DNA from: Bacillota bacterium
Lineage (GTDB): Bacteria > Bacillota > DSM-12270 > Thermacetogeniales > Thermacetogeniaceae
Assembly (NCBI GenBank): GCA_029907475.1
Contig: JARYLU010000003.1
Coordinates: forward strand, 62,001-126,000
Direction: 5' to 3'
Length of the DNA: 64,000 nt
The position numbers and the translations under genes were made by a program. The notes under the pieces were generated by a model. It did no database searches. It was given only the letters and a program-made list of their open reading frames with translations, and was not told the DNA's origin. Of the stretch, positions 1-64,000 are shown one piece after another. Numbering within the stretch: the first letter of the stretch is position 1; the number at the start of each line of letters is the position of its first letter.

Positions 1-90
1 TTGCGGGGGGTCAGCCATGTCACGGGTAATCATCTCATGGAAATCACGCAAACCGGGATTCAGGTCTTCCCCCGGGTAGGAGGTTGGTAG
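1..90 (+). CDS. C-terminus of a KaiC/RAD55-like RecA-superfamily ATPase (partial)
   Basis: An open frame runs from the window edge to a TAG at 88-90 and encodes 29 residues. The tail contains VTGNHLMEIT followed by TGIQVFP, which resembles the C-terminal strand pair of single-domain KaiC/RAD55-like ATPases (family knowledge, from memory). The next gene is also KaiC-like, so this is probably the end of a paired paralogue in the same operon. The AGGAGG at 78-83 that serves the next gene lies inside this reading frame. Only the last residues are visible, so the assignment is by resemblance and context. Confidence 0.55.
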   Translation: MRGVSHVTGNHLMEITQTGIQVFPRVGGW

Positions 91-92
91 GA

Positions 93-809
93 GTGAGGCA
101 AAAGGCTTATTTTGGCGTGGAAGGGCTCGACAAGATTGTTTCCCAGGGTGTAAGCTACGGTTCTCAAATTATGCTCGAGGGAGACACCGGAGTGGGAAAA
201 ACGGTTTTGGCGGGGGAATTTATTAAAGAAGGGCTCCGGTGCGGCGATGTCTGCATCTATGTGGCCTGCGACGAGCCCCCGGCAGTAATGCGCCGCCATC
301 TCGGGACTTTCAAGGTGGGGACCCAAGCTTACGAAGAGGCCGAACGCTTGATTTTTGTGGATGCTTACGAAGAAGAGGCCAGTTCCGAAAAATTTCATAT
401 CGCCGACCAGCACAATCTGGATAAATATTTCGCCCTCGAAAAGGAGTTCTTAAAGCGCTTTGCCGGACGCCGCATCCGGCTCGTTGTAGACAGCCTGAGC
501 ACCCTGTTCACCCCCTTTGAGCCTGCAGAAATCCTGGAATTCCACCGGAGCCGTTTAAAATACCTCCGGAAGTGCGGGGCCCTCACCCTTGACATCTTTG
601 TGGACGGGGTGCTTGAAGACCGGGTTGTTGCAATAGCCAGCCATCTTTACAACGTTATTTTAAAGATGAAGTTCGGGGGCTCTGAAACGCGTCCGGTCCG
701 GATTTTGCAGGTGGGGAAGGTCCGGAGCGGGAGGTTCAGTTCGACCCCCTACATGTTTGGAATCAGCTCCACTTTTGGAGTTCTCGTCGCGACAGAGTTG
801 GAGGTGTAG
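93..809 (+). CDS. KaiC/RAD55-like single-domain ATPase
   Basis: A protein of 238 residues with a RecA/KaiC fold. It has a Walker A motif, GDTGVGKT, at residues 30-37 and a Walker B-like strand, RIRLVVDSLSTL, near residue 130. The start follows KaiC style (YFGVEGLDKIV), placing the nucleotide site close to the N-terminus. GTG at 93 is preferred over TTG at 84 because AGGAGG at 78-83 is nine bases from the GTG but touches the TTG. Such proteins are presumed signal-transduction ATPases, common in archaea and scattered in Clostridia; the target here is unknown. It overlaps the previous gene and is followed after 3 bases by a V4R protein, so the genes are probably co-transcribed. Confidence 0.8.
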   Translation: MRQKAYFGVEGLDKIVSQGVSYGSQIMLEGDTGVGKTVLAGEFIKEGLRCGDVCIYVACDEPPAVMRRHLGTFKVGTQAYEEAERLIFVDAYEEEASSEKFHIADQHNLDKYFALEKEFLKRFAGRRIRLVVDSLSTLFTPFEPAEILEFHRSRLKYLRKCGALTLDIFVDGVLEDRVVAIASHLYNVILKMKFGGSETRPVRILQVGKVRSGRFSSTPYMFGISSTFGVLVATELEV

Positions 810-812
810 GCA

Positions 813-1832
813 GTGGACGAGAGTGCGTTGATTTACCGGAAAATTTTGAACTACCTCTATTTAACGTTGAGCAAGACAGTTGCCGCGATTCCTTTCAGCG
901 GAAAGTACTGGCTTGAAGAAGTAACGCGCGGGGTAGGGGAAAGAGTCCTGCGTGAATACGGGGAGAAGCTGGAGCTTTCCGGCCGGCGTCCCCTGGATAT
1001 TTGCCAGGCGTACTTAAATGTGCTCGACCGCGAGGGTTTTCTGCGGGCGAGCGCTTATCAGCTGGAGGAAGAGGGGGAAAACGTCCTGGTGACTTTAAGC
1101 CGGAGTCGCTGCGTTTATCAAGATTTCTGCCGGGGTGCAGAAAAAGAAAGCCTTTTCTTCTACTGCCCCCGCCTGGGAGCGCTCCAGGCTGCCCTCCAGC
1201 AGACGCTTCATGTCGATTATTCTACGGCGGTCGAGCTCGACGCGGAGGCGGATACGTGCCATGGCCGGATTTACCCTGCGAAGCGCCTGAAAACGGAAAT
1301 TGTTACCAGGGACGGGGACCTCTTAAAGATTGCAGGCGAAAGGGCGATTCTTTTGCCCAAGGAAACCTATGCCTCAATTCTTGTTGCAATTAGAGAATAT
1401 GCACCTCATATTATCAAAACAGTTCTCTACGATGCAGGCTACTATTCGGCGCTTACGGTTGCCCGGCAGGCGAAAACCTACTACAATACACCCCTGGAAG
1501 CGCTCGAGGCCCTTTTTGAGGAGGTCAAGAATTGCGGCCTGGCGAGGGTGGAATTAGTTTCACTGGAACCGGAAGCGGGCCGTGCGGTCATCAGGTGCTA
1601 TAATTCCTTCCAGGTGGCAACGGTCAAGAAATACGGTGAGCTTTACCGGACGCCGCGCGTTGTCTGCGACCTCCTCCGGGGGATGTTTTCCGCCTATTTG
1701 ACTGTAATCTTAGAGCGGCCTGTTTTGTGCGAGGAAATGAGGTGCGAGTCCCTGGACGGTGAGTACTGCGAATTCTACGCATTGCCGGACGAAAGTGAAA
1801 CACAGGTGGTTAGGAGTGAGCCTCTTGTCTGA
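813..1832 (+). CDS. V4R-domain (4-vinyl-reductase/XylR-N-like) sensor protein
   Basis: A protein of 339 residues. The C-terminal third (about residues 185-330) has the features of a V4R small-molecule-binding domain, including the cysteine-rich end CEEMRCESLDGEYCEFYA. The N-terminal half also has cysteines (CVYQDFC, YCPR, DTCHG) and may be a degenerate second V4R-like domain. V4R domains bind hydrophobic ligands or metals in regulators such as XylR and in archaeal proteins. The GTG start follows a GGAGGTG site. It sits between a KaiC-like ATPase and a winged-helix protein, suggesting a ligand-sensing step in a signalling module. That role is inference; no catalytic site is recognised. Confidence 0.7.
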   Translation: MDESALIYRKILNYLYLTLSKTVAAIPFSGKYWLEEVTRGVGERVLREYGEKLELSGRRPLDICQAYLNVLDREGFLRASAYQLEEEGENVLVTLSRSRCVYQDFCRGAEKESLFFYCPRLGALQAALQQTLHVDYSTAVELDAEADTCHGRIYPAKRLKTEIVTRDGDLLKIAGERAILLPKETYASILVAIREYAPHIIKTVLYDAGYYSALTVARQAKTYYNTPLEALEALFEEVKNCGLARVELVSLEPEAGRAVIRCYNSFQVATVKKYGELYRTPRVVCDLLRGMFSAYLTVILERPVLCEEMRCESLDGEYCEFYALPDESETQVVRSEPLV

Positions 1833-2106
1833 CCAGCAGGAGTACCGCCCGAAAAACGGCGGTATTGAGGGGAGCATTATTCGGATTGAACTCCTGACAT
1901 TTTTCCAGTCTAACCCCCACACCAGGGATACCGCCGCGGGGCTGGCGCGGCGCCTGCACCGCCCGCCTGAAGATGTTGAGGCCGCAGCGGCGATGCTTGC
2001 GAAAATCGGGATTTTGGATAAAAACGGGAGCGGTCCGTATACTGTTTACCGTTTAAGACATGGTGAACTGATCAGGGCTTATTTTGAGAATTGTCAGGAA
2101 GAATGA
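1825..2106 (+). CDS. Small winged-helix protein, function unknown
   Basis: About 93 residues. The sequence from ELLTFFQSNP through ARRLHRPPEDVEAAAAMLAKIGILDK reads as a winged helix: a recognition-type helix followed by a wing (GPYTVYRL). It probably binds DNA or acts as an adaptor. The start is uncertain. TTG at 1825 lies nine bases after TAGGAG, whereas GTG at 1816 abuts that site; both overlap the end of the V4R gene. The gene's last codon overlaps the start of the histidine kinase (ATGA), so translation is likely coupled. Confidence 0.6.
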   Translation: MSDQQEYRPKNGGIEGSIIRIELLTFFQSNPHTRDTAAGLARRLHRPPEDVEAAAAMLAKIGILDKNGSGPYTVYRLRHGELIRAYFENCQEE

Positions 2107-3212
2107 GCGGCAAAGCGAAGGGGGACCGTTTCTTGAGGCACTGTCAGAGTGAAGCGGAAATAAACGAAGCGTTGAGACCGGCGCTTCAGGATGTTTTAAA
2201 TGCTTTCCCCGCCGGGATTATGGTCGTAAACCGCTCGGGAAAGATCGTCGGGTTTAACCGTTTTCTTGAGGAAGCAACGGGGCTCTCCCAACAGGAGGTC
2301 GTGGGGCGCAGCCTGCAGGACCTTTTTCAAAAAAAAGAGTTCCCGCGGGAGCACCCTTTGCTGTTGACCTTAACCGCCGGAAGGGAGTTCGACCGGCTTG
2401 TCCCGGAGAACATCCTCCCCTTTACCTGTCCTTTTCCGGCCTATGCGAGCACCCATGCTCTGGTAGGTGGAGATGGGGATAGGATCGGGGCGCTCGCCGT
2501 CCTCTGGGATGCCAGACACCAACAGGAGCTGGAACAGGCAGTGGTCCGGGCCGAGCGCCTTGCGATCATGGGCCAGCTGGCTGCGGTGGCGGTGCATGAA
2601 ATCAGAAACTCCCTGACCGCCGTAGGGGGGTTTCTCCAGTTGCTGAAGCATGAATTAGAAGGGACACCCCGCGTTGAATATGCAGACATTATGCTTGAGG
2701 CGCTGGCGCGGGCAAACTCGATCATCGGGGACTTCCTCCGCCTGGCTAAACCCGGCCTTCCCCAGCGGAAGCCGTGCGATTTAAGAGACCTGATGGAAAG
2801 TGTAATCAAGTTACTGGAAAATGAGCGGGCGCGCCGGGGCATCGCGGTTAAGGCAGCTTACGCGCCGGATTTGCCCATGATTTCTCTTGATGAAGAACAG
2901 TTCAAACAGGTACTTTTAAACATTTTCAACAACGCCCTCGACGTGATGCCAGATGGGGGCGAAATCGCGCTCGCGGTCGAATGTGACCGGGAGGCAAACG
3001 TGATTCAGATTTCGGTCCGGGATACAGGCCCGGGGATTCCGGAAGCGGTACAGGCCCAGGTTTTTGAGCCTTTCTTTACGACGAAAGAAACAGGAACCGG
3101 GTTGGGGCTTTACATTTCCCGGGCGATCGTCCAAAATCACGGCGGAGAGATCAAAATTGAAAATAACCCCGATCAGGGTTGCAGGGTGATCATCCTTCTC
3201 CCTCAAGGGTGA
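2103..3212 (+). CDS. PAS-domain sensor histidine kinase, sporulation-kinase-like
   Basis: A soluble protein of about 369 residues with no membrane segment. A PAS domain spans roughly residues 30-130. A HisKA dimerisation domain carries the phospho-acceptor His165 in VAVHEIRNSLTAV, and a HATPase_c domain has an N box (NIFNNALDVMP), a G1 box (DTGPGIP) and an F/G2 region (FEPFFTTKETGTGLGL). The HEIRN-x-LTA-x-x-GFLQLL pattern is typical of the KinA-KinE sporulation kinases (family knowledge). ATG at 2103 overlaps the preceding stop. No response regulator is adjacent; a Spo0F-like receiver 6.5 kb downstream is a plausible partner (inference). The PAS ligand is unknown. Confidence 0.85.
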   Translation: MSGKAKGDRFLRHCQSEAEINEALRPALQDVLNAFPAGIMVVNRSGKIVGFNRFLEEATGLSQQEVVGRSLQDLFQKKEFPREHPLLLTLTAGREFDRLVPENILPFTCPFPAYASTHALVGGDGDRIGALAVLWDARHQQELEQAVVRAERLAIMGQLAAVAVHEIRNSLTAVGGFLQLLKHELEGTPRVEYADIMLEALARANSIIGDFLRLAKPGLPQRKPCDLRDLMESVIKLLENERARRGIAVKAAYAPDLPMISLDEEQFKQVLLNIFNNALDVMPDGGEIALAVECDREANVIQISVRDTGPGIPEAVQAQVFEPFFTTKETGTGLGLYISRAIVQNHGGEIKIENNPDQGCRVIILLPQG

Positions 3213-3300
3213 TCGCGTTTAAAAAATGGGGTCTTGCATAAAAGGTCTTCCATCCCAAATAATAGAAGGGTGAAGAAATTTCGTCTCAAAGGGGTTCACG

Positions 3301-4974
3301 ATGGGTGTTTTAGAGCGTTTAAGAAATGGGATTCACGAGGTTTTGGTTAAGGCCGCAGAAGAGGCGCGGGAGCAGGGAAAAATTACCTACAGCGCCCTCC
3401 CCTCTTTTACGATCGAGGTGCCCCGCGAGAAAGCACACGGTGATTTTGCGACTAACCTGGCTTTGCTCCTTGCCAGGGAGGCGGGGCGGCCCCCGCGCTC
3501 AGTTGCGCAAGTTCTCCTGCAATTTATTCCCTCCGGACTGAACCGGATCGCGGGCGTTGAGGTGGCAGGGCCCGGTTTTATTAACTTTTTTCTGGATCCC
3601 TGCTGGCTTTATGAAGTTTTGCATGAGGTTGAGGCAGATGATGAACGCTACGGGTGTTCCGACCTGGGGCAGGGACGGAAGGTACAGGTGGAGTTCGTGA
3701 GCGCGAACCCCACAGGGCTCCTGCATATGGGGAATGCCCGGGGTGCCGCCCTGGGCGATACCCTGGCCAACATCCTCGCGGCTGCGGGTTATGATGTAAC
3801 ACGGGAGTTTTACATTAACGATGCCGGAAACCAGATCGAGGCCTTTGGGCAGTCCCTTGAGGCCAGGTACCTGCAGTTGTTGGGTTATGACGTTCCTTTT
3901 CCTGAAGACGGGTATCCGGGCGAAGACCTGATCGCAAGCATGAAAAACCTGATTGCCCGCGTCGGGGATCAATATGCCGGGATCGACCCTTACCTGCGGC
4001 GGGAGAGGCTGGTCAGGTACGCTCTCAAGGAGAAGCTGGCCCAAATGGAGCGAGACCTTGCTGACTTCGGGGTTGTTTATGATGTCTGGTTTTCCGAACA
4101 GTCACTTCACGATTCCGGAACTGTAGAAAAGGTTTTAAAAGAATTACAGTCAAAAGGGTATCTTTATGAGGATGAAGGAGCCCTCTGGTTCCGCTCCACC
4201 CTTTTCGGCGACGAAAAGGACGAGGTTCTGGTCCGGGGCAACGGGATACCCACTTACTTTGCGGCCGATATTGCTTACCATCAGAATAAATTTCGGCGTG
4301 GTTTCGATCGCGTGATCAATATTTGGGGGGCGGACCACCACGGTCATGTCGCCCGTTTAAAAGGGGCGATGCAGGCCCTCGGGTTTGACCCCGTTAGGCT
4401 TGAAGTGATCATTATGCAGCTTGTCAGGCTTTTTAAAGGGGGCGAACTGGTCCGCATGTCGAAGCGGACAGGAGAATACATTACCCTGAGAGAACTCATG
4501 GAGGAGGTCGGACGGGACGCGGCACGCTATTTTTTCGTTATGCGGAGCGCGGACAGCCACCTCGATTTCGACCTTGATCTGGCCCGGGAGCAGTCGAACG
4601 AAAATCCGGTTTATTACGTTCAGTACGCTCACGCCCGGATCTGCAGCATTTTGCGCCAGATGGGGGCCTCCCCGCCCCGGGCGCGGGAAGTTGCGCTGGA
4701 GGTTCTCCAGGATCCTGCCGAACTTGCCCTGATTCGAAAAATTGCCGATCTGCCGGGGGAGGTCCTTTTTGCGGCGAAGAACCTTGAGCCCCACCGTCTT
4801 GCCCACTACGCTTACGAATTGGCAACTCTTTTTCACGGTTTTTATACGACCTGCCGCGTTCTGACGGAGGACCCCGTTTTGCGCGAAGCACGCCTTGTGC
4901 TCGTTAACGCCTCCCGCATTACCTTGCGGAATACCCTGAAGCTTTTAGGGGTTACTGCCCCGGAAAGGATGTGA
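3301..4974 (+). CDS. argS: Arginyl-tRNA synthetase
   Basis: A class I aminoacyl-tRNA synthetase of 557 residues that charges tRNA-Arg. It has an N-terminal additional domain, the HIGH signature as HMGN at residue 142, and a KMSKS-like RMSKR near residue 385. It ends with the DALR anticodon-binding domain (VYYVQYAHARICSILRQ). ATG at 3301 follows AAAGGGG. No T-box leader is visible in the 88 bases upstream. The position next to rpoE and pyrG matches the Bacillus order. Confidence 0.97.
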   Translation: MGVLERLRNGIHEVLVKAAEEAREQGKITYSALPSFTIEVPREKAHGDFATNLALLLAREAGRPPRSVAQVLLQFIPSGLNRIAGVEVAGPGFINFFLDPCWLYEVLHEVEADDERYGCSDLGQGRKVQVEFVSANPTGLLHMGNARGAALGDTLANILAAAGYDVTREFYINDAGNQIEAFGQSLEARYLQLLGYDVPFPEDGYPGEDLIASMKNLIARVGDQYAGIDPYLRRERLVRYALKEKLAQMERDLADFGVVYDVWFSEQSLHDSGTVEKVLKELQSKGYLYEDEGALWFRSTLFGDEKDEVLVRGNGIPTYFAADIAYHQNKFRRGFDRVINIWGADHHGHVARLKGAMQALGFDPVRLEVIIMQLVRLFKGGELVRMSKRTGEYITLRELMEEVGRDAARYFFVMRSADSHLDFDLDLAREQSNENPVYYVQYAHARICSILRQMGASPPRAREVALEVLQDPAELALIRKIADLPGEVLFAAKNLEPHRLAHYAYELATLFHGFYTTCRVLTEDPVLREARLVLVNASRITLRNTLKLLGVTAPERM

Positions 4975-4994
4975 AACGCGAAGGGGGTCGGGGG

Positions 4995-5402
4995 ATGATG
5001 TACGGAGAAGGATGGGAAGAGAAAACGACAATTCTGAACTTTGTCTACGAACTCTTTAAAACCGGCGGCCAACCTCTTCATTATTCGCTTTTAATAGAGG
5101 AGGTCGCGAAGAGGTTCCTGGATCGGGAAGAGGATCTGGTGCGAGCAAAAGCAAGGTTTTATACATGGCTTAATCTTGATCCCCGTTTTGTCTATTTAGG
5201 TCAGGGACAGTGGGGGTTGCGCAGTTGGATACCCGAAAAAGGTGGACGTCGTGTTCCTCTTCTCTCGCTCATGCACAAGACGCTGGAATACGACGACGGG
5301 TCGCCCCGAATTCCGGGGCGGGAACAGCCGGATGAACTTTTTCCTGCTCATGAAATGCTCATGGAAAAAGAAGAGCCCGTTTCTGACGACTATCTTCCCT
5401 AG
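4995..5402 (+). CDS. rpoE: RNA polymerase delta subunit (HARE-HTH protein)
   Basis: About 135 residues. The N-terminal 80 residues match the HARE-HTH fold of the delta subunit (LHYSLLIEEVAKRF, then FYTWLNLDPRFVYLGQGQWGLRSW). The C-terminal tail is acidic but shorter and less extreme than in Bacillus. Delta improves RNA polymerase recycling and promoter discrimination in Firmicutes. ATG at 4995 follows AAGGGGG at good spacing; a GTG at 4971 overlapping the argS stop is the alternative. The location directly before pyrG is the classical rpoE-pyrG arrangement and supports the call. Confidence 0.85.
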   Translation: MMYGEGWEEKTTILNFVYELFKTGGQPLHYSLLIEEVAKRFLDREEDLVRAKARFYTWLNLDPRFVYLGQGQWGLRSWIPEKGGRRVPLLSLMHKTLEYDDGSPRIPGREQPDELFPAHEMLMEKEEPVSDDYLP

Positions 5403-5444
5403 CCGGTTGGCCTGGGCCGAAGGAGAACAGGTCTCGACTTCCCC

Positions 5445-5474
5445 TTGACAACGGCAGAAGATTGCGTTTAGAAT
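5445..5474 (+). promoter_or_regulatory. Sigma-A promoter for pyrG
   Basis: TTGACA at 5445-5450 and TAGAAT at 5469-5474 are separated by 18 bases and lie 56 bases before the pyrG start. The predicted transcript start is near 5481. No attenuator hairpin fits in the short leader. Confidence 0.7.
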
Positions 5475-5487
5475 GGGCGTTGTATGA

Positions 5488-7152
<1,665 letters not shown>

Positions 7153-7158
7153 ATTTCC

Positions 7159-8259
7159 TTGTACCAGATGCGCCTGATCGGGGATCCAGAAAGGGATTTT
7201 TTTAATGATTTTATCAACTCCTCTCCAAAGCCCCACTTCCTTCAAACATACGAGTGGGGTGAATTAAAAAAAGCTACGGGTTGGGAGCCCATCCGCTTGC
7301 TGGCGACAAAGGGAGAAGATCCGGTTGCCGCGATCTCTCTCTTGAAGCGCCGCCTGCCCTTTTTTAACCGCACGATTATTTACGCGCCCCGGGGACCGGT
7401 TCTGGGAGCGGCCTGTGATCCGGAGGCCGAGGCTTTCTTCTGGAGCAAGGTTAAAGAAGTTGCGCGGCGCAACCGGGCAATTTTTTTAAAGGCAGATCCC
7501 GATATCCCAAAAGAGGATCAAAATTACCGTGTCCGGCTTGAAAAACAGGGGTTTCGTCCCGCGGGTACCCGCGCGGGATTTGGCGGAATCCAGCCCCGCT
7601 TTGTTTTTCGCCTTGACCTGGCGAAATCCGAAGAGGAAATCCTTGCAGCAATGGAAAGCAAAACGAGATACAATATCCGTCTTGCGGCGCGGAAAGGTGT
7701 CCGGGTTCGGGTGGCCCAAGACCGCTCTGATCTGGCAATATTCTACGATCTCCTGACGGAGACGGCGGAGCGGGATCAGTTTTTAATCCGGGCTTACCGG
7801 TACTTCGAGCAGATCTGGGATCTTTTCGTGAGCCGCGGCGCGGCCCGGATTTTCCTTGCTGAGTACCAGGGTGAGGTTATCGCCGGCACCCTGGCCTTTC
7901 ACTGCGGGGACCGGGTCTGGTACCTGTACGGCGCCTCGGGGAACCACTTCCGGAATGTCATGCCGAACCACCTGCTCCAGTGGACGATGATCCGCTGGGC
8001 ACGGGATTTGGGCTGCAGGATCTACGATTTTCGGGGTTCACCCGGGGATGCCGATCCCGCAAACCCTTTATACGGGTTGTACCGCTTTAAAAAAGGTTTT
8101 GGAGCGCAATTTACCGAATTCATCGGGGAGTATGACCTGATCGTTTCACCTTTCTGGTACTTTCTCTGGAGGCAGGTTCTCCCGCTTTACCGTCGGTTTG
8201 CGCGTCTGGTACGCCGGGGTGACAAAAAATCCGGAGCGCTCCTCTCCCTGGAGGAATAA
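7159..8259 (+). CDS. FemAB-family peptidoglycan bridge aminoacyltransferase
   Basis: A 366-residue protein with the double GNAT-like fold of the FemABX/MurM group. The motifs seen are FLQTYEWGELKKATGW near the N-terminus, ESKTRYNIRLAARKGV in the middle, and the C-terminal run YLYGASGNHFRNVMPNHLL to YDFRGSPGD. These enzymes add amino acids to the third residue of the lipid II stem peptide using aminoacyl-tRNA. TTG at 7159 follows GGGGG at nine bases. It starts six bases after the pyrG stop and is directly followed by an alanine-racemase-like gene, suggesting a joint role in cell-wall precursor modification. Confidence 0.85.
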   Translation: MYQMRLIGDPERDFFNDFINSSPKPHFLQTYEWGELKKATGWEPIRLLATKGEDPVAAISLLKRRLPFFNRTIIYAPRGPVLGAACDPEAEAFFWSKVKEVARRNRAIFLKADPDIPKEDQNYRVRLEKQGFRPAGTRAGFGGIQPRFVFRLDLAKSEEEILAAMESKTRYNIRLAARKGVRVRVAQDRSDLAIFYDLLTETAERDQFLIRAYRYFEQIWDLFVSRGAARIFLAEYQGEVIAGTLAFHCGDRVWYLYGASGNHFRNVMPNHLLQWTMIRWARDLGCRIYDFRGSPGDADPANPLYGLYRFKKGFGAQFTEFIGEYDLIVSPFWYFLWRQVLPLYRRFARLVRRGDKKSGALLSLEE

Positions 8260-8263
8260 GATC

Positions 8264-9484
8264 ATGCCCGGAGGTCAAGCAGTGGAAAGAGATCGCGCGA
8301 ACCTGGCGCGGTGGATCGAAGTTAATCTGGAGGCAATTTCTCACAATACCGCACAAGTGAGGCAGTTCCTTCCCCCCGGTGTCCGGTTGATGGCCGTTGT
8401 GAAGGGGGACGGATACGGGCACGGCCTGATTCCTGCAGCGCGTGCCGCCCTCGCCCAGGGTGCCGGCATGCTGGGAGTTACACACCCCGAAGAGGGCGTT
8501 CTTCTCAGGGAAGCAGGAATTACCGCTCCTGTTTTAATTTTTCGTCCCCTCCTGCCTGGAGAAGAAGAAATAGCGATCGCTTTTTGTTTAACTCCTTCTT
8601 TGAGCGATCTGGAACAGGCGAAACGCCTGGCTCGTACAGCCCGGATGATGGGGAGGCAAATCCCCGTCCACTTGAAAATCGAAACCGGGATGGGCCGGAC
8701 GGGATTCACGCCTGCTTCCTTCTGGGACAGCGCTGAAGAGCTTTTGAACCTTCCTGGGCTGGAGTGGGAAGGAATTTACACCCATTTCGCAGCCGCAGCC
8801 GGCGATCCTTCCTTTACCCGGCACCAGTTCCGCCTCTTTCTTGAGGTGGTGAACACCCTGGCCCGCCGGGGGATCAGGATCCCGGTCCGCCATGTTTGCA
8901 ACAGCGCTGCCCTGCTCCTTTATCCCGAAATGCACCTCGACCTTGTCCGGGCCGGTACTTTGCTGTACGGCCAGTTACCTGCAGGAATTGAGTCTGTTTC
9001 ACTCAAGCTCCGGGAGACCTGGTCTTTCTGGACCAGGGTTGTCCACCTCCAACACGTCCCCCGGGGAGCCACGGTGGGTTACGGGCGAACTTCCAGGGTG
9101 CGCAGGGATACTGTGCTCGCGGTTTTACCAGTTGGTTACAGTGACGGTTTTGGTCTCGATGTAGCCCCACGCCCTGCGGGATGGTTGGATCTCATTAAAG
9201 TGCTTGGGAAGCTGGCGGGGGCATTTTTAGGATTTCCCTGGGGCACTTATTACGTAAAAATTAATGGGAGGCCTGCTCCTGTGGTGGGTCGCCTGGGGAT
9301 GGAATTAAGTTGCGTTGATGTGGGCAAGATACCAGAAGTAGACATCGGGACCCCCGTTTTTCTCCCGGCCCGACGTACCGTCATCCGTGCGGCGATCCCC
9401 CGCCTCTACGTCAAAGGAAGGGAAGAAAGAGCTTTAGAAGCAGTTCCGGGAGAATCTTCGTCTGTTTCGACAGAATTCGACTAA
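8264..9484 (+). CDS. alr: Alanine racemase family protein with divergent C-terminus
   Basis: A 406-residue fold-type III PLP enzyme. Lys47 in AVVKGDGYGHG is the PLP-binding lysine (the usual motif is AVVKADAYGHG), and the VGYGRT tyrosine corresponds to the second catalytic base. The substrate-binding MDQ motif reads GMELSCVDV here. The usual C-terminal helix with TIPYEIL is missing: the chain jumps from TPVFLPARR to IPRLYV. Classical alanine racemase activity is therefore likely but not certain; a broader amino-acid racemase is possible. ATG at 8264 follows GGAGGAA; GTG at 8282 is an alternative. It is probably co-transcribed with the FemAB gene. The last 20 bases contain Spo0A-like boxes for the next gene. 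Confidence 0.8.
   Translation: MPGGQAVERDRANLARWIEVNLEAISHNTAQVRQFLPPGVRLMAVVKGDGYGHGLIPAARAALAQGAGMLGVTHPEEGVLLREAGITAPVLIFRPLLPGEEEIAIAFCLTPSLSDLEQAKRLARTARMMGRQIPVHLKIETGMGRTGFTPASFWDSAEELLNLPGLEWEGIYTHFAAAAGDPSFTRHQFRLFLEVVNTLARRGIRIPVRHVCNSAALLLYPEMHLDLVRAGTLLYGQLPAGIESVSLKLRETWSFWTRVVHLQHVPRGATVGYGRTSRVRRDTVLAVLPVGYSDGFGLDVAPRPAGWLDLIKVLGKLAGAFLGFPWGTYYVKINGRPAPVVGRLGMELSCVDVGKIPEVDIGTPVFLPARRTVIRAAIPRLYVKGREERALEAVPGESSSVSTEFD
9466..9482 (+). promoter_or_regulatory. Tandem Spo0A boxes upstream of spo0F
   Basis: TTCGACA at 9466-9472 is a perfect reverse-complement 0A box (TGTCGAA). TTCGACT at 9476-9482 is a one-mismatch copy placed exactly ten bases later, that is, on the same helix face. 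They lie 20-36 bases upstream of the sigma-H promoter. Confidence 0.55.
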
Positions 9485-9501
9485 TAACCTGAAAATCTTC
9501 A

Positions 9502-9530
9502 GCAGGAACGATCAATTTTGGGAAGAATTA
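9502..9530 (+). promoter_or_regulatory. Sigma-H promoter for spo0F
   Basis: The -35 is GCAGGAACG (9502-9510), followed by an 11-base spacer and the -10 GAAGAATTA (9522-9530). The -10 matches the sigma-H consensus RNNGAATWW fully, and the AGGA core of the -35 is present. The spacing is the 11-12 bases expected. Confidence 0.55.
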
Positions 9531-9574
9531 ATACAGATGGAGAATGAAGGATCATGTTTTAGGGGGAGACGAAT

Positions 9575-10000
9575 TTGGGGTTAGTACAAGCCTCTTTACT
9601 GGTTGTTGATGATCACCAAGGGGTGCGCTTCCTCTTAAAAGAGGTGCTCGAGCAGGACGGCTACCAGGTCCGGGCTCTGGCCCACGGTCGAGACGTCATG
9701 CCTGAAATTAAACGCGACCCTCCTGATGTTATCCTGCTCGACTGGAACCTGCCGGGTTGGCAGGGTTGGGAGGTACTCGTTGAATTGCAAAACCTTTCAC
9801 TCCAGATTCCTGTGATCCTGCTTACAGGCTGGGCTGATGGAGAGTTATTCCGGCGTGCCCTTGAAAAAGAAGAGGTGATCGGTTATCTGGTGAAACCCTT
9901 CGATCTTAACGATTTAAAAAAAATGATTCTGAAGGCCCTGACGGTTTCACCCAGATCTTCATTGAGCGGAAACAAAACAGATTCTCTCGACATAAAATGA
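9575..10000 (+). CDS. spo0F: Spo0F-like single-domain response regulator
   Basis: A 141-residue receiver domain with no output domain. The acidic pocket is Asp12/Asp13, the phospho-acceptor is Asp56 in LLDWNLPG, and Lys107 lies in YLVKPF. In Bacillus, Spo0F passes phosphate from sporulation kinases to Spo0B and on to Spo0A. The pattern VDDHQGVRFLLKEV closely parallels Bacillus Spo0F, and the location before fba is the same. TTG at 9575 follows GGGGGAG. The protein is about 17 residues longer than Bacillus Spo0F at the C-terminus. No spo0B is visible; the PAS kinase near 2.1 kb is a candidate donor. Confidence 0.85.
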   Translation: MGLVQASLLVVDDHQGVRFLLKEVLEQDGYQVRALAHGRDVMPEIKRDPPDVILLDWNLPGWQGWEVLVELQNLSLQIPVILLTGWADGELFRRALEKEEVIGYLVKPFDLNDLKKMILKALTVSPRSSLSGNKTDSLDIK

Positions 10001-10106
10001 CAGAGCAGCCAGAAAATTTTGTTGTAAAAAGGAATTTGCCTCAAGATGAAGAATACCTTTAATGAAAAATACAACAGCAGAACCCGCGGCAGAGGAGGTA
10101 GGCCAA

Positions 10107-10775
10107 ATGCTCGTTTCGACAACTACCGCACTCGCGCTCCGTTGTCCGAACTGTGGAAAAATACAGTACCGTGCCCTGTCTCTTTTTTCTTTTTCCGCTC
10201 AGAAAACAGTACGTTTCAACTGTGCTTGCGGGGCACCCCTTCTTTTGATCAGCACCAAGGATCGAAAGATTTTTTATTTTCAACTGGAATGTTTAATGTG
10301 TGAAGGGAGACACATCTTGCAGTATTCTTTAAGGGAAATTTGGTCCTCCAGGGTGATCAGCCTGACCTGCGAGGAGACCGGCCTCGAGGTAGGCTTTCTG
10401 GGCCCCCGGGACCAGGTAAAAAAGTGCATTGCCAACCAGGAGCGATCCTTGCGGGAAATGGCGGAGGACCTGGGTTTTGCGGATTATTTTACCAATCCCG
10501 AAATCATGTATGAAATCCTGGACTTCCTGCATAAAATTGCCGAAGAGGGGAATCTTTCTTGCCAGTGCGGCAACCTTCAGCTCGAAGTGGAAATCTTCGC
10601 GGAACGCGTCGAGCTGAGGTGTTCGAGCTGCGGGGCGCTCGGGGTGATTGATGCCGAATCTCAGGAGGACCTGGAGGCAGTTAAAAACACCTGGGAAATC
10701 AGGCTTAAGCCGGGGGGACTCCAGGTTTTCGGGTTCAGGAAAGTAGGGCGAAATCGAAGGCGTTCTAAGAAATAG
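10107..10775 (+). CDS. Cysteine-rich zinc-ribbon-like protein of unknown function
   Basis: About 222 residues with several CxxC or CxC knuckles: RCPNCGK (Cys13/Cys16), NCACG, CLMCEG, CQCG and CSSCG. This suggests two or more zinc ribbons separated by a helical stretch. I do not recognise the family. ATG at 10107 is chosen because AGAGGAGGT at 10091-10099 is seven bases upstream; an ATG at 10062 has no such site. The gene lies between spo0F and fba and ends 17 bases before fba, so it may belong to the same transcript. A regulatory or RNA-binding role would be guesswork. Confidence 0.65.
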   Translation: MLVSTTTALALRCPNCGKIQYRALSLFSFSAQKTVRFNCACGAPLLLISTKDRKIFYFQLECLMCEGRHILQYSLREIWSSRVISLTCEETGLEVGFLGPRDQVKKCIANQERSLREMAEDLGFADYFTNPEIMYEILDFLHKIAEEGNLSCQCGNLQLEVEIFAERVELRCSSCGALGVIDAESQEDLEAVKNTWEIRLKPGGLQVFGFRKVGRNRRRSKK

Positions 10776-10792
10776 AAGGGAGGATCATCCCG

Positions 10793-11647
10793 GTGGGACT
10801 TGTCAGCATCTCAGAACTCCTTGCCAGGGCGGAAGCCGGCGGGTATGCGGTCGGGGCCTTTAATTGCAATAACATGGAAATAGTGCAGGCCATTATGGAA
10901 GCGGCCGAGTCGGAAAGGTCGCCGGTCATCCTTCAGGCAAGCCAGGGTGCGATCAAATACGCAGGGATCAATTACATCGTCGCCCTGGCTCGCGAAGCCG
11001 CGGCCGGGGCGCGGGTTCCTGTTGCCCTGCATCTCGACCACGGTACAGATTTTGCCCAGGTAATGCTTTGTATCAGACACGGGTTCAGTTCGGTTATGAT
11101 CGACGGGTCCCGTTACCCTTTGCTGGAGAATATCGCGCTAACCCGAAGGGTGGTTGAGGTTGCCCAGGCGGTAGGCGTTTCTGTTGAAGGGGAACTCGGC
11201 CGGATCACCGGAACCGAAGACGAGATCAGTGTCACGGAACGGGAAGCCTTTTTTACCGATCCCGAGGAAGCTCGCGTTTTCGTCCGCGAAACAGGGGTGA
11301 ATGCTCTTGCGGTTGCCATTGGCACCGCACACGGGCGCTATAAGGGGAAGCCGGAACTTGATTTTCCGCGCCTCGCGAAAATTCGCGAACTCACCGGAGT
11401 CTCCCTTGTACTGCATGGCTCTTCGGGTGTCCCGGACGAGGACATTAAACAGGCAATTGCGTTAGGTGTTCGCAAGATTAATATCGACACGAACATCCGG
11501 GAGGCCTTTGTGGCGGAAATGCGTCAGGTAATCGGGGAAAACCCGGGCGAAATCGATCCCCGGAAGATTTTGGGGCCCGCCCGCGCGGCGGCGCGGGAGA
11601 TCATCAGGGAAAAAATTCGTCTTTTCGGGTGCGCCGGGAGGGCCTGA
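10793..11647 (+). CDS. fba: Fructose-bisphosphate aldolase, class II
   Basis: A 284-residue zinc aldolase that interconverts fructose 1,6-bisphosphate with DHAP and glyceraldehyde 3-phosphate. The zinc ligands and catalytic segments are present: HLDHGTD, VEGELG, IGTAHG, LHGSSG and the C-terminal INIDTN. GTG at 10793 follows GGGAGG. Its placement with the transaldolase-family gene and glpX makes a small glycolysis/gluconeogenesis/pentose cluster, as in Bacillus. Confidence 0.95.
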   Translation: MGLVSISELLARAEAGGYAVGAFNCNNMEIVQAIMEAAESERSPVILQASQGAIKYAGINYIVALAREAAAGARVPVALHLDHGTDFAQVMLCIRHGFSSVMIDGSRYPLLENIALTRRVVEVAQAVGVSVEGELGRITGTEDEISVTEREAFFTDPEEARVFVRETGVNALAVAIGTAHGRYKGKPELDFPRLAKIRELTGVSLVLHGSSGVPDEDIKQAIALGVRKINIDTNIREAFVAEMRQVIGENPGEIDPRKILGPARAAAREIIREKIRLFGCAGRA

Positions 11648-11708
11648 AAAGCCGCGACCTTTTCTTCAGGATTGGAGTTCAAAGTGGCATGTAAAGGAGA
11701 GAGCTTAA

Positions 11709-12356
11709 TTGGAAATATTTCTTGATACAGCTAATGTAGCTGAGATCCGGGAAGGTATTAAATGGGGCGTGGTTTCCGGTGTAACCACAAACCCCACGCT
11801 GGTTGCAAAAGAAGGGCGGAGCTTTCACCAGGTGCTGAAGGAGATCTGCGGCCTCGTGGAGGGTCCTGTCAGCGCCGAGGTCCTCAGTTTGGAACTAAAC
11901 GGAATGCTTCAGGAAGCGAGGGAACTGGCCGGGCTCGCTCCCAACATCGTAATTAAGATTCCCATTACGCCGGCAGGTTTGGAGGCTGTAAGGATTTTGG
12001 CGGGGGAAGGGATCCGGGCAAATGTTACACTTGTTTTTTCTGCTCCTCAGGCTCTGCTTGCAGCACGCGCCGGGGCGGCCTTTGTAAGTCCTTTTATCGG
12101 GAGAATTGACGACATTGGGCAGGACGGGACCGTTGTTCTCGGGGACATGATCGATATTTTCCGCAATTACCGGTATCCCACCAGGGTAATCGCCGCCAGC
12201 ATTCGCCACCCCTGGCACGTTTTAGAGGCGGCCCGGCTGGGCGCAGATATTGCGACCGTCCCCTTTGGAGTGCTTGCCCAAATGTTTAAACATCCCCTGA
12301 CCGACCTGGGGATTGCCCGCTTCCAAGCGGATTGGGAGAAAGTGAAGGGAATTTAG
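11709..12356 (+). CDS. Transaldolase-family protein (TalC/fructose-6-phosphate aldolase type)
   Basis: A 215-residue short-form transaldolase barrel. It begins [10 protein letters not shown], has [13 protein letters not shown], and carries the Schiff-base lysine in IVIKIPIT. The C-terminal [21 protein letters not shown] is typical of the TalC/YwjH group. Short members may act as transaldolase or as fructose-6-phosphate aldolase, and the sequence alone does not settle which. TTG at 11709 follows AAAGGAGAG. It lies between fba and glpX as in Bacillus, but murAB, which follows tal there, is absent here. Confidence 0.9.
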
Positions 12357-12396
12357 GACAGCCGGGAAGCGCGAAACGCAGAGGAGAGGAGCAGGC

Positions 12397-13365
12397 ATGG
12401 AGCGGGAGCTTACTTTAGAATTTGTCCGGGTGACAGAGGCCGCGGCTTTAGCTGCCGGTCGCTGGATGGGGCGCGGAGACAAGGAAAAGGCCGATGATGC
12501 CGCTGTAACCGCGATGCGCCGGATGTTTGACACCGTCCAGATCGATGGAACTGTTGTCATTGGGGAAGGGGAGATGGACGAGGCTCCGATGCTCTACACC
12601 GGAGAAAAGGTAGGCACCGGCTCTCCTCCGGAAGTGGATGTGGCCGTCGATCCCCTCGAAGGAACAAATATTGTTGCAAAGGGCCTGACAGGAGCGATCT
12701 CGGTGCTGGCGGTTGCCCCCCGGGGGTGCCTCCTTCATGCTCCTGATATGTATATGGATAAAATCGCCGTAGGGCCGAAAGCTGCCGGGAAAATAAGTTT
12801 ACAGGCATCTGTCGAGGAAAATATTAAGGCCGTTGCCGGGGCTTTGAAGAAAAGAGTAGAAGATCTCACCGTGGTCATTCTTGACCGCCCTCGCCATGAA
12901 GAGTTAATCCAGCAGGCCAGGAAGGCAGGGGCGCGGATCCAACTGATTTCCGACGGGGATGTGGCCCCCGCGGTAGCCGTCGCTTTTGAAGGCACGGGAG
13001 TAGACATGTTGCTCGGGATTGGCGGGGCCCCCGAAGGCGTGCTTGCTGCAGCCGCCCTCCGCTGTTTGGGCGGTGAAATGCAGGCCCGGCTCTGGCCAAT
13101 GGATGATGACGATGTGGCGCGGGCCGGGAAAATGGGAATTACCGATTTCCGGCGGATCCTGACGATGGACGAACTGGTAAGAGGCGAAGAGGTGGTTTTT
13201 GCCGCGACCGGGATTACGGACAGCACCCTGCTCCGCGGGGTTCACTATACCTCCTGGGGGGCGCGGACTCATTCCGTTGTGATGCGGGGACGCACCGGAA
13301 CGATTCGATTTATTGATGCCCGGCACCTTTTTTCCCGCAAGCCTGATTACGCACGGCCCTGCTAG
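12397..13365 (+). CDS. glpX: Fructose-1,6-bisphosphatase, class II
   Basis: A 322-residue GlpX-type phosphatase of gluconeogenesis. It has the metal-binding segments WMGRGDKEKADDAAV, GEGEMDEAPML and DVAVDPLEGT, and the C-terminal GITDSTLLRGV. ATG at 12397 follows GAGGAGAGGAG. Together with fba it controls flux through fructose 1,6-bisphosphate. It is the last gene before the rho promoter. Confidence 0.96.
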   Translation: MERELTLEFVRVTEAAALAAGRWMGRGDKEKADDAAVTAMRRMFDTVQIDGTVVIGEGEMDEAPMLYTGEKVGTGSPPEVDVAVDPLEGTNIVAKGLTGAISVLAVAPRGCLLHAPDMYMDKIAVGPKAAGKISLQASVEENIKAVAGALKKRVEDLTVVILDRPRHEELIQQARKAGARIQLISDGDVAPAVAVAFEGTGVDMLLGIGGAPEGVLAAAALRCLGGEMQARLWPMDDDDVARAGKMGITDFRRILTMDELVRGEEVVFAATGITDSTLLRGVHYTSWGARTHSVVMRGRTGTIRFIDARHLFSRKPDYARPC

Positions 13366-13366
13366 C

Positions 13367-13396
13367 TTGACTTTTGAAGCCTGATGGTGTTATGAT
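13367..13396 (+). promoter_or_regulatory. Sigma-A promoter for rho
   Basis: TTGACT at 13367-13372 and TATGAT at 13391-13396 are separated by 18 bases, starting just after the glpX stop. The predicted start near 13403 gives a leader of roughly 210 bases before rho. Confidence 0.65.
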
Positions 13397-13615
13397 TTGA
13401 GATGACACTTACCTACCTTTTGTTTATCCCTTGTTTGTTCCTTAGTTTATCCCTGCTGAACTTGCGTGAACACCCCACAGGTGAGCCGCTTATTCAATGT
13501 TTTTCCTCATCTTTTTACCTGTCTGTTTCCCGGTATTAGTGCCGGGTTTCCTGGAATTTACCGGGTACCCGGTTAGTTTCCGGTTAGTTTAAATTTACAG
13601 ATAAGGGGGATTTTC
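13397..13615 (+). promoter_or_regulatory. Long pyrimidine-rich rho leader, possible autoregulatory rut region
   Basis: The untranslated leader is rich in C and T and poor in G over its first 150 bases, with runs such as TTTATCCCTTGTTTG and TTTTTCCTCATC. Such unstructured pyrimidine-rich RNA is what Rho binds. Near the end lie small hairpins: CCCGG/CCGGG around 13531-13550 and the palindrome ACCGGGTACCCGGT near 13558-13571. Autoregulation by Rho-dependent attenuation is known in other bacteria; here it is inference. Confidence 0.4.
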
Positions 13616-14866
13616 TTGAACGTTGCAGAGTTAGAGCAGAAGACGATGGCAGAGCTCCTTAAGATTGCCCGGGAATTGGAAATATCTGGTTACTCCCGGC
13701 TCCGAAAAAAAGAATTGATTTTTGAAATTATGAAGGCCCAAACGGTAAAGGATGGCCTGCTCTTTGCCCAGGGAGTCCTCGAGATCCTTCCCGACGGTTA
13801 CGGGTTTTTGCGTCCTTTTGCCTATGTCCCAAGCCACGACGATATCTATGTCTCACCTTCCCAGATCAGGCGCTTTGATTTAAGAACCGGGGACAAGGTC
13901 GCCGGACAGGTACGGGCCCCCAAGGAAACAGAGCGTTTTTATGCTCTCCTGCGGGTTGAAACCGTTAACGGTTATTCACCCGAGCAGTCAGCCGAGCGGC
14001 TGCACTTTGATGCTTTAACACCGATTTTCCCAAATGAAAGAATCACGCTAGAGACGCAAAATGGCGATGTTTCCTGTCGGATTATCGATTTGATCGCGCC
14101 TTTAGGAAGGGGCCAGCGGGGTCTCATCGTTGCTCCCCCTAAAGCCGGAAAAACCTTTTTATTAAAAAAGATCGCGAACGCCATTACGACTAATTATCCG
14201 GACGTCGATTTAATGGTCCTGTTGATTGACGAGCGCCCCGAAGAGGTAACCGATATGCAGCGCTCGGTCCAGGGGGAAGTTGTCAGCTCTACCTTCGACG
14301 AGCCTCCTGACAATCATGTTAAAGTCTCGGAAATGTTGTTGGAGCGGGCAAAGCGTTTGGTGGAACACAAAAGGGATGTCGTCATCCTCCTGGACAGCAT
14401 TACCCGCCTGGCGCGCGCCTATAACCTGGTCGTCCCGCCGTCCGGGCGTACCCTTTCAGGTGGCGTCGATCCTACGGCCCTCCACAAACCCAAGCGCTTT
14501 TTCGGGGCCGCAAGGAATATTGAAGAGGGGGGGAGTCTCACGATTCTGGCGACTGCCCTGATTGAAACGGGAAGCCGGATGGATGAAGTGATTTTTGAAG
14601 AGTTTAAAGGCACCGGGAACATGGAGCTGGTGCTTGACCGGAAATTGTCCGAAAAGCGGATTTTCCCGGCGATGGATGTGAAGCGTTCCGGTACGAGGAG
14701 GGAGGAGCTTCTGCTCAGTAAAGAAGAGCTGGAACTTGTCTGGAATTTCCGGAGGATGTTCGCCTCTTACGGCACGAGCGAGATTATCGAAATGTTAATC
14801 GACGCCATGCAGAAGACAAGAGCGAACCGGGATCTCTTGCGGGCTTTACCCCAACTCTTTAAGTAG
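13616..14866 (+). CDS. rho: Transcription termination factor Rho
   Basis: A 416-residue RNA-dependent hexameric helicase. It has an N-terminal Rho_N helical domain ([21 protein letters not shown]), an OSB-type cold-shock RNA-binding domain ([19 protein letters not shown]), and a RecA-like motor with Walker [10 protein letters not shown] and Walker [20 protein letters not shown] at 13616 follows AAGGGGGA. It has the standard length for Gram-positive Rho without an N-terminal insertion. In Bacillus rpmE follows directly; here a helicase, a peptidase and chemotaxis genes separate rho from rpmE. Confidence 0.97.
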
Positions 14867-15183
14867 TTCCGCCAATTTCGAATTTCCCCCAGAACGTTCA
14901 TGGCATTTCCGGGTTCTGCCGCTTAGCTTCCTTATTTGCGGTAGCCTCCGCTTTTGCCATGGATATCTGCCGGCAAGCCCCTGCGCTTGATCCTGATCTC
15001 TTTGCACCGGTGTACATTTTGCCTGCTCTCGATGGCGTTCCGGACAACCTTTATTCCCTGTCTTAAAAATATGTCCCGATTTCCTTGCTCTTGTTCCCGG
15101 ACTCCGGTCGGTTGCCAGGCAAGCACTGTTTTTTGGCAGGATAATGGGAGGAGCGGGGCGTAATAATAGCGAGGGGTTTTGCG
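14867..15183 (+). repeat. Intergenic region with a partial copy of the dispersed repeat (copy A, 15058-15127)
   Basis: This 317-base gap has no gene. Bases 15058-15127 match the left flank and left core edge of the 19.3-kb repeat: a TTAAAAATATG segment, then CTTGC, then a 26-base block ending in TTGCCAGGCAAGCACT. After that the match stops. The remainder shows nothing recognisable apart from a ribosome site (GAGGGG) for the next gene. Confidence 0.6.
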
Positions 15184-17118
15184 ATGAAAGTCACTGCTTC
15201 ACCTGTGGAAAAAACCTTCCGCAGGATCCTGCCTCAAGCGATCTTTAACTACGAAGTGCGGGAGCAGCAGATTGAGATGGCTCTACTTGTTGAGAGGGCC
15301 CTGCTGCACGAAAACAACTTGCTGGCAGAGGCAGGGACGGGTACGGGTAAAAGTTTCGCTTATCTTATTCCGCTGGCTTACTATCTGGCAGAGAACGGCG
15401 GTAGGGCAGTTGTCAGCACTGCCACCATCACACTTCAGGAGCAGCTTGTTAAAAAAGATATTCCCTTCCTGGAGAGCGTTTTGGGTTTGGATTATCAGGC
15501 TCAACTGGCAAAAGGTAAAGGAAACTACCTCTGTCTCTTACGGCTTGTTGAGGAACCGCTCAACAGGTCTCTTTTCCAGGATGATCATGTGCTTACCCAA
15601 CTCAGGGATTGGGTTGATCGGACGGAAACGGGCGACAGGTCCGAACTCCCCTTTGAACCAGGTGAAATCTGGAGCCGTATCTGTCCCGACGATTCCTGCC
15701 CGGGCCGGAAGTGTTATTTTTACAAGGAATGTTTTTATTTTAAGGCGAGAAACCGGCTGGAGCAGGCAAAATTAGTGATCTGCAACCATGCCCTGTTTTT
15801 TACGGACCTGAATATTAGAGATCACAGTGAGGGTTTAGCTTCCTTGCTCCCGCAATATCAGATTGTCGTCTTCGACGAAGCACAGCACTTGGAAAAGGCT
15901 GCCCAGAAAACCATGGGTGCCGAGGTGTCTAACATGCGCCTGCCGGTCTTGCTGTTCCAGTTGCGCAACCGGGAGGGCTGCAATTATGATGCGATCCAGA
16001 AAGCCCTGGCACTTAACGACGAATTTTTCGCCGCAGTTGCCGCAGGCAATGGTGCCGGAAGCGGCAATTTTTTAATGCGGGATGACCCAAACATTGCCGC
16101 CCTGGGAGAAGAGCTCCTGAAGGCAGTCAAAAACACAGTGGATTTATTTGATCGAGACTGCATCAGCGATCGGGAGGATGCTTTATTTTCTTGCCTTGAG
16201 CGCTACAACGGCGACTTGCAAGAGATTCTTTCCGCACGCGATCTAAACAGGGTTTACTGGGTCGAGCAGAGCCGGACGAACAGGCGCCTGCTTATTACCC
16301 TGCATGCCACCCCGCTTGATGTATCTGAAAGCCTTTCTCAGCTTCTTTTTGAAAGAGAAGATGTTACCAGCGTGATTATGACCTCGGCGACCCTGAGTGT
16401 CTGCGGGGATTATTCATATTTTAAGGCCTCAGTTGGTTGCCTCGCAGCCCAGGAACTTTCGGTGGCATCCCCCTTTAACTACGAAGAACAGTGCCTTCTT
16501 TACCTTCCGGACGGGCTGCCGGACCCCAAAAGGCCGGATTTCTACGAACAGGTGACTCCTTTCATTGAAGAGATCTTAATCAAGACAGAAGGGCGTGCCT
16601 TTGTGCTGTTCACCTCTTACAGGGGATTGAACGAGGTCTATGAACGTTTGGCCGCAAGGCTCCCCTGGACGGTCCTGAAACAGGGGGATTTGCCCAAACA
16701 GAGACTGCTGGGGAGCTTCAGGCAGGACATTCACTCGGTGCTCTTTGCGACGGCATCTTTTTGGGAGGGCGTGGATGTCCCGGGGGAGGCCCTCTCCTGT
16801 GTAATCCTGGTGAAACTTCCCTTCGCCGTGCCGGATGACCCGATCACGGAAGCGAAGATCAAAGCCATTGAACTTTCCGGCGGAAACCCTTTTTTGAGCT
16901 ACTCTTTGCCCGAGGCGGTCATCCGCTTCAAGCAGGGTTTTGGGAGGCTGATCCGGACACGGGAGGACAGGGGGATTGTAGCCATCCTGGACCCTCGCAT
17001 CAGGAGCAGGTGGTACGGGAGGTATTTTCTCCGCTCCCTCCCTAAGTGCCGGGAAATCTCCAGCCTCGAGAATTTGAATGTCTTTTTAACTTTCCCGCCG
17101 GAAAGTCCCCGTCCGTAA
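15184..17118 (+). CDS. DinG/XPD-type ATP-dependent DNA helicase
   Basis: A 644-residue superfamily 2 helicase. Motif I is AEAGTGTGKSF (about residues 51-61) and motif II is VVFDEAQHL. An iron-sulfur-type cysteine set lies between them (NYLC, then CPDDSCPGRKC and ECF), as in DinG and XPD. Late motifs include FATASFWEGVDVPGEAL and QGFGRLIRT. DinG-type enzymes unwind 5'-to-3' and resolve R-loops and recombination intermediates. ATG at 15184 follows GAGGGG. No 3'-5' exonuclease domain is fused at the N-terminus, unlike many Bacillus DinG proteins. Confidence 0.9.
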   Translation: MKVTASPVEKTFRRILPQAIFNYEVREQQIEMALLVERALLHENNLLAEAGTGTGKSFAYLIPLAYYLAENGGRAVVSTATITLQEQLVKKDIPFLESVLGLDYQAQLAKGKGNYLCLLRLVEEPLNRSLFQDDHVLTQLRDWVDRTETGDRSELPFEPGEIWSRICPDDSCPGRKCYFYKECFYFKARNRLEQAKLVICNHALFFTDLNIRDHSEGLASLLPQYQIVVFDEAQHLEKAAQKTMGAEVSNMRLPVLLFQLRNREGCNYDAIQKALALNDEFFAAVAAGNGAGSGNFLMRDDPNIAALGEELLKAVKNTVDLFDRDCISDREDALFSCLERYNGDLQEILSARDLNRVYWVEQSRTNRRLLITLHATPLDVSESLSQLLFEREDVTSVIMTSATLSVCGDYSYFKASVGCLAAQELSVASPFNYEEQCLLYLPDGLPDPKRPDFYEQVTPFIEEILIKTEGRAFVLFTSYRGLNEVYERLAARLPWTVLKQGDLPKQRLLGSFRQDIHSVLFATASFWEGVDVPGEALSCVILVKLPFAVPDDPITEAKIKAIELSGGNPFLSYSLPEAVIRFKQGFGRLIRTREDRGIVAILDPRIRSRWYGRYFLRSLPKCREISSLENLNVFLTFPPESPRP

Positions 17119-17278
17119 GAGCCGGGAATGAAGGCGTAGCCTTTTTGGGTGGCGGTATCCCGCCCGCACCACCCGGCCTGGAACGCCGGGAGCGGCCTCA
17201 GGCAGGACGAGGCAAAATGAATAAATTTTGGGGGGATGGCAAAAATAGAGAGGTAACCGGATTAGTGAGGTGAGATCA

Positions 17279-18178
17279 GTGCTCAACAGGAAAGGGAGAT
17301 GGATCGGACTGTTCGTGTTTTTCCTGGTCTGGCCGGTCCTGTGCTCTGTTCCCCGGGCTTCCGGTTACCTCGCGGAGGATAGCTTTACCCCTTACTGGTT
17401 AGAACCGAAACAAGCCTTTCGGGAGCAGGCAACAGAGCGCGCGACAGGAGCCCCCCCACTTACTTACGAGGTAAAGCAGGGGGATACCTTGTGGGGTTTA
17501 GCCCGGAGAGTTGAACTGGATCCGGAAACGATCAGATCTGCGAACGGTCTCAAAGAAAACGCCGTCCTGCGCCCCGGTCAAATTTTAGTGCTTCCGGTAC
17601 AAGCGGAACTCACCCACCGGGTGGCACCTGGCGAAACTCTGTGGTCGCTGGCGCAGCGTTACCGCGTAAGCGTCGCACGGTTAATGGCGTGGAACCAGAT
17701 CAAGGACCCCGCCGGTCTCGCGGTGGGAAAGGAACTGATTATTCCTGGAAGAAGGAATACCACTGCGCGGTCTTTAGAAAGCCAACGCAACGCGGCACGG
17801 GGTGGGGACGACGCCCTGGCCTGGCCGCTGCTGGGAGAAATCACTTCTTTTTTCGGCCCCCGGGGGGACGAGTTCCACCACGGGCTTGATATCGCTGGAG
17901 AGGTGAGCGATCTGGTGAGGGCGGCGCAGGAGGGCGAGGTTATTTTCACCGGATGGCTTGGCGTTTACGGAAAGACGGTCATGCTGGAGCACAGTAATGG
18001 AAATAAAACACTTTACGGGCACCTGCAGGATATTTTAGTAGAAACGGGGGATTTTGTGGAAAAGGGACGAACCATCGCCCGTGTCGGTTCTTCCGGGAGG
18101 GCGACGGGGCCCCACCTCCACTTTGAGCTGCGGCAAAACGACCGGGCTGTCAATCCCCTCCCTTACCTGAGCAGGTAA
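17279..18178 (+). CDS. Secreted LysM-LysM-M23 peptidoglycan peptidase
   Basis: About 299 residues. An N-terminal signal or membrane segment (LFVFFLVWPVLC) is followed by two LysM repeats at about residues 63-107 and 110-155. A LytM/M23 metallopeptidase domain has His201 in HHGLD and His279/His281 in GPHLHFEL as zinc and catalytic residues. GTG at 17279 follows GAGGTGA; GTG at 17270 is the alternative. The protein should bind and cut or regulate peptidoglycan outside the membrane. A Bacillus-like SpoIIQ (also M23) is missing from its usual locus further on, but the two LysM domains make this more like a NlpD/DipM-type wall hydrolase than SpoIIQ. Confidence 0.88.
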   Translation: MLNRKGRWIGLFVFFLVWPVLCSVPRASGYLAEDSFTPYWLEPKQAFREQATERATGAPPLTYEVKQGDTLWGLARRVELDPETIRSANGLKENAVLRPGQILVLPVQAELTHRVAPGETLWSLAQRYRVSVARLMAWNQIKDPAGLAVGKELIIPGRRNTTARSLESQRNAARGGDDALAWPLLGEITSFFGPRGDEFHHGLDIAGEVSDLVRAAQEGEVIFTGWLGVYGKTVMLEHSNGNKTLYGHLQDILVETGDFVEKGRTIARVGSSGRATGPHLHFELRQNDRAVNPLPYLSR

Positions 18179-18228
18179 CTTTTACGGGACGCTTGCGTAT
18201 GTCGCACGAAAATACCAAAAAACACAAG

Positions 18229-18266
18229 GCGGCTTCATCCGAATAAGGAGAAGCCGCTCTTATTTT
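18229..18266 (+). terminator. Hairpin terminator after the LysM/M23 gene
   Basis: GCGGCTTC (18229-18236) pairs with GAAGCCGC (18250-18257) across a 13-base loop and is followed by TCTTATTTT. A weaker outer inverted repeat (GTCGCACGAAAAT with ATTTTCGTGTCGC) encloses it. Confidence 0.6.
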
Positions 18267-18436
18267 ACCCATTTTCGTGTCGCATCCTTCCCTGATCCTA
18301 AATTTTCAGAAGGAAGGAAAATAAGAGTATACCTGCAATAAAGAGGGAAGCGAACGTTCGTAATTCAGGAGGGGCTGCCGAGCCGCGACCTGCAACGACA
18401 TAGCTCACAATAATTAGGTATTATCTCCTAAATAAT

Positions 18437-18757
<321 letters not shown>

Positions 18758-18763
<6 letters not shown>

Positions 18764-18789
18764 GGCAAGATACCCTACTGTTTTTTTTA
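18758..18789 (+). terminator. Strong intrinsic terminator upstream of cheW
   Basis: A perfect 9-base stem ACAGTAGGG / CCCTACTGT with a 6-base loop is flanked by an A-run and an 8-base T-run. It closes whatever transcript crosses the CAAT tract, insulating it from cheW. Confidence 0.85.
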
Positions 18790-18839
18790 TTTGTTTTCCG
18801 GGATACCCCGGGCAATCATGGCTGGAGGGAGGTGGAAAA

Positions 18840-19331
18840 ATGGCTGAACTGCAGATGGTGCTTTTCAAGTTGGGAGAGGTAGAGTTTGGAGTCCCGATTG
18901 CTAAGGTACAGGAAATTATCAAAACACCGGCGATTACCGGTCTTCCCAACTCGCCCGGTTTTCTCAGGGGGGTTATTAATTTAAGAGATAAGGTGGTTCC
19001 CGTTGTCGATCTAAGCGAAAAGCTGGGATTGGGAAGACGAGATGCCGAGGATTCACGTGTCGTCATCGTCAACGTCCTCGGAAATACAGTAGGCTTAACG
19101 GTTGATTTCGTAACTGAAGTCCTCAAACTGGAAGAAAAGCAAATCGAAACAGATCTCGAAAGCTGCGGCAAAAAAAACCCGATTATTGCGGCAATTGCAA
19201 AGGTCGACCAAAGGTTAATCATTCTCCTGAATTTAGATGAGCTGCTGACCACAGCAGAGACCTTTCTTTTAAACGAAGAAACAATCCAGGACATCAAAAC
19301 CAACGGATGCAGCCTTTGTAAAAGTTATTAA
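18840..19331 (+). CDS. cheW: Chemotaxis coupling protein CheW
   Basis: A 163-residue CheW/SH3-like adaptor. It begins QMVLFKLGEVEFGVPIAKV, with the family core NSPGFLRGVINLRDKVVPVVDL and the C-terminal LIILLNLDELL. It links methyl-accepting receptors to the CheA kinase at the inner membrane face. ATG at 18840 follows GGAGGGAGGTGG. It pairs with the chemoreceptor gene 450 bases downstream. No cheA or cheY is in the window, so the pair supplements a system encoded elsewhere. The short cysteine-containing C-terminus (CSLCKSY) is unusual. Confidence 0.93.
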   Translation: MAELQMVLFKLGEVEFGVPIAKVQEIIKTPAITGLPNSPGFLRGVINLRDKVVPVVDLSEKLGLGRRDAEDSRVVIVNVLGNTVGLTVDFVTEVLKLEEKQIETDLESCGKKNPIIAAIAKVDQRLIILLNLDELLTTAETFLLNEETIQDIKTNGCSLCKSY

Positions 19332-19347
19332 GAGGCCGGAAGCCTCT

Positions 19348-19757
19348 GCCCTGAAAAATATGATCCAGGTCATCCTTGCGCTCGCTCCCGCTACTCCGGT
19401 CGGTTGCCAGGCAAGCACTTCCACTCGCTCCTGATTCCGCTCCGGACAGCACCACGGCTTGCTTCGGGAGTTCTAGGCTGCTGCGGAAAACCTCCGCAAC
19501 TTTATATCCATTTATTCCACGCTTTGAACCGGCGATTCGCCGTTACTTTATTTCGTTTTCGCCGTGTTGAAAGTCCTCGCAGCCTGAACTGTCAACCTCG
19601 CGGCGCCGGGGGCTGTTACCCGTCGCTCCATATGTCGCTTGTCAAGGCTTGCCTGGCTTAGTAGCGAGGGTAACAACTCCGTAAGGTCTTCGGGTGCAAA
19701 AGAAACCTTTTATTTCTCTCTTCTGATGGTGCCGCATGAGCGGCATAAAGGTCTAAG
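19348..19757 (+). repeat. Dispersed intergenic repeat, full copy B (core in orientation 1)
   Basis: The 448-base gap between cheW and the chemoreceptor is mostly this element. The left flank is 19348-19385 and ends in CCTTGCGCTCG. The core has an 11-base terminal inverted repeat, GCCAGGCAAGC (19406-19416) and GCTTGCCTGGC (19647-19657), plus CGCTACT/AGTAGCG. The right flank is 19685-19757 and contains GGTGCCGCATGAGCGGCA. It is homologous to copies at 47.0-47.4, 40.8, 42.3 and 15.1 kb. Open frames here are readings of the repeat, not genes. Confidence 0.85.
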
Positions 19758-19779
19758 AAAAAATAAGGAGGGGTTTGGA

Positions 19780-21492
19780 GTGAAATGGTTTTTAAATCTT
19801 AAAACTGCAACCAAATTAATTTCGAGCTTTGTCATCGTTGCCCTGCTGATTGGTCTTGTGGGCTTAATAGGGATCAATAATATGCAAAAAATCAATCAGG
19901 GCACGACAGCTATGTATGAGGAAATGTTGAAACCGACGCAAGTTCTTGCGAACATTCGGAAGAACCTGTTAAAGGCCCGGGTAGATATGCTGCTTATTTC
20001 GTATAGCGGCGATGCTTCAGAAATTTCAGAGGCAGTGGCAAATCTTGATAAACTCGCACAAGACAATGATAGACTGGAAAAGGAATATACTGCCGGTGTT
20101 CTCACCCAGGATGAAAACATACTGTTAAATGAATTCCGTGAATATTTAAATCAGTATCGAACCCTGCGCGGTGAAGTCATTAGCTTTGCCCAGGAAGGTA
20201 AAAGAGCGGAAGCGATCCTTGCGTACAAAGAAATTTCCGGAGTCATCGACCAAACTGAGGAGAACCTCAACAAATTAATTGATCTGAAGGAAAAAATGGC
20301 CAATCAAACCAAAGCGGAAAGCGATCTTTTGTTCGCAAAATCCCTTAAGTCCATGATCTTTCTTACCATCCTCGGATTCCTCCTCGCAATTGCTTTCGGT
20401 GCAATCATCAGCCGGGTGATTACCCGCCCCTTGAAGCAGGGAGTCGCCTTTGCCGAGGCCGTGGGCGCCGGAGACCTCTCCCAAAAGATCGACCTTGATA
20501 CGAAAGACGAGCTGGGAACCCTTGCCCGGGCCCTGAATAACGCGGTTCAAAACGTGCAAAAGCTGATCAAAGAGGTAATGGACAACGCAGGCAGCTTGAG
20601 CGCCTCCAGCCAGCAACTCTCCGCAACGGTGGAGGAAATCTCAGCCCAGACCCAGAACGTCAACGCCCGCGCCCAGGAAATCGCGGCAGGGACGGAGGAA
20701 ACCAGCGCCTCAACAGAAGAGATGAGCGCCTCAGGGCAGGAAATCGTAAAGGCCATCGGCCAGCTTGCCAGGAAAGCCGAAGAAGGAAATCTTGCCGCAA
20801 AAGAAATCGAATCACGGGCCGGGGGAATGAAAAAGGGCGCGGAAGAATCAAGAGAAATTGCCAGGTCCCTGTATGGAGAAAAACAGGCCTCGATCCTGAA
20901 AGCCATCGAAGAAGGAAAAGTGGTTGCGGAAATCGGAAAGATGGCCGGAGTTATTTCGGAAATCGCGAGCCAGACCAACCTCTTGGCCCTCAATGCTGCA
21001 ATTGAGGCCGCCCGCGCCGGAGAGCAGGGCCGGGGCTTCGCCGTCGTGGCCGAAGAGGTGCGGAAACTGGCCGAGCAGTCCTCGGCAACCGTTTCCAACA
21101 TCCAGACAGTAATCAAGCAGGTTCAGGAAGCATTCCGGAACCTGTCCGAAAACGCCGGGGAACTCTTAAAGTTCATCGACGAGAAGGTCACCCCCGACTA
21201 CGAGATTCTGGTGCAGACAGGCATCCAGTACCAGCAGGACGCCGGGCTCGTGGCAAGCCTCGTCTCCGACTTTGCCGCCAGCACCCAGCAGATGATGGCG
21301 TCCATCGAGCAGGTCAACAAGGCCATTGAGTCCGTGGCCGCCTCAGCAGAACAGGCCGCTTCCGGTTCCCAGGAAATCTCACTCAATGTCACGGAAACTG
21401 TAAAAGCGATTGAAGAGGTGGCGAGGGTAGCGCAGGAACAGGCAAGCCTTGCCCAGGGGTTGAATGTGATGGTGCAGCGGTTTAAAATTTAA
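19780..21492 (+). CDS. Methyl-accepting chemotaxis protein
   Basis: About 570 residues. TM1 ([19 protein letters not shown]) is followed by an extracytoplasmic four-helix-bundle sensor of about 170 residues, TM2 ([19 protein letters not shown]), a HAMP linker, and a long cytoplasmic signalling coil whose hairpin tip contains [23 protein letters not shown] at 19780 follows AAGGAGGGG; the longer upstream frame reads through the repeat and is rejected. It should signal through CheW and CheA; the ligand is unknown. Because repeat copy B ends about 20 bases before the start, its 5' region is largely repeat sequence. Confidence 0.95.
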
Positions 21493-21549
21493 CCTATTCC
21501 TGTCAACCGGAATTGAATTTAAAAAAAAGAAAAACTGTTCACTGTTGAT

Positions 21550-21577
21550 ATGGGGATCGGTGATCCCCATTTTTTGT
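21550..21577 (+). terminator. Intrinsic terminator after the chemoreceptor gene
   Basis: A 9-base perfect stem ATGGGGATC / GATCCCCAT with a 3-base loop, followed by TTTTTTG. Confidence 0.85.
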
Positions 21578-21684
21578 TCTCCTGGTGTTTTAATCTAAAC
21601 TGACCGGGCTTTGACTACCTGTTTCCGGGGTGGCCGAAGGTGTGCTTGCGAAAACAGACGCGCGACCCGGGAACGAAGAAAGGT

Positions 21685-21713
21685 TTGCCAAGGCTTGGGG
21701 GGTGTGCTATAAT
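21685..21713 (+). promoter_or_regulatory. Sigma-A promoter for rpmE
   Basis: TTGCCA at 21685-21690, a 17-base spacer, and TATAAT at 21708-21713 preceded by an extended TGC. It lies 30 bases before the rpmE start. Confidence 0.65.
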
Positions 21714-21743
21714 AATGCGTTGGTGGGCATGGAGGTGAAAACA

Positions 21744-21944
21744 ATGAAAGAAAAAATTCATCCGAAATACACCAAAGCGGTGATTACGTGTGCCTGCGGG
21801 GCCAGGTTTGAGGTTGGCTCCACCAGGTCGACCATGAAGGTCGAGGTTTGCTCTAACTGCCATCCCTTTTATACGGGAACGAGACAGCGGGTGGTTGAAA
21901 AGGGCGGTCGTGTCGAGAGGTTCCGCAAGAAGTACGGGCGCTAA
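21744..21944 (+). CDS. rpmE: Ribosomal protein L31 (zinc form)
   Basis: A 66-residue protein, [19 protein letters not shown]..., with the zinc cysteines CACG and CSNC, so it is the zinc-containing C+ paralogue. The ending [11 protein letters not shown] is typical. ATG at 21744 follows GGAGGTG. It begins the rpmE-DUF1385-prfA-prmC cluster, probably driven by the promoter 30 bases upstream. Confidence 0.97.
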
Positions 21945-21999
21945 AAAGGGTGGCAGGGGTGCTGCTCTTTTTTCGCGCCGGATAAAGGGGGCCCGGTGC

Positions 22000-22872
22000 T
22001 TGGCAAAAGATGCTGATGCTCCTTTTCAATACGGCGGGCAGGCGGTAATCGAAGGAGTCATGATGCGGGGCCCGCGCGCGGTTGCGGTTGCCGTCAGGGT
22101 AGGGGATGAAATCCTTGTCGAGCGAAAGGAATACCTTCCGTGGGCGGAGTCCTTTCCTTTTTTGAAGTGGCCGCTCATCCGGGGGACGGCGGTTTTGGTC
22201 GAGTCCCTGGTTCTCGGGATGCGCGCCTTGAACCTTTCAGCATCCCTGATTGCCGGAGAAGAGGAAGGAGAGGGCCTGAGCCCATTTGAGCTCGGACTGG
22301 CGGTGGCCGTCGCCCTGGGCCTGACGGTCGTTCTTTTTATCCTCCTTCCTGCTTGGGTCGGGCACCTGACCCGGTTCTGGTTGGGGGCCTGGGGGCAAAA
22401 TACAATCGAAGGGGTTACCCGGCTGGGAATTTTTCTGGCCTACCTGGTGGCGATCGGCTGTTTTCAAGAGATCAGGCGCTATTTTCAATACCACGGCGCG
22501 GAGCACATGGTTATTAACACTTTTGAGGAGGGGGCGGGCCTTACGGTAGCGGAGGCTGCAAAACGCTCTCCCCTCCATCCCAGTTGCGGCACCTCCTTTT
22601 TGCTGGTTGTGCTGGTTGTCAGCATTTTCGTTTTCGCCTTACTCGGGAATGGGCCGTGGTGGTGGAAATTCGGGGCGCGCCTTTTGCTGCTTCCCCTTGT
22701 TGCCGGTTTGGGATACGAATTTATCCGCTACGCGCGGCGCCACCGGCGGGGACTGGGAGCGCTGATCCTGCCCGGCCTGTGGCTTCAGAAGCTGACGACC
22801 GGCCAACCTGACGCAGACCAGCTCGAAGTGGCAATTTTGGCTTTCCAGAACGTGCTCCCTAAAGATGAGTAA
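22000..22872 (+). CDS. DUF1385 integral membrane protein
   Basis: About 290 residues. It opens with the family hallmark [15 protein letters not shown] and has the conserved segment [13 protein letters not shown] with histidines, suggesting metal binding. Four or more membrane spans follow ([51 protein letters not shown]). The biochemical role is unknown, but the gene is often next to prfA in Clostridia. TTG at 22000 follows AAAGGGGG and gives the usual short N-terminus; a longer frame that begins inside rpmE is rejected. Confidence 0.85.
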
Positions 22873-22895
22873 GTATAGTAAAGGAGGTGAGGAGG

Positions 22896-23987
22896 GTGCT
22901 GGAAAAACTTGACGCTTTAGAGGCCGAGTATGTCGAATTGGAACGTATGCTCAGCGATCCGGGGGTAATCTCCGACCGGGAAGCCTGGCGAAAGATTGCG
23001 AAGAGTCATGCCGAGTTGACGGAGGTCGTGACCATTTACCGGACTTATAAGCGGGTTTGCGGGGAGATGAAGGATACGAAGGCTTTGTTGGAGGAAAAAA
23101 TCGAACCAGATTTAAGGGACCTGGCCGAGGCAGAACTTGAAGAACTGCAGGAGAAGAAAGAAGAGCTGGAGGAAAGGTTAAAGATTCTGCTCCTGCCGCG
23201 GGACCCCCGTGACGAGAAAAACGTAATTATGGAAATCCGGGCCGGCACCGGGGGAGAGGAGGCCGCGCTCTTTGCGGCGGAGCTTTTCCGGATGTACGGA
23301 CGTTACGCCGAAAGGCAGGGGTGGGGGGTCGAAGTTTTGAGCACCCACCCCACCGATATGGGAGGCTTGAAAGAAGTTATTTTTCAGGTAAGCGGAAAAG
23401 CCGTTTTCAGCAAGCTTAAATACGAGAGCGGTGTCCACCGGGTGCAGCGGATTCCGGTTACCGAGTCGGGAGGGAGAATTCATACCTCTGCTGCTACTGT
23501 TGCGGTATTGCCCGAGGCCGGGGAGGTTGACGTGGAAATCAACTCCCAGGACCTGCGAATCGACGTCTTTTGTTCCAGCGGCCCCGGTGGTCAATCGGTC
23601 AACACCACCCAATCTGCCGTCAGGGTTACCCATCTCCCGACAGGAATTGTGGTTACCTGCCAGGACGAAAAATCGCAGCATAAAAACAAAGAAAAGGCCC
23701 TGCGGGTTTTGCGCGCCCGGTTGCTGGACCGCGCCCAGCGCGTCCAGCAGGGAGAAATCTCTACTTTGCGCCGGACCCAGGTGGGAAGCGGAGACCGCAG
23801 CGAGCGCATCAGGACTTATAATTTTCCCCAGGGGAGGGTTACGGACCACCGGATCGGACTTACCCTGTACCGGCTGCCTGCGGTGCTGGACGGGGATTTA
23901 GAAGAAATCATTACCGCCTTGATTACCGCTCAGCGTGCTGAGCAGCTCCAGCAGGAACTCGTTTCCCGGAAAGAAGCAGGAGCTTGA
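22896..23987 (+). CDS. prfA: Peptide chain release factor 1
   Basis: A 363-residue class I release factor that reads UAG and UAA. The catalytic GGQ lies in [18 protein letters not shown], and the PxT-type recognition region is [23 protein letters not shown] at 22896 follows AAGGAGGTGA and gives the normal N-terminus, [14 protein letters not shown] at 22887 would overlap the ribosome site. It is adjacent to prmC, which methylates its GGQ glutamine. Confidence 0.97.
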
Positions 23988-24860
23988 ATGACCGGTGGAA
24001 GTCTGCTGCGGGACGGAATGCGATTTTTGAAAGAGGCGGGGATTGGGTCTCCCCGGCTGGAGGCAGAAGTGTTGCTGGCCTTTGCCTGGGGACGAACCCG
24101 CACGGAAATTTTAGTCTATCCCGAACAGAGGATTCCCGCCGGTATTGTCGAAAACTTTTGGGAATTACTGAAACAAAGGGCCAGAGGAGTTCCTGTCGCC
24201 TATTTAACCGGGGAGAAAGAGTTCATGTCCCTATCGTTCCAGGTAAATCCTGCTGTTTTAATTCCCCGCCCGGAAACGGAACTGCTGGCAGAAAGAACCT
24301 TAGAGTTTCTCGCCGGCAGGGAGGAGGGTCACAGACCTCTTGTTGCGGATGTCGGCACCGGTTGCGGGGCGCTTGCGGTCAGCCTGGCTTATTACAACCG
24401 CCGCGTCCGGGTGGTTGCCACAGATATTTCAGGTGCCGCCCTTGGAGTAGCGCGCGCGAACGCCCGGCGACACGGAGTGGAACAACGCATCGAATTCCTG
24501 GCGGGAGATCTGCTGGCTCCCCTGGGCGCCGAGGGGAGGACCGGCCGGGGTACGGCGGTTGTAGCCAACCTCCCTTATATCCCGCGCCCCCTGCTCAACT
24601 CCCTCCCCCGCGATGTCCGGTACGAGCCCCGTATCGCCCTGGATGGGGGAGTTGACGGGCTGGACCTGTACCGGCGCCTCCTTCCCCAGGCTGTCGCTTT
24701 CCTGGCACCTGGCGGTCTGCTGGCCTGCGAAGTGGACCCGGGGCAGGCCCGGGTGCTGGCCGGTTTGCTGGATGAACACGTTTGGAGCGAGGTTCAGGTG
24801 AGCCCGGATTACCAGGGCAGTCACCGGATGGTGACGGCCTTAAAAAGGAAGGAGAAATAG
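23988..24860 (+). CDS. prmC: Release factor glutamine methyltransferase
   Basis: A 290-residue SAM-dependent enzyme that methylates the GGQ glutamine of RF1 and RF2. The SAM site is VADVGTGCGALAVSLA. The glutamine-binding motif, normally NPPY, reads NLPY (VVANLPYIP), a conservative but notable change. ATG at 23988 directly follows the prfA stop, with AGGAG inside the end of prfA, so the two are translationally coupled. Confidence 0.93.
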   Translation: MTGGSLLRDGMRFLKEAGIGSPRLEAEVLLAFAWGRTRTEILVYPEQRIPAGIVENFWELLKQRARGVPVAYLTGEKEFMSLSFQVNPAVLIPRPETELLAERTLEFLAGREEGHRPLVADVGTGCGALAVSLAYYNRRVRVVATDISGAALGVARANARRHGVEQRIEFLAGDLLAPLGAEGRTGRGTAVVANLPYIPRPLLNSLPRDVRYEPRIALDGGVDGLDLYRRLLPQAVAFLAPGGLLACEVDPGQARVLAGLLDEHVWSEVQVSPDYQGSHRMVTALKRKEK

Positions 24861-24861
24861 G

Positions 24862-26142
24862 GTGGCGGAGGAGACACAAGTAATCGCGGCTGTAGTTATT
24901 TTTTTGCTTACCTACGGTTTAATCATTTCGGAAAAGGTGCACCGGGCAGTGGTTGCTCTCGCGGGAGCTGTGCTCCTGGTTTTGCTCGGGATTTTAACGC
25001 AGCACGAGGCGGTTGCCAGCGTTGATTTCAATACCCTTGGCCTCTTGATCGGGATGATGATCATCGTCGGGATCACGAAGCACACCGGTCTTTTCCAGTT
25101 TCTTGCCATCGCGTCGGCACGCCTTGCGCGGGGAGAACCGATCCGGATTCTTCTCATCCTGGCGGCGGTTACCGCAGCTCTTTCTGCCTTGCTCGACAAT
25201 GTCACGACCGTCCTCTTGATCGTTCCTGTGACGATTTCCGTTACCGAGGCGTTAGGTGTTTCTCCCATCCCCTTTCTTTTTGCAGAAATCATCGCTTCGA
25301 ATATTGGGGGAACCGCGACTTTGATCGGGGATCCCCCCAACATCATGATCGGGAGCGCCACCGGCCTTGGTTTTCTGGATTTTGTGAAAAACCTTACCCC
25401 GGTTGTGGTGGTTATTTTTATTGTAACAGCATTCATTTTCTGGCTCCTCTGGGGACGCAATTTAAAGGTTAACGAGGAGCAGAAGGACCAGGTCTTGAGT
25501 TTCGACCCCCGCGCCCAAATTCGGGACTGGCTGCTGCTTAGAAAGAGCCTTTTCGTTTTGGGCGGTGTCATTTCAGGTTTTCTCCTGCACCAGTACCTCC
25601 AATTGGAGTCTGCTACAATTGCCCTCAGCGGCGCCGCCATCCTGTTGATCTTGAGCCGGACCGACCCTGAAGAGGCGCTCTTGACCGTCGAATGGCCGAC
25701 CATCTTTTTCTTCCTCGGTCTTTTTATTGTTGTCGGGGCGCTCGAAAAGGTCGGTGTCATCCATGCGGTAGCAAGGGGCTCCCTGCATCTTACGGGAGGG
25801 AATCTCAAAGCGACTGCTTTCTTGATTTTGTGGCTCTCAGCCTTCGCCTCCGCTTTTGTCGATAATATTCCCTTTGTTGCCACGATGATTCCTTTAATCA
25901 AAGATATCGGGGTTTTAACGGGAATTCCTGTGCTCCCGTTGTGGTGGGCGCTCTCCCTGGGGGCGTGTCTGGGTGGGAACGGAACCCTTATCGGCGCCTC
26001 AGCAAATGTGACCGTCGCGGGGATTGCCGAGCGCAACGGCTACCCCTTTACTTTTCTGGAATACACGAAGGTCGCCTTCCCCCTGATGGTTATTTCCATC
26101 CTTATTGCTCATCTCTACCTTTACTTTTTTTATTTGAGATAA
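24862..26142 (+). CDS. ArsB/NhaD-family (ion transporter superfamily) permease
   Basis: A 426-residue protein with 10-12 hydrophobic spans. Conserved features are ALLDNVTTVLLIVPVT, SNIGGTATLIGDPPNIMIG and the mirrored second half FVDNIPFVATMIPL with GNGTLIGASANV. These inverted-repeat signatures (DN-TT and GGTATLIGDPPN) define the ArsB/NhaD/P-protein group, which moves arsenite, sodium ions or dicarboxylates; the substrate cannot be read. No arsR or arsA is nearby, so arsenite export is not favoured. GTG at 24862 follows AAGGAG, one base after prmC. In Bacillus spoIIR lies near this position. Confidence 0.85.
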   Translation: MAEETQVIAAVVIFLLTYGLIISEKVHRAVVALAGAVLLVLLGILTQHEAVASVDFNTLGLLIGMMIIVGITKHTGLFQFLAIASARLARGEPIRILLILAAVTAALSALLDNVTTVLLIVPVTISVTEALGVSPIPFLFAEIIASNIGGTATLIGDPPNIMIGSATGLGFLDFVKNLTPVVVVIFIVTAFIFWLLWGRNLKVNEEQKDQVLSFDPRAQIRDWLLLRKSLFVLGGVISGFLLHQYLQLESATIALSGAAILLILSRTDPEEALLTVEWPTIFFFLGLFIVVGALEKVGVIHAVARGSLHLTGGNLKATAFLILWLSAFASAFVDNIPFVATMIPLIKDIGVLTGIPVLPLWWALSLGACLGGNGTLIGASANVTVAGIAERNGYPFTFLEYTKVAFPLMVISILIAHLYLYFFYLR

Positions 26143-26206
26143 ACCTGAAAAGATATAAAAGTATTAAGGCAAGGGAAAGCAGGAAATTCTATACGTGGGT
26201 GGTCAT

Positions 26207-27292
26207 ATGGAGAACCGTAAGGAAACACGCGTCCTCCGTGTCGATCCGTCACACCCCGAGCCTGCGGTAATCAGGGCTGCGGCGGAAGTGATCAAGCGAG
26301 GAGGGACCGTGGCCTTTCCGACCGAAACCGTTTACGGATTAGGCGCCAACGCCTTGCATCCGGAGGCGGTGAAGAAAATTTTTCATGCCAAAGGAAGGCC
26401 ATCTGGGAACCCTTTGATTGCGCACATCGCCTCGCTTGACCAGGCCCGCGCCCTTGTTGCGGATTGGCCCCCGGCGGCGGAGGGTCTGGCCCGCAGATTC
26501 TGGCCGGGTCCCCTGACCCTGATCCTGCTTCGCGCTTCCCTGGTGCCGGACGAAGTTACGGCGGGTCTTCCCACCGTTGCCCTGCGCTTGCCGGCCCATC
26601 CAGTCGCCCTTGCCCTGATCGAGGCAAGCGGCGTTCCCATTGCGGCGCCGAGCGCGAACATTTCAGGGCGCCCCAGCCCTACCCGCGCTTCTCACGTCCT
26701 GGCTGATCTGGCAGGAAAAATTGACTTGATTCTGGACGGAGGCGCCACCGAAGTAGGGGTGGAATCTACGATCCTTGACCTGAGCGGGCCGCGTCCCGTC
26801 CTGCTCCGGCCTGGCGGGATCTCGAAGGAAGAACTAGAGGCCACCCTTGAAACGGAAGTCCCTTTACACCCGGCGGTCCTGCAAGGGGTTGCCGGGGAAT
26901 CTCGAGGGGACCTCGATGTTGCACCAAGCCCCGGCACCCTTTTTAAGCATTATGCCCCTGCAGCACGGGTATTGGTGGTCACGGGTACTCCGGAGGAACA
27001 GGTGGTAAAAATAAAAAATTACCTGACCGGCCATCCGGGGGTTCGGGTGGGGGTTCTGGCGACGTCGGAAAATTATTCTTTTTACCAGGCTCAAGGGGTT
27101 ACTCCTGCCCACCTGGAAATCCTGGGGTCCAGGCACTGCCCGGAAGAGATCGCAAACCGGCTTTTCAGCGCCCTCCGGAAATGCGACGAGGTAGGAGTTG
27201 AAGCGATCCTGGTTGAGACGATTCCCGTTGCCGGAATTGGCCTTGCCGTCATGAACCGTTTAACCCGTGCCGCGGAGAACCGTGCTTTATAA
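26207..27292 (+). CDS. ywlC: Threonylcarbamoyl-AMP synthase (Sua5/YwlC type)
   Basis: About 361 residues. The N-terminal YrdC domain (KRGGTVAFPTETVYGLG, AKGRPSGNPLI, PSANISGRPSPT) makes threonylcarbamoyl-AMP from threonine, bicarbonate and ATP for the t6A37 tRNA modification. The C-terminal Sua5 domain (SPGTLFKHYAP to the end) is present, so this is the long Sua5 form. ATG at 26207 gives MENRKETRVL; GTG at 26195 is equally possible. It is followed by mntP and ywlE, as in Bacillus. Confidence 0.95.
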   Translation: MENRKETRVLRVDPSHPEPAVIRAAAEVIKRGGTVAFPTETVYGLGANALHPEAVKKIFHAKGRPSGNPLIAHIASLDQARALVADWPPAAEGLARRFWPGPLTLILLRASLVPDEVTAGLPTVALRLPAHPVALALIEASGVPIAAPSANISGRPSPTRASHVLADLAGKIDLILDGGATEVGVESTILDLSGPRPVLLRPGGISKEELEATLETEVPLHPAVLQGVAGESRGDLDVAPSPGTLFKHYAPAARVLVVTGTPEEQVVKIKNYLTGHPGVRVGVLATSENYSFYQAQGVTPAHLEILGSRHCPEEIANRLFSALRKCDEVGVEAILVETIPVAGIGLAVMNRLTRAAENRAL

Positions 27293-27314
27293 TTCTGGAA
27301 AGGCGGTTTTTCAA

Positions 27315-27896
27315 TTGGACAATTTCCTCATGGTGCTGCTGGTGGCGGTTGCGCTGGGAACCGATGCCTTTTCCCTGGCGCTGGGGATAGGAATGAGCCA
27401 TCCTGCCCGCAACCACATTTTGCGGACCGCCTCTGTAGTCGGGATTTTTCACATTTTGATGCCGCTGGCCGGTGTTTACGTCGGTGCCCTGATCGGCGGG
27501 CTTGTCGGCAAGGTGGCTGTTTGGGTCGGGGGCGGGATCTTAATTATCCTGGGCCTGCGAATGGTCTGGAGCGGTCGCCCCTGGCGGCGCGAGATTTACA
27601 GTTTTCGCGAGGCACGGCACCTCCGGAAAAATTCTTCATCTCAACCTGTTCGGGAGTGGGGGGGCCTCCTTGCTTTAAGCTGGAGCGTGAGTGTCGATTC
27701 CTTCGGCGCAGGTATTGGTTTGGGTGCCTTTATGGCGCGATTTTCCTATACTGTTCTTATTCTTGGCGTTGTGGCCGGGTTGATGACCGCTGCAGGCCTG
27801 GTTTTGGGGCGCTGGTTCACCCGGTGGGTGGGGGACTGGGCCGAAACAATCGGGGGGCTGGTTTTAACAGGAATCGGTCTGAGGCTCTTGTTTTAA
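27315..27896 (+). CDS. MntP/YtaF-like manganese efflux family membrane protein
   Basis: About 193 residues and six membrane spans in two repeated halves, with the acidic signature VALGTDAFSLALGIGM and a matching SWSVSVDSFGAGIGLG in the second half. The MntP/YwlD family exports manganese. TTG at 27315 follows AAAGGCGG; ATG at 27330 is the alternative. The location between ywlC and ywlE matches Bacillus ywlD, which supports the assignment. Confidence 0.85.
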   Translation: MDNFLMVLLVAVALGTDAFSLALGIGMSHPARNHILRTASVVGIFHILMPLAGVYVGALIGGLVGKVAVWVGGGILIILGLRMVWSGRPWRREIYSFREARHLRKNSSSQPVREWGGLLALSWSVSVDSFGAGIGLGAFMARFSYTVLILGVVAGLMTAAGLVLGRWFTRWVGDWAETIGGLVLTGIGLRLLF

Positions 27897-27920
27897 CACA
27901 AATTATTCCGGGAGGTGGTA

Positions 27921-28613
27921 GTGTTGCGGATCTTGTTTATCTGTACCGGAAACACCTGCCGCAGCTTGATGGCCGAGGCTCTAGCCCGGAAAACCTTGCG
28001 CCGCTTCAATCTCGAAGGTCAGGTCGAAGTCGCCTCGGCGGGGCTTGCTGCTTTCCCGGGCTCGCCTGCCAGCCCGGAGGCGCTCGCCGTCTTAACCGAC
28101 GCGGGGCTCGACCTTTCACGGCACCGGGCGGTGCAGTTAACGCGTGAAATGGTTCGCGCTTCTGATTTGATTTTAACGATGACGGCAAGCCAGAAGCGCC
28201 AGTTGTTGGAATCTTTCCCTGAGGCGCACGAGAAAGTGTTTATCTTCAAAGAGTTTCTGGATCTTGGTCCCCAGAAGGAAAAGAAAGGTCCTTTGGTGGA
28301 TCTGATCAAGCGGGTTCAAGAAAAGAGGGAGAAATTCCGGGCAAAACATGGCCGGGTGGTCGGCAGGCTGGAACAGGAAAGATCTGAAATCCTCAAGCGC
28401 CTCCAGGAAATCGAAAATGAACTCACCGCCTGGGAGGACCGCCTTGCGGACGAAATCCGGCCGGAGGTCCGGGAAATCCGAAAGATTGAAACCGAGCTGG
28501 CTGATTACGATATTCCCGATCCCTTCGGGCAGTCCCGCGAGGTTTACAAGCAGTGCGCCCGGGAGCTTGCAGGCATGGTGGAAGAGCTGGCCCGGAAGCT
28601 CAAGCAGAAATAA
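27921..28613 (+). CDS. ywlE: YwlE-like low-molecular-weight phosphatase with internal coiled-coil insertion
   Basis: About 230 residues against the usual 150. The catalytic loop CTGNTCRS (Cys8, with Thr12 as in arginine phosphatases) and the acid loop DIPDPFG (Asp200) are both present. Between them, at about residues 115-194, lies a charged heptad-like helix (RVQEKREKFRAKHG ... LEQERSEILKRLQEIENEL) that normal family members lack. The active-site parts on both sides are intact, so this is a domain insertion, not a fusion at an end. YwlE dephosphorylates McsB-phosphorylated arginines. GTG at 27921 or TTG at 27924 follows GGGAGGTGG. Confidence 0.88.
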   Translation: MLRILFICTGNTCRSLMAEALARKTLRRFNLEGQVEVASAGLAAFPGSPASPEALAVLTDAGLDLSRHRAVQLTREMVRASDLILTMTASQKRQLLESFPEAHEKVFIFKEFLDLGPQKEKKGPLVDLIKRVQEKREKFRAKHGRVVGRLEQERSEILKRLQEIENELTAWEDRLADEIRPEVREIRKIETELADYDIPDPFGQSREVYKQCARELAGMVEELARKLKQK

Positions 28614-28712
28614 CTAACTGGTTGTTTTTGTCAGGCCACAGGAATTCGGAAAAAGAGGAAAAAAAGGACCTAGTGGCGAAATTTTCCCTGGCAGATTTAT
28701 GGGGTGTGAGGA

Positions 28713-29171
28713 ATGCAAGTTGCAATTGGCAGCGATCATGCGGGTTTTCATCTCAAGGAAAGGGTAAAGGAGTATCTTACCTCCCGTCAGATAGAGTTTC
28801 GAGATTTTGGCGTGGACCGTCCCGATCCTGCGGATTATCCCGATATTGCCCGGGTAGTGGCGGAGGCGGTCGCAACCGGAGAGTGCGACCGGGGGGTCCT
28901 TATTTGCGGCACGGGAATCGGGATGGTCATCGCGGCCAATAAAGTACCCGGGATCAGAGCTGCTTTGTGCCAGGATTCTTTTACGGCCCGTGCCGCTCGG
29001 GAGCACAATGATGTCAACATTTTGACCCTGGGCGAAAGGGTATTGGGACCAGGTCTCGCCTGCGAGATTATCGAAACCTGGTTGCAGGCACAGTTTGCAG
29101 GAGGTCGTCATGCCCGCCGGCTTGCAAAGATCCGGTTGATGGAAGAAAAATACTGTTGCAACAAACCTTGA
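28713..29171 (+). CDS. rpiB: Ribose-5-phosphate isomerase B
   Basis: A 152-residue RpiB/LacAB-fold isomerase that interconverts ribose 5-phosphate and ribulose 5-phosphate. SDHAGFHLKE at the N-terminus, the catalytic Cys in LICGTGIGM, and REHNDVNILTLGERV are diagnostic. ATG at 28713 has GTGTGAGG upstream. The order ywlE-rpiB-glyA matches Bacillus. The short C-terminal tail with CCNKP is unremarkable. Confidence 0.95.
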   Translation: MQVAIGSDHAGFHLKERVKEYLTSRQIEFRDFGVDRPDPADYPDIARVVAEAVATGECDRGVLICGTGIGMVIAANKVPGIRAALCQDSFTARAAREHNDVNILTLGERVLGPGLACEIIETWLQAQFAGGRHARRLAKIRLMEEKYCCNKP

Positions 29172-29219
29172 AGCAATAATTACTGTTCGCGTGGTGAAAA
29201 ATAAACAGGGGGTAGGAGA

Positions 29220-30494
29220 ATGGATTATATTGAGAAATATTTAATGCCGGTGGACCCCGAGGTAGCTGCTGCCATTCTCGCAGAAGAGCGGCGCCAGCAG
29301 GAAAAACTGGAGTTAATTGCCTCGGAGAATTCTGTGAGCAGGGCGATCCTGGCGGCCCAGGGTTGCGTGATGACCAATAAATACGCTGAAGGGTACCCCG
29401 GCCGGCGCTATTATGGGGGCTGTGAATTTGTTGACATCGTAGAAACCCTGGCGCAAGAAAGGGCAAAGGTCTTATTTGGGGCCGAACATGTCAACGTGCA
29501 ACCCCACTCTGGGACCCAGGCCAACACGGCTGTTTATTACGCGGTTTTGAAACCGGGGGGCCGCATTCTCGGGATGAGCCTGAGCCACGGCGGCCACCTC
29601 ACGCACGGCAGCCCTGTAAGCATTTCTGGTACTTATTACGAGGCCCATTTTTACGGCGTGAACGAAAACGGTTTTCTCGATTACGACGGGATCAGGGTGC
29701 TGGCGCACCAGGTGCGCCCCCATTTAATTATTGCGGGGGCGAGCGCTTATCCCCGAACGATTGATTTTGCCGCTTTCGCGGCAATAGCGGGGGAGGTCGG
29801 CGCCTACCTTGTGGTAGACATGGCCCATATCGCGGGGCTGGTCGCGGCAGGTCTCCACCCCAACCCGGTTCATCACGCGGAATTTGTTACATCTACTACA
29901 CATAAAACTTTAAGAGGACCGCGCGGGGGATTGATCATGTGCCAGGCCCGCTTTGCTGCTGAAATCGACAAGGCGGTTTTTCCGGGGACCCAGGGGGGCC
30001 CCTTGATGCATGTCATCGCGGCCAAGGCCGTTTGTTTCAAGCAGGCTCAAACCGAAGATTTCCGGCAGTACCAGCACCAGGTGGTCGCAAATGCGCGGGT
30101 GCTTGGCGAATGTTTAAAAGAGTACGGTTTCTCCCTTGTCTCCGGGGGAACCGATACCCACCTGGTCCTTGTCGACCTGCGCAACAAAAATTTAACCGGG
30201 AAAGAGGCCGAATTGATGCTGGACGAAGTAGGGATTACGGTAAACAAAAACACGATCCCCTTTGATCCGCAAAAGCCCCAGATTACCAGCGGGATCCGGA
30301 TCGGTGCTCCGGCGGTTACAACCCGGGGAATGAAGGAAAAGGAAATGGAGCAGGTTGCGACGGCAATTCACTACACCATCTCCTATCCCGGGGATGAAGC
30401 GAAGCGGGAGGCGGCGCGCCGGATTGTCCGTTCCCTTTGTTCCAGTTTTCCCCTTTATTCCGGGGAGCGGGGGGAGTTTTTTGGGACGACCTGA
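29220..30494 (+). CDS. glyA: Serine hydroxymethyltransferase
   Basis: A 424-residue fold-type I PLP enzyme that converts serine and tetrahydrofolate to glycine and methylene-tetrahydrofolate. It has [15 protein letters not shown], the PLP lysine Lys229 in [12 protein letters not shown], and the C-terminal [16 protein letters not shown] at 29220 follows GGGGGTAGGAG. It supplies one-carbon units for thymidylate and purine synthesis; in a presumed anaerobe it also links to folate carbon flow. Confidence 0.98.
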
Positions 30495-30993
30495 CTGGCA
30501 TGAATACTTTATGGCAATTACGCAGGTGGTTGGCCGGCGTTCCACATGTATCCGGCGCCAGGTAGGAGCGATTATCGTCAAAGAGCGGCGCATTCTTTGC
30601 ACCGGGTATAATGGTGCGCCGGCCGGCCTGCCGCATTGTCTTGACGTGGGTTGCCTGCGCGAAAAAATGCACGTCCCCCCGGGAGAGCGCCACGAGTTGT
30701 GCCGGGGCTTGCATGCGGAGCAGAATGCCATCATCCAGGCGGCGCTGTACGGGATCAGCATTCGGGGCGGAAGCTTTTACATTACCCACCGGCCCTGTGC
30801 CTTGTGCGCCAAAATGATCTGTAATGCAGAGATCAAAGAGGTTTTTTTTCAAGGGGATTATCCGGACCAGCTTGCCTTGGACATTTTCGGCGAGGCCGGG
30901 GTTCGGCTTATTTGTTTGGGGCCCCACCAAACGGGAGAGGAGGAAAAAGTGAGACTTGAAGACGAAAACCATCGCGCTCCCGCGCCTGAATAA
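30481..30993 (+). CDS. dCMP deaminase (ComEB-like)
   Basis: About 170 residues with the cytidine/deoxycytidylate deaminase zinc site: HAEQN and PCALCAK. The family signature [17 protein letters not shown] also fits dCMP deaminase, which makes dUMP for thymidylate synthesis. TTG at 30481 lies six bases after GGGGAG and overlaps the end of glyA by 14 bases; the longer upstream frame is antisense-like noise within glyA. Linkage with glyA fits supply of both the dUMP and the one-carbon donor for dTMP. Confidence 0.9.
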
Positions 30994-31270
30994 CCTCGCG
31001 CCTACTTTAGAGTCCACTGCCCTCAAGTTGCTGGAAGAGGCCGGGGAGCTCGCCCAGGCGATTGGAAAATTTCGGGGTTTGAGCGGGGAGCGAACGACCC
31101 TGGATGAGGAGCGGGTAGTGAACCTGATTTTGCGTGAACTCCTGGACGTGGCGCAGACGGCCGTATCTCTCTTATTTGTGCTGGAAGAAAAGTACGGGGC
31201 GGACATCGGAGCGGCTTTGGAGCGGCATGTTCAAAAACTGATTGAGAAAGACTACCTACGTCTGGAGTGA
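30956..31270 (+). CDS. MazG-like nucleotide pyrophosphohydrolase domain protein
   Basis: A 104-residue all-helical protein with the MazG/dUTPase-type metal-binding pattern KLLEEAGELAQAIGK, and ELLDVAQTAVSLL in the second helix pair. Such small proteins hydrolyse non-canonical or excess (d)NTPs. TTG at 30956 overlaps the dCMP deaminase gene by 38 bases. Together they look like a nucleotide-pool unit. The exact substrate cannot be deduced. Confidence 0.75.
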   Translation: MKTKTIALPRLNNLAPTLESTALKLLEEAGELAQAIGKFRGLSGERTTLDEERVVNLILRELLDVAQTAVSLLFVLEEKYGADIGAALERHVQKLIEKDYLRLE

Positions 31271-31283
31271 GAAAGAGGGAAAA

Positions 31284-32456
31284 GTGACCAGGGCAGGCAA
31301 AAAAATTAAGGTCTTGAGTATTTTCGGAACGCGCCCCGAGGCAATTAAAATGGCACCTGTGGTCAGGGAGCTGCAGCGCCGGCCTGAGGTGGTGGAGTGC
31401 CGGGTCGTGGTTACGGCGCAGCACCGCGAAATGCTGGACCAGGTGCTGCATACCTTCGCCTTGGAACCTGATTACGACCTGGCGTTGATGCGCCCGGGCC
31501 AGGATTTGTTCGACATTACCGGGGCTGTCCTGCAGGGGCTTAAGGGGGTTCTCGAACGTGAGCGGCCCGATTTCATTCTTGTTCAGGGTGATACCACAAC
31601 CACTTTTGCGGGAGCGCTCGCGGCTTTTTATTTTCAAATTCCCATCGGCCACGTTGAAGCAGGGCTTCGGACTCGCGAGAAATACGCCCCCTTTCCCGAG
31701 GAAATCAACCGGGTTTTAACCTCTCATCTTGCAGACCTGCACTTTGCCCCTACGGAAACGGCCCGGAACTTTCTACTGAAGGAGGGGATCTCTGAGAAAA
31801 ATATTTTCATCACCGGGAATCCGGTCATTGATGCACTTCATCTCGCCCTCGGCCGGCCGTGCCGGCTGGAGCCCGATCTGGCGCGCCCTTTCGAAGAAAA
31901 CCGGCGTGTTATTCTTTTAACCACCCACCGCCGGGAGAACCTGGGGGAGCCCTTGCGGGAAGTGTACCTGGCGCTGCGGCAGCTTCTCGACCGTTACCGT
32001 GATTTAGGCGTGCTCTTCCCCGTACATAAAAACCCCAAAGTGCGCCGGGAAGTCGCGCGGATCCTGGCCGGGGTTGAAAGGATCTACTTCACGGAACCGC
32101 TGGACTACCTCCCTTTCCTCAATGTGATGAAAAGAGCATCTCTGGTGCTCACAGATTCGGGAGGGATTCAAGAGGAGGCGCCCGCCCTGGGGAAACCGGT
32201 ACTGGTTTTGCGGGACGTGACGGAGCGGCCTGAAGCTCTGAAGGCAGGAACCGCCAGGCTCGTTGGAACGGACCGCACCCGGGTCGAGGCTGAAGTAGCC
32301 CGTCTTCTTGAAGACGAAAAGGCTTACGGGGAAATGGCAAGCGCTGTTAATCCCTACGGAGACGGACAAGCAGCGCCGCGCATCGTTCAAGCCGTTTTAT
32401 CCTATTTTGGGCTGGCCCCGGTACCGGCCGACTTTTCACCTGCTCTTCTTAAGTGA
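31284..32456 (+). CDS. mnaA: UDP-N-acetylglucosamine 2-epimerase (non-hydrolysing)
   Basis: About 390 residues of the GT-B-like WecB/MnaA fold that interconvert UDP-GlcNAc and UDP-ManNAc. It has VLSIFGTRPEAIKMAPV at the start, HVEAGLRT, EEINRVLTSHLADLHFAPT and the late motif TDSGGIQEEAP. GTG at 31284 follows AAAGAGGGA; the frame opens further upstream inside mazG but has no better start. UDP-ManNAc feeds teichoic-acid linkage units or other wall polymers. It sits immediately before the ATP synthase genes. Confidence 0.95.
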   Translation: MTRAGKKIKVLSIFGTRPEAIKMAPVVRELQRRPEVVECRVVVTAQHREMLDQVLHTFALEPDYDLALMRPGQDLFDITGAVLQGLKGVLERERPDFILVQGDTTTTFAGALAAFYFQIPIGHVEAGLRTREKYAPFPEEINRVLTSHLADLHFAPTETARNFLLKEGISEKNIFITGNPVIDALHLALGRPCRLEPDLARPFEENRRVILLTTHRRENLGEPLREVYLALRQLLDRYRDLGVLFPVHKNPKVRREVARILAGVERIYFTEPLDYLPFLNVMKRASLVLTDSGGIQEEAPALGKPVLVLRDVTERPEALKAGTARLVGTDRTRVEAEVARLLEDEKAYGEMASAVNPYGDGQAAPRIVQAVLSYFGLAPVPADFSPALLK

Positions 32457-32552
32457 GGATTTTTTTGAAAAAAGGCGAAGCAAGGAAGGAATTTGGTTGG
32501 TTAAAGCGAATAAAAATGTGAGCCTTGTTTCGCTAAAAGGTGGAGTGTAAGA

Positions 32553-32801
32553 TTGGTTAAGAAAAAGGGTACCCCAGTTTGGCGTGCTCTGGGGTTGATG
32601 ACCAATATCGGGATTACGATGGCGGCTTCTGTTTTTATCGGATATTATATGGGGCACTACCTGGACAAATTGTTGCAAAATCGGATCCATTATACAAATC
32701 CCTGGCTTACCATGATTTTTGCCCTTTTTGGGGTTGCAGCAGGTTTCCGCGGCGTATTCCGGCTGATTAACGAATCACTCCGAGAAGGGGGCAAGGAGTG
32801 A
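32553..32801 (+). CDS. atpZ: AtpZ/AtpI-family small membrane protein
   Basis: An 82-residue protein with two membrane spans (LGLMTNIGITMAASVFIGYYMG and WLTMIFALFGVAAGFRGVFRL) of the AtpZ family (Pfam AtpR/F0F1-ATPase gene 1 type), thought to aid c-ring assembly or magnesium uptake. TTG at 32553 follows AAAGGTGGAGTG. It is the first gene of the atp cluster. Confidence 0.85.
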   Translation: MVKKKGTPVWRALGLMTNIGITMAASVFIGYYMGHYLDKLLQNRIHYTNPWLTMIFALFGVAAGFRGVFRLINESLREGGKE

Positions 32802-32810
32802 TGAACCGCG

Positions 32811-33128
32811 GTGCTCCTGAAATCCTTATTGATCGGTTTTTTGTGGGGGACGTTAATCAGTGTCCTGAACCATTATTACCTGCAGCGGGTGCTTAAAAAA
32901 AGCAAGGACCAACCCCCGGATAGGGGGATGCTGGCTGTAGTCAACTGCTATATTGTCCGTTATTTTATTAATATCGGTGCCCTCTTTCTTGTTTACCGGG
33001 ACATGTGGATGCTTGTGGGAACTGCCGTGGGACTTATGGTGATGAAAAACATATCTCTCATCCAGCAGTACCGGGAGAGCCGGCAACAGGCGTGGAAGCC
33101 TAAAACGAAAGAAAATCGCAAAAAATAA
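32811..33128 (+). CDS. atpI: ATP synthase subunit I
   Basis: A 105-residue protein with probably three to four membrane spans and a basic C-terminus (QQAWKPKTKENRKK), in the position and size of AtpI (UncI), an assembly factor for the c-ring. GTG at 32811 is 12 bases after AAGGAG, a slightly long spacing. A 115-base gap separates it from atpB. Confidence 0.8.
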   Translation: MLLKSLLIGFLWGTLISVLNHYYLQRVLKKSKDQPPDRGMLAVVNCYIVRYFINIGALFLVYRDMWMLVGTAVGLMVMKNISLIQQYRESRQQAWKPKTKENRKK

Positions 33129-33243
33129 ACAGAAATGGATTCAAAAAGCAGGGTACCAGGTATCAAAGGTTTGTGTAGTTTTGTCTGAGCATAGTTTTGC
33201 ATGAACAGAAAAAGGGAATAAGGATGGAGAAAGGGGTCCAAAA

Positions 33244-33924
33244 ATGCACGAGAGTCACGGGAGCGACATTCTCTTCCACATCTTTGGTTTGCCTGTTTCG
33301 AGTTATGTCACGACCATGTGGGCGATCATGGCAGTTCTCTTTGTCATCTGCGTCCTGGTTACAAGGCGCTTGAACAAGGTGCCCGGCCAGCTTCAGAACC
33401 TGGTCGAGTTTACTGTTGAAGGCTTGCTTAACTTTTTCAGCGGTATCTTGGGTACCGAAAAAGCACGCAGGTATTTCCCGCTTCTTGCCAGCCTTTTTCT
33501 TTTTATCCTTTTCTCGAACTGGTCCGGGATCTTACCCGGGGCAGGCCATGTCAAGGGTTTCAGGCCGCCAACAAGCACCGTGAGCGTTACCGCGGGGCTT
33601 GCCATTGTGGTGTTTTTTTCCGTGCAGATAGCCGGTATCCGGGAAAAGGGCTTGAAGTATTTTAAACACTTTATCGAGCCGATCCCCATTTTCCTTCCGA
33701 TCACACTGATCGAGGAATTTGTGAAGCCATTATCCCTTTCGCTCCGTCTTTATGGTAATATTTTCGGAGAGGAAACCGTGGTGGCGGTTTTATTCAGTCT
33801 GGTTCCTTATTTTTCACCAATTCCCATGCAGATGCTGGGCCTGCTCTTCGGCTTTATTCAAGCCCTTGTTTTCACAACCCTTGCTGCAATTTACATCGCC
33901 AATGCCACCGCCGAGGCCCACTGA
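33244..33924 (+). CDS. atpB: ATP synthase F0 subunit a
   Basis: A 226-residue membrane subunit that forms the proton half-channels. The essential arginine is in LSLSLRLYGNIFGEE, and the C-terminal helix reads FGFIQALVFTTLAAIYIANATAEAH. ATG at 33244 follows GGATGGAGAAAGGGG. Confidence 0.96.
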   Translation: MHESHGSDILFHIFGLPVSSYVTTMWAIMAVLFVICVLVTRRLNKVPGQLQNLVEFTVEGLLNFFSGILGTEKARRYFPLLASLFLFILFSNWSGILPGAGHVKGFRPPTSTVSVTAGLAIVVFFSVQIAGIREKGLKYFKHFIEPIPIFLPITLIEEFVKPLSLSLRLYGNIFGEETVVAVLFSLVPYFSPIPMQMLGLLFGFIQALVFTTLAAIYIANATAEAH

Positions 33925-34082
33925 AAATAAAGTTCCCTCTTTCCAGGTTCCGGGCATTTTCGCCTTGCGGAGAAACAACAGACATCTTCGCCAAAAGCCC
34001 GCTTATTAAAGATCGCACGCAGGTGAAATCGGTCAGGGATTTGAGAGCCGGGAACTTAAAAAGTTTTCTCACGATCTTTTAA

Positions 34083-34346
<264 letters not shown>

Positions 34347-34361
34347 ATTAGGGTCAAAAAG

Positions 34362-34413
34362 ATACCCGGGGGCGCGACTGGACAGGGCCCCGGTACCAAC
34401 GCCCCTCGGGTAT
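34362..34413 (+). promoter_or_regulatory. Long intercistronic hairpin between atpE and atpF
   Basis: ATACCCGGGGGCG (34362-34374) pairs with the reverse complement at 34400-34413, leaving one bulged base, around a 25-base GC-rich loop that contains a smaller hairpin. There is no T-run, so it is not a typical terminator. It may protect or partly terminate the atpE message and so raise c-subunit yield. Confidence 0.6.
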
Positions 34414-34441
34414 TTATGACCTGCCGACGGAGGGGACAGAA

Positions 34442-34923
34442 GTGGAAATTACCTGGTACGACCTGGTATGGGCGATCATCAATTTTTTGGTAATTCTTGG
34501 GATCCTGTATATATTATTTTATAAACCTGTCATTCGGTTCCTCGACAACCGCCGGGCCGAAATCGCGCGCAACATTACGGAGGCGGAGCAGGCTCGGGCC
34601 GAGGCGGCAGCTTTATTAAAAGAACACCGCGAAAAAGTGGCAGGAGCCGACCAGGAGGCGCAGGAGATTGTGGCGCGTGCAGTGAAAGCCGGTGAGGAGG
34701 CGCGTGTGGGCCTGATCGAGCAAGGCCGCGACGAAGCGGCGGCACTGCTCGAAAAAGCCCGTACCGAAATCCAGCGGGAGCGGGACGCAGCCCTGAGGGC
34801 CCTCCGCCAGGAGGTTGCCACCCTCGCCGTAATGGCAGCAGGAAAAATTCTCGGGCGCGCTGTGACCGGGAAGGATCACGCGCGCCTGGTGGAGCAGTTC
34901 CTAAATGAAGTGGGTGAACTGAA

Positions 34924-34927
<4 letters not shown>
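34442..34927 (+). CDS. atpF: ATP synthase F0 subunit b
   Basis: A 161-residue subunit with one N-terminal membrane span (LVWAIINFLVILGILYILFY) followed by a long charged coiled coil (ARNITEAEQARAEAAALLKEHREK and on). It forms the peripheral stator stalk. GTG at 34442 follows GGAGGGG. It overlaps atpH by four bases. Confidence 0.95.
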
Positions 34928-37025
<2,098 letters not shown>

Positions 37026-37053
37026 AAAATTTCGAAGGTGGTGACAGCGCTCG

Positions 37054-39376
<2,323 letters not shown>

Positions 39377-39377
39377 A

Positions 39378-39815
39378 GTGGCAGAGCAGGCTAAAGAAAG
39401 AAAGAGAACTTTTAAGCTGGAGATCATTACACCGGAGCGTCTCGTTGTTTCAGAGGAAGTCGAAGCCGTGGTCATTCCGGCAGCCCAGGGCTCGTTGGGT
39501 ATTTTACGGAACCACACTCCTTTTCTTGGGGGGCTCGAGATCGGGATCATCAAATACCGCCAGGAAGGGAAAAACCATTGGGTTGCCTGCAATACCGGGG
39601 TTTTTGAGATCAGAGAAAATACCCTGCGGATTCTTGCTGACACGGCGGAGCGGGGAGAGGATATTAATGTGCTCCGGGCGCAGCAGGCGCGGGACCGGGC
39701 GCGTCAGCGCCTGCGCGAAAAAGAAATTGATATGGATTACCTCCGGGCCGAACTGGCACTCCGGCGCGCCCTGGCGCGCTTAAAAGCAGCGGCATACGAA
39801 GTGAAGGACCCATAA
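39378..39815 (+). CDS. atpC: ATP synthase F1 subunit epsilon
   Basis: About 145 residues. The N-terminal beta-barrel contains TPERLVVSEEVEAVVIPAAQGSLGIL and NHTPFL, and the C-terminal helical hairpin ends in LARLKAA. GTG at 39378 follows GGAGG at a rather long spacing, and TTG at 39369 is the alternative. It is the last gene of the atp operon, followed by a terminator. Confidence 0.94.
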   Translation: MAEQAKERKRTFKLEIITPERLVVSEEVEAVVIPAAQGSLGILRNHTPFLGGLEIGIIKYRQEGKNHWVACNTGVFEIRENTLRILADTAERGEDINVLRAQQARDRARQRLREKEIDMDYLRAELALRRALARLKAAAYEVKDP

Positions 39816-39848
39816 GGACCCACATCCTGAGCCCTGCTTCCCCTCGCG

Positions 39849-39876
39849 AACCTGGCAACAGCCAGGTTTTTTTATT
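39849..39876 (+). terminator. Intrinsic terminator of the atp operon
   Basis: AACCTGGC (39849-39856) pairs with GCCAGGTT (39861-39868) across an AACA loop, followed by a run of T. Confidence 0.88.
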
Positions 39877-39964
39877 TTGTGTTCTTTGAGCTCTTCGGGA
39901 ATAAAGTGAGAGGCAGTGGGCAAAAATAGTAGAGGAAGAAAATGGTACTAAGGAGTAAGGCGCG

Positions 39965-40708
39965 ATGAAAAAAGGATTCTTCCTGGTCATTGTCCTGGGT
40001 GCTTTGCTGGCCTTTTTCCTGCCGGGAGAAACCAGCGGAAACCGGGAGAAGCCTGTTCTTCCTGAGCTTGTTGCACTGGTGGAGCGGGGAGGCGGGGGTG
40101 TTGACGGCTTCGATCTGGAAGGCTGGGCCGTGGTCAAGAGAAGGGGAGAAGTTGAGAAAATCTGGAAAGACCTGGATTTAACAGGTTCTCTGGAGCTCCA
40201 GGATGGCAGGTTGAGCCCCGTCCAGAGCTCGCAAGGTAAGGCTATTTGCTATCAGGGACGGCCGGCAGAGGGCGCTGAAGTTCGAATTACTCTGCAAAAA
40301 GTCGGTCAAGCCGGGCCGCAGGACCTGACTTATCTGATGCTGAAAGCCCGCATTCCCTCCGGCACCCGAACTGCCCTGGCGTGGGAAGAAAAGCTCAGAG
40401 AGACCCTCGCCGCCGCAGGGAGCGAGCATGGATTGTACCTTACTGTAAAGGGAAGAATTCCCCGTAAGCTTGGGCGCGAAGCCCAGCTTGCCTGGGGAGA
40501 AGCAGTGCTCCAGGAGCTCGGGGGGAGCGTGGCCGATTCGCTCCGGACGGAAAAATACCTGAGTTTGGTGGGCTACACCCCGGTTTTTTTCGATGCGGTC
40601 AGGGTTGGAAAGAAAAAGGTAAATATCAATGTTGCGCTTGTTTCTCAAGCAGGTTCTGAAGAGACCCTTGTTTATCTAGGAACTCCATTAATATCCAGCG
40701 AATATTGA
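39965..40708 (+). CDS. ywmB: YwmB-family (TATA-box-binding-like fold) secreted protein
   Basis: A 247-residue protein with an N-terminal signal or anchor segment (GFFLVIVLGALLAFFLPGET). The position between atpC and murAA and the two-lobe pattern match Bacillus YwmB (family YwmB_TATA), whose function is unknown. ATG at 39965 follows AAGGAG. Upstream, GAATA (39899-39903), 15 bases, then GGCAAAAATA (39919-39928) resembles a sigma-F/G promoter; this is a weak prediction. Confidence 0.8.
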   Translation: MKKGFFLVIVLGALLAFFLPGETSGNREKPVLPELVALVERGGGGVDGFDLEGWAVVKRRGEVEKIWKDLDLTGSLELQDGRLSPVQSSQGKAICYQGRPAEGAEVRITLQKVGQAGPQDLTYLMLKARIPSGTRTALAWEEKLRETLAAAGSEHGLYLTVKGRIPRKLGREAQLAWGEAVLQELGGSVADSLRTEKYLSLVGYTPVFFDAVRVGKKKVNINVALVSQAGSEETLVYLGTPLISSEY

Positions 40709-40782
40709 GGAGAATATTGCATTTTCGGGCAGGAATCCCGGCAAAAACGGCGAATTACTCGCAATATTACTTGAAATTTGGA

Positions 40783-40917
40783 CTTAGACCTTCATGCCAC
40801 TCATGCGACACCATCAGAGGAAAGAAAAATAAAGGTTTACCTTGCGCCTGAAGACCTGGCACCGACCAGAATACGGGAGCAAGCGCAAGGATAAATCGAA
40901 ACATATTGTTCAGGGCA
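40783..40917 (-). repeat. Dispersed intergenic repeat, core-less copy C (reverse orientation)
   Basis: In the 258-base ywmB-murAA gap, reading the minus strand gives the left flank, then CCTTGCGC (complement of 40883-40890), a short loop with CTGG...CCAG, GCGCAAGG (complement of 40840-40847), and the right flank with the GCATGAG motif. Both flanks match copy B, but the roughly 290 bases of core are absent: GAAGACCT at 40850-40857 joins GGCACCGACC directly. Confidence 0.8.
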
Positions 40918-40966
40918 GAAGGTAAATCCCTGCTTTAAATCGGAATTCACAAAAAAAGTAGGAGAA

Positions 40967-42241
40967 ATGATGGAGGATAAGTTTTTAATCCAAGGTGGTA
41001 CCAGTCTGACCGGAGACATCCAGATTAGTGGTTCAAAAAATGCCAGCCTCCCGATCCTTGCCGCTACTCTCCTGACTCCCGACCGGTGTCTGATTTACGG
41101 GGTACCGCGTTTAGCCGATATCAGGATTATGATTCAGATGTTGAGCGGGCTTGGTGCCCAGATATCGATGCAGGGGCATCAGGTTGCGGTCCAGGCCCGC
41201 GAGTTGCAGATCACAGAGGAGCTTAACCAGCACGCCAGAAAAATGCGGGCATCTTTTTTGTTGATGGGCCCTCTCCTGGCCCGGCACGGTAAAGCCTGTT
41301 TAGCCCTCCCCGGGGGGTGCGCCATCGGAAAACGACCTGTTGATCTGCACCTTAAGGGTTTGGCCGCTTTAGGAGCAAAAATTACGATTGAAAAGGGATA
41401 TGTCAGGGCAACTGCCAGGCGTTTAACGGGCAGCGATATTTACCTTGAATTCCCCAGCGTTGGCGCCACGGAAAACCTTATGATGGCTGCCACCGGTGCG
41501 CGGGGAACGACAACCCTGCTTAATGCCGCGGCAGAGCCTGAAATTGTGGACCTGGCCTGTTTTTTAAAAAAACTGGGAGCAAAGATTACGGGGGCGGGAA
41601 CGAGGGTGGTAAAAATAGAGGGAAGCCGCTCTTTGCATGGCGCGGCTCATACGGTGATCCCGGACCGCATTGAGGCCGGGACTTACATGGTTGCAGCGGT
41701 CGCAACAGGAGGTCGGGTGCGACTGCTGAAGGTCATCCCCGCACACCTCCGTTCCGTGATCGCGAAGCTCCGCAAGACGGGAGCGGAGATCGAAAAGGGG
41801 AGAGACGAACTGCTTGTGGCTGCTACCTGTAAAAGTACTCCCTTGCAGATCAGAACCTCCCCGTATCCTGGTTTTCCGACAGACCTGCAACCGCAGTTTG
41901 CGGCCCTCCTGACCACAGTAACCGGTACGAGCAGGATCGTCGAAACAGTTTTCGAAGAACGATTCCTTTATACCGAGGAACTGCGCAGGATGGGGGCATC
42001 CATTGAAGTGTCCGGCCCAAAGGCTTTAATCCGGGGAGTGGAGCGCCTGTACCCGGCACAGGTGAAAGTGCCGGACCTCCGGGCGGGAGCGGCACTGGTG
42101 ATTGCTGCCTTAAAAGCCTGGGGAGAAACCGAGATTAACTGCGTTCATCACCTCGACCGGGGCTACGAGGGCATTGAGGAAAAACTGCGGGGTCTTGGAG
42201 CCCGGATCCGGCGGGTTACAGAGCAGGCCGCAAACCTCTAA
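40967..42241 (+). CDS. murAA: UDP-N-acetylglucosamine 1-carboxyvinyltransferase
   Basis: A 424-residue first committed enzyme of peptidoglycan synthesis, transferring enolpyruvate from PEP to UDP-GlcNAc. Catalytic Cys118 is in PGGCAIGKRPVDLH, so the enzyme should be fosfomycin-sensitive (family knowledge). SGSKNASLPILAATLL and PGFPTDLQPQ (catalytic Asp) are present. ATG at 40967 or 40970 follows AGGAG. The ywmB-murAA-spoIID order equals Bacillus; the second MurA seen near tal in Bacillus is absent here. Confidence 0.97.
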   Translation: MMEDKFLIQGGTSLTGDIQISGSKNASLPILAATLLTPDRCLIYGVPRLADIRIMIQMLSGLGAQISMQGHQVAVQARELQITEELNQHARKMRASFLLMGPLLARHGKACLALPGGCAIGKRPVDLHLKGLAALGAKITIEKGYVRATARRLTGSDIYLEFPSVGATENLMMAATGARGTTTLLNAAAEPEIVDLACFLKKLGAKITGAGTRVVKIEGSRSLHGAAHTVIPDRIEAGTYMVAAVATGGRVRLLKVIPAHLRSVIAKLRKTGAEIEKGRDELLVAATCKSTPLQIRTSPYPGFPTDLQPQFAALLTTVTGTSRIVETVFEERFLYTEELRRMGASIEVSGPKALIRGVERLYPAQVKVPDLRAGAALVIAALKAWGETEINCVHHLDRGYEGIEEKLRGLGARIRRVTEQAANL

Positions 42242-42709
42242 GGCAAGTCCTTCCGCTCGCTCCGGAAGATGGCGGTTTTGCGCTCACCCCTGGGCTGCGG
42301 TCGGTTGCCAGGCAAGCACTTCCACTCGCTCCTGATTCCGCTCCCAGCACTCACTGCTGCTTCGTGAGCCAAAAAAGATACAAAACGGAAAAAATTCCCC
42401 TTTTACGAAGTAAGTCCCCGCCTGGCACTCAACTTCACCTCAACAGCGGCTCCGAGCCGGTCTAATTGACCCCCGTTGCTCTTTAAAGTTTACCGGAGCG
42501 CTCTTTCCCCCCCTGCAAGAATAAACGCGGCGGCAAGAAAGTTAGCGTTCGAGCTCAAAAAATCGGGGGAACAGCTCCCCGGAAAAGATTCGAAAGGCGG
42601 ACCCTCGTATTTGTCGAGGTGATTTGGTCTAATCGTCTTCCCCGCTTCATAAATAGGGAAACAGGGAAGTAAATTCTCGCCTGTACGGGTAAGAACGGGG
42701 GAAGGATTT
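42242..42709 (+). repeat. Intergenic region with fragment D of the dispersed repeat (42279-42346)
   Basis: This 468-base gap contains no gene. Bases 42279-42346 match the left edge of copy B's core, from TTGCGCTC through TTGCCAGGCAAGCACTTCC to GATTCCGCTCC, and then diverge. Two local hairpins are visible: CTTCCG...CGGAAG near 42251-42268 and GGGGAACAGCTCCCC near 42567. No spoIID promoter could be read with confidence. Confidence 0.6.
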
Positions 42710-43705
42710 GTGCGAAAACTGCTCCGCGGTTACAAATTATTAGGCTACGCTGTTTTAATAATCACTTTAATCTTAGTGGGACTGCCTGCACTGCTGGCGC
42801 GCGGTTGCAGTTGGGAAAAAACAGAAAATGCCCACCAGGAAGAGCCAGTGGTCCGTCTTCAAATTGGGCAGGATCAGATTGTTTTTCTTCCCCTGGAAGA
42901 GTATCTCATCGGTGTGGTGGCCGCAGAAATGCCTGCCTCTTTTCATCTGGAAGCCCTCAAGGCTCAGGCTGTTGCGGCGCGCACCTATGCCTTGCGGCGC
43001 TTATCTACCAAAAACCACGCTGAAAAACACCCCCATGCCGATCTCTGTACTGATCCCGGCCACTGCCAGGCCTGGATACCGCGGTCCGAAATGCGAAAGA
43101 GATGGGGTTTGCTGCGTTTTCACTTTTACTACGAACAGATTGCAGGCGCGGTCAGGGATACTGCGATGGAGGTCCTGGTTTATCAGGATCAGCTTATTGA
43201 CCCGGTTTACCACGCGAGTTGCGGGGGGAAAGGAACTGAGGACGCGGTTGAAGTCTGGGGTCACGATGTTTCCTATCTGAAGAGGGTGCCTTGCACCTGG
43301 GACCCTCCTCAAAAAACCCAACCTGTTTTTGCAACTTTTACCTTGCAAGATTTTTTTGCCCGCTTGGGAATGAAAGAAAGTGCGGTTCCCGTTGGGCAGG
43401 GGCTGGGGGGAGTGGTCCAGGTTTTGGAACATAGCCCCAGTGGTCGCGTCAGGAAAGTAAAAATTGGAGATCAGGTCTTCCGGGGGGTGGATTTAAGAAA
43501 AAGCCTGAACTTACGCTCTACCGATTTTTCGATTGAAGCAACGGGAGACCGGATCATTTTTGCAACCCAGGGGTACGGTCATGCTGTGGGTTTATGTCAG
43601 TCCGGTGCGCAGGGCATGGCTTTGCAAGGGAAAACATACCAGGAAATTTTATCTTATTATTACCGGGGTGTACAAATCAAACACTTAACTCCCCCTAATC
43701 AGTGA
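42710..43705 (+). CDS. spoIID: Stage II sporulation protein D (peptidoglycan lytic transglycosylase)
   Basis: A 331-residue membrane-anchored protein (TM: LLGYAVLIITLILVGLPALL). It carries the SpoIID core EYLIGVVAAEMPASFHLEALKAQAVAARTYAL with the catalytic Glu, zinc-site residues around YHASCGG, and the C-terminal GYGHAVGLCQSGAQGMA. It cleaves glycan strands during engulfment, working with SpoIIP and SpoIIM, neither of which is in this window. GTG at 42710 follows GGGGGAAGG. It ends in a terminator shared with the convergent CotF-like gene. Confidence 0.95.
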   Translation: MRKLLRGYKLLGYAVLIITLILVGLPALLARGCSWEKTENAHQEEPVVRLQIGQDQIVFLPLEEYLIGVVAAEMPASFHLEALKAQAVAARTYALRRLSTKNHAEKHPHADLCTDPGHCQAWIPRSEMRKRWGLLRFHFYYEQIAGAVRDTAMEVLVYQDQLIDPVYHASCGGKGTEDAVEVWGHDVSYLKRVPCTWDPPQKTQPVFATFTLQDFFARLGMKESAVPVGQGLGGVVQVLEHSPSGRVRKVKIGDQVFRGVDLRKSLNLRSTDFSIEATGDRIIFATQGYGHAVGLCQSGAQGMALQGKTYQEILSYYYRGVQIKHLTPPNQ

Positions 43706-43728
43706 GGGGGGAGCGGAATCAAAAGGAC

Positions 43729-43758
43729 AAGGGGAGCGTCGCTCCCCTTAATGTTTTT
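43729..43758. terminator. Terminator between spoIID and the convergent CotF-like gene
   Basis: A 9-base perfect stem AAGGGGAGC / GCTCCCCTT with a 3-base loop is followed on the + strand by AATGTTTTTT. On the minus strand it has less of a T-run, but it may serve both genes. Confidence 0.75.
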
Positions 43759-43778
43759 TAAGCTTATCATGCTAACAG

Positions 43779-44075
43779 TTACATCAAACGTCCTGCCGCG
43801 CCACCTAGCGTTCCCATCTGTTGCTGGGCTTTGGATCTCGCCTCAGAAATCATCTTCGGATCTGCTGCTGGAGGTTTATACCAGCCCTTCTGATTCATAA
43901 AATTGAAAACCTTTTGGGCAGCGTCTTGTTCCTGACGGTGAATTTCCACGAAATCTTTCCGGAGGTCGGAGTTGGCTGATTCGTAAATCGCGGTGTTGTA
44001 GTTACCCATCAAGAATTTCTGACTTGATAAAAGGTCCTCTGTACACAACTGATCATTTAGTTTATGATCCGGCAT
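43779..44075 (-). CDS. CotF-family spore coat protein
   Basis: A 98-residue helical protein, LCTEDLLSSQKFLMGNYNTAIYESANSDLRKDFVEIHRQEQ then FNFMNQKGWYKPPAADP, matching the CotF/ferritin-like coat family of Clostridia. Its ATG (complement of 44073-44075) follows AAGGGAGGATC on the minus strand. It is the second gene of a minus-strand pair driven by a sigma-G-type promoter. In Bacillus, spoIIQ occupies this interval. Confidence 0.85.
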   Translation of the reverse strand: MPDHKLNDQLCTEDLLSSQKFLMGNYNTAIYESANSDLRKDFVEIHRQEQDAAQKVFNFMNQKGWYKPPAADPKMISEARSKAQQQMGTLGGAAGRLM

Positions 44076-44122
44076 TTCTGATCCTCCCTTCTGGTGTCAA
44101 ATCATTTTTTTCGTTGTTTGTG

Positions 44123-44323
44123 CTAGATTGTTGCCGCTTCATTCAGGTGTTTCATCAGGGTATCCAGGTGGCGCTGGTGCATGTCACGCAGGTTTTGACA
44201 TAAACTCTTAATTTCCGGGTCGGTGGCCTGATTAGCATAAACGCTGAATTTCTGAACCATAAGCTGCTCCTGGCGCAGGTTATCTTCGATTAAACCGAGT
44301 TCTTTCGAAGTGAGCCGAGCCAA
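44123..44323 (-). CDS. Small CotF-like/helical spore protein
   Basis: About 66 residues, mostly helical: LTSKELGLIEDNLRQEQLMVQKF then MHQRHLDTLMKHL, which resembles the N-terminal helices of CotF-like coat proteins. TTG (complement of 44321-44323) is the start because AAAGGAGGTGA lies just upstream on the minus strand. An upstream GTG at 44368 lies before the predicted transcript start and is rejected. It is co-transcribed with the 98-residue coat gene. Confidence 0.75.
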   Translation of the reverse strand: MARLTSKELGLIEDNLRQEQLMVQKFSVYANQATDPEIKSLCQNLRDMHQRHLDTLMKHLNEAATI

Positions 44324-44356
44324 TCCCTTCACCTCCTTTGAAGCTTTTTTCAACTG

Positions 44357-44387
44357 TAGTATGTACACCTCCGTATTTAATTATGCA
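44357..44387 (-). promoter_or_regulatory. Sigma-G promoter for the CotF-like pair
   Basis: On the minus strand TGCATA (complement of 44382-44387), an 18-base spacer and CATACTA (complement of 44357-44363) match the sigma-G consensus TGMATA-N17/18-CATACTA in full. This indicates forespore expression. Confidence 0.65.
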
Positions 44388-44480
44388 AAATTATATCCCT
44401 TTCTTAGCCTGTCCCAGTTAGTCTTTTTCACCTACCCATTCATATAAATGTACTAAACCGGAACCAGGGGAGGAACTAAA

Positions 44481-44729
44481 ATGCAAGAGTACATCCGCCG
44501 CCGGGTCCTGGAGGTAAGTCACTACATCCTGGAATCAGCAGCTACCGTTCGCCAAACCGCCCAAGTTTTCGGTGTCAGTAAAAGCACAATTCACAAGGAT
44601 GTTACGGAACGACTTCCCAAACTCAATCCCCAGTTGGCGTTGCAGGTGAGAAATATTCTGGAACTAAATAAAGCCGAACGTCATATCCGGGGGGGCGAGG
44701 CAACCCGTAAAAAATACCGGGGCGACTGA
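44481..44729 (+). CDS. spoIIID: Sporulation transcription regulator SpoIIID
   Basis: An 82-residue helix-turn-helix DNA-binding protein of the mother cell: YIRRRVLEVSHYILESAATVRQTAQVFGVSKSTIHKDV and a basic C-terminal helix. It tunes sigma-E genes and sigK expression. ATG at 44481 follows GGGGAGGAAC. A CATATAAAT about 40 bases upstream could be a sigma-E -10, but no clear -35 is seen. Confidence 0.97.
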   Translation: MQEYIRRRVLEVSHYILESAATVRQTAQVFGVSKSTIHKDVTERLPKLNPQLALQVRNILELNKAERHIRGGEATRKKYRGD

Positions 44730-44783
44730 TAGTCCTTCAGACCGGAAAGTGGATAATAATTAAAGAAAATTTTGAAAAATAAT

Positions 44784-44822
44784 GACAGGATTTCGGAAAA
44801 AAATGTCGAACTATATGTAGAA
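44784..44822 (+). repeat. Intergenic motif copy 1, before mbl
   Basis: The block GACAGGATTTCGG, A-run, TGTCGAA, then TATGTAGAA recurs at 53820-53846 with four differences over the first 27 bases. The internal TGTCGAA equals the Spo0A box core. Confidence 0.45.
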
Positions 44823-44889
44823 CCTTCTTTTCTCTTTTCAAACGAGAAGGACAGGCACTATAAAATGTAGGAAAGGCTGGGCGGGGAAG

Positions 44890-45915
44890 ATGTTTTGGGT
44901 AGATGACATCGGGGTTGACCTGGGTACGGCGAGTGTGCTTGTTTACATGAAAGGAAAAGGAATTGTGTTAAATGAGCCCTCGGTCGTTGCGATCGACAAA
45001 AATACCGGAAAAATGATTGCGGTCGGCGAAGAGGCGCGGCAAATGCTCGGCCGCACGCCGGGGAATATCGTGGCTCTAAGACCGCTCCGGGACGGCGTCA
45101 TCGCAGATTATGATGTTACGGAGCGGATGCTGCGGTACTTTATTCAAAAAGCGGTAGGGCACCGCCTTCTTTTTCGCCCCCGGCTGATGGTATGCATTCC
45201 CTCTGGGGTCACGAGTGTCGAGGAGCGGGCGGTAAAACAAGCCGCCCTTCAGGCCGGGGCGCGTCACGCCTATCTTCTTGAAGAGCCTTTGGCTGCCGCG
45301 CTGGGGGCCGGGATTACTATTTCCGAGGCGAGCGGCAACATGGTTGTTGATATTGGAGGCGGTACCACCGATGTGGCGGTCCTCTGTTTGGGAGGGATTG
45401 TTTGCAGTAAATCCCTTCGAGTTGGAGGAGATAAATTTGATGAAGCAATTATCAGGTATATCCGCAAGGAATATAATTTGATGATCGGGGAGCGTACCGC
45501 CGAAGAGCTCAAAATCAGGATTGGGACTGCTTATCCCCAGGCAAAGGAACCGGGGGAAGGGTTAGACATCCGGGGGCGGGACCTGGTTTCCGGGCTTCCG
45601 AAAACAATCCGGGTTACCGCAGAAGAAAGTTACCTGGCCTTGCAGGAACCGGTTGAACAGGTAGTAAGTGCGGTGAAAGAGGTATTGGAGCGGACGCCTC
45701 CGGAACTGGCCGCTGACATTATTAACAAAGGAATTGTTCTTACCGGGGGCGGGAGCTTGCTGCACGGTTTCGATCGCTTGCTCAGCGAAGAAACCGGTCT
45801 TCCGGTTCACGTTGCTGAGGACCCCATTTCCTGCGTGGCTTTGGGAACAGGGAGGGCGCTGGGAATGTTGCACATCTTGCAAGATAACCGCAACTCATCC
45901 AGGAAGGTAGTCTAA
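44890..45915 (+). CDS. mbl: MreB-like cell-shape protein (Mbl)
   Basis: A 341-residue bacterial actin. It has the phosphate-1 motif [33 protein letters not shown], the phosphate-2 motif [12 protein letters not shown], and the adenosine motif [11 protein letters not shown]. It guides lateral wall synthesis. ATG at 44890 has GGGCGGGG upstream. The spoIIID-mbl-flhO-flhP order is the Bacillus one, which favours the Mbl paralogue. Confidence 0.93.
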
Positions 45916-46020
45916 AGTCCCATAACTTGGGGACTCAGGTAGGATTTTTTTCTGCAATTGCAGGATTTCGCCGAAGCAGGTAGTATATAGTATTACAAGA
46001 ATTTTTTCCTGGGAAAGGGG

Positions 46021-46815
46021 GTGATAAAAACGGTCAGAGGGCTTTATACTGCGGCAGCGGGAATGATGGCAAAACAGACCCAAACGGATGTGATTGCCCA
46101 CAACCTGGCAAATGCCGGCACGTCTGGCTACCGGCGGGACGAAGTGGTTTTGGGCTCCTTTCCCCAAATGCTGCTCACCCGCCTGAGAGACCCGGACTCT
46201 CACGCTCCTCCCCGAATCGGGATGCTTGGAACGGGATGTGTTATCAACGCGGTGGTCACTTCTTTCCGTCCTGGAGTTTGGCAGGAGACGGGAAACGCCC
46301 TGGATCTGGCCCTGCGGGGAAATGCATACTTTGCGGTACGGGATGCACAGGGGCAGATTTTTTATACCCGAAACGGGAGTTTTACCCTTGATGAATCCGG
46401 TCGCCTGGTAACCACAGCAAATTTTGCCGTCCTGGGAGAGCGGAACGGGCAATTGGAGGAAATTTACGTCCCGGGTGGGGATTTCAGAGTTGGCCCGGAT
46501 GGTTCTTTGCACGGGGGGGTGAATGCGGCCGGAGAAGAAATCCCCAGGCTGGCGCTGGTGGCGGGGCCGGGTGAGGGCGCGGGAACAGGATGGGAAAAGG
46601 TTGGCGACTCTCTGTTTCAGGGAGAGGCCTGGCCCGTCGGGGGAGTGAGCTACGAAGTGAGGCAGGGTTTTCGCGAGGGCTCCAACGTAAATCCGATGGA
46701 AGAAATGGTCGGCCTGCTTGCGGTCATGCGCGCCTATGAAGCAAACCAGAAAGTGATCCAGGTAACAGACGGCACCCTGGAGAAAGTGGTGAACGAAGTC
46801 GGCCGCGTGAAGTAA
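46021..46815 (+). CDS. flhO: Flagellar basal-body rod protein, FlhO/FlgF type
   Basis: A 264-residue protein with the flagellar rod/hook N-terminus (RGLYTAAAGMMAKQTQTDVIAHNLANAGTSGY), the middle region ALDLALRGNAYFAVRDAQG, and the conserved C-terminus NVNPMEEMVGLLAVMRAYEANQKVI. It forms part of the distal rod. GTG at 46021 has AAAGGGGG overlapping it; no better start is in frame. In Bacillus flhO and flhP are adjacent; here a 666-base gap with a repeat separates them. Confidence 0.92.
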   Translation: MIKTVRGLYTAAAGMMAKQTQTDVIAHNLANAGTSGYRRDEVVLGSFPQMLLTRLRDPDSHAPPRIGMLGTGCVINAVVTSFRPGVWQETGNALDLALRGNAYFAVRDAQGQIFYTRNGSFTLDESGRLVTTANFAVLGERNGQLEEIYVPGGDFRVGPDGSLHGGVNAAGEEIPRLALVAGPGEGAGTGWEKVGDSLFQGEAWPVGGVSYEVRQGFREGSNVNPMEEMVGLLAVMRAYEANQKVIQVTDGTLEKVVNEVGRVK

Positions 46816-47035
46816 ACCGGCGCTGCAGGTTTTTCGTCAGGCCTGATAACGCCAAGATCAAAGCTAACCCGAAACAACGGAGGCGGACTGCTTGACAGAA
46901 GCCTCCCGGGCGCCGACCGAACGAGGTGCCCGAACAGCGTTTCACCTCATTCGCTTTTCAAAACCTACTTCTCTTTTTTGACGTGTTACACGGGCATACC
47001 CTTGTATTGCCTGTATTTCATGGCACTAACCTGCC

Positions 47036-47441
47036 ATGAAAAATACGATCCAGGTCATCCTTGCGCTCGAAGACCTTGCGTAGATTATTACCCTCGCTAC
47101 TAAGCCAGGCAAGCCTTCTGACAAGCGACATATGGAGCGACGGGTAACAGCACCCGGCGCCGCGAGGTTGACAGTTCAGGCTGCGAGGACTTTCAACACG
47201 GCGGAAACTGAAAGCAGTGGCGAAGCGCCGGTTCAAAGCGCGGCATAAATGGATATAAAGTTGCGGAGGTTTTCCGCAGCAGCCTAGAACTGTCCCGAAG
47301 CAAGCCGTGGTGCTGTCCGGAGCGGAATCAGGAGCGAGTGGAAGTGCTTGCCTGGCAACCTCCGCAAGGTCGCTGCGCCTGCAAGGATAAACCACTATTT
47401 TCATTCTTTCGGTGGTGCCGCCTGGGCGGCATGAGCGTCTG
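47036..47441 (+). repeat. Dispersed intergenic repeat, full copy E (core inverted relative to copy B)
   Basis: The left flank 47036-47069 matches copy B's left flank with two differences in 34 bases and in the same orientation. The right flank 47389-47441 matches copy B's right flank in the same orientation. Between them the core (GCCAGGCAAGC 47104-47114 to GCTTGCCTGGC 47346-47356) is the reverse complement of copy B's core. The rest of the 46816-47481 gap has a 10-base perfect hairpin (TTTCATGGCA...TGCCATGAAA, 47017-47042) and no gene. Confidence 0.85.
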
Positions 47442-47481
47442 AATTGGAAAAACGAGAAGTTTTAGGAGGGTTGGAAAAAAA

Positions 47482-48279
47482 ATGCTCAGGGCACTTTATA
47501 CTGCTGCCTCGGGGATGACAGCGCAGCAGTTTAACATTGATACTATTTCCCATAACCTGGCAAATGTCAACACAACAGGCTTTAAAAAAGTCAGGCCCGA
47601 GTTTCAGGACCTGATCTATCTTGCAATCAGGCGTCCTGCTGCACCTGCAGGGGAAGCCGCGGGACCTCCCATCGGATTGAATGTGGGGTTGGGGGTGCGG
47701 GCTGCAGGCTCACAGACGATCTTCCAGCAGGGGAACCTGCAGCCCACTTCAAACCCGCTCGACCTGGCCCTTTCAGGACCCGGCTTCTTTGTTGTGAAGG
47801 ACTCCAACGATGAGGAGTTTTACACCCGGGACGGGAGCTTCAAGCTGGATGCCGAAGGAAACCTGGTTACTATGGATGGGTACTACGTGCAGGGGGACGG
47901 GGGAAACATCACCATTCCGTCCACAGCCTCGGAGCTCAGTGTTGCCAGGGACGGGACTATCACCTATACCGCGCCCGGGGAAACCGAGCCAACCACGGTG
48001 GGAAAACTGACCATTGTCCAGTTTGTCAACCCCGCCGGGCTCGACAGGCTCGGCCACAACCTTTACCGGATAACGGCCGCCTCGGGTGAGGCTCAGGCGA
48101 TTGAAGAGAACGAAGGACAGAGCGTGACTGTGGAGCAGGGTTTCCTGGAGTCATCCAACGTCCAGGTGGTCGAAGAGATGGTCAACCTGATCACCGCACA
48201 GAGGGCCTATGAATTGAACTCCAAGGCAATCCAGGCATCGGATGAGATGCTAAACATTGCCAACAACCTCCGCCGCTAG
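47482..48279 (+). CDS. flgG: Flagellar basal-body rod protein, FlhP/FlgG type
   Basis: A 265-residue rod protein: LRALYTAASGMTAQQFNIDTISHNLANVNTTGFKK at the start, NPLDLALSGPGFFVV, and the C-terminus SNVQVVEEMVNLITAQRAYELNSKAIQASDEML. ATG at 47482 follows TAGGAGGG. Being the partner of flhO it corresponds to Bacillus flhP, and is FlgG-like by motif. Its 5' region is repeat copy E. It is followed by a rod-binding protein. Confidence 0.95.
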   Translation: MLRALYTAASGMTAQQFNIDTISHNLANVNTTGFKKVRPEFQDLIYLAIRRPAAPAGEAAGPPIGLNVGLGVRAAGSQTIFQQGNLQPTSNPLDLALSGPGFFVVKDSNDEEFYTRDGSFKLDAEGNLVTMDGYYVQGDGGNITIPSTASELSVARDGTITYTAPGETEPTTVGKLTIVQFVNPAGLDRLGHNLYRITAASGEAQAIEENEGQSVTVEQGFLESSNVQVVEEMVNLITAQRAYELNSKAIQASDEMLNIANNLRR

Positions 48280-48325
48280 GTTCTCGGGGTACGAAAATAA
48301 CCAGGCAGCTTGGAGGCGATCGTTT

Positions 48326-48649
48326 ATGATAATGGATATTACAGGTCTTCCTGGGACCGGGAGTACAGGCACCCCCTCCGGTGCCGGAGAAAAATTGAGC
48401 GCTGCCGCAGAGGGAGACCTGGCAGACGAAAGGCTTAGGGAAGCATGCCAGCAGCTTGAGGGCGTTTTCTGGCACCTGTTGTTGAGGTCCATGCGAAAAA
48501 CGATACCGGGGGGCGGATTCCTGGGCCAAAGCTCCGAGGAGAGGATTTACCAGGACCTGCTGGATGAACAGTATGCAATGTTGCTGGCCAGGCAGGATAA
48601 AGCCGGGATCGGCAGGATCCTGTACGAACAGCTGCGCCGGAAAGGATAG
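48326..48649 (+). CDS. FlgJ-type rod-binding protein
   Basis: About 107 residues, corresponding to the N-terminal rod-binding domain of FlgJ (LREACQQLEGVFWHLLLRSMRKTIP then QDLLDEQYAMLLARQDKAGIG). The muramidase domain present in proteobacterial FlgJ is absent, as is usual in Gram-positives. ATG at 48326 follows TTGGAGGCG. It lies between flgG and an SLH-domain protein gene. Confidence 0.85.
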   Translation: MIMDITGLPGTGSTGTPSGAGEKLSAAAEGDLADERLREACQQLEGVFWHLLLRSMRKTIPGGGFLGQSSEERIYQDLLDEQYAMLLARQDKAGIGRILYEQLRRKG

Positions 48650-48653
48650 TTTT

Positions 48654-50216
48654 ATGAAGAGATTACGTGGATTTACCGTTCTGGTAGTCTTCGCCCTGGT
48701 GCTTTTTTCTGCCGGGGCGGCTTTGGGAGCGCCTAACCTCAAGGTAACGTGCAACGGAGACAGGGTTTACGACGGCGATGATTTTTTGGTCAGCGAGAAA
48801 ACGGTGAACGTTACTGTTTATGACCGGAATGGCGAGACGAACAGTCTCCTGATCAATGGAAAAACCGCAGCGACAGTAGCAGGAAAGGTTTATACCTGGA
48901 GCAAGAATATCTCACTTGTCCCCGGGGTCAATAAGATTGAAATCGAGGCCAAGTGGAGCGGCGGCTCCTCCAAGCAGTTCACTTTTTACGTCAAGCGCGC
49001 CGACACCCCGGTGCCCGGGTTAAGCTATTACGTCCCTTCACTCCCAGCATCCGGGAAGCTGGAAGGACTGAACAAGGCTTTTGTGCTGACCTATTCGAGC
49101 AGTGTCCTGGTTGACGAGGATGGGGACATTGTAGATGATCAGGGTGTCAATTTTAAGATCTGCAGCGCTCCCTCAGACCCGGACGAACGCCGGCCGGATG
49201 GCTATCACCTCCTGGCCAGCCCGAATTTTCCCTACGTGCTGCGGATCCAACCTGAAGACCCTGACGCCAGGCTCGTCCAGCCCGGCCAGCTCACCCTGCC
49301 TTATGACCGAAATATCAGCGCCACCCAGGCGGATCGTCTGGCCATCTGGTACAGTCCGGACAATGACTGGAACGACGGGGATAATGTCAATCTGGGTGGA
49401 TACACCGACCCCGGTAAACATACGGTGACCGTCCCCTTCCAGTTCGGCAGTGACGGGGATGGCTATTATGCCGTGTTTCTTTCCCAGAGGGAGTTCATGG
49501 AGTTTTCCGACCCGGCGGGGAGTGCCATGTCCTGGGCTTACTCGCCGGTTATGTGCCTCTACGCCAAAGGAATCGCCGAGCCAAACGACCAGGGGCCGCT
49601 ACTTCTCGAAAGGAATAGGACAAAAGTAATCTCTGCAGGTTGGTTTGGTCTGAAAAATGACGATAATACCCAGAAGAGCATAACTCGCCTGGAATTTGCC
49701 ACAATGATGGTTAAAGGCCTGGGGTTTCCCCTCCTGGAAAAGCCGGGACGGTACGAGGAGGTTTTCAGGGATGTTCGCAGTTGGGACGAACCCTCCGACA
49801 GCAATTACTTCGGGCCGTACTACCCCGGCTCCAATTACTATGAGCCCTCCCTCGTTCAGTACGTGGAAACAGCAGCAAGGAACGGTATCGTTTCCGGGTA
49901 CCCTGACGGCACTTTTCGCCCGATGAAGTTCCTGACGCGCCAGGAAGCAGCTGTGATCCTGGCGCGGGTGGCAGGCTTGAAACTGCCGGATGATGACCAA
50001 AAGACGTCACAGGATCTGCAAAAAACCTTTGGAGACTCTGGTGCCATTGCTTCCTGGGCCGCACCCTCCGTGTTTGCTGCTCAAAAGGCAAAGCTGATCG
50101 TTGGAATGCCAGACCCCGATTCGAAAAAAATGCTTTTCCAACCAGGTGCCCCCCTTTCAAGGGCTGAGGCTATCAGCCTTGCCTATCGTTTGCTGAAAAA
50201 ACTCAAGAAGATCTGA
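48654..50216 (+). CDS. Secreted SLH-domain cell-surface protein
   Basis: A 520-residue protein with a signal peptide (FTVLVVFALVLFSAGAALGA), then a beta-sandwich domain (KTVNVTVYDRNGETNSLLINGK) typical of bacterial Ig/cadherin-like folds. A middle region of about 200 residues is unassigned. Three SLH repeats end the chain (near TRLEFATMMVKGLG, GYPDGTFRPMKFLTRQEAAVILARVAGLK and PLSRAEAISLAYRLL). SLH repeats bind pyruvylated wall polymers. ATG at 48654 follows GGAAAGGATAG. Its place next to flagellar genes may be accidental. Confidence 0.88.
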   Translation: MKRLRGFTVLVVFALVLFSAGAALGAPNLKVTCNGDRVYDGDDFLVSEKTVNVTVYDRNGETNSLLINGKTAATVAGKVYTWSKNISLVPGVNKIEIEAKWSGGSSKQFTFYVKRADTPVPGLSYYVPSLPASGKLEGLNKAFVLTYSSSVLVDEDGDIVDDQGVNFKICSAPSDPDERRPDGYHLLASPNFPYVLRIQPEDPDARLVQPGQLTLPYDRNISATQADRLAIWYSPDNDWNDGDNVNLGGYTDPGKHTVTVPFQFGSDGDGYYAVFLSQREFMEFSDPAGSAMSWAYSPVMCLYAKGIAEPNDQGPLLLERNRTKVISAGWFGLKNDDNTQKSITRLEFATMMVKGLGFPLLEKPGRYEEVFRDVRSWDEPSDSNYFGPYYPGSNYYEPSLVQYVETAARNGIVSGYPDGTFRPMKFLTRQEAAVILARVAGLKLPDDDQKTSQDLQKTFGDSGAIASWAAPSVFAAQKAKLIVGMPDPDSKKMLFQPGAPLSRAEAISLAYRLLKKLKKI

Positions 50217-50488
50217 CATCTTTCTAACAAGAGAAAGGGAACCGCGGATTACTTATGATCTTGACTGAGAAAGAGAGAACTACTCGCAGGGGCCTCACAC
50301 GGGGACTATTTTTATGAAAACTCTCTCTTGGAACCATAACCTGGCTGAAAGTTCATATTGGGAGCATAAAGTGGCAAGGAGTATAAGAAAAAGCAAAAGA
50401 AATCGTCCACTTGCTTCATCCGTCAATTAATAGAAACACATTATGAAAAATTAACATTTAATTATTCTTGGTAAACCTCACGAACTGA

Positions 50489-50517
50489 GAACCGGGTTAA
50501 GCCCGGGTTCTTTTTTT
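50489..50517 (+). terminator. Intrinsic terminator after the SLH gene
   Basis: GAACCGGG pairs with CCCGGGTTC (one bulge) and is followed by seven T. The preceding AT-rich stretch 50217-50488 shows no gene or recognised site. Confidence 0.75.
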
Positions 50518-50540
50518 ATTTTCGGGGTGCTGGAGAAAAG

Positions 50541-50569
50541 TTATATTCGTTACACTAAAGACATATTAT
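50541..50569 (+). promoter_or_regulatory. Sigma-E-like promoter for yabP
   Basis: TTATATT (50541-50547), a 14-base spacer and CATATTAT (50562-50569) resemble the sigma-E consensus KMATATT-N14-CATACANT. It lies 58 bases before yabP. Confidence 0.5.
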
Positions 50570-50626
50570 GGGAGAGAGGGGCCGCCTGCGGGTACTTTAG
50601 ACTCAAAGAGAGAGGAGGGCCAGGGG

Positions 50627-50905
50627 ATGGCGGGATCGGACCAGGAAATAACCCTGACGAACCGGGAAAGGCTGGAAGCAACGGGAGTCCTTCAAGTTAT
50701 CAGTTATGATGCGGGAGAGATCGTTCTCGAGACCCAGCTCGGCTTGCTTATTTTGCGGGGTGAAGGGATGCACATCACCCACCTGGATTTGGCCGCCGGG
50801 GAGCTGATGGTTCAGGGGTCGATCGGTTCTTTAGAATACACTGAGCACCGGGGAAAGAAACTAAAGGCGAAAGGGAAGAATATTTTAGGGCGCCTCCTCA
50901 AATGA
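50627..50905 (+). CDS. yabP: Sporulation protein YabP
   Basis: A 92-residue beta-rich protein of the YabP/YqfC family (NRERLEATGVLQVISYDAGEIVLETQLGLLILRGEGMHITHLDL). In Bacillus it is needed for spore coat or cortex maturation under sigma-E. ATG at 50627 follows GAGAGGAGGGCC. It overlaps yabQ by four bases. Confidence 0.93.
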   Translation: MAGSDQEITLTNRERLEATGVLQVISYDAGEIVLETQLGLLILRGEGMHITHLDLAAGELMVQGSIGSLEYTEHRGKKLKAKGKNILGRLLK

Positions 50906-51453
50906 ACGAAACGGTAACGCAAGAGTTTCTGGTTCTTTTTTTAAATCTGGTTGTGGGGTTTGGAATCGGCTTTCTTTTTGATTGTTACCGGGTGCTCCGG
51001 TCTCTCTTGCGGCCGGGATGGTTCTTCACCCAGTTAACTGATTTTTTGTTTTGGATCCTTTGCGCGGCCCTGGCCTTTGGTGTCCTTTTTTTAGTAACCG
51101 GGGGAGAGGTTCGCTTTTATACACTTCTCATTATTCCTGCGGGCCTGGGAATTTATCTAAAATTTACCAGCTCCCGCCTGCAGGGACCGCTTTTTAACTT
51201 GTTTGTTCAGTTGAGCCGGTTGTTCCGTTTTTGCCTCCGGACTCTGGTTTTCGGATTGCAGCTTCTTTTTCTGCCTGTCCGCTTCGCCTGGCATTTAATC
51301 AGAATTTTCTTTCAGGTGGCAGCCGGCTTGTTCAAACTTTTCTGGCTGCTGGTGCGGTTTTTCCTGCGCTGGACCCGCCGCAAAACCAAGGAGGCAGTAC
51401 GGGCCTTGAAGCTTCGCAGGCCGCCCTCTCCTCCTCCCAATGCCCCACCTTGA
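50902..51453 (+). CDS. yabQ: Sporulation membrane protein YabQ
   Basis: A 183-residue protein. The first 85 residues hold membrane spans (FLVLFLNLVVGFGIGFLFDCYRVLRS, FLFWILCAALAFGVLFLV, YTLLIIPAGLGIYLKF), matching YabQ, which is needed for cortex formation. The basic, proline-rich C-terminus (RRPPSPPPNAPP) is cytoplasmic. ATG at 50902 overlaps the yabP stop region. Confidence 0.92.
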   Translation: MNETVTQEFLVLFLNLVVGFGIGFLFDCYRVLRSLLRPGWFFTQLTDFLFWILCAALAFGVLFLVTGGEVRFYTLLIIPAGLGIYLKFTSSRLQGPLFNLFVQLSRLFRFCLRTLVFGLQLLFLPVRFAWHLIRIFFQVAAGLFKLFWLLVRFFLRWTRRKTKEAVRALKLRRPPSPPPNAPP

Positions 51454-51512
51454 TAATTTTTCGCGTCAGAGAAGGATTTTTAATTTTTAAATAGAATAAA
51501 TTTGTACGAAAT

Positions 51513-51544
51513 TTATCCACAAAATATCCACAAAATGTGGATAA
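51513..51544. promoter_or_regulatory. Cluster of three DnaA boxes
   Basis: TTATCCACA (51513-51521, perfect), ATATCCACA (51524-51532, one mismatch) and TGTGGATAA (51536-51544, perfect, inverted) lie within 32 bases in an AT-rich stretch between yabQ and a small HTH gene. Confidence 0.8.
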
Positions 51545-51560
51545 CCAGGCGGGAAAGCGC

Positions 51561-51797
51561 GTGCACCTTGAGATTCGTGGCGCCGAAAAACTCAGTTTTC
51601 GAGAAAAGCAGGCTGTGGTTCTTAAAGAAATGGGTTACAGCAACGAGGCAATCGCAAAAAAAATGGGCGTGAACGCCACAACTGTTGCTACTCTGCTGGG
51701 GCGGGCGCGGAGCAAGGGTTATGAGGTTGTCATCATCATTCCTACCTCCTTAGGCTTATTCAGGGAAGAAAACGAAGTGGAGGGCGAGATTTCGTGA
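51561..51797 (+). CDS. Small helix-turn-helix protein (sigma-70 region 4/LuxR-like)
   Basis: About 78 residues: LSFREKQAVVLKEMGYSNEAIAKKMGVNATTVATLLGRAR is a clear helix-turn-helix of the sigma region 4/LuxR C-terminal type. GTG at 51561 is weakly preferred; the alternative GTG at 51537 lies inside the DnaA-box cluster. It overlaps divIC by four bases. The target is unknown. DnaA boxes directly upstream suggest regulation by DnaA (inference). Confidence 0.7.
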   Translation: MHLEIRGAEKLSFREKQAVVLKEMGYSNEAIAKKMGVNATTVATLLGRARSKGYEVVIIIPTSLGLFREENEVEGEIS

Positions 51798-52156
51798 GGC
51801 CAGGGCGCAGGAAAAAACAGGATTGGAAGCGTCTCAGGTTGCTCTGGAAGCGGCGTCTTCTCTTTTTAGCCCTGACAGCGTTTTTTTGTTGTCTCATCTT
51901 GCTTCCGCTCCAGATTAAAATCTGGGGCATGGAAAAAGAACTGCTCAGGCTCCGCCGGGAGGAGCAGGCGGTTCTCCAGAAGCAGCAAGAAATCCGGCAA
52001 GAACTCGAGTTTTACGAGAGCGACGCCTTTGTCGAAGAGGCGGCACGCCGGGATCTGGGGCTGGTAAAACCGGGGGAGACCCTGGTAGTTCCCGCGGTCC
52101 CTGGCAGGGTACAGCCCCCCCCCAAAGATTTGGGGACAAATCCTTACCGTGACTGA
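51794..52156 (+). CDS. divIC: Cell-division protein DivIC/FtsB family
   Basis: A 120-residue bitopic protein with a basic N-terminal tail, one membrane span (RRLLFLALTAFFCCLILLPL), a leucine-zipper-like coiled coil (MEKELLRLRREEQAVLQKQQEIRQEL) and the DivIC box YESDAFVEEAARRDLGLVKPGE. It acts with DivIB and FtsL at the septum. GTG at 51794 overlaps the HTH gene stop. The yabP-yabQ-divIC order equals Bacillus. Confidence 0.92.
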   Translation: MRPGRRKKQDWKRLRLLWKRRLLFLALTAFFCCLILLPLQIKIWGMEKELLRLRREEQAVLQKQQEIRQELEFYESDAFVEEAARRDLGLVKPGETLVVPAVPGRVQPPPKDLGTNPYRD

Positions 52157-52178
52157 TTGACGTGAGGAGCGATTTCCG

Positions 52179-53084
52179 GTGCAGGGTCCAGAAACGGAAC
52201 GATTTGCCGCAATTGATATCGGTACTAACTCGGTCCGCTTGTTGATAGCAGAAGTTGAAGAAACGCGGGGGGTTCTTCCCCAATTTTTTGCTTTGCGGAT
52301 GACGCGGGTCGGAGAGGGGTTATCAAAGGGGAAAGGGTTGCAGCCGGAACCTGTTGCACGTACCCTGTCCGCCCTCCTGGAGTTCCGCGGTCTGATTGAA
52401 CAATACGGGGCAAACCGGATGCGGGTGGTGGCAACCAGTGCCGTCCGGGAGGCTCTTAACGCCGCGGCTTTTCTCAAGTCTGTGAAAGATCAGGTGGGGT
52501 TCCGGGTAGATGTCATCAGCGGGGAGGAGGAGGCCTGTTTAAGCTATACTGGTGCCTGCAGCGCCCTGCCCGGTGTCCAGCGGGGGATAGTTGTCGACAT
52601 CGGGGGAGGAAGCACGGAATTTACCTACCCGCTCAAACCTGATGCGCCGGAAACCGGACTGCGCTGTACCAGCGTTCCCCTGGGGGCGGTCCGTCTCGCG
52701 GAGGCGCCCCGCTTGCTGTCTGAAATTCTCGCACCAATGAAAGCTGTTTTGGACGAGATCGGGATGTGCCGGGAAAAGACCCTGATCGGGGTCGGAGGAA
52801 CGATTACGACGCTTGCAGCCGTAGACCAGGGCCTGGTCACGTATGACCCGGAGCGGGTACACGGATACCGTTTAACCAGGGCTGCCGTCGAGAGAATATT
52901 GTTTCACCTTGCGGCGAAGAATAAAGATGAGAGAAAACAGGTGCCCGGCCTCCAGCCGGAGCGGGCCGATATCATTGTAGCCGGAACCACTATTTTATGG
53001 GCAATTCTCGGCTACCTCAGGGTTACAGAAATCATAGTCAGCGAAGCCGATCTCCTCTACGGGATCATCCTGGAATTAAGCTGA
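52179..53084 (+). CDS. Ppx/GppA-family exopolyphosphatase
   Basis: A 301-residue ASKHA-fold enzyme: FAAIDIGTNSVRLLIAEV, ATSAVREALN, ISGEEEACLSYTGA, VDIGGGSTEF and GVGGTITTLAAV. It lacks the C-terminal HD domain of long Ppx/GppA proteins, so it is the short two-lobe form. It should hydrolyse polyphosphate or pppGpp; which one cannot be decided. GTG at 52179 follows GAGGAG. In Clostridia a ppx gene commonly follows divIC (from memory). Confidence 0.9.
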   Translation: MQGPETERFAAIDIGTNSVRLLIAEVEETRGVLPQFFALRMTRVGEGLSKGKGLQPEPVARTLSALLEFRGLIEQYGANRMRVVATSAVREALNAAAFLKSVKDQVGFRVDVISGEEEACLSYTGACSALPGVQRGIVVDIGGGSTEFTYPLKPDAPETGLRCTSVPLGAVRLAEAPRLLSEILAPMKAVLDEIGMCREKTLIGVGGTITTLAAVDQGLVTYDPERVHGYRLTRAAVERILFHLAAKNKDERKQVPGLQPERADIIVAGTTILWAILGYLRVTEIIVSEADLLYGIILELS

Positions 53085-53102
53085 CGCGGAAGGGGTCTCC
53101 AA

Positions 53103-53546
53103 ATGTCTCTCGCGCTGCTTCCCCTCATCTTTGCCCTCGTCGCCGGGGTCACGATGGCCCTCCAGGGTTCTTTGAATTCCGCCCTGGGCAAGGTCATCGG
53201 CCTTCTAGAGGCCACCTTTATAGTTCACGTTACGGGAACACTGACCCTGATAATTTTACTCTTTCTTCTCCAGTTGGGCAGGGGAGACCTGGGCCGCTGG
53301 GCGCAGGCCCCCTGGTACACCTACCTGGGGGGATTGCTGGGAGTCCTGATCATTTACGCCGTTGTAGCCAGCATCCCCAAGCTGGGTGTGGCCGTGGCCA
53401 CAACCCTGATCATCGTCGGCCAGGTTTCTACCGCGCTGGCGATTGACCACTTCGGTCTCTTTGGCCTGAAGGCGGTTCCCTTTACCTGGTGGAAGGTTTT
53501 CGGCCTTGCCCTCCTTGCGACAGGCGCGAAGCTGATGCTGAACTAA
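53103..53546 (+). CDS. DMT-superfamily membrane protein (YdcZ/DUF606)
   Basis: A 147-residue protein with five membrane spans, beginning LPLIFALVAGVTMALQGSLNSALGKVIG and ending in GLALLATGAKLMLN, matching the half-sized DUF606 transporters that usually work as pairs. Only one copy is present here, so it may homodimerise. ATG at 53103 has GGAAGGGG upstream. The substrate is unknown. Confidence 0.85.
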   Translation: MSLALLPLIFALVAGVTMALQGSLNSALGKVIGLLEATFIVHVTGTLTLIILLFLLQLGRGDLGRWAQAPWYTYLGGLLGVLIIYAVVASIPKLGVAVATTLIIVGQVSTALAIDHFGLFGLKAVPFTWWKVFGLALLATGAKLMLN

Positions 53547-54121
53547 ACCTACCTCTAAAATTTTTCCGGTTTGTTAATCCGGACCCGCAAATTAACATCA
53601 AAAGTACATTCACGCAAAGCCAAGCCGATAATACCCATCCCTTCGCCCGGGCACCCTTTGTCAAGAGGCAATAGTCCCCGGGATTTTTACTGTTTCTTAC
53701 CTCGAGACCTGGCCCCTCGGGTATCCTCCCATTATCCATGCACAAAAAAGTTCCTGGCTTCACCGAACGCTCCGGGCACAGACTGTAATAATTCCTATTC
53801 TCTTTTTAGCCCGAGAGCTGGCAGGATTTCGGGAAAAAATTTCGAAGCAAATTTCAGGCAGGGTCTAAAATTCAGGAGGATTTTACCCCTGGATGTAGAA
53901 TAGGATTAAGGCAGCCTTTGTTTTAAAAAAGTCTATCCGTGCGGCTTTTTTTCGCCGGACGGATGGCCAGGGTAACCTCTTTTTGTGTCCCACTTTGTTT
54001 CACGCTTCTCAAAACTCGGCCGGGAAGCAGGATTTCTTCTTCAAGGACCTGTCAGCAGGAGGTGAGAAGGGGGGGGGATTTCAGGGAGAAAACGAGGTGT
54101 TTTTACGCGTCCGCCGGTTAG
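53547..54121 (+). other. Long intergenic stretch with motif copy 2 (53820-53846), otherwise unassigned
   Basis: I find no credible gene here. Bases 53820-53846 repeat the block seen before mbl (GGCAGGATTTCGGG, A-run, TTCGAA), followed by GATGTAGAATA near 53892. An imperfect hairpin (ATCCGT...ACGGAT) lies near 53934-53963. A promoter for the hydrogenase operon presumably lies here or in the next 130 bases, but none is clear. Confidence 0.4.
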
Positions 54122-54253
54122 TCTCCTTCCCGGGGAGGGGATGAAAGGCGGCTACCGCGGGAACCGCGGGAAATTACGCCTGTGGAGCCGGGCCAGGGGG
54201 TCCCCAATGAAGCAGGAAGCCCCTGCCGTGAGGAGGGGTGGTTCACCGGGTGA
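54122..54253 (+). mobile_element. IS200/IS605-type right-end remnant with tnpB C-terminal fragment
   Basis: In frame with a TGA at 54251-54253, 43 codons read ...REITPVEPGQGVPNEAGSP..., which matches the C-terminal tail I recall for many TnpB (IS605/IS1341) proteins. The DNA also has the right-end signature: AATGAAGCAGGAAGCCCC, a CCCCT...AGGGG hairpin, then GGTTCAC. In intact elements this region is the 3' scaffold of the TnpB guide (omega) RNA. An in-frame TAG at 54119-54121 and the absence of further tnpB show it is decayed. It lies 27 bases before the hydrogenase operon. Confidence 0.7.
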
Positions 54254-54280
54254 GAAATTAATTTTTGTGGGAGGTGTATT

Positions 54281-56191
54281 TTGCCAGTGGAAGCATTTGT
54301 GCTCCCGAAAGCAGAGTTAGGCGGCTTTGTGGCAAAGTTGAAGGCGAATTACGAAGTCTTCGGCCCTGTTGCAAAGGGCACGGAGTTTGTCTTTGGCGCC
54401 GTTGCTGCTGCTGAAGATTTGCGCCTTGATTATGATACCACAATCCTGCCGCCGAAGAAATATTTCCACCGGCCGGTTGAGACTCTTTTTACTTTTAACG
54501 GGCCAGTAGAAATTGCCGGAGAAGGAGAGAAGGTAGCAGGGAAACAGCTTCTTTTTGGAGTTCATCCCTGTGATGTGAATGCGTTGCTCAGCCTGGACAA
54601 GGTCTTCCTGAACACCTATCCAGATCCCTATTACAAGGCCCGCCGCGAAAACACGGTAATCATCGGGGTAAATTGTGTGGCCCCCTGTGAAAACGGTTTC
54701 TGTTCCTCCTTCAATACAGGGCCGGCGATGGATACGGGATTTGATCTTGCCCTGACGGATATCGGCGACAAGTACGTTGTCGAAGTGGGGAGTGCCCAGG
54801 GGAAGGATCTGGTTGCAGGATTGGCGGCTGCCTCCGAGGCGGACCTGGTTGCCAGGAATAAGGCCCTGCGGGCCTGCCAGCAAAAGATTACACGCCAGAT
54901 TGATGCGGAGAACCTGGGCGAACTCCTTCATCAAAACGTTGAGCACCCCAAGTGGGAAGAACTGAAGGAAGAATGTCTTGCGTGCGGTACCTGCACCACC
55001 GTTTGTCCTACCTGCTTCTGTTTCGGTGTCAAAGATTACGTGGATCTTTCCCTCAAAGCAGGGGAGCGGCCTCGCACCTGGGATTCCTGTATGTTCTATG
55101 AATTTTCCCGGGTTGCGCTGGACCACGTTTTCCGGCCTGGCCGGGCGGCGCGGATCAAGCAGCGGATTTTCCACAAACTCACTTACTTTAACCAGCAGTT
55201 TGAGGGATCGCCTGGCTGCGTGGGATGCGGGCGCTGCGTTTCTACCTGTATTAAGGCAATTGACCCGGTAGAAATTGTGGCCGCGATCCAGGAGAACCCC
55301 AACCCGCCGGAGGAAGTCAAGCTTTACACGCCACCCGCGAAAAAGGTTACTCCAGAAACGAGCCCCTGGGCTCCACAGAAGGCTGTTATTAAGGCAATCA
55401 AGCAGCAGACGAAGGATACTACGACTTATACCTTCGCTTTTGCGGATCCCAAAGTGCAGGAGGCTTATACCTACGATCCCGGGGTCTTCAACGAGATCAG
55501 CATTTTCGGGATCGGAGAGGCACCGATCTCGATCAGTTCCTGTGCTGATGTGAAGGATTCATTCGATCATACGATCCGGGCGGTAGGTAATGTTACGAAT
55601 GCCCTTGCCAAACTCCAGGTCGGAGATATTGTCGGGATCAGGGGTCCCTATGGAGTAGGCTGGCCGGTAGAGGAAATGAAAGGGAAGAACGTGCTCCTGG
55701 TTGCCGGAGGAATTGGTCTTGCTCCTTTACGCCCCGTAATCAAGTACATCCAGGCGCGTCGTGACCAGTATGGCGATTTTGAGATCCTTTACGGTGCCAG
55801 GACGCCGAACGACATGCTTTTCACCGGTGAGTTTGAAGAATGGCGGAAGATCCCGAATACCCGGCTCTACCTGACGGTGGACATTGTCCCGCCGGGAGTG
55901 GAATGGGGTCATAACATCGGTGTCGTTACCACACTGTTCGATAAAATGGCCTCCAGACCTGAAAACACCATTATGGTCACCTGCGGTCCTGAGATCATGA
56001 TGAAGTTCGTGGTACGGGGGCTGCTCGCGCGGGGCTTCAGTCCGGAGCAGATTTACGTCTCCCTTGAGCGCCGCATGAGCTGCGGAATTAAGAAGTGCGG
56101 CAACTGCCAGATCGGTCCGGTCTTTGTCTGCCAGGATGGCCCCGTGTTTAAGTACGCGGATATCAAAGACCTCCCCGAAGAGATCTTTTAA
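54281..56191 (+). CDS. [NiFe] hydrogenase electron-transfer subunit, beta-gamma fusion (HydB-HydG/AsrA-AsrB type)
   Basis: A 636-residue protein. Residues 1-340 match the sulfhydrogenase beta (AsrA-like) subunit with two [4Fe-4S] motifs: CLACGTCTTVCP (Cys232-242) and CVGCGRCVSTC (Cys313-323). Residues 365-636 match the gamma (AsrB-like) flavin reductase, with an FAD segment (GEAPISISS), an NAD(P) loop (VAGGIGLAPLRP) and a C-terminal [2Fe-2S] set, CGIKKCGNCQIGPVFVC (Cys601-617). In Pyrococcus these are separate proteins. It should pass electrons between NAD(P)H and the small subunit in the cytoplasm. TTG at 54281 follows GGGAGGTG. Confidence 0.9.
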   Translation: MPVEAFVLPKAELGGFVAKLKANYEVFGPVAKGTEFVFGAVAAAEDLRLDYDTTILPPKKYFHRPVETLFTFNGPVEIAGEGEKVAGKQLLFGVHPCDVNALLSLDKVFLNTYPDPYYKARRENTVIIGVNCVAPCENGFCSSFNTGPAMDTGFDLALTDIGDKYVVEVGSAQGKDLVAGLAAASEADLVARNKALRACQQKITRQIDAENLGELLHQNVEHPKWEELKEECLACGTCTTVCPTCFCFGVKDYVDLSLKAGERPRTWDSCMFYEFSRVALDHVFRPGRAARIKQRIFHKLTYFNQQFEGSPGCVGCGRCVSTCIKAIDPVEIVAAIQENPNPPEEVKLYTPPAKKVTPETSPWAPQKAVIKAIKQQTKDTTTYTFAFADPKVQEAYTYDPGVFNEISIFGIGEAPISISSCADVKDSFDHTIRAVGNVTNALAKLQVGDIVGIRGPYGVGWPVEEMKGKNVLLVAGGIGLAPLRPVIKYIQARRDQYGDFEILYGARTPNDMLFTGEFEEWRKIPNTRLYLTVDIVPPGVEWGHNIGVVTTLFDKMASRPENTIMVTCGPEIMMKFVVRGLLARGFSPEQIYVSLERRMSCGIKKCGNCQIGPVFVCQDGPVFKYADIKDLPEEIF

Positions 56192-56204
56192 GGAGGTGTG
56201 CTAG

Positions 56205-56972
56205 GTGGCAAAACCGAAAATTGCAGTTTTCAAGTTCAGTTCTTGTGCAGGATGCCAGCTTTCCATCCTCAACATTGAGGACCACCTGCTGGATGTCTTA
56301 GGGGCCGTTGATGTTGCTTATTTTGTCATGGCAAAGCGGGAAAACCACGAAGGACCGTATGACATCGGATTTGTAGAAGGTGCCGTAACTTCTCCCAAGG
56401 AACTGCTGGAGTTGAAGAAAATCCGCGAAGAGTGCAAGATCCTCGTAGCGATGGGAGCATGTGCCTGCACCGGTGGACTCCCCTCCATCAAGAACTTTGC
56501 CGGGACCCAGAGGGAGATGGAAGAAAAGGTTTATACCGAGCTTTGGGATCTCAAGTCCATTCCTGCCTACGGTATTGACCATTACGTCAAGGTAGATGCC
56601 TACCTGCGGGGTTGCGCCGTTGACGTAGGGGAAATGGTAGAACTGATCAAGAGCGCCCTGCTGGGTGTCAACCCGCACTTCCGGCCCCACAGTGTGTGCA
56701 ATGAGTGCAAGCTGAAGGAAAATGTCTGTCTCCTCGTAAACAAGGGGAAACCGTGTATGGGTTCCGTTACCGCAGCGGGCTGCGGTGCCCTTTGCCCCAG
56801 CTTAAACCGGCCGTGTGAAGGCTGCCGGGGGCCAGCTAACGATGCCAACGCGGCCTCCCTGGCGCAGACGTTCGCCGTTGATCTCGGCTTGAGCCGGGAT
56901 GACGTGAGACGGAAGTTCCTCAAGTACGCGGGGAACACGCCAGAGTTTAAAAAAGGAGCTGAGGCTGTATGA
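56205..56972 (+). CDS. [NiFe] hydrogenase small subunit (group 3b-type, delta)
   Basis: A 255-residue cytoplasmic small subunit with no Tat signal. The proximal cluster ligands are in CAGCQLS and GACACTGG. A cysteine-rich C-terminal half (CNECKLKENVC, PCMGS, CGALCP, PCEGC) provides the medial and distal [4Fe-4S] clusters. It relays electrons between the fused flavoprotein and the nickel site. GTG at 56205 follows AAGGAGGTG. It overlaps the large-subunit gene by four bases. Confidence 0.93.
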   Translation: MAKPKIAVFKFSSCAGCQLSILNIEDHLLDVLGAVDVAYFVMAKRENHEGPYDIGFVEGAVTSPKELLELKKIREECKILVAMGACACTGGLPSIKNFAGTQREMEEKVYTELWDLKSIPAYGIDHYVKVDAYLRGCAVDVGEMVELIKSALLGVNPHFRPHSVCNECKLKENVCLLVNKGKPCMGSVTAAGCGALCPSLNRPCEGCRGPANDANAASLAQTFAVDLGLSRDDVRRKFLKYAGNTPEFKKGAEAV

Positions 56973-58282
56973 GCGACAGGAGAATTTTTGTTGATTACAT
57001 TGCTCGGACCGAAGGAGACGGGGCGATTGATATCATCGTCGGCCCGAACGGTGAATTAAAGAAGGCCCGCTGGGAGGTCTGGGAGCCGCCGAGATTTTTC
57101 GAGGCCTTCCTGGTAGGCCGGAAAGCTGAAGAGGTTCCCGAGATCGTCCAGCGGATCTGCGGTATTTGCCCGCATGCGCACCACATTGCGGCGGTCCGGG
57201 CTGTGGAGCGGGCGATGGGTGTCAAGGTCAGCGAGCAGACGGTTTTGCTCCGGGAGTTGGTGCACTACAGCGACTGGATCATGAGCCACGCCCTGCACGT
57301 GTTCTGCCTGGCGGCACCCGACTTTCTGGGATACGAAAGTGTCATTGCCATGGCAGGCAATTCCGACCTGCTCCCGATTGTGGGGAAGGCCCTGCAACTG
57401 AAGCGTTTGGGAAATGATATGATCGTGGTCACCACCGGGCATGAGATCCAGAACAGGACCTCGGTTGTGGGCGGTTTTACAGCGGTTCCCGAAGGCTCCG
57501 AGCTCCGGAAGCTGAAAGAGCGCCTGAAAGCCGCCAAGGAGTTTGGCTTTGAAACCGTAAAACTTGCCGCGAAGCTTGCGTCCCAACCGCCGTATCCGGA
57601 TCTTGTACGGAAGTGCGAGCACGTCGCGCTGCACGATGACAAGAAGTATGCCATTAACGACGGGCGGCTTGTTTCAACAGAAGGCCTCAATGTTCCCGAC
57701 TGGGAGTACCCGATCTGGATCATCGAGAAACACGTCCCCAGTTGCAACTGCAAGCACGCCATTATCAAGGACCGCGACTCCTTCCTGGTTGGGCCTCTCG
57801 CCCGCGTGAACAACAACTTCGATCAACTTTCGCCCGACGCCAAGGCCGCCGCCAGAGAAGTTGGTTTCGTGGCACCGGACTTCAACCCGTTCATGAGCAT
57901 CGTGGCGCGCGCCATCGAAATCGTACACTCAATTGATGCTTCAATGCAACTGATTAATGAACTGGACGATCCCAAGTTTGAAGAGCCGACCTTTGAATAC
58001 AAGGCAGGCGAATCCTATGCGGTTACCGAGGCGGCGCGCGGGATCTGCTGCCACGGCGGGCGCATCGACAAGGACGGGGTTGTCCAGAAGTGGGACATCG
58101 TGGCGCCGACTGCCCGGAACGTCTACAACCTGGAAAAGGACTTCGAAGAATTTGTGCCCAAGCTCCTTCACCTTTCCGATGAAGAACTGACCCTCAAGTG
58201 CGAAATGATGGTGCGCAACTACGACCCGTGCCAGTCCTGTGCAACTCACTCCATTAAGGTCAAGATCCGCCGGGAGAGGTAA
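56969..58282 (+). CDS. [NiFe] hydrogenase large subunit (group 3b-type, alpha)
   Basis: A 437-residue catalytic subunit. The nickel ligands are in the L1 motif RICGICPHAH (Cys64, Cys67) and the L2 motif DPCQSCATH (Cys421, Cys424). A 10-residue C-terminal extension after His427 should be cut off by the protease encoded next. The set of fused flavoprotein, small and large subunits points to a bidirectional NADP-linked group 3b enzyme, which may make or use H2 and could reduce sulfur. Confidence 0.95.
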   Translation: MSDRRIFVDYIARTEGDGAIDIIVGPNGELKKARWEVWEPPRFFEAFLVGRKAEEVPEIVQRICGICPHAHHIAAVRAVERAMGVKVSEQTVLLRELVHYSDWIMSHALHVFCLAAPDFLGYESVIAMAGNSDLLPIVGKALQLKRLGNDMIVVTTGHEIQNRTSVVGGFTAVPEGSELRKLKERLKAAKEFGFETVKLAAKLASQPPYPDLVRKCEHVALHDDKKYAINDGRLVSTEGLNVPDWEYPIWIIEKHVPSCNCKHAIIKDRDSFLVGPLARVNNNFDQLSPDAKAAAREVGFVAPDFNPFMSIVARAIEIVHSIDASMQLINELDDPKFEEPTFEYKAGESYAVTEAARGICCHGGRIDKDGVVQKWDIVAPTARNVYNLEKDFEEFVPKLLHLSDEELTLKCEMMVRNYDPCQSCATHSIKVKIRRER

Positions 58283-58747
58283 ATGCATCCTGGTATTCTT
58301 GTCATTGGTTGCGGCAACCGGTACGCTTCAGACGATGCGGTGGGTTTGCATGTAGCCCGGAGTTTAAAAGAGTGCCAGCTTCCAGGTGAGGTAAGGGTGA
58401 TTGAGGCCGGGACGCCCGGCCTCAATCTTCTTGATCTCTGGGAGGGGGCAGACCGGGTGCTCATCGTGGATGCGGTCAGGAGCGGGGCGCCGCCGGGTAC
58501 CGTTCACTGCTTCGACGCCTCCCTTCTCCCCCCGCGGGAAGTGATGCCTGTTTCTTCCCACGGGATTAACGTTATCGATGCCGTGGAACTGGGGAGGATC
58601 CTGGGAAGACTCCCCGCCACTTTGCTGATCGTGGGGGTCGAAATTTTAACACAGGAACCCTTCCGGGAAGGGCTTTCTGCTGCTGTCGCGGCTGCGGTGC
58701 CGCGCGCCCGGGACCGCGTCCTGGCAGAAATCGCGCAAATGCTCTAA
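58283..58747 (+). CDS. Hydrogenase maturation endopeptidase (HycI/HyaD family)
   Basis: A 154-residue protease with the family signature GCGNRYASDDAVGLHVARSL and nickel-sensing residues in VIEAGTPGLNLL and SSHGINVID. It removes the C-terminal peptide of the large subunit after nickel insertion. ATG at 58283 starts directly after the large-subunit stop, indicating coupled expression. Confidence 0.93.
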   Translation: MHPGILVIGCGNRYASDDAVGLHVARSLKECQLPGEVRVIEAGTPGLNLLDLWEGADRVLIVDAVRSGAPPGTVHCFDASLLPPREVMPVSSHGINVIDAVELGRILGRLPATLLIVGVEILTQEPFREGLSAAVAAAVPRARDRVLAEIAQML

Positions 58748-58819
58748 CAGGGGTTGAGAATCCAGGCGGTTTCGCTTAAAATGATGGTGGTTTGTGAAGA
58801 TCTCGAAGGGAGGAAGCAG

Positions 58820-59161
58820 ATGCACGAACTTTCGTTAATGGAAAACGTAGTCCAGATCCTGCGTACCAACGCAGCAGAAAACGGAATTAAAAAGATTACG
58901 CGGATCCAGCTTGTTGTCGGTAAAATGACAATGGCAGTCCCTGATGCGCTGCAATTTGCCTTCGAGGTGTTCAAGGAGGAGAAGCTTTTCAAGGACGCGG
59001 TGCTTGAAATTAAGGAGGAGCCTGTAAGGGGAGAGTGTAAAGAATGCCGGCAAACTTTCGAAATCAAAGACTTTGAATTTTTGTGCCCTTTCTGTTCCGG
59101 CCCTCAGGTGAAGCTGGTAGGAGGAAGAGAGCTCTACATTGAATTTTATGAAGGAGACTAG
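58820..59161 (+). CDS. hypA: Hydrogenase nickel-insertion protein HypA
   Basis: A 113-residue protein starting MHELSLMENVV; His2 is the nickel ligand. The zinc site is formed by CKECRQTF and CPFCSG. ATG at 58820 follows GAAGGGAGG and gives the invariant N-terminus; the frame opens earlier but that extension is not translated. It works with HypB, encoded next. hypC-hypF are not in the window. Confidence 0.95.
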   Translation: MHELSLMENVVQILRTNAAENGIKKITRIQLVVGKMTMAVPDALQFAFEVFKEEKLFKDAVLEIKEEPVRGECKECRQTFEIKDFEFLCPFCSGPQVKLVGGRELYIEFYEGD

Positions 59162-59164
59162 ACC

Positions 59165-59839
59165 ATGGTTAAGGTGAGACTGGCAACCCCAGTTCTGCAG
59201 AAAAATGAAGAAGTTGCCCGGGAAAACCGGACATTTTTTCAAAAACAAGAGGTTTTTGCCTTAAATCTGATGAGTTCTCCCGGTTCCGGGAAAACCAGTA
59301 CCCTTGAACGCACCATTGAGCATCTTGCAGGAAGCCTGAATTTAGGGGTAATCGAGGGAGACATTTATACAACCAGGGACGCGGAGCGGATTGAAAGCCA
59401 TGGGGTTCCGGTGGTCCAGATTAATACGGCCGGCGCCTGTCATCTTGATGCCCGCATGATCAAACCTGCCCTGGAAGATTTTGATTTCGGAAAGCTCGAT
59501 CTCTTAATTATCGAAAATGTTGGGAACCTCGTTTGCCCGGCAGAATTCGATCTGGGTGAAGACGCCCGGGCTGTTGTGTTGAGTGTTACCGAAGGCAACG
59601 ATAAGCCGATGAAGTACCCTTTAATTTTCAGGCAGGCTCAAGTCGTATTGATTAACAAGACGGATCTTTTACCTTACACCGACTGCGACCTTGATCTTTT
59701 AGAAAAGGACTTAAAATCAATTAATCCCGACTTAAACCTTTTCCGGATTTCGGCGCGGGAAAACAAGGGGTTTACCCCCTGGATCGCGTGGTTGAGGGAA
59801 CAGGTAAAAATCAAAAAGTATGCCCGGGAGAGCCCTTGA
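59165..59839 (+). CDS. hypB: Hydrogenase nickel-incorporation GTPase HypB
   Basis: A 224-residue SIMIBI GTPase with the P-loop NLMSSPGSGKTS, the switch segment GDIYTTRDAERI, a cysteine metal-binding loop around GACHLD and LVCPAEFDLGE, and the base motif INKTDLLP. It lacks the N-terminal CCGCPG motif and His-rich region of the storage type. ATG at 59165 is three bases after hypA. It ends just inside the tRNA promoter. Confidence 0.95.
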   Translation: MVKVRLATPVLQKNEEVARENRTFFQKQEVFALNLMSSPGSGKTSTLERTIEHLAGSLNLGVIEGDIYTTRDAERIESHGVPVVQINTAGACHLDARMIKPALEDFDFGKLDLLIIENVGNLVCPAEFDLGEDARAVVLSVTEGNDKPMKYPLIFRQAQVVLINKTDLLPYTDCDLDLLEKDLKSINPDLNLFRISARENKGFTPWIAWLREQVKIKKYARESP

Positions 59840-59864
59840 CAGGTTTTTTGTTTTCAGGCATAAT
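59836..59864 (+). promoter_or_regulatory. Sigma-A promoter for the tRNA cluster
   Basis: TTGACA (59836-59841), a 17-base spacer and CATAAT (59859-59864), overlapping the hypB stop. It lies 13 bases before the first tRNA. Confidence 0.75.
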
Positions 59865-59876
59865 TGTTTTAGCCGG

Positions 59877-59952
59877 TGCGGGGTGGAGCAGTGGTCAGCT
59901 CGTCGGGCTCATAACCCGAAGGTCGCTGGTTCGAATCCAGCCCCCGCTACCA
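59877..59952 (+). tRNA. tRNA-fMet (initiator, CAT anticodon)
   Basis: A 76-base cloverleaf with encoded CCA. The anticodon loop is CTCATAA. Three consecutive G-C pairs (GGG/CCC) close the anticodon stem, and the first acceptor pair is unpaired; both are initiator hallmarks. Position 1:72 is T-T rather than the usual C-A. Confidence 0.93.
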
Positions 59953-59963
59953 AACAAGGTAAA

Positions 59964-60040
59964 GGCGGCGTAGCTCAGCTGGTCAGAGCATGCGGTTCAT
60001 ACCCGCAGTGTCGGGGGTTCGAATCCCTCCGCCGCTACCA
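59964..60040 (+). tRNA. tRNA-Met (elongator, CAT anticodon)
   Basis: A 77-base cloverleaf with encoded CCA. The anticodon loop is TTCATAC and the acceptor stem is GGCGGCG/CGCCGCT. The sequence closely parallels the Bacillus elongator tRNA-Met. A lysidine-modified tRNA-Ile2 also has CAT but a different body. Confidence 0.92.
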
Positions 60041-60054
60041 AAAGGATGACGAGG

Positions 60055-60130
60055 GGCCCGTTGGTCAAGTGGTCTAAGACACCGGCCTTTCAAGCCGGTA
60101 ACAGGGGTTCGAATCCCCTACGGGTCACCA
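60055..60130 (+). tRNA. tRNA-Glu (TTC anticodon)
   Basis: A 76-base cloverleaf with encoded CCA. The acceptor is GGCCCGT/ACGGGTC (one G-T pair), the anticodon loop CTTTCAA. Met and Glu tRNAs before spoIIE is the Bacillus arrangement. Confidence 0.93.
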
Positions 60131-60138
60131 GAAAATAC

Positions 60139-60164
60139 CCCCACCCGGGAAAGGGTGGGGTTTT
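60139..60164 (+). terminator. Intrinsic terminator of the tRNA cluster
   Basis: CCCCACCC (60139-60146) pairs with GGGTGGGG (60153-60160), followed by TTTT. Confidence 0.85.
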
Positions 60165-60238
60165 AATTAGGTCATAATTTGTCGGCGTTTTCCTGCCTTT
60201 TCATTCAAAAAATCCCTTATTTCTGAACTCCTGTGTAT

Positions 60239-60244
60239 TATAAT
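60239..60244 (+). promoter_or_regulatory. Candidate -10 element for spoIIE
   Basis: A perfect TATAAT lies 43 bases before spoIIE with no good -35 at 17 bases, as in Spo0A-activated sigma-A promoters. TTGTCGG near 60179 is a weak 0A-box-like sequence. Confidence 0.35.
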
Positions 60245-60286
60245 AGGTTAAGGTACCAAAATCTAACTGTTGGGAGTTTGGGAAAA

Positions 60287-61900
60287 ATGGGTTTCGGGCA
60301 GGTCCGGGTCCGGCAAGCTATGGCCGGTCTTTTCAGGGAAGCCGGGGAGCGGGCTCTCCTCTGGCAGTACTGCTTGCAATTTATTTTAGGTTTATCTGCC
60401 GGCCGCTTCCTGTTGGGTGGCCTCGCCCCTTTTGCACCCTCTTTTGCGGTTGCTTCGTTTGTTGCTGCAGAAAAGACTGCCTGGGCTGTTTTCGGGGGAA
60501 TGTTGCTCGGGGTCTTCACGCGGCCGGAATTCCTGGTACACCCCATGGGAAGTGTCTTTGCCGTCACGGGAGCGGTACTGCTGGCCCGCGGGATGAAAAA
60601 AGCTGGCGGGGAAAATTTCTTCGCTGCGGCAGGAGCAGCAGGGGGAGCCAACCTGCTTGTCAAAAGCTGTTTTTTTCTTTTTCTGAAGCTTCAGGCCAGC
60701 GTTTTTTTGGGGATTCTATGCGAATCTCTTCTGGCCGGGCTCTTTACCATTCCCTTTATTTACGCCTTAAAAGGAGTTCGGGGCCGGCCCGGGGAGATCA
60801 GGTTGCTCCTGGGGCTGGCATTAATTTTATGTGGCTTGGGAGACTTCCGAATCGGCCCAACAGTACTCCGGGAAGTAGGGGCGCGCGGCATTTTGCTGGT
60901 CGCGGCATTGGGTTGGGGCGCGGGCTGGGGCGCGGGCGCCGGTGTCTTGTTGGGGTTGTTGCTGGGCGGGGACCTTTTCCTGCTTCTTCCGAGGACGGGG
61001 CTCTACGCCGGCACCGGGTTTTTTTCCGGGATGCTCAACAGTTTCGGGCGATCTGGGGTGATTCTGGGGTTCTTGCTGGCAAGCCTGCTTTTTGCCTTTT
61101 TTTATGGGAATCCAGAACAACTTTCCGCACACCTTGCGGCAAGCGTCCTGGCAGCTTTAGTGTTTTACCTAGGTTCTCCTTTCCTGATCCGTCTCCTTGG
61201 GAGAGAAAGGCGGAAGAGTTTCCCCGGGCTGCCTCTCCAGGTCGAAATTGGATTTTCCCAGCGCCCCAAACCCACCGAACCCCTTTGCGGCGATAGTTTT
61301 AACTTTACCCGCCTGACCCCCAACCGTCTCTTGCTGACCGTAAGCGATGGGATGGGAACGGGAATCAATGCCGCCCGCGAAAGCAGGACTGTTGTTAAAA
61401 TGCTGGAACAATTGTTGGGAAACGGGTCTGATCCAGAAACCGCTGCGGGAATTATTAATACCGCTCTTTTCCTGCGGGGCGGGGAAGAAAGCGGAGCGAC
61501 GATTGATCTGGCTTTAGTCGATCTTGAGGCGGGAACTTTAGATTTTTTAAAGGCAGGAGCGCCTCCCAGCTTCCTGAAAAGAGGGGAGAGCGTCGAGGCC
61601 ATCAGATCTTCCTGCTGGCCCGCAGGAATTCTTGAGCAGGTTGAAGTCCAATTATTAAGGCGCCAGATTATGCCTGGAGATCTCCTGGTGATGGCAACGG
61701 ACGGTATTACCGAGGCGGATCAGAAGGGTGTAACACCTGGCGAATGGCTGTATACTTATTTTAAAGAGTTGGCACTTGACGACGCCCAGGTGATCGCCGA
61801 CCTGATTTTGAAGCGCGCCCTCCGGATTGGCGGGCTTCAGCACAGGGATGACATGACGGTCCTTGTGGTACGCTTTTATCGAGCATCGGAATTGGAGTGA
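60287..61900 (+). CDS. spoIIE: Stage II sporulation protein E, short form lacking the middle region
   Basis: About 537 residues against 827 in Bacillus. The N-terminal 300 residues form about ten membrane spans. The PP2C phosphatase begins near residue 319, with the metal-binding motifs CGDSFN, VSDGMGTG, ATDGITEA and HRDDMTVL. Only about 20 residues separate the two, so the roughly 260-residue region II, which mediates FtsZ contact and regulation, is missing. It should dephosphorylate SpoIIAA to activate sigma-F. ATG at 60287 follows GGGAG; upstream GTG and TTG codons lack a proper site. Confidence 0.9.
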   Translation: MGFGQVRVRQAMAGLFREAGERALLWQYCLQFILGLSAGRFLLGGLAPFAPSFAVASFVAAEKTAWAVFGGMLLGVFTRPEFLVHPMGSVFAVTGAVLLARGMKKAGGENFFAAAGAAGGANLLVKSCFFLFLKLQASVFLGILCESLLAGLFTIPFIYALKGVRGRPGEIRLLLGLALILCGLGDFRIGPTVLREVGARGILLVAALGWGAGWGAGAGVLLGLLLGGDLFLLLPRTGLYAGTGFFSGMLNSFGRSGVILGFLLASLLFAFFYGNPEQLSAHLAASVLAALVFYLGSPFLIRLLGRERRKSFPGLPLQVEIGFSQRPKPTEPLCGDSFNFTRLTPNRLLLTVSDGMGTGINAARESRTVVKMLEQLLGNGSDPETAAGIINTALFLRGGEESGATIDLALVDLEAGTLDFLKAGAPPSFLKRGESVEAIRSSCWPAGILEQVEVQLLRRQIMPGDLLVMATDGITEADQKGVTPGEWLYTYFKELALDDAQVIADLILKRALRIGGLQHRDDMTVLVVRFYRASELE

Positions 61901-61904
61901 AAGG

Positions 61905-63338
61905 ATGCCTGATTTTCGAACATTTCAAGAAAAGGTAAGGGATTTTATCGAAGAGAACCGGTTGCTCCCGCCGGGGATGGCGGTCGTTGTGGGGGTATCG
62001 GGTGGGGCAGATTCCATCGCCCTGCTCCACGTCCTTAGAGCCCTGGCTCCAGGCTACGGCCTGAGACTTCACGTTGCCCATTTAAACCACCTCCTGCGCC
62101 CCGATGCCCGGAAAGAGGCCGCTTTTGTCCAGAAGCTTGCCCGCAACTGGGGGATTCCCGTTACTGTCGGCTATTACCGGGTTGCACGCCTTGCAGCACT
62201 CCGGAAATTGGGAATTGAGGAAGCGGCGCGCCAGGCGCGCTACCGGTTTCTTTTTCACGTGGCACGCAGGGTTAGCGCGGGGCGGATCGCTCTCGGACAT
62301 CATGCGGGTGACCGTGTTGAAACAGTTATCTTCAACATCATGCGCGGCACCGGGCCCGCCGGTTTATCCGGCATCCCGGCCCGGCGCGAGTACATTATTC
62401 GCCCCCTGCTGGGGGTCACGAAGGAGGAAATTGAAGCTTATTGCCGGGATTGCGGTCTGACCTGGCTCACCGATCCCTCCAACCTGGAGACCCTTTATCT
62501 CCGGAATAAAATCCGGCACGAGCTTTTGCCTTATTTGCGGCGCGAATTCAATCCCAACGTCGACCGGGCAATTTTAAGGCTGGCAGATATCATGCAGGAG
62601 GAAAACCGCTTTTTGGAGAAATTGAGTGAGAGTTTGTTGCAAGATTTCGCCCGGCGGGGGAAACTTGGAGAAGTGCAATTTCCTCTCCCGGCCTTCCTGC
62701 AACTTCCCCTTGCCCTCCGGCGGCGGGTGCTCCGGACCGCGGCCCGAACTGCAGTTGGTGGTTTACGCGACATGGGTTACGACCACCTTGAGGATTGTCT
62801 GGCCTTTCTTGCGAAGGGACCCATTGGCGGAGAAATCCATTTGCCTCACGGTATCAGGCTGAGAAAAAGTTACGGTCTTTTTACGATTGGGCAGGTTTCA
62901 GAAACGGTTGCCGAATTGAAAGAAGTTTTAGATAAATTGGAAATACCGGGAAAAACAGAGGTCCCGGCGCTGGGCCTGATTTTCCACGCGCAAATTTGGG
63001 CGCGTGACAGGGAGAGCAAAAATGGTTTTATTTGCTCACGCCCCGGGAGGTACCAGGCTTTCTTTGATTATGATAAAATAAAATTGCCTTTATATGTGCG
63101 GACGCGCAGACCGGGGGATCGGATCCGACTGTTGGGTTTAGGAGGGACGAAAAAAATCAAGAACCTTTATAGCGACCTGAAGATACCCCGGCGTGAGCGG
63201 GAGCGTATTCCCCTTGTTGCTTCTGATGGCTTGATCTACTGGGTCGTGGGTTACAGGAGAAGTGAAGAAGCGCAGGTAACATCTCAAACCAGGCTCATCC
63301 TTGAGCTGCGCGCTTCAAAAGAAATTGAAGAGAGATAG
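61905..63338 (+). CDS. tilS: tRNA-Ile lysidine synthase
   Basis: A 477-residue protein. The N-type ATP-pyrophosphatase P-loop is GVSGGADSIALLH, followed by HVAHLNHLLRPDA, GHHAGDRVETVIFNIMRGTG, and LRNKIRHELLP. The C-terminal TilS domain ends in RRPGDRIRLLGLGGTKKIKNLYSDLKIPRRER. It converts C34 of tRNA-Ile2 to lysidine. ATG at 61905 follows GTGAAAGG and lies five bases after spoIIE. yabS and yabT, found between these genes in Bacillus, are absent. Confidence 0.96.
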   Translation: MPDFRTFQEKVRDFIEENRLLPPGMAVVVGVSGGADSIALLHVLRALAPGYGLRLHVAHLNHLLRPDARKEAAFVQKLARNWGIPVTVGYYRVARLAALRKLGIEEAARQARYRFLFHVARRVSAGRIALGHHAGDRVETVIFNIMRGTGPAGLSGIPARREYIIRPLLGVTKEEIEAYCRDCGLTWLTDPSNLETLYLRNKIRHELLPYLRREFNPNVDRAILRLADIMQEENRFLEKLSESLLQDFARRGKLGEVQFPLPAFLQLPLALRRRVLRTAARTAVGGLRDMGYDHLEDCLAFLAKGPIGGEIHLPHGIRLRKSYGLFTIGQVSETVAELKEVLDKLEIPGKTEVPALGLIFHAQIWARDRESKNGFICSRPGRYQAFFDYDKIKLPLYVRTRRPGDRIRLLGLGGTKKIKNLYSDLKIPRRERERIPLVASDGLIYWVVGYRRSEEAQVTSQTRLILELRASKEIEER

Positions 63339-63354
63339 TGAGTTGTGTTACAAT
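63325..63354 (+). promoter_or_regulatory. Candidate sigma-A promoter for ftsH
   Basis: TTGAAG (63325-63330), an 18-base spacer and TACAAT (63349-63354), overlapping the end of tilS. Confidence 0.5.
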
Positions 63355-63406
63355 ATGCTGAATGTTAGATCCAGTTTGACATATGGTTCGCGAGAGGAGG
63401 GATAAA

Positions 63407-64000
63407 GTGGGCCGCGTCTTGAAAAATTTATTGATTTATTTGGTGATTGTAATCTTTGCGGTCATGGCTGTTAAATTTGCAGTACCTCCCCAGTCTAGTC
63501 CGAAAGACTGGTCTTATAACCAGTTTTATACATCACTGGCTAATGGGAAAATTGAAAGCGTGAAATTAACCGGAAATGGTGAGGATGGCTACCAGGTTGA
63601 GGGAAGAACGAAGGATGGCCAGCAATTTACGACTTACGTTCCCCATCACGACTCGAATCTCCACCAGTTGCTGACAGAGAAGATGCTGGCAGGCGAGACG
63701 GATGTTGACTACAAGCCGCACCAGGGCACACCCTGGTGGGCGGGTCTCGTTTCGACCCTTCTCCCGATCCTCTTGATTGTAGGTTTTGTTTTTTTTATGC
63801 TCCAACAGACCCAGGGGAGCGGCAACCGGGTAATGCAGTTCGGGCGCAGCAGGGCAAGACTACTCGATCCCGAAAAGAAAAAGGTTACCTTTGCCGACGT
63901 TGCCGGCGTTGATGAGGCAAAGGAGGAACTCCAGGAAATTGTGGAGTTTCTCAAGGATCCGAAGAAGTACAACGAGATAGGTGCCAAAATTCCGAAGGGC
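63407..64000 (+). CDS. ftsH: ATP-dependent membrane protease FtsH (N-terminal part)
   Basis: The first 198 residues are visible before the window ends. TM1 is [18 protein letters not shown], an extracytoplasmic domain of about 75 residues follows ([19 protein letters not shown]), TM2 is [19 protein letters not shown], then the start of the AAA module ([16 protein letters not shown]). GTG at 63407 follows GAGAGGAGGG. FtsH degrades membrane and regulatory proteins and supports sporulation. hprT, which lies between tilS and ftsH in Bacillus, is missing here. Confidence 0.96.

Follow-up and report, generated by a model that had tools for sequence, protein, structure and literature searches.

A probable decayed copy of a modular mobile repeat upstream of murAA in a Thermacetogenium-like bacterium

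The intergenic gap upstream of murAA (424 aa, 40967-42241, plus strand) in a Thermacetogenium-like genome (3.01 Mb, 114 contigs) contains a copy of an interspersed repeat that consists of both conserved repeat ends and hardly anything between them (40786-40918, minus strand). This raises the question whether the copy represents the original, empty form of the repeat or the remnant of a longer one. The window analysed is a stretch of 64,000 nt (contig C3:62001-126000), to which all coordinates given without a contig, genome, or locus refer. The copy is oriented away from murAA. Read on the minus strand, it begins with the left end (L), CTGCCCTGAACAATATGTTTCGATTTATCCTTGCGC (40918-40883; 92% match to the L consensus), followed by 35 nt, the GCGCAAGG arm (40847-40840), and a hairpin-bearing right flank terminating in GGTCT (40790-40786). 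The complete right end (R; 40786-40850, 88% match to the R consensus) comprises this arm, the tail hairpin TGTCGCATGAGTGGCA (40795-40810), and the terminal GGTCT. Split alignment to a full copy assigns the stretch between the ends (40855-40882) to a residue of the inner frame and the first bases of the left arm of the core (..GGTCGG-TGCCAGG). The dinucleotide CT borders the unit on both sides (40917-40918 and 40786-40787), in the form CT/GCCCTGAA...GGT/CT, which places the unit proper at 40788-40916 and corrects the span of 40783-40917 assigned in a preliminary description. The same description had recognised a core-less copy with both flanks, and the sequence is indeed as described. With the copy as query, 35 matches were obtained in the whole genome, with E-values down to 1e-20 for the right half and 2e-15 for the left half, so that the similarity of the flanks lies far above chance. 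The stem proposed there, CCTTGCGC/GCGCAAGG with the cap CTGGTCGGTGCCAG, folds as well.

The repeat occurs in about 40 copies in this 3.0-Mb genome; a full copy as query (19346-19756) gave 46 matches. All genomic copies were collected and classified by their core, as had been proposed. The resulting module map follows the order L end, frame (TCGCTCCCGGACTCCGGT), core, frame (GTAACAACCTCCGTAAGGTC), and R end with its GC-rich hairpin. Three materials are found at the core position: a long A1-D-A2 arrangement, module B, or T. Module B (~95 nt, CAGCACTCAC...GTGAGTGCTGG) either replaces D or is nested. Apart from the murAA copy, the window harbors a full copy that has a D-type core and precedes a chemoreceptor-like gene (19346-19757, plus strand), a full copy between two flagellar rod/hook-type genes, whose interior runs opposite to its ends (47031-47441, plus strand), and a truncated copy reduced to the L end and left arm (15058-15127, plus strand). 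Core fragments, i.e. two left arms and half of module B, lie without any L or R end directly 3' of murAA (42241-42390, plus strand), so that debris of the same family is present on both sides of this gene. An inverted interior is found in three copies of this genome (47031, L063, and L074), and partly in L078. In genus g3, about 20 copies combine an inverted interior with tail variants of their own, which marks them as an amplified subfamily. The same ends carry interchangeable palindromic cores, sometimes inverted. The same left end is present in the genomes of Clostridia bacterium isolates 25 and 27, Syntrophomonadaceae AS04akNAM_112, and Bacillota CSMAG_528.

Some further observations concern the surroundings and contents of these copies. 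The nested 95-nt module, with the ends CCCCGCACTCA/TGAGTGCGGGG or CAGCACTCAC/GTGAGTGCTGG, occurs at varying positions (L172, L238, L062, L067, and others), once substituting for the GGA loop in a T core, and has the appearance of a small mobile hairpin in its own right. A second repeat family shares the tail CTGCCCTGAAAATACATC and then differs (..ACCCGCCGGTCTACCGCTCGACTCC; right flanks of L130, L173, L187, L200, and L256); it often directly abuts an R end. One locus shows a match to SECIS_3, a selenocysteine insertion sequence (L067:637-695, minus strand), with 57.5 bits at a gathering score of 63.

How the murAA copy came to its position can be read from a same-genus relative (G001), which is collinear with the window at ~79% DNA identity. 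The BLAST blocks stop at 40779 and resume at 40916; in G001, the two blocks are separated by only 6 bp. Alignment of the flanks (TTGGACTT-AG-[element]-AG-AAGGTAAATCC versus TTGGGTT-CAG-GAGGTGGATCC in G001) reveals one AG/CT in the empty site and two in the filled one. This is the pattern of a precise insertion with target-site duplication, as expected of a MITE, and the duplication, which the preliminary description had suggested looking for, amounts to 2 bp (CT). The repeated CT may be a true target duplication or the element's own second CT. In nine further relatives, the murAA orthologues also lack the element (with some upstream regions rearranged); since it is absent there and in G001, a gain in this lineage is the parsimonious reading. 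As judged from these alignments, the element entered the gap between a ywmB-like gene and murAA once this lineage had diverged from G001, its closest sequenced relative. At the 47031 copy, the corresponding interval is ~418 bp shorter in G001. The expectation that the murAA copy would give the boundaries of the unit was thus borne out for the outer limits, by the orthologous empty site, and failed for the limits of the core.

The interior of the copy was shaped by a deletion. Relative to the best-fitting full copy, which has an A1-D-A2 core, split alignment yields a deletion of 275 nt, near the earlier estimate of about 290 bases. The junction reads CGGTGCC[AGG]TCTTCAGG, where AGG (40855-40857) is common to both sides and constitutes a microhomology. 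The copy keeps TGCCAG of the left arm of the core (GGTCGG-TGCCAGG) and lacks the frame bases GTAACAACCTCCG. The core was therefore lost through an imprecise deletion with AGG microhomology; of the clean core deletion considered before, the deletion holds and the cleanness does not. Other gutted copies in the genome show junctions at GC (104 nt), GC (178 nt), CG (150 nt), and TGCC (262 nt), and two have no microhomology. In the split alignments, the junction differs in every gutted copy of this genome. Among relatives, three sequences (L211, L249, and L220) have a shorter form with the junction CCGGT[TG]CGCC; two of them (L211 and L249) represent one orthologous locus with identical right flanks, while L220 is another locus. 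The varied junctions imply that copies have been gutted repeatedly, which palindromic DNA would lead one to expect, and slippage would be the cause.

These data bear directly on the opposite order of events, also put forward previously, in which the gutted copy would represent the ancestral, empty form, with the cores as later, MITE-like insertions. Such a scenario would readily account for cores found in both orientations between the same ends and for module B (~95 nt), which turns up nested at different positions, in the manner of an insertion. Nevertheless, an empty ancestor should neither possess bases of the core nor lack bases of the frame, and the murAA copy does both, at a unique junction with microhomology. 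In addition, the simplest full units in relatives all contain a core, and the distinct breakpoints among the gutted copies leave no common empty ancestor. We regard this order of events as extremely improbable. The murAA copy is best read as a decayed insertion, probably derived from a mobile repeat that is modular and non-autonomous.

Mobility of the family is further indicated by its ends. CT precedes 72 of 82 L ends and closes 65 of 70 R ends; otherwise, the bases just outside the copies are unconserved. Tandem units have one CT in common. Head-to-tail units with a single CT are also seen in the complete genome of Thermacetogenium phaeum (G006; 2,939,057 bp) at 65075-65383, 411347-411657, 553028-553196, and 865739-865845, which shows that short arrays exist in the DNA itself and do not stem from misassembly. 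This complete genome has 47 matches to the repeat. The unit as a whole has no terminal inverted repeats such as are typical of MITEs: L starts with GCCCTGAAAAT and the reverse complement of R with ACCACCACGCC, and the inverted repeats of the unit lie inside (TTATCCTTGC/GCAAGGATAA). A non-palindromic CT in fixed orientation, together with a hairpin at one end, suggests transposition of a single-strand type. Units would move by insertion at a CT, probably with the help of an enzyme acting in trans that recognises the tail together with the hairpin of the right end, and their palindromic interior would make copies prone to slippage deletion and inversion. Y1 transposases were considered as mobilisers and rejected, as the 30 Y1 loci of the class have no similarity to the repeat ends. 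The RAYT-like Y1 gene of this genome (234 aa, L318:1441-2145) stands between the arms of an inverted repeat of its own, GGGACACCATACTGAATTA / TAATTCGGTATGGTGTCCCC, which is unrelated to the murAA-type repeat. No autonomous element of the form L...gene...R was found among the collected loci, and neither the Y1 loci of the class nor longer L...R elements among the collected loci linked a mobilising enzyme to the repeat.

The location of the murAA copy also invites the view that the element is a cis-acting RNA leader, similar to a riboswitch, controlling the downstream gene, the more so as some copies (19346, 47031, and murAA) directly precede genes for motility or the cell wall. However, the orientation relative to neighboring genes is mixed across copies (14 opposite, 9 same, 7 convergent, and 6 divergent, based on rough gene calling), the murAA orthologues lack the element, and an Rfam scan of the window at gathering thresholds matched tRNAs only. 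This leaves a cis-acting leader very unlikely. As part of the same scan, the murAA copy gave no match to the TwoAYGGAY RNA (RF01731; gathering score 43 bits).

TwoAYGGAY is presented as a stand-alone candidate RNA (Rfam RF01731; PMC2864571). In the genome under study, the sole near-match by cmscan falls on the core of L072 (C8:67232-67388) with 39.3 bits, i.e. below 43. In relatives, the cores of the loci scanned with cmscan reach 46 bits, and many copies of their repeats score 43-56 bits (G004, G006, G011, G013, and G015), including units of 270 nt above the gathering score. A survey of the class found 7 of 20 genomes above this score, which had as many as 20 matches apiece (E-values up to 1e-4). 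Going by these model matches, TwoAYGGAY on the strand opposite to the L-to-R direction is shown as the usual core of the relatives, T. phaeum included. The same core is found in genus g7 and other families within quite different self-complementary outer helices, e.g. TTTATCCCTGC...GCAGGGATAAA. In a genome of family f31 (G049, L153-L156), the same terminator-like hairpin stands on both sides of TwoAYGGAY and differs per locus (e.g. GCACC..GGTGCC, GGGCCGTAAAAACGGCCC), as if whole terminators had been duplicated upon insertion. A description of TwoAYGGAY as part of a mobile repeat is absent from the passages covered by a limited check of PMC2864571, PMC4333381, PMC11701678, PMC3551663, and PMC4383904, and the 'repeat' passages of the T. 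phaeum genome paper do not describe these repeats.

The search for covariation proposed for this repeat detected it in the hairpins of the core, with a weak signal in the outer stem. In an alignment of 53 inner units, the stems of the two GGA hairpins vary on both sides (CG/GC/TA; GC/AT; GC/CG; TA/CG) with the GGA loops kept, and in the outer stem one pair is compensatory, from TA to CG, in three sequences. Comparison of the D core of this genus with that of T. phaeum and isolate 27, limited to ten sequences, likewise shows compensatory pairs and conserved GGA sites. Full copies have most of their GGA triplets on the TwoAYGGAY strand (8-14 versus 1-6). T-type copies place 2-4 GGA in hairpin loops, a number clearly above that of shuffled sequences in some copies only. 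The murAA copy has three GGA, none in a loop.

CsrA binding was proposed for TwoAYGGAY from the match of its motif to the CsrA site (PMC4333381). The gene csrA is present in 37 of 39 genomes with RF01731 compared with 250 of 360 without (Fisher p = 0.0003, phylogeny ignored), and by genus in 29 of 31 versus 167 of 240 (p = 0.002); the survey scored six candidates per genome only, and RF01731 is therefore under-called in these counts. This enrichment fits the published proposal, and two RF01731 genomes are without csrA. In relatives, the intact middle of the repeat is a known candidate RNA and would probably bind CsrA. Transcribed intact copies would form GGA-loop hairpins binding this protein, whereas the murAA copy, without GGA loops, would be inert except for a small stem in the murAA leader.

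A different meaning is given to the fold if the repeats are purely selfish palindromic DNA of the MITE or REP type, with TwoAYGGAY hairpins kept for transposition as ssDNA or dsDNA and not for an RNA function. The repeat is mobile and intergenic, interiors are inverted in many copies, the right-end hairpin sits at the terminus, and the strand test is balanced (4 GU versus 4 AC cells), all of which suit such DNA. Against it, the loops retain a CsrA-type sequence (AYGGAY, ACAGGAUGU) above stems that vary by compensatory changes, and the elements are enriched in csrA genomes; moreover, pairs with a GU majority are confined to the TwoAYGGAY strand (5 versus 0), which also has the lower consensus energy. 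Purely selfish DNA is a quite possible explanation, though less likely than not. A decayed copy of a mobile repeat whose intact relatives carry a candidate CsrA-binding RNA remains our reading for the murAA locus. Tentatively, and with more doubt than confidence, one may go further and suppose that mobile repeats, with T and D as at least two unrelated GGA-bearing core types between the same ends, disperse CsrA-binding RNA cores in Clostridia-related genomes, where transposition would tune the number and location of sites and deletions such as that of the murAA copy would switch sites off. A literature search for CsrA together with MITEs returned only an Rfam database paper.

The interest here lies in the family as a whole, a mobile and modular repeat with a candidate CsrA-binding RNA among its cores. 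A long-uncharacterised Rfam RNA is now placed inside a mobile, modular repeat, a context that may explain why TwoAYGGAY occurs in multiple copies without a consistent downstream gene. The CsrA hypothesis becomes directly testable in a cultured species, T. phaeum. Short relics such as the murAA copy are at risk of being misread as new RNAs or regulatory leaders.

Several known systems share features with this repeat. Compared with TwoAYGGAY RNA as such, the cores of relatives and a few copies of this genome match the whole model, with its two GGA hairpins, on the strand opposite to L-to-R; here, however, it is one of several exchangeable, often inverted cores in a mobile repeat of 270-460 nt, and the murAA copy is devoid of it. 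In architecture only, the repeat resembles the BOX elements of Streptococcus (boxA-boxB(n)-boxC; PMC3049150), which likewise have two constant ends, variable inner modules, and stem-loop folding, and are intergenic, high in copy number, and presumed to be non-autonomous mobile elements. Unlike in BOX elements, a known RNA family is found among the cores, which can face either way. With MITEs, Correia, and ERIC-type repeats, it has in common that it is short, non-coding, palindromic, and dispersed, with internal deletion derivatives. It differs from them in lacking inverted repeats at the outer ends of the unit, in bearing a hairpin at its right end, and in having a repeated CT that is non-palindromic and of fixed orientation. 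IS200/IS605 and REP-RAYT systems, which depend on a Y1 transposase, share the asymmetric ends, the right-end hairpin, the fixed short motif at the insertion site, and head-to-tail units with that motif in common, whereas the Y1 genes of the genomes studied here are not flanked by the ends of the present repeat.
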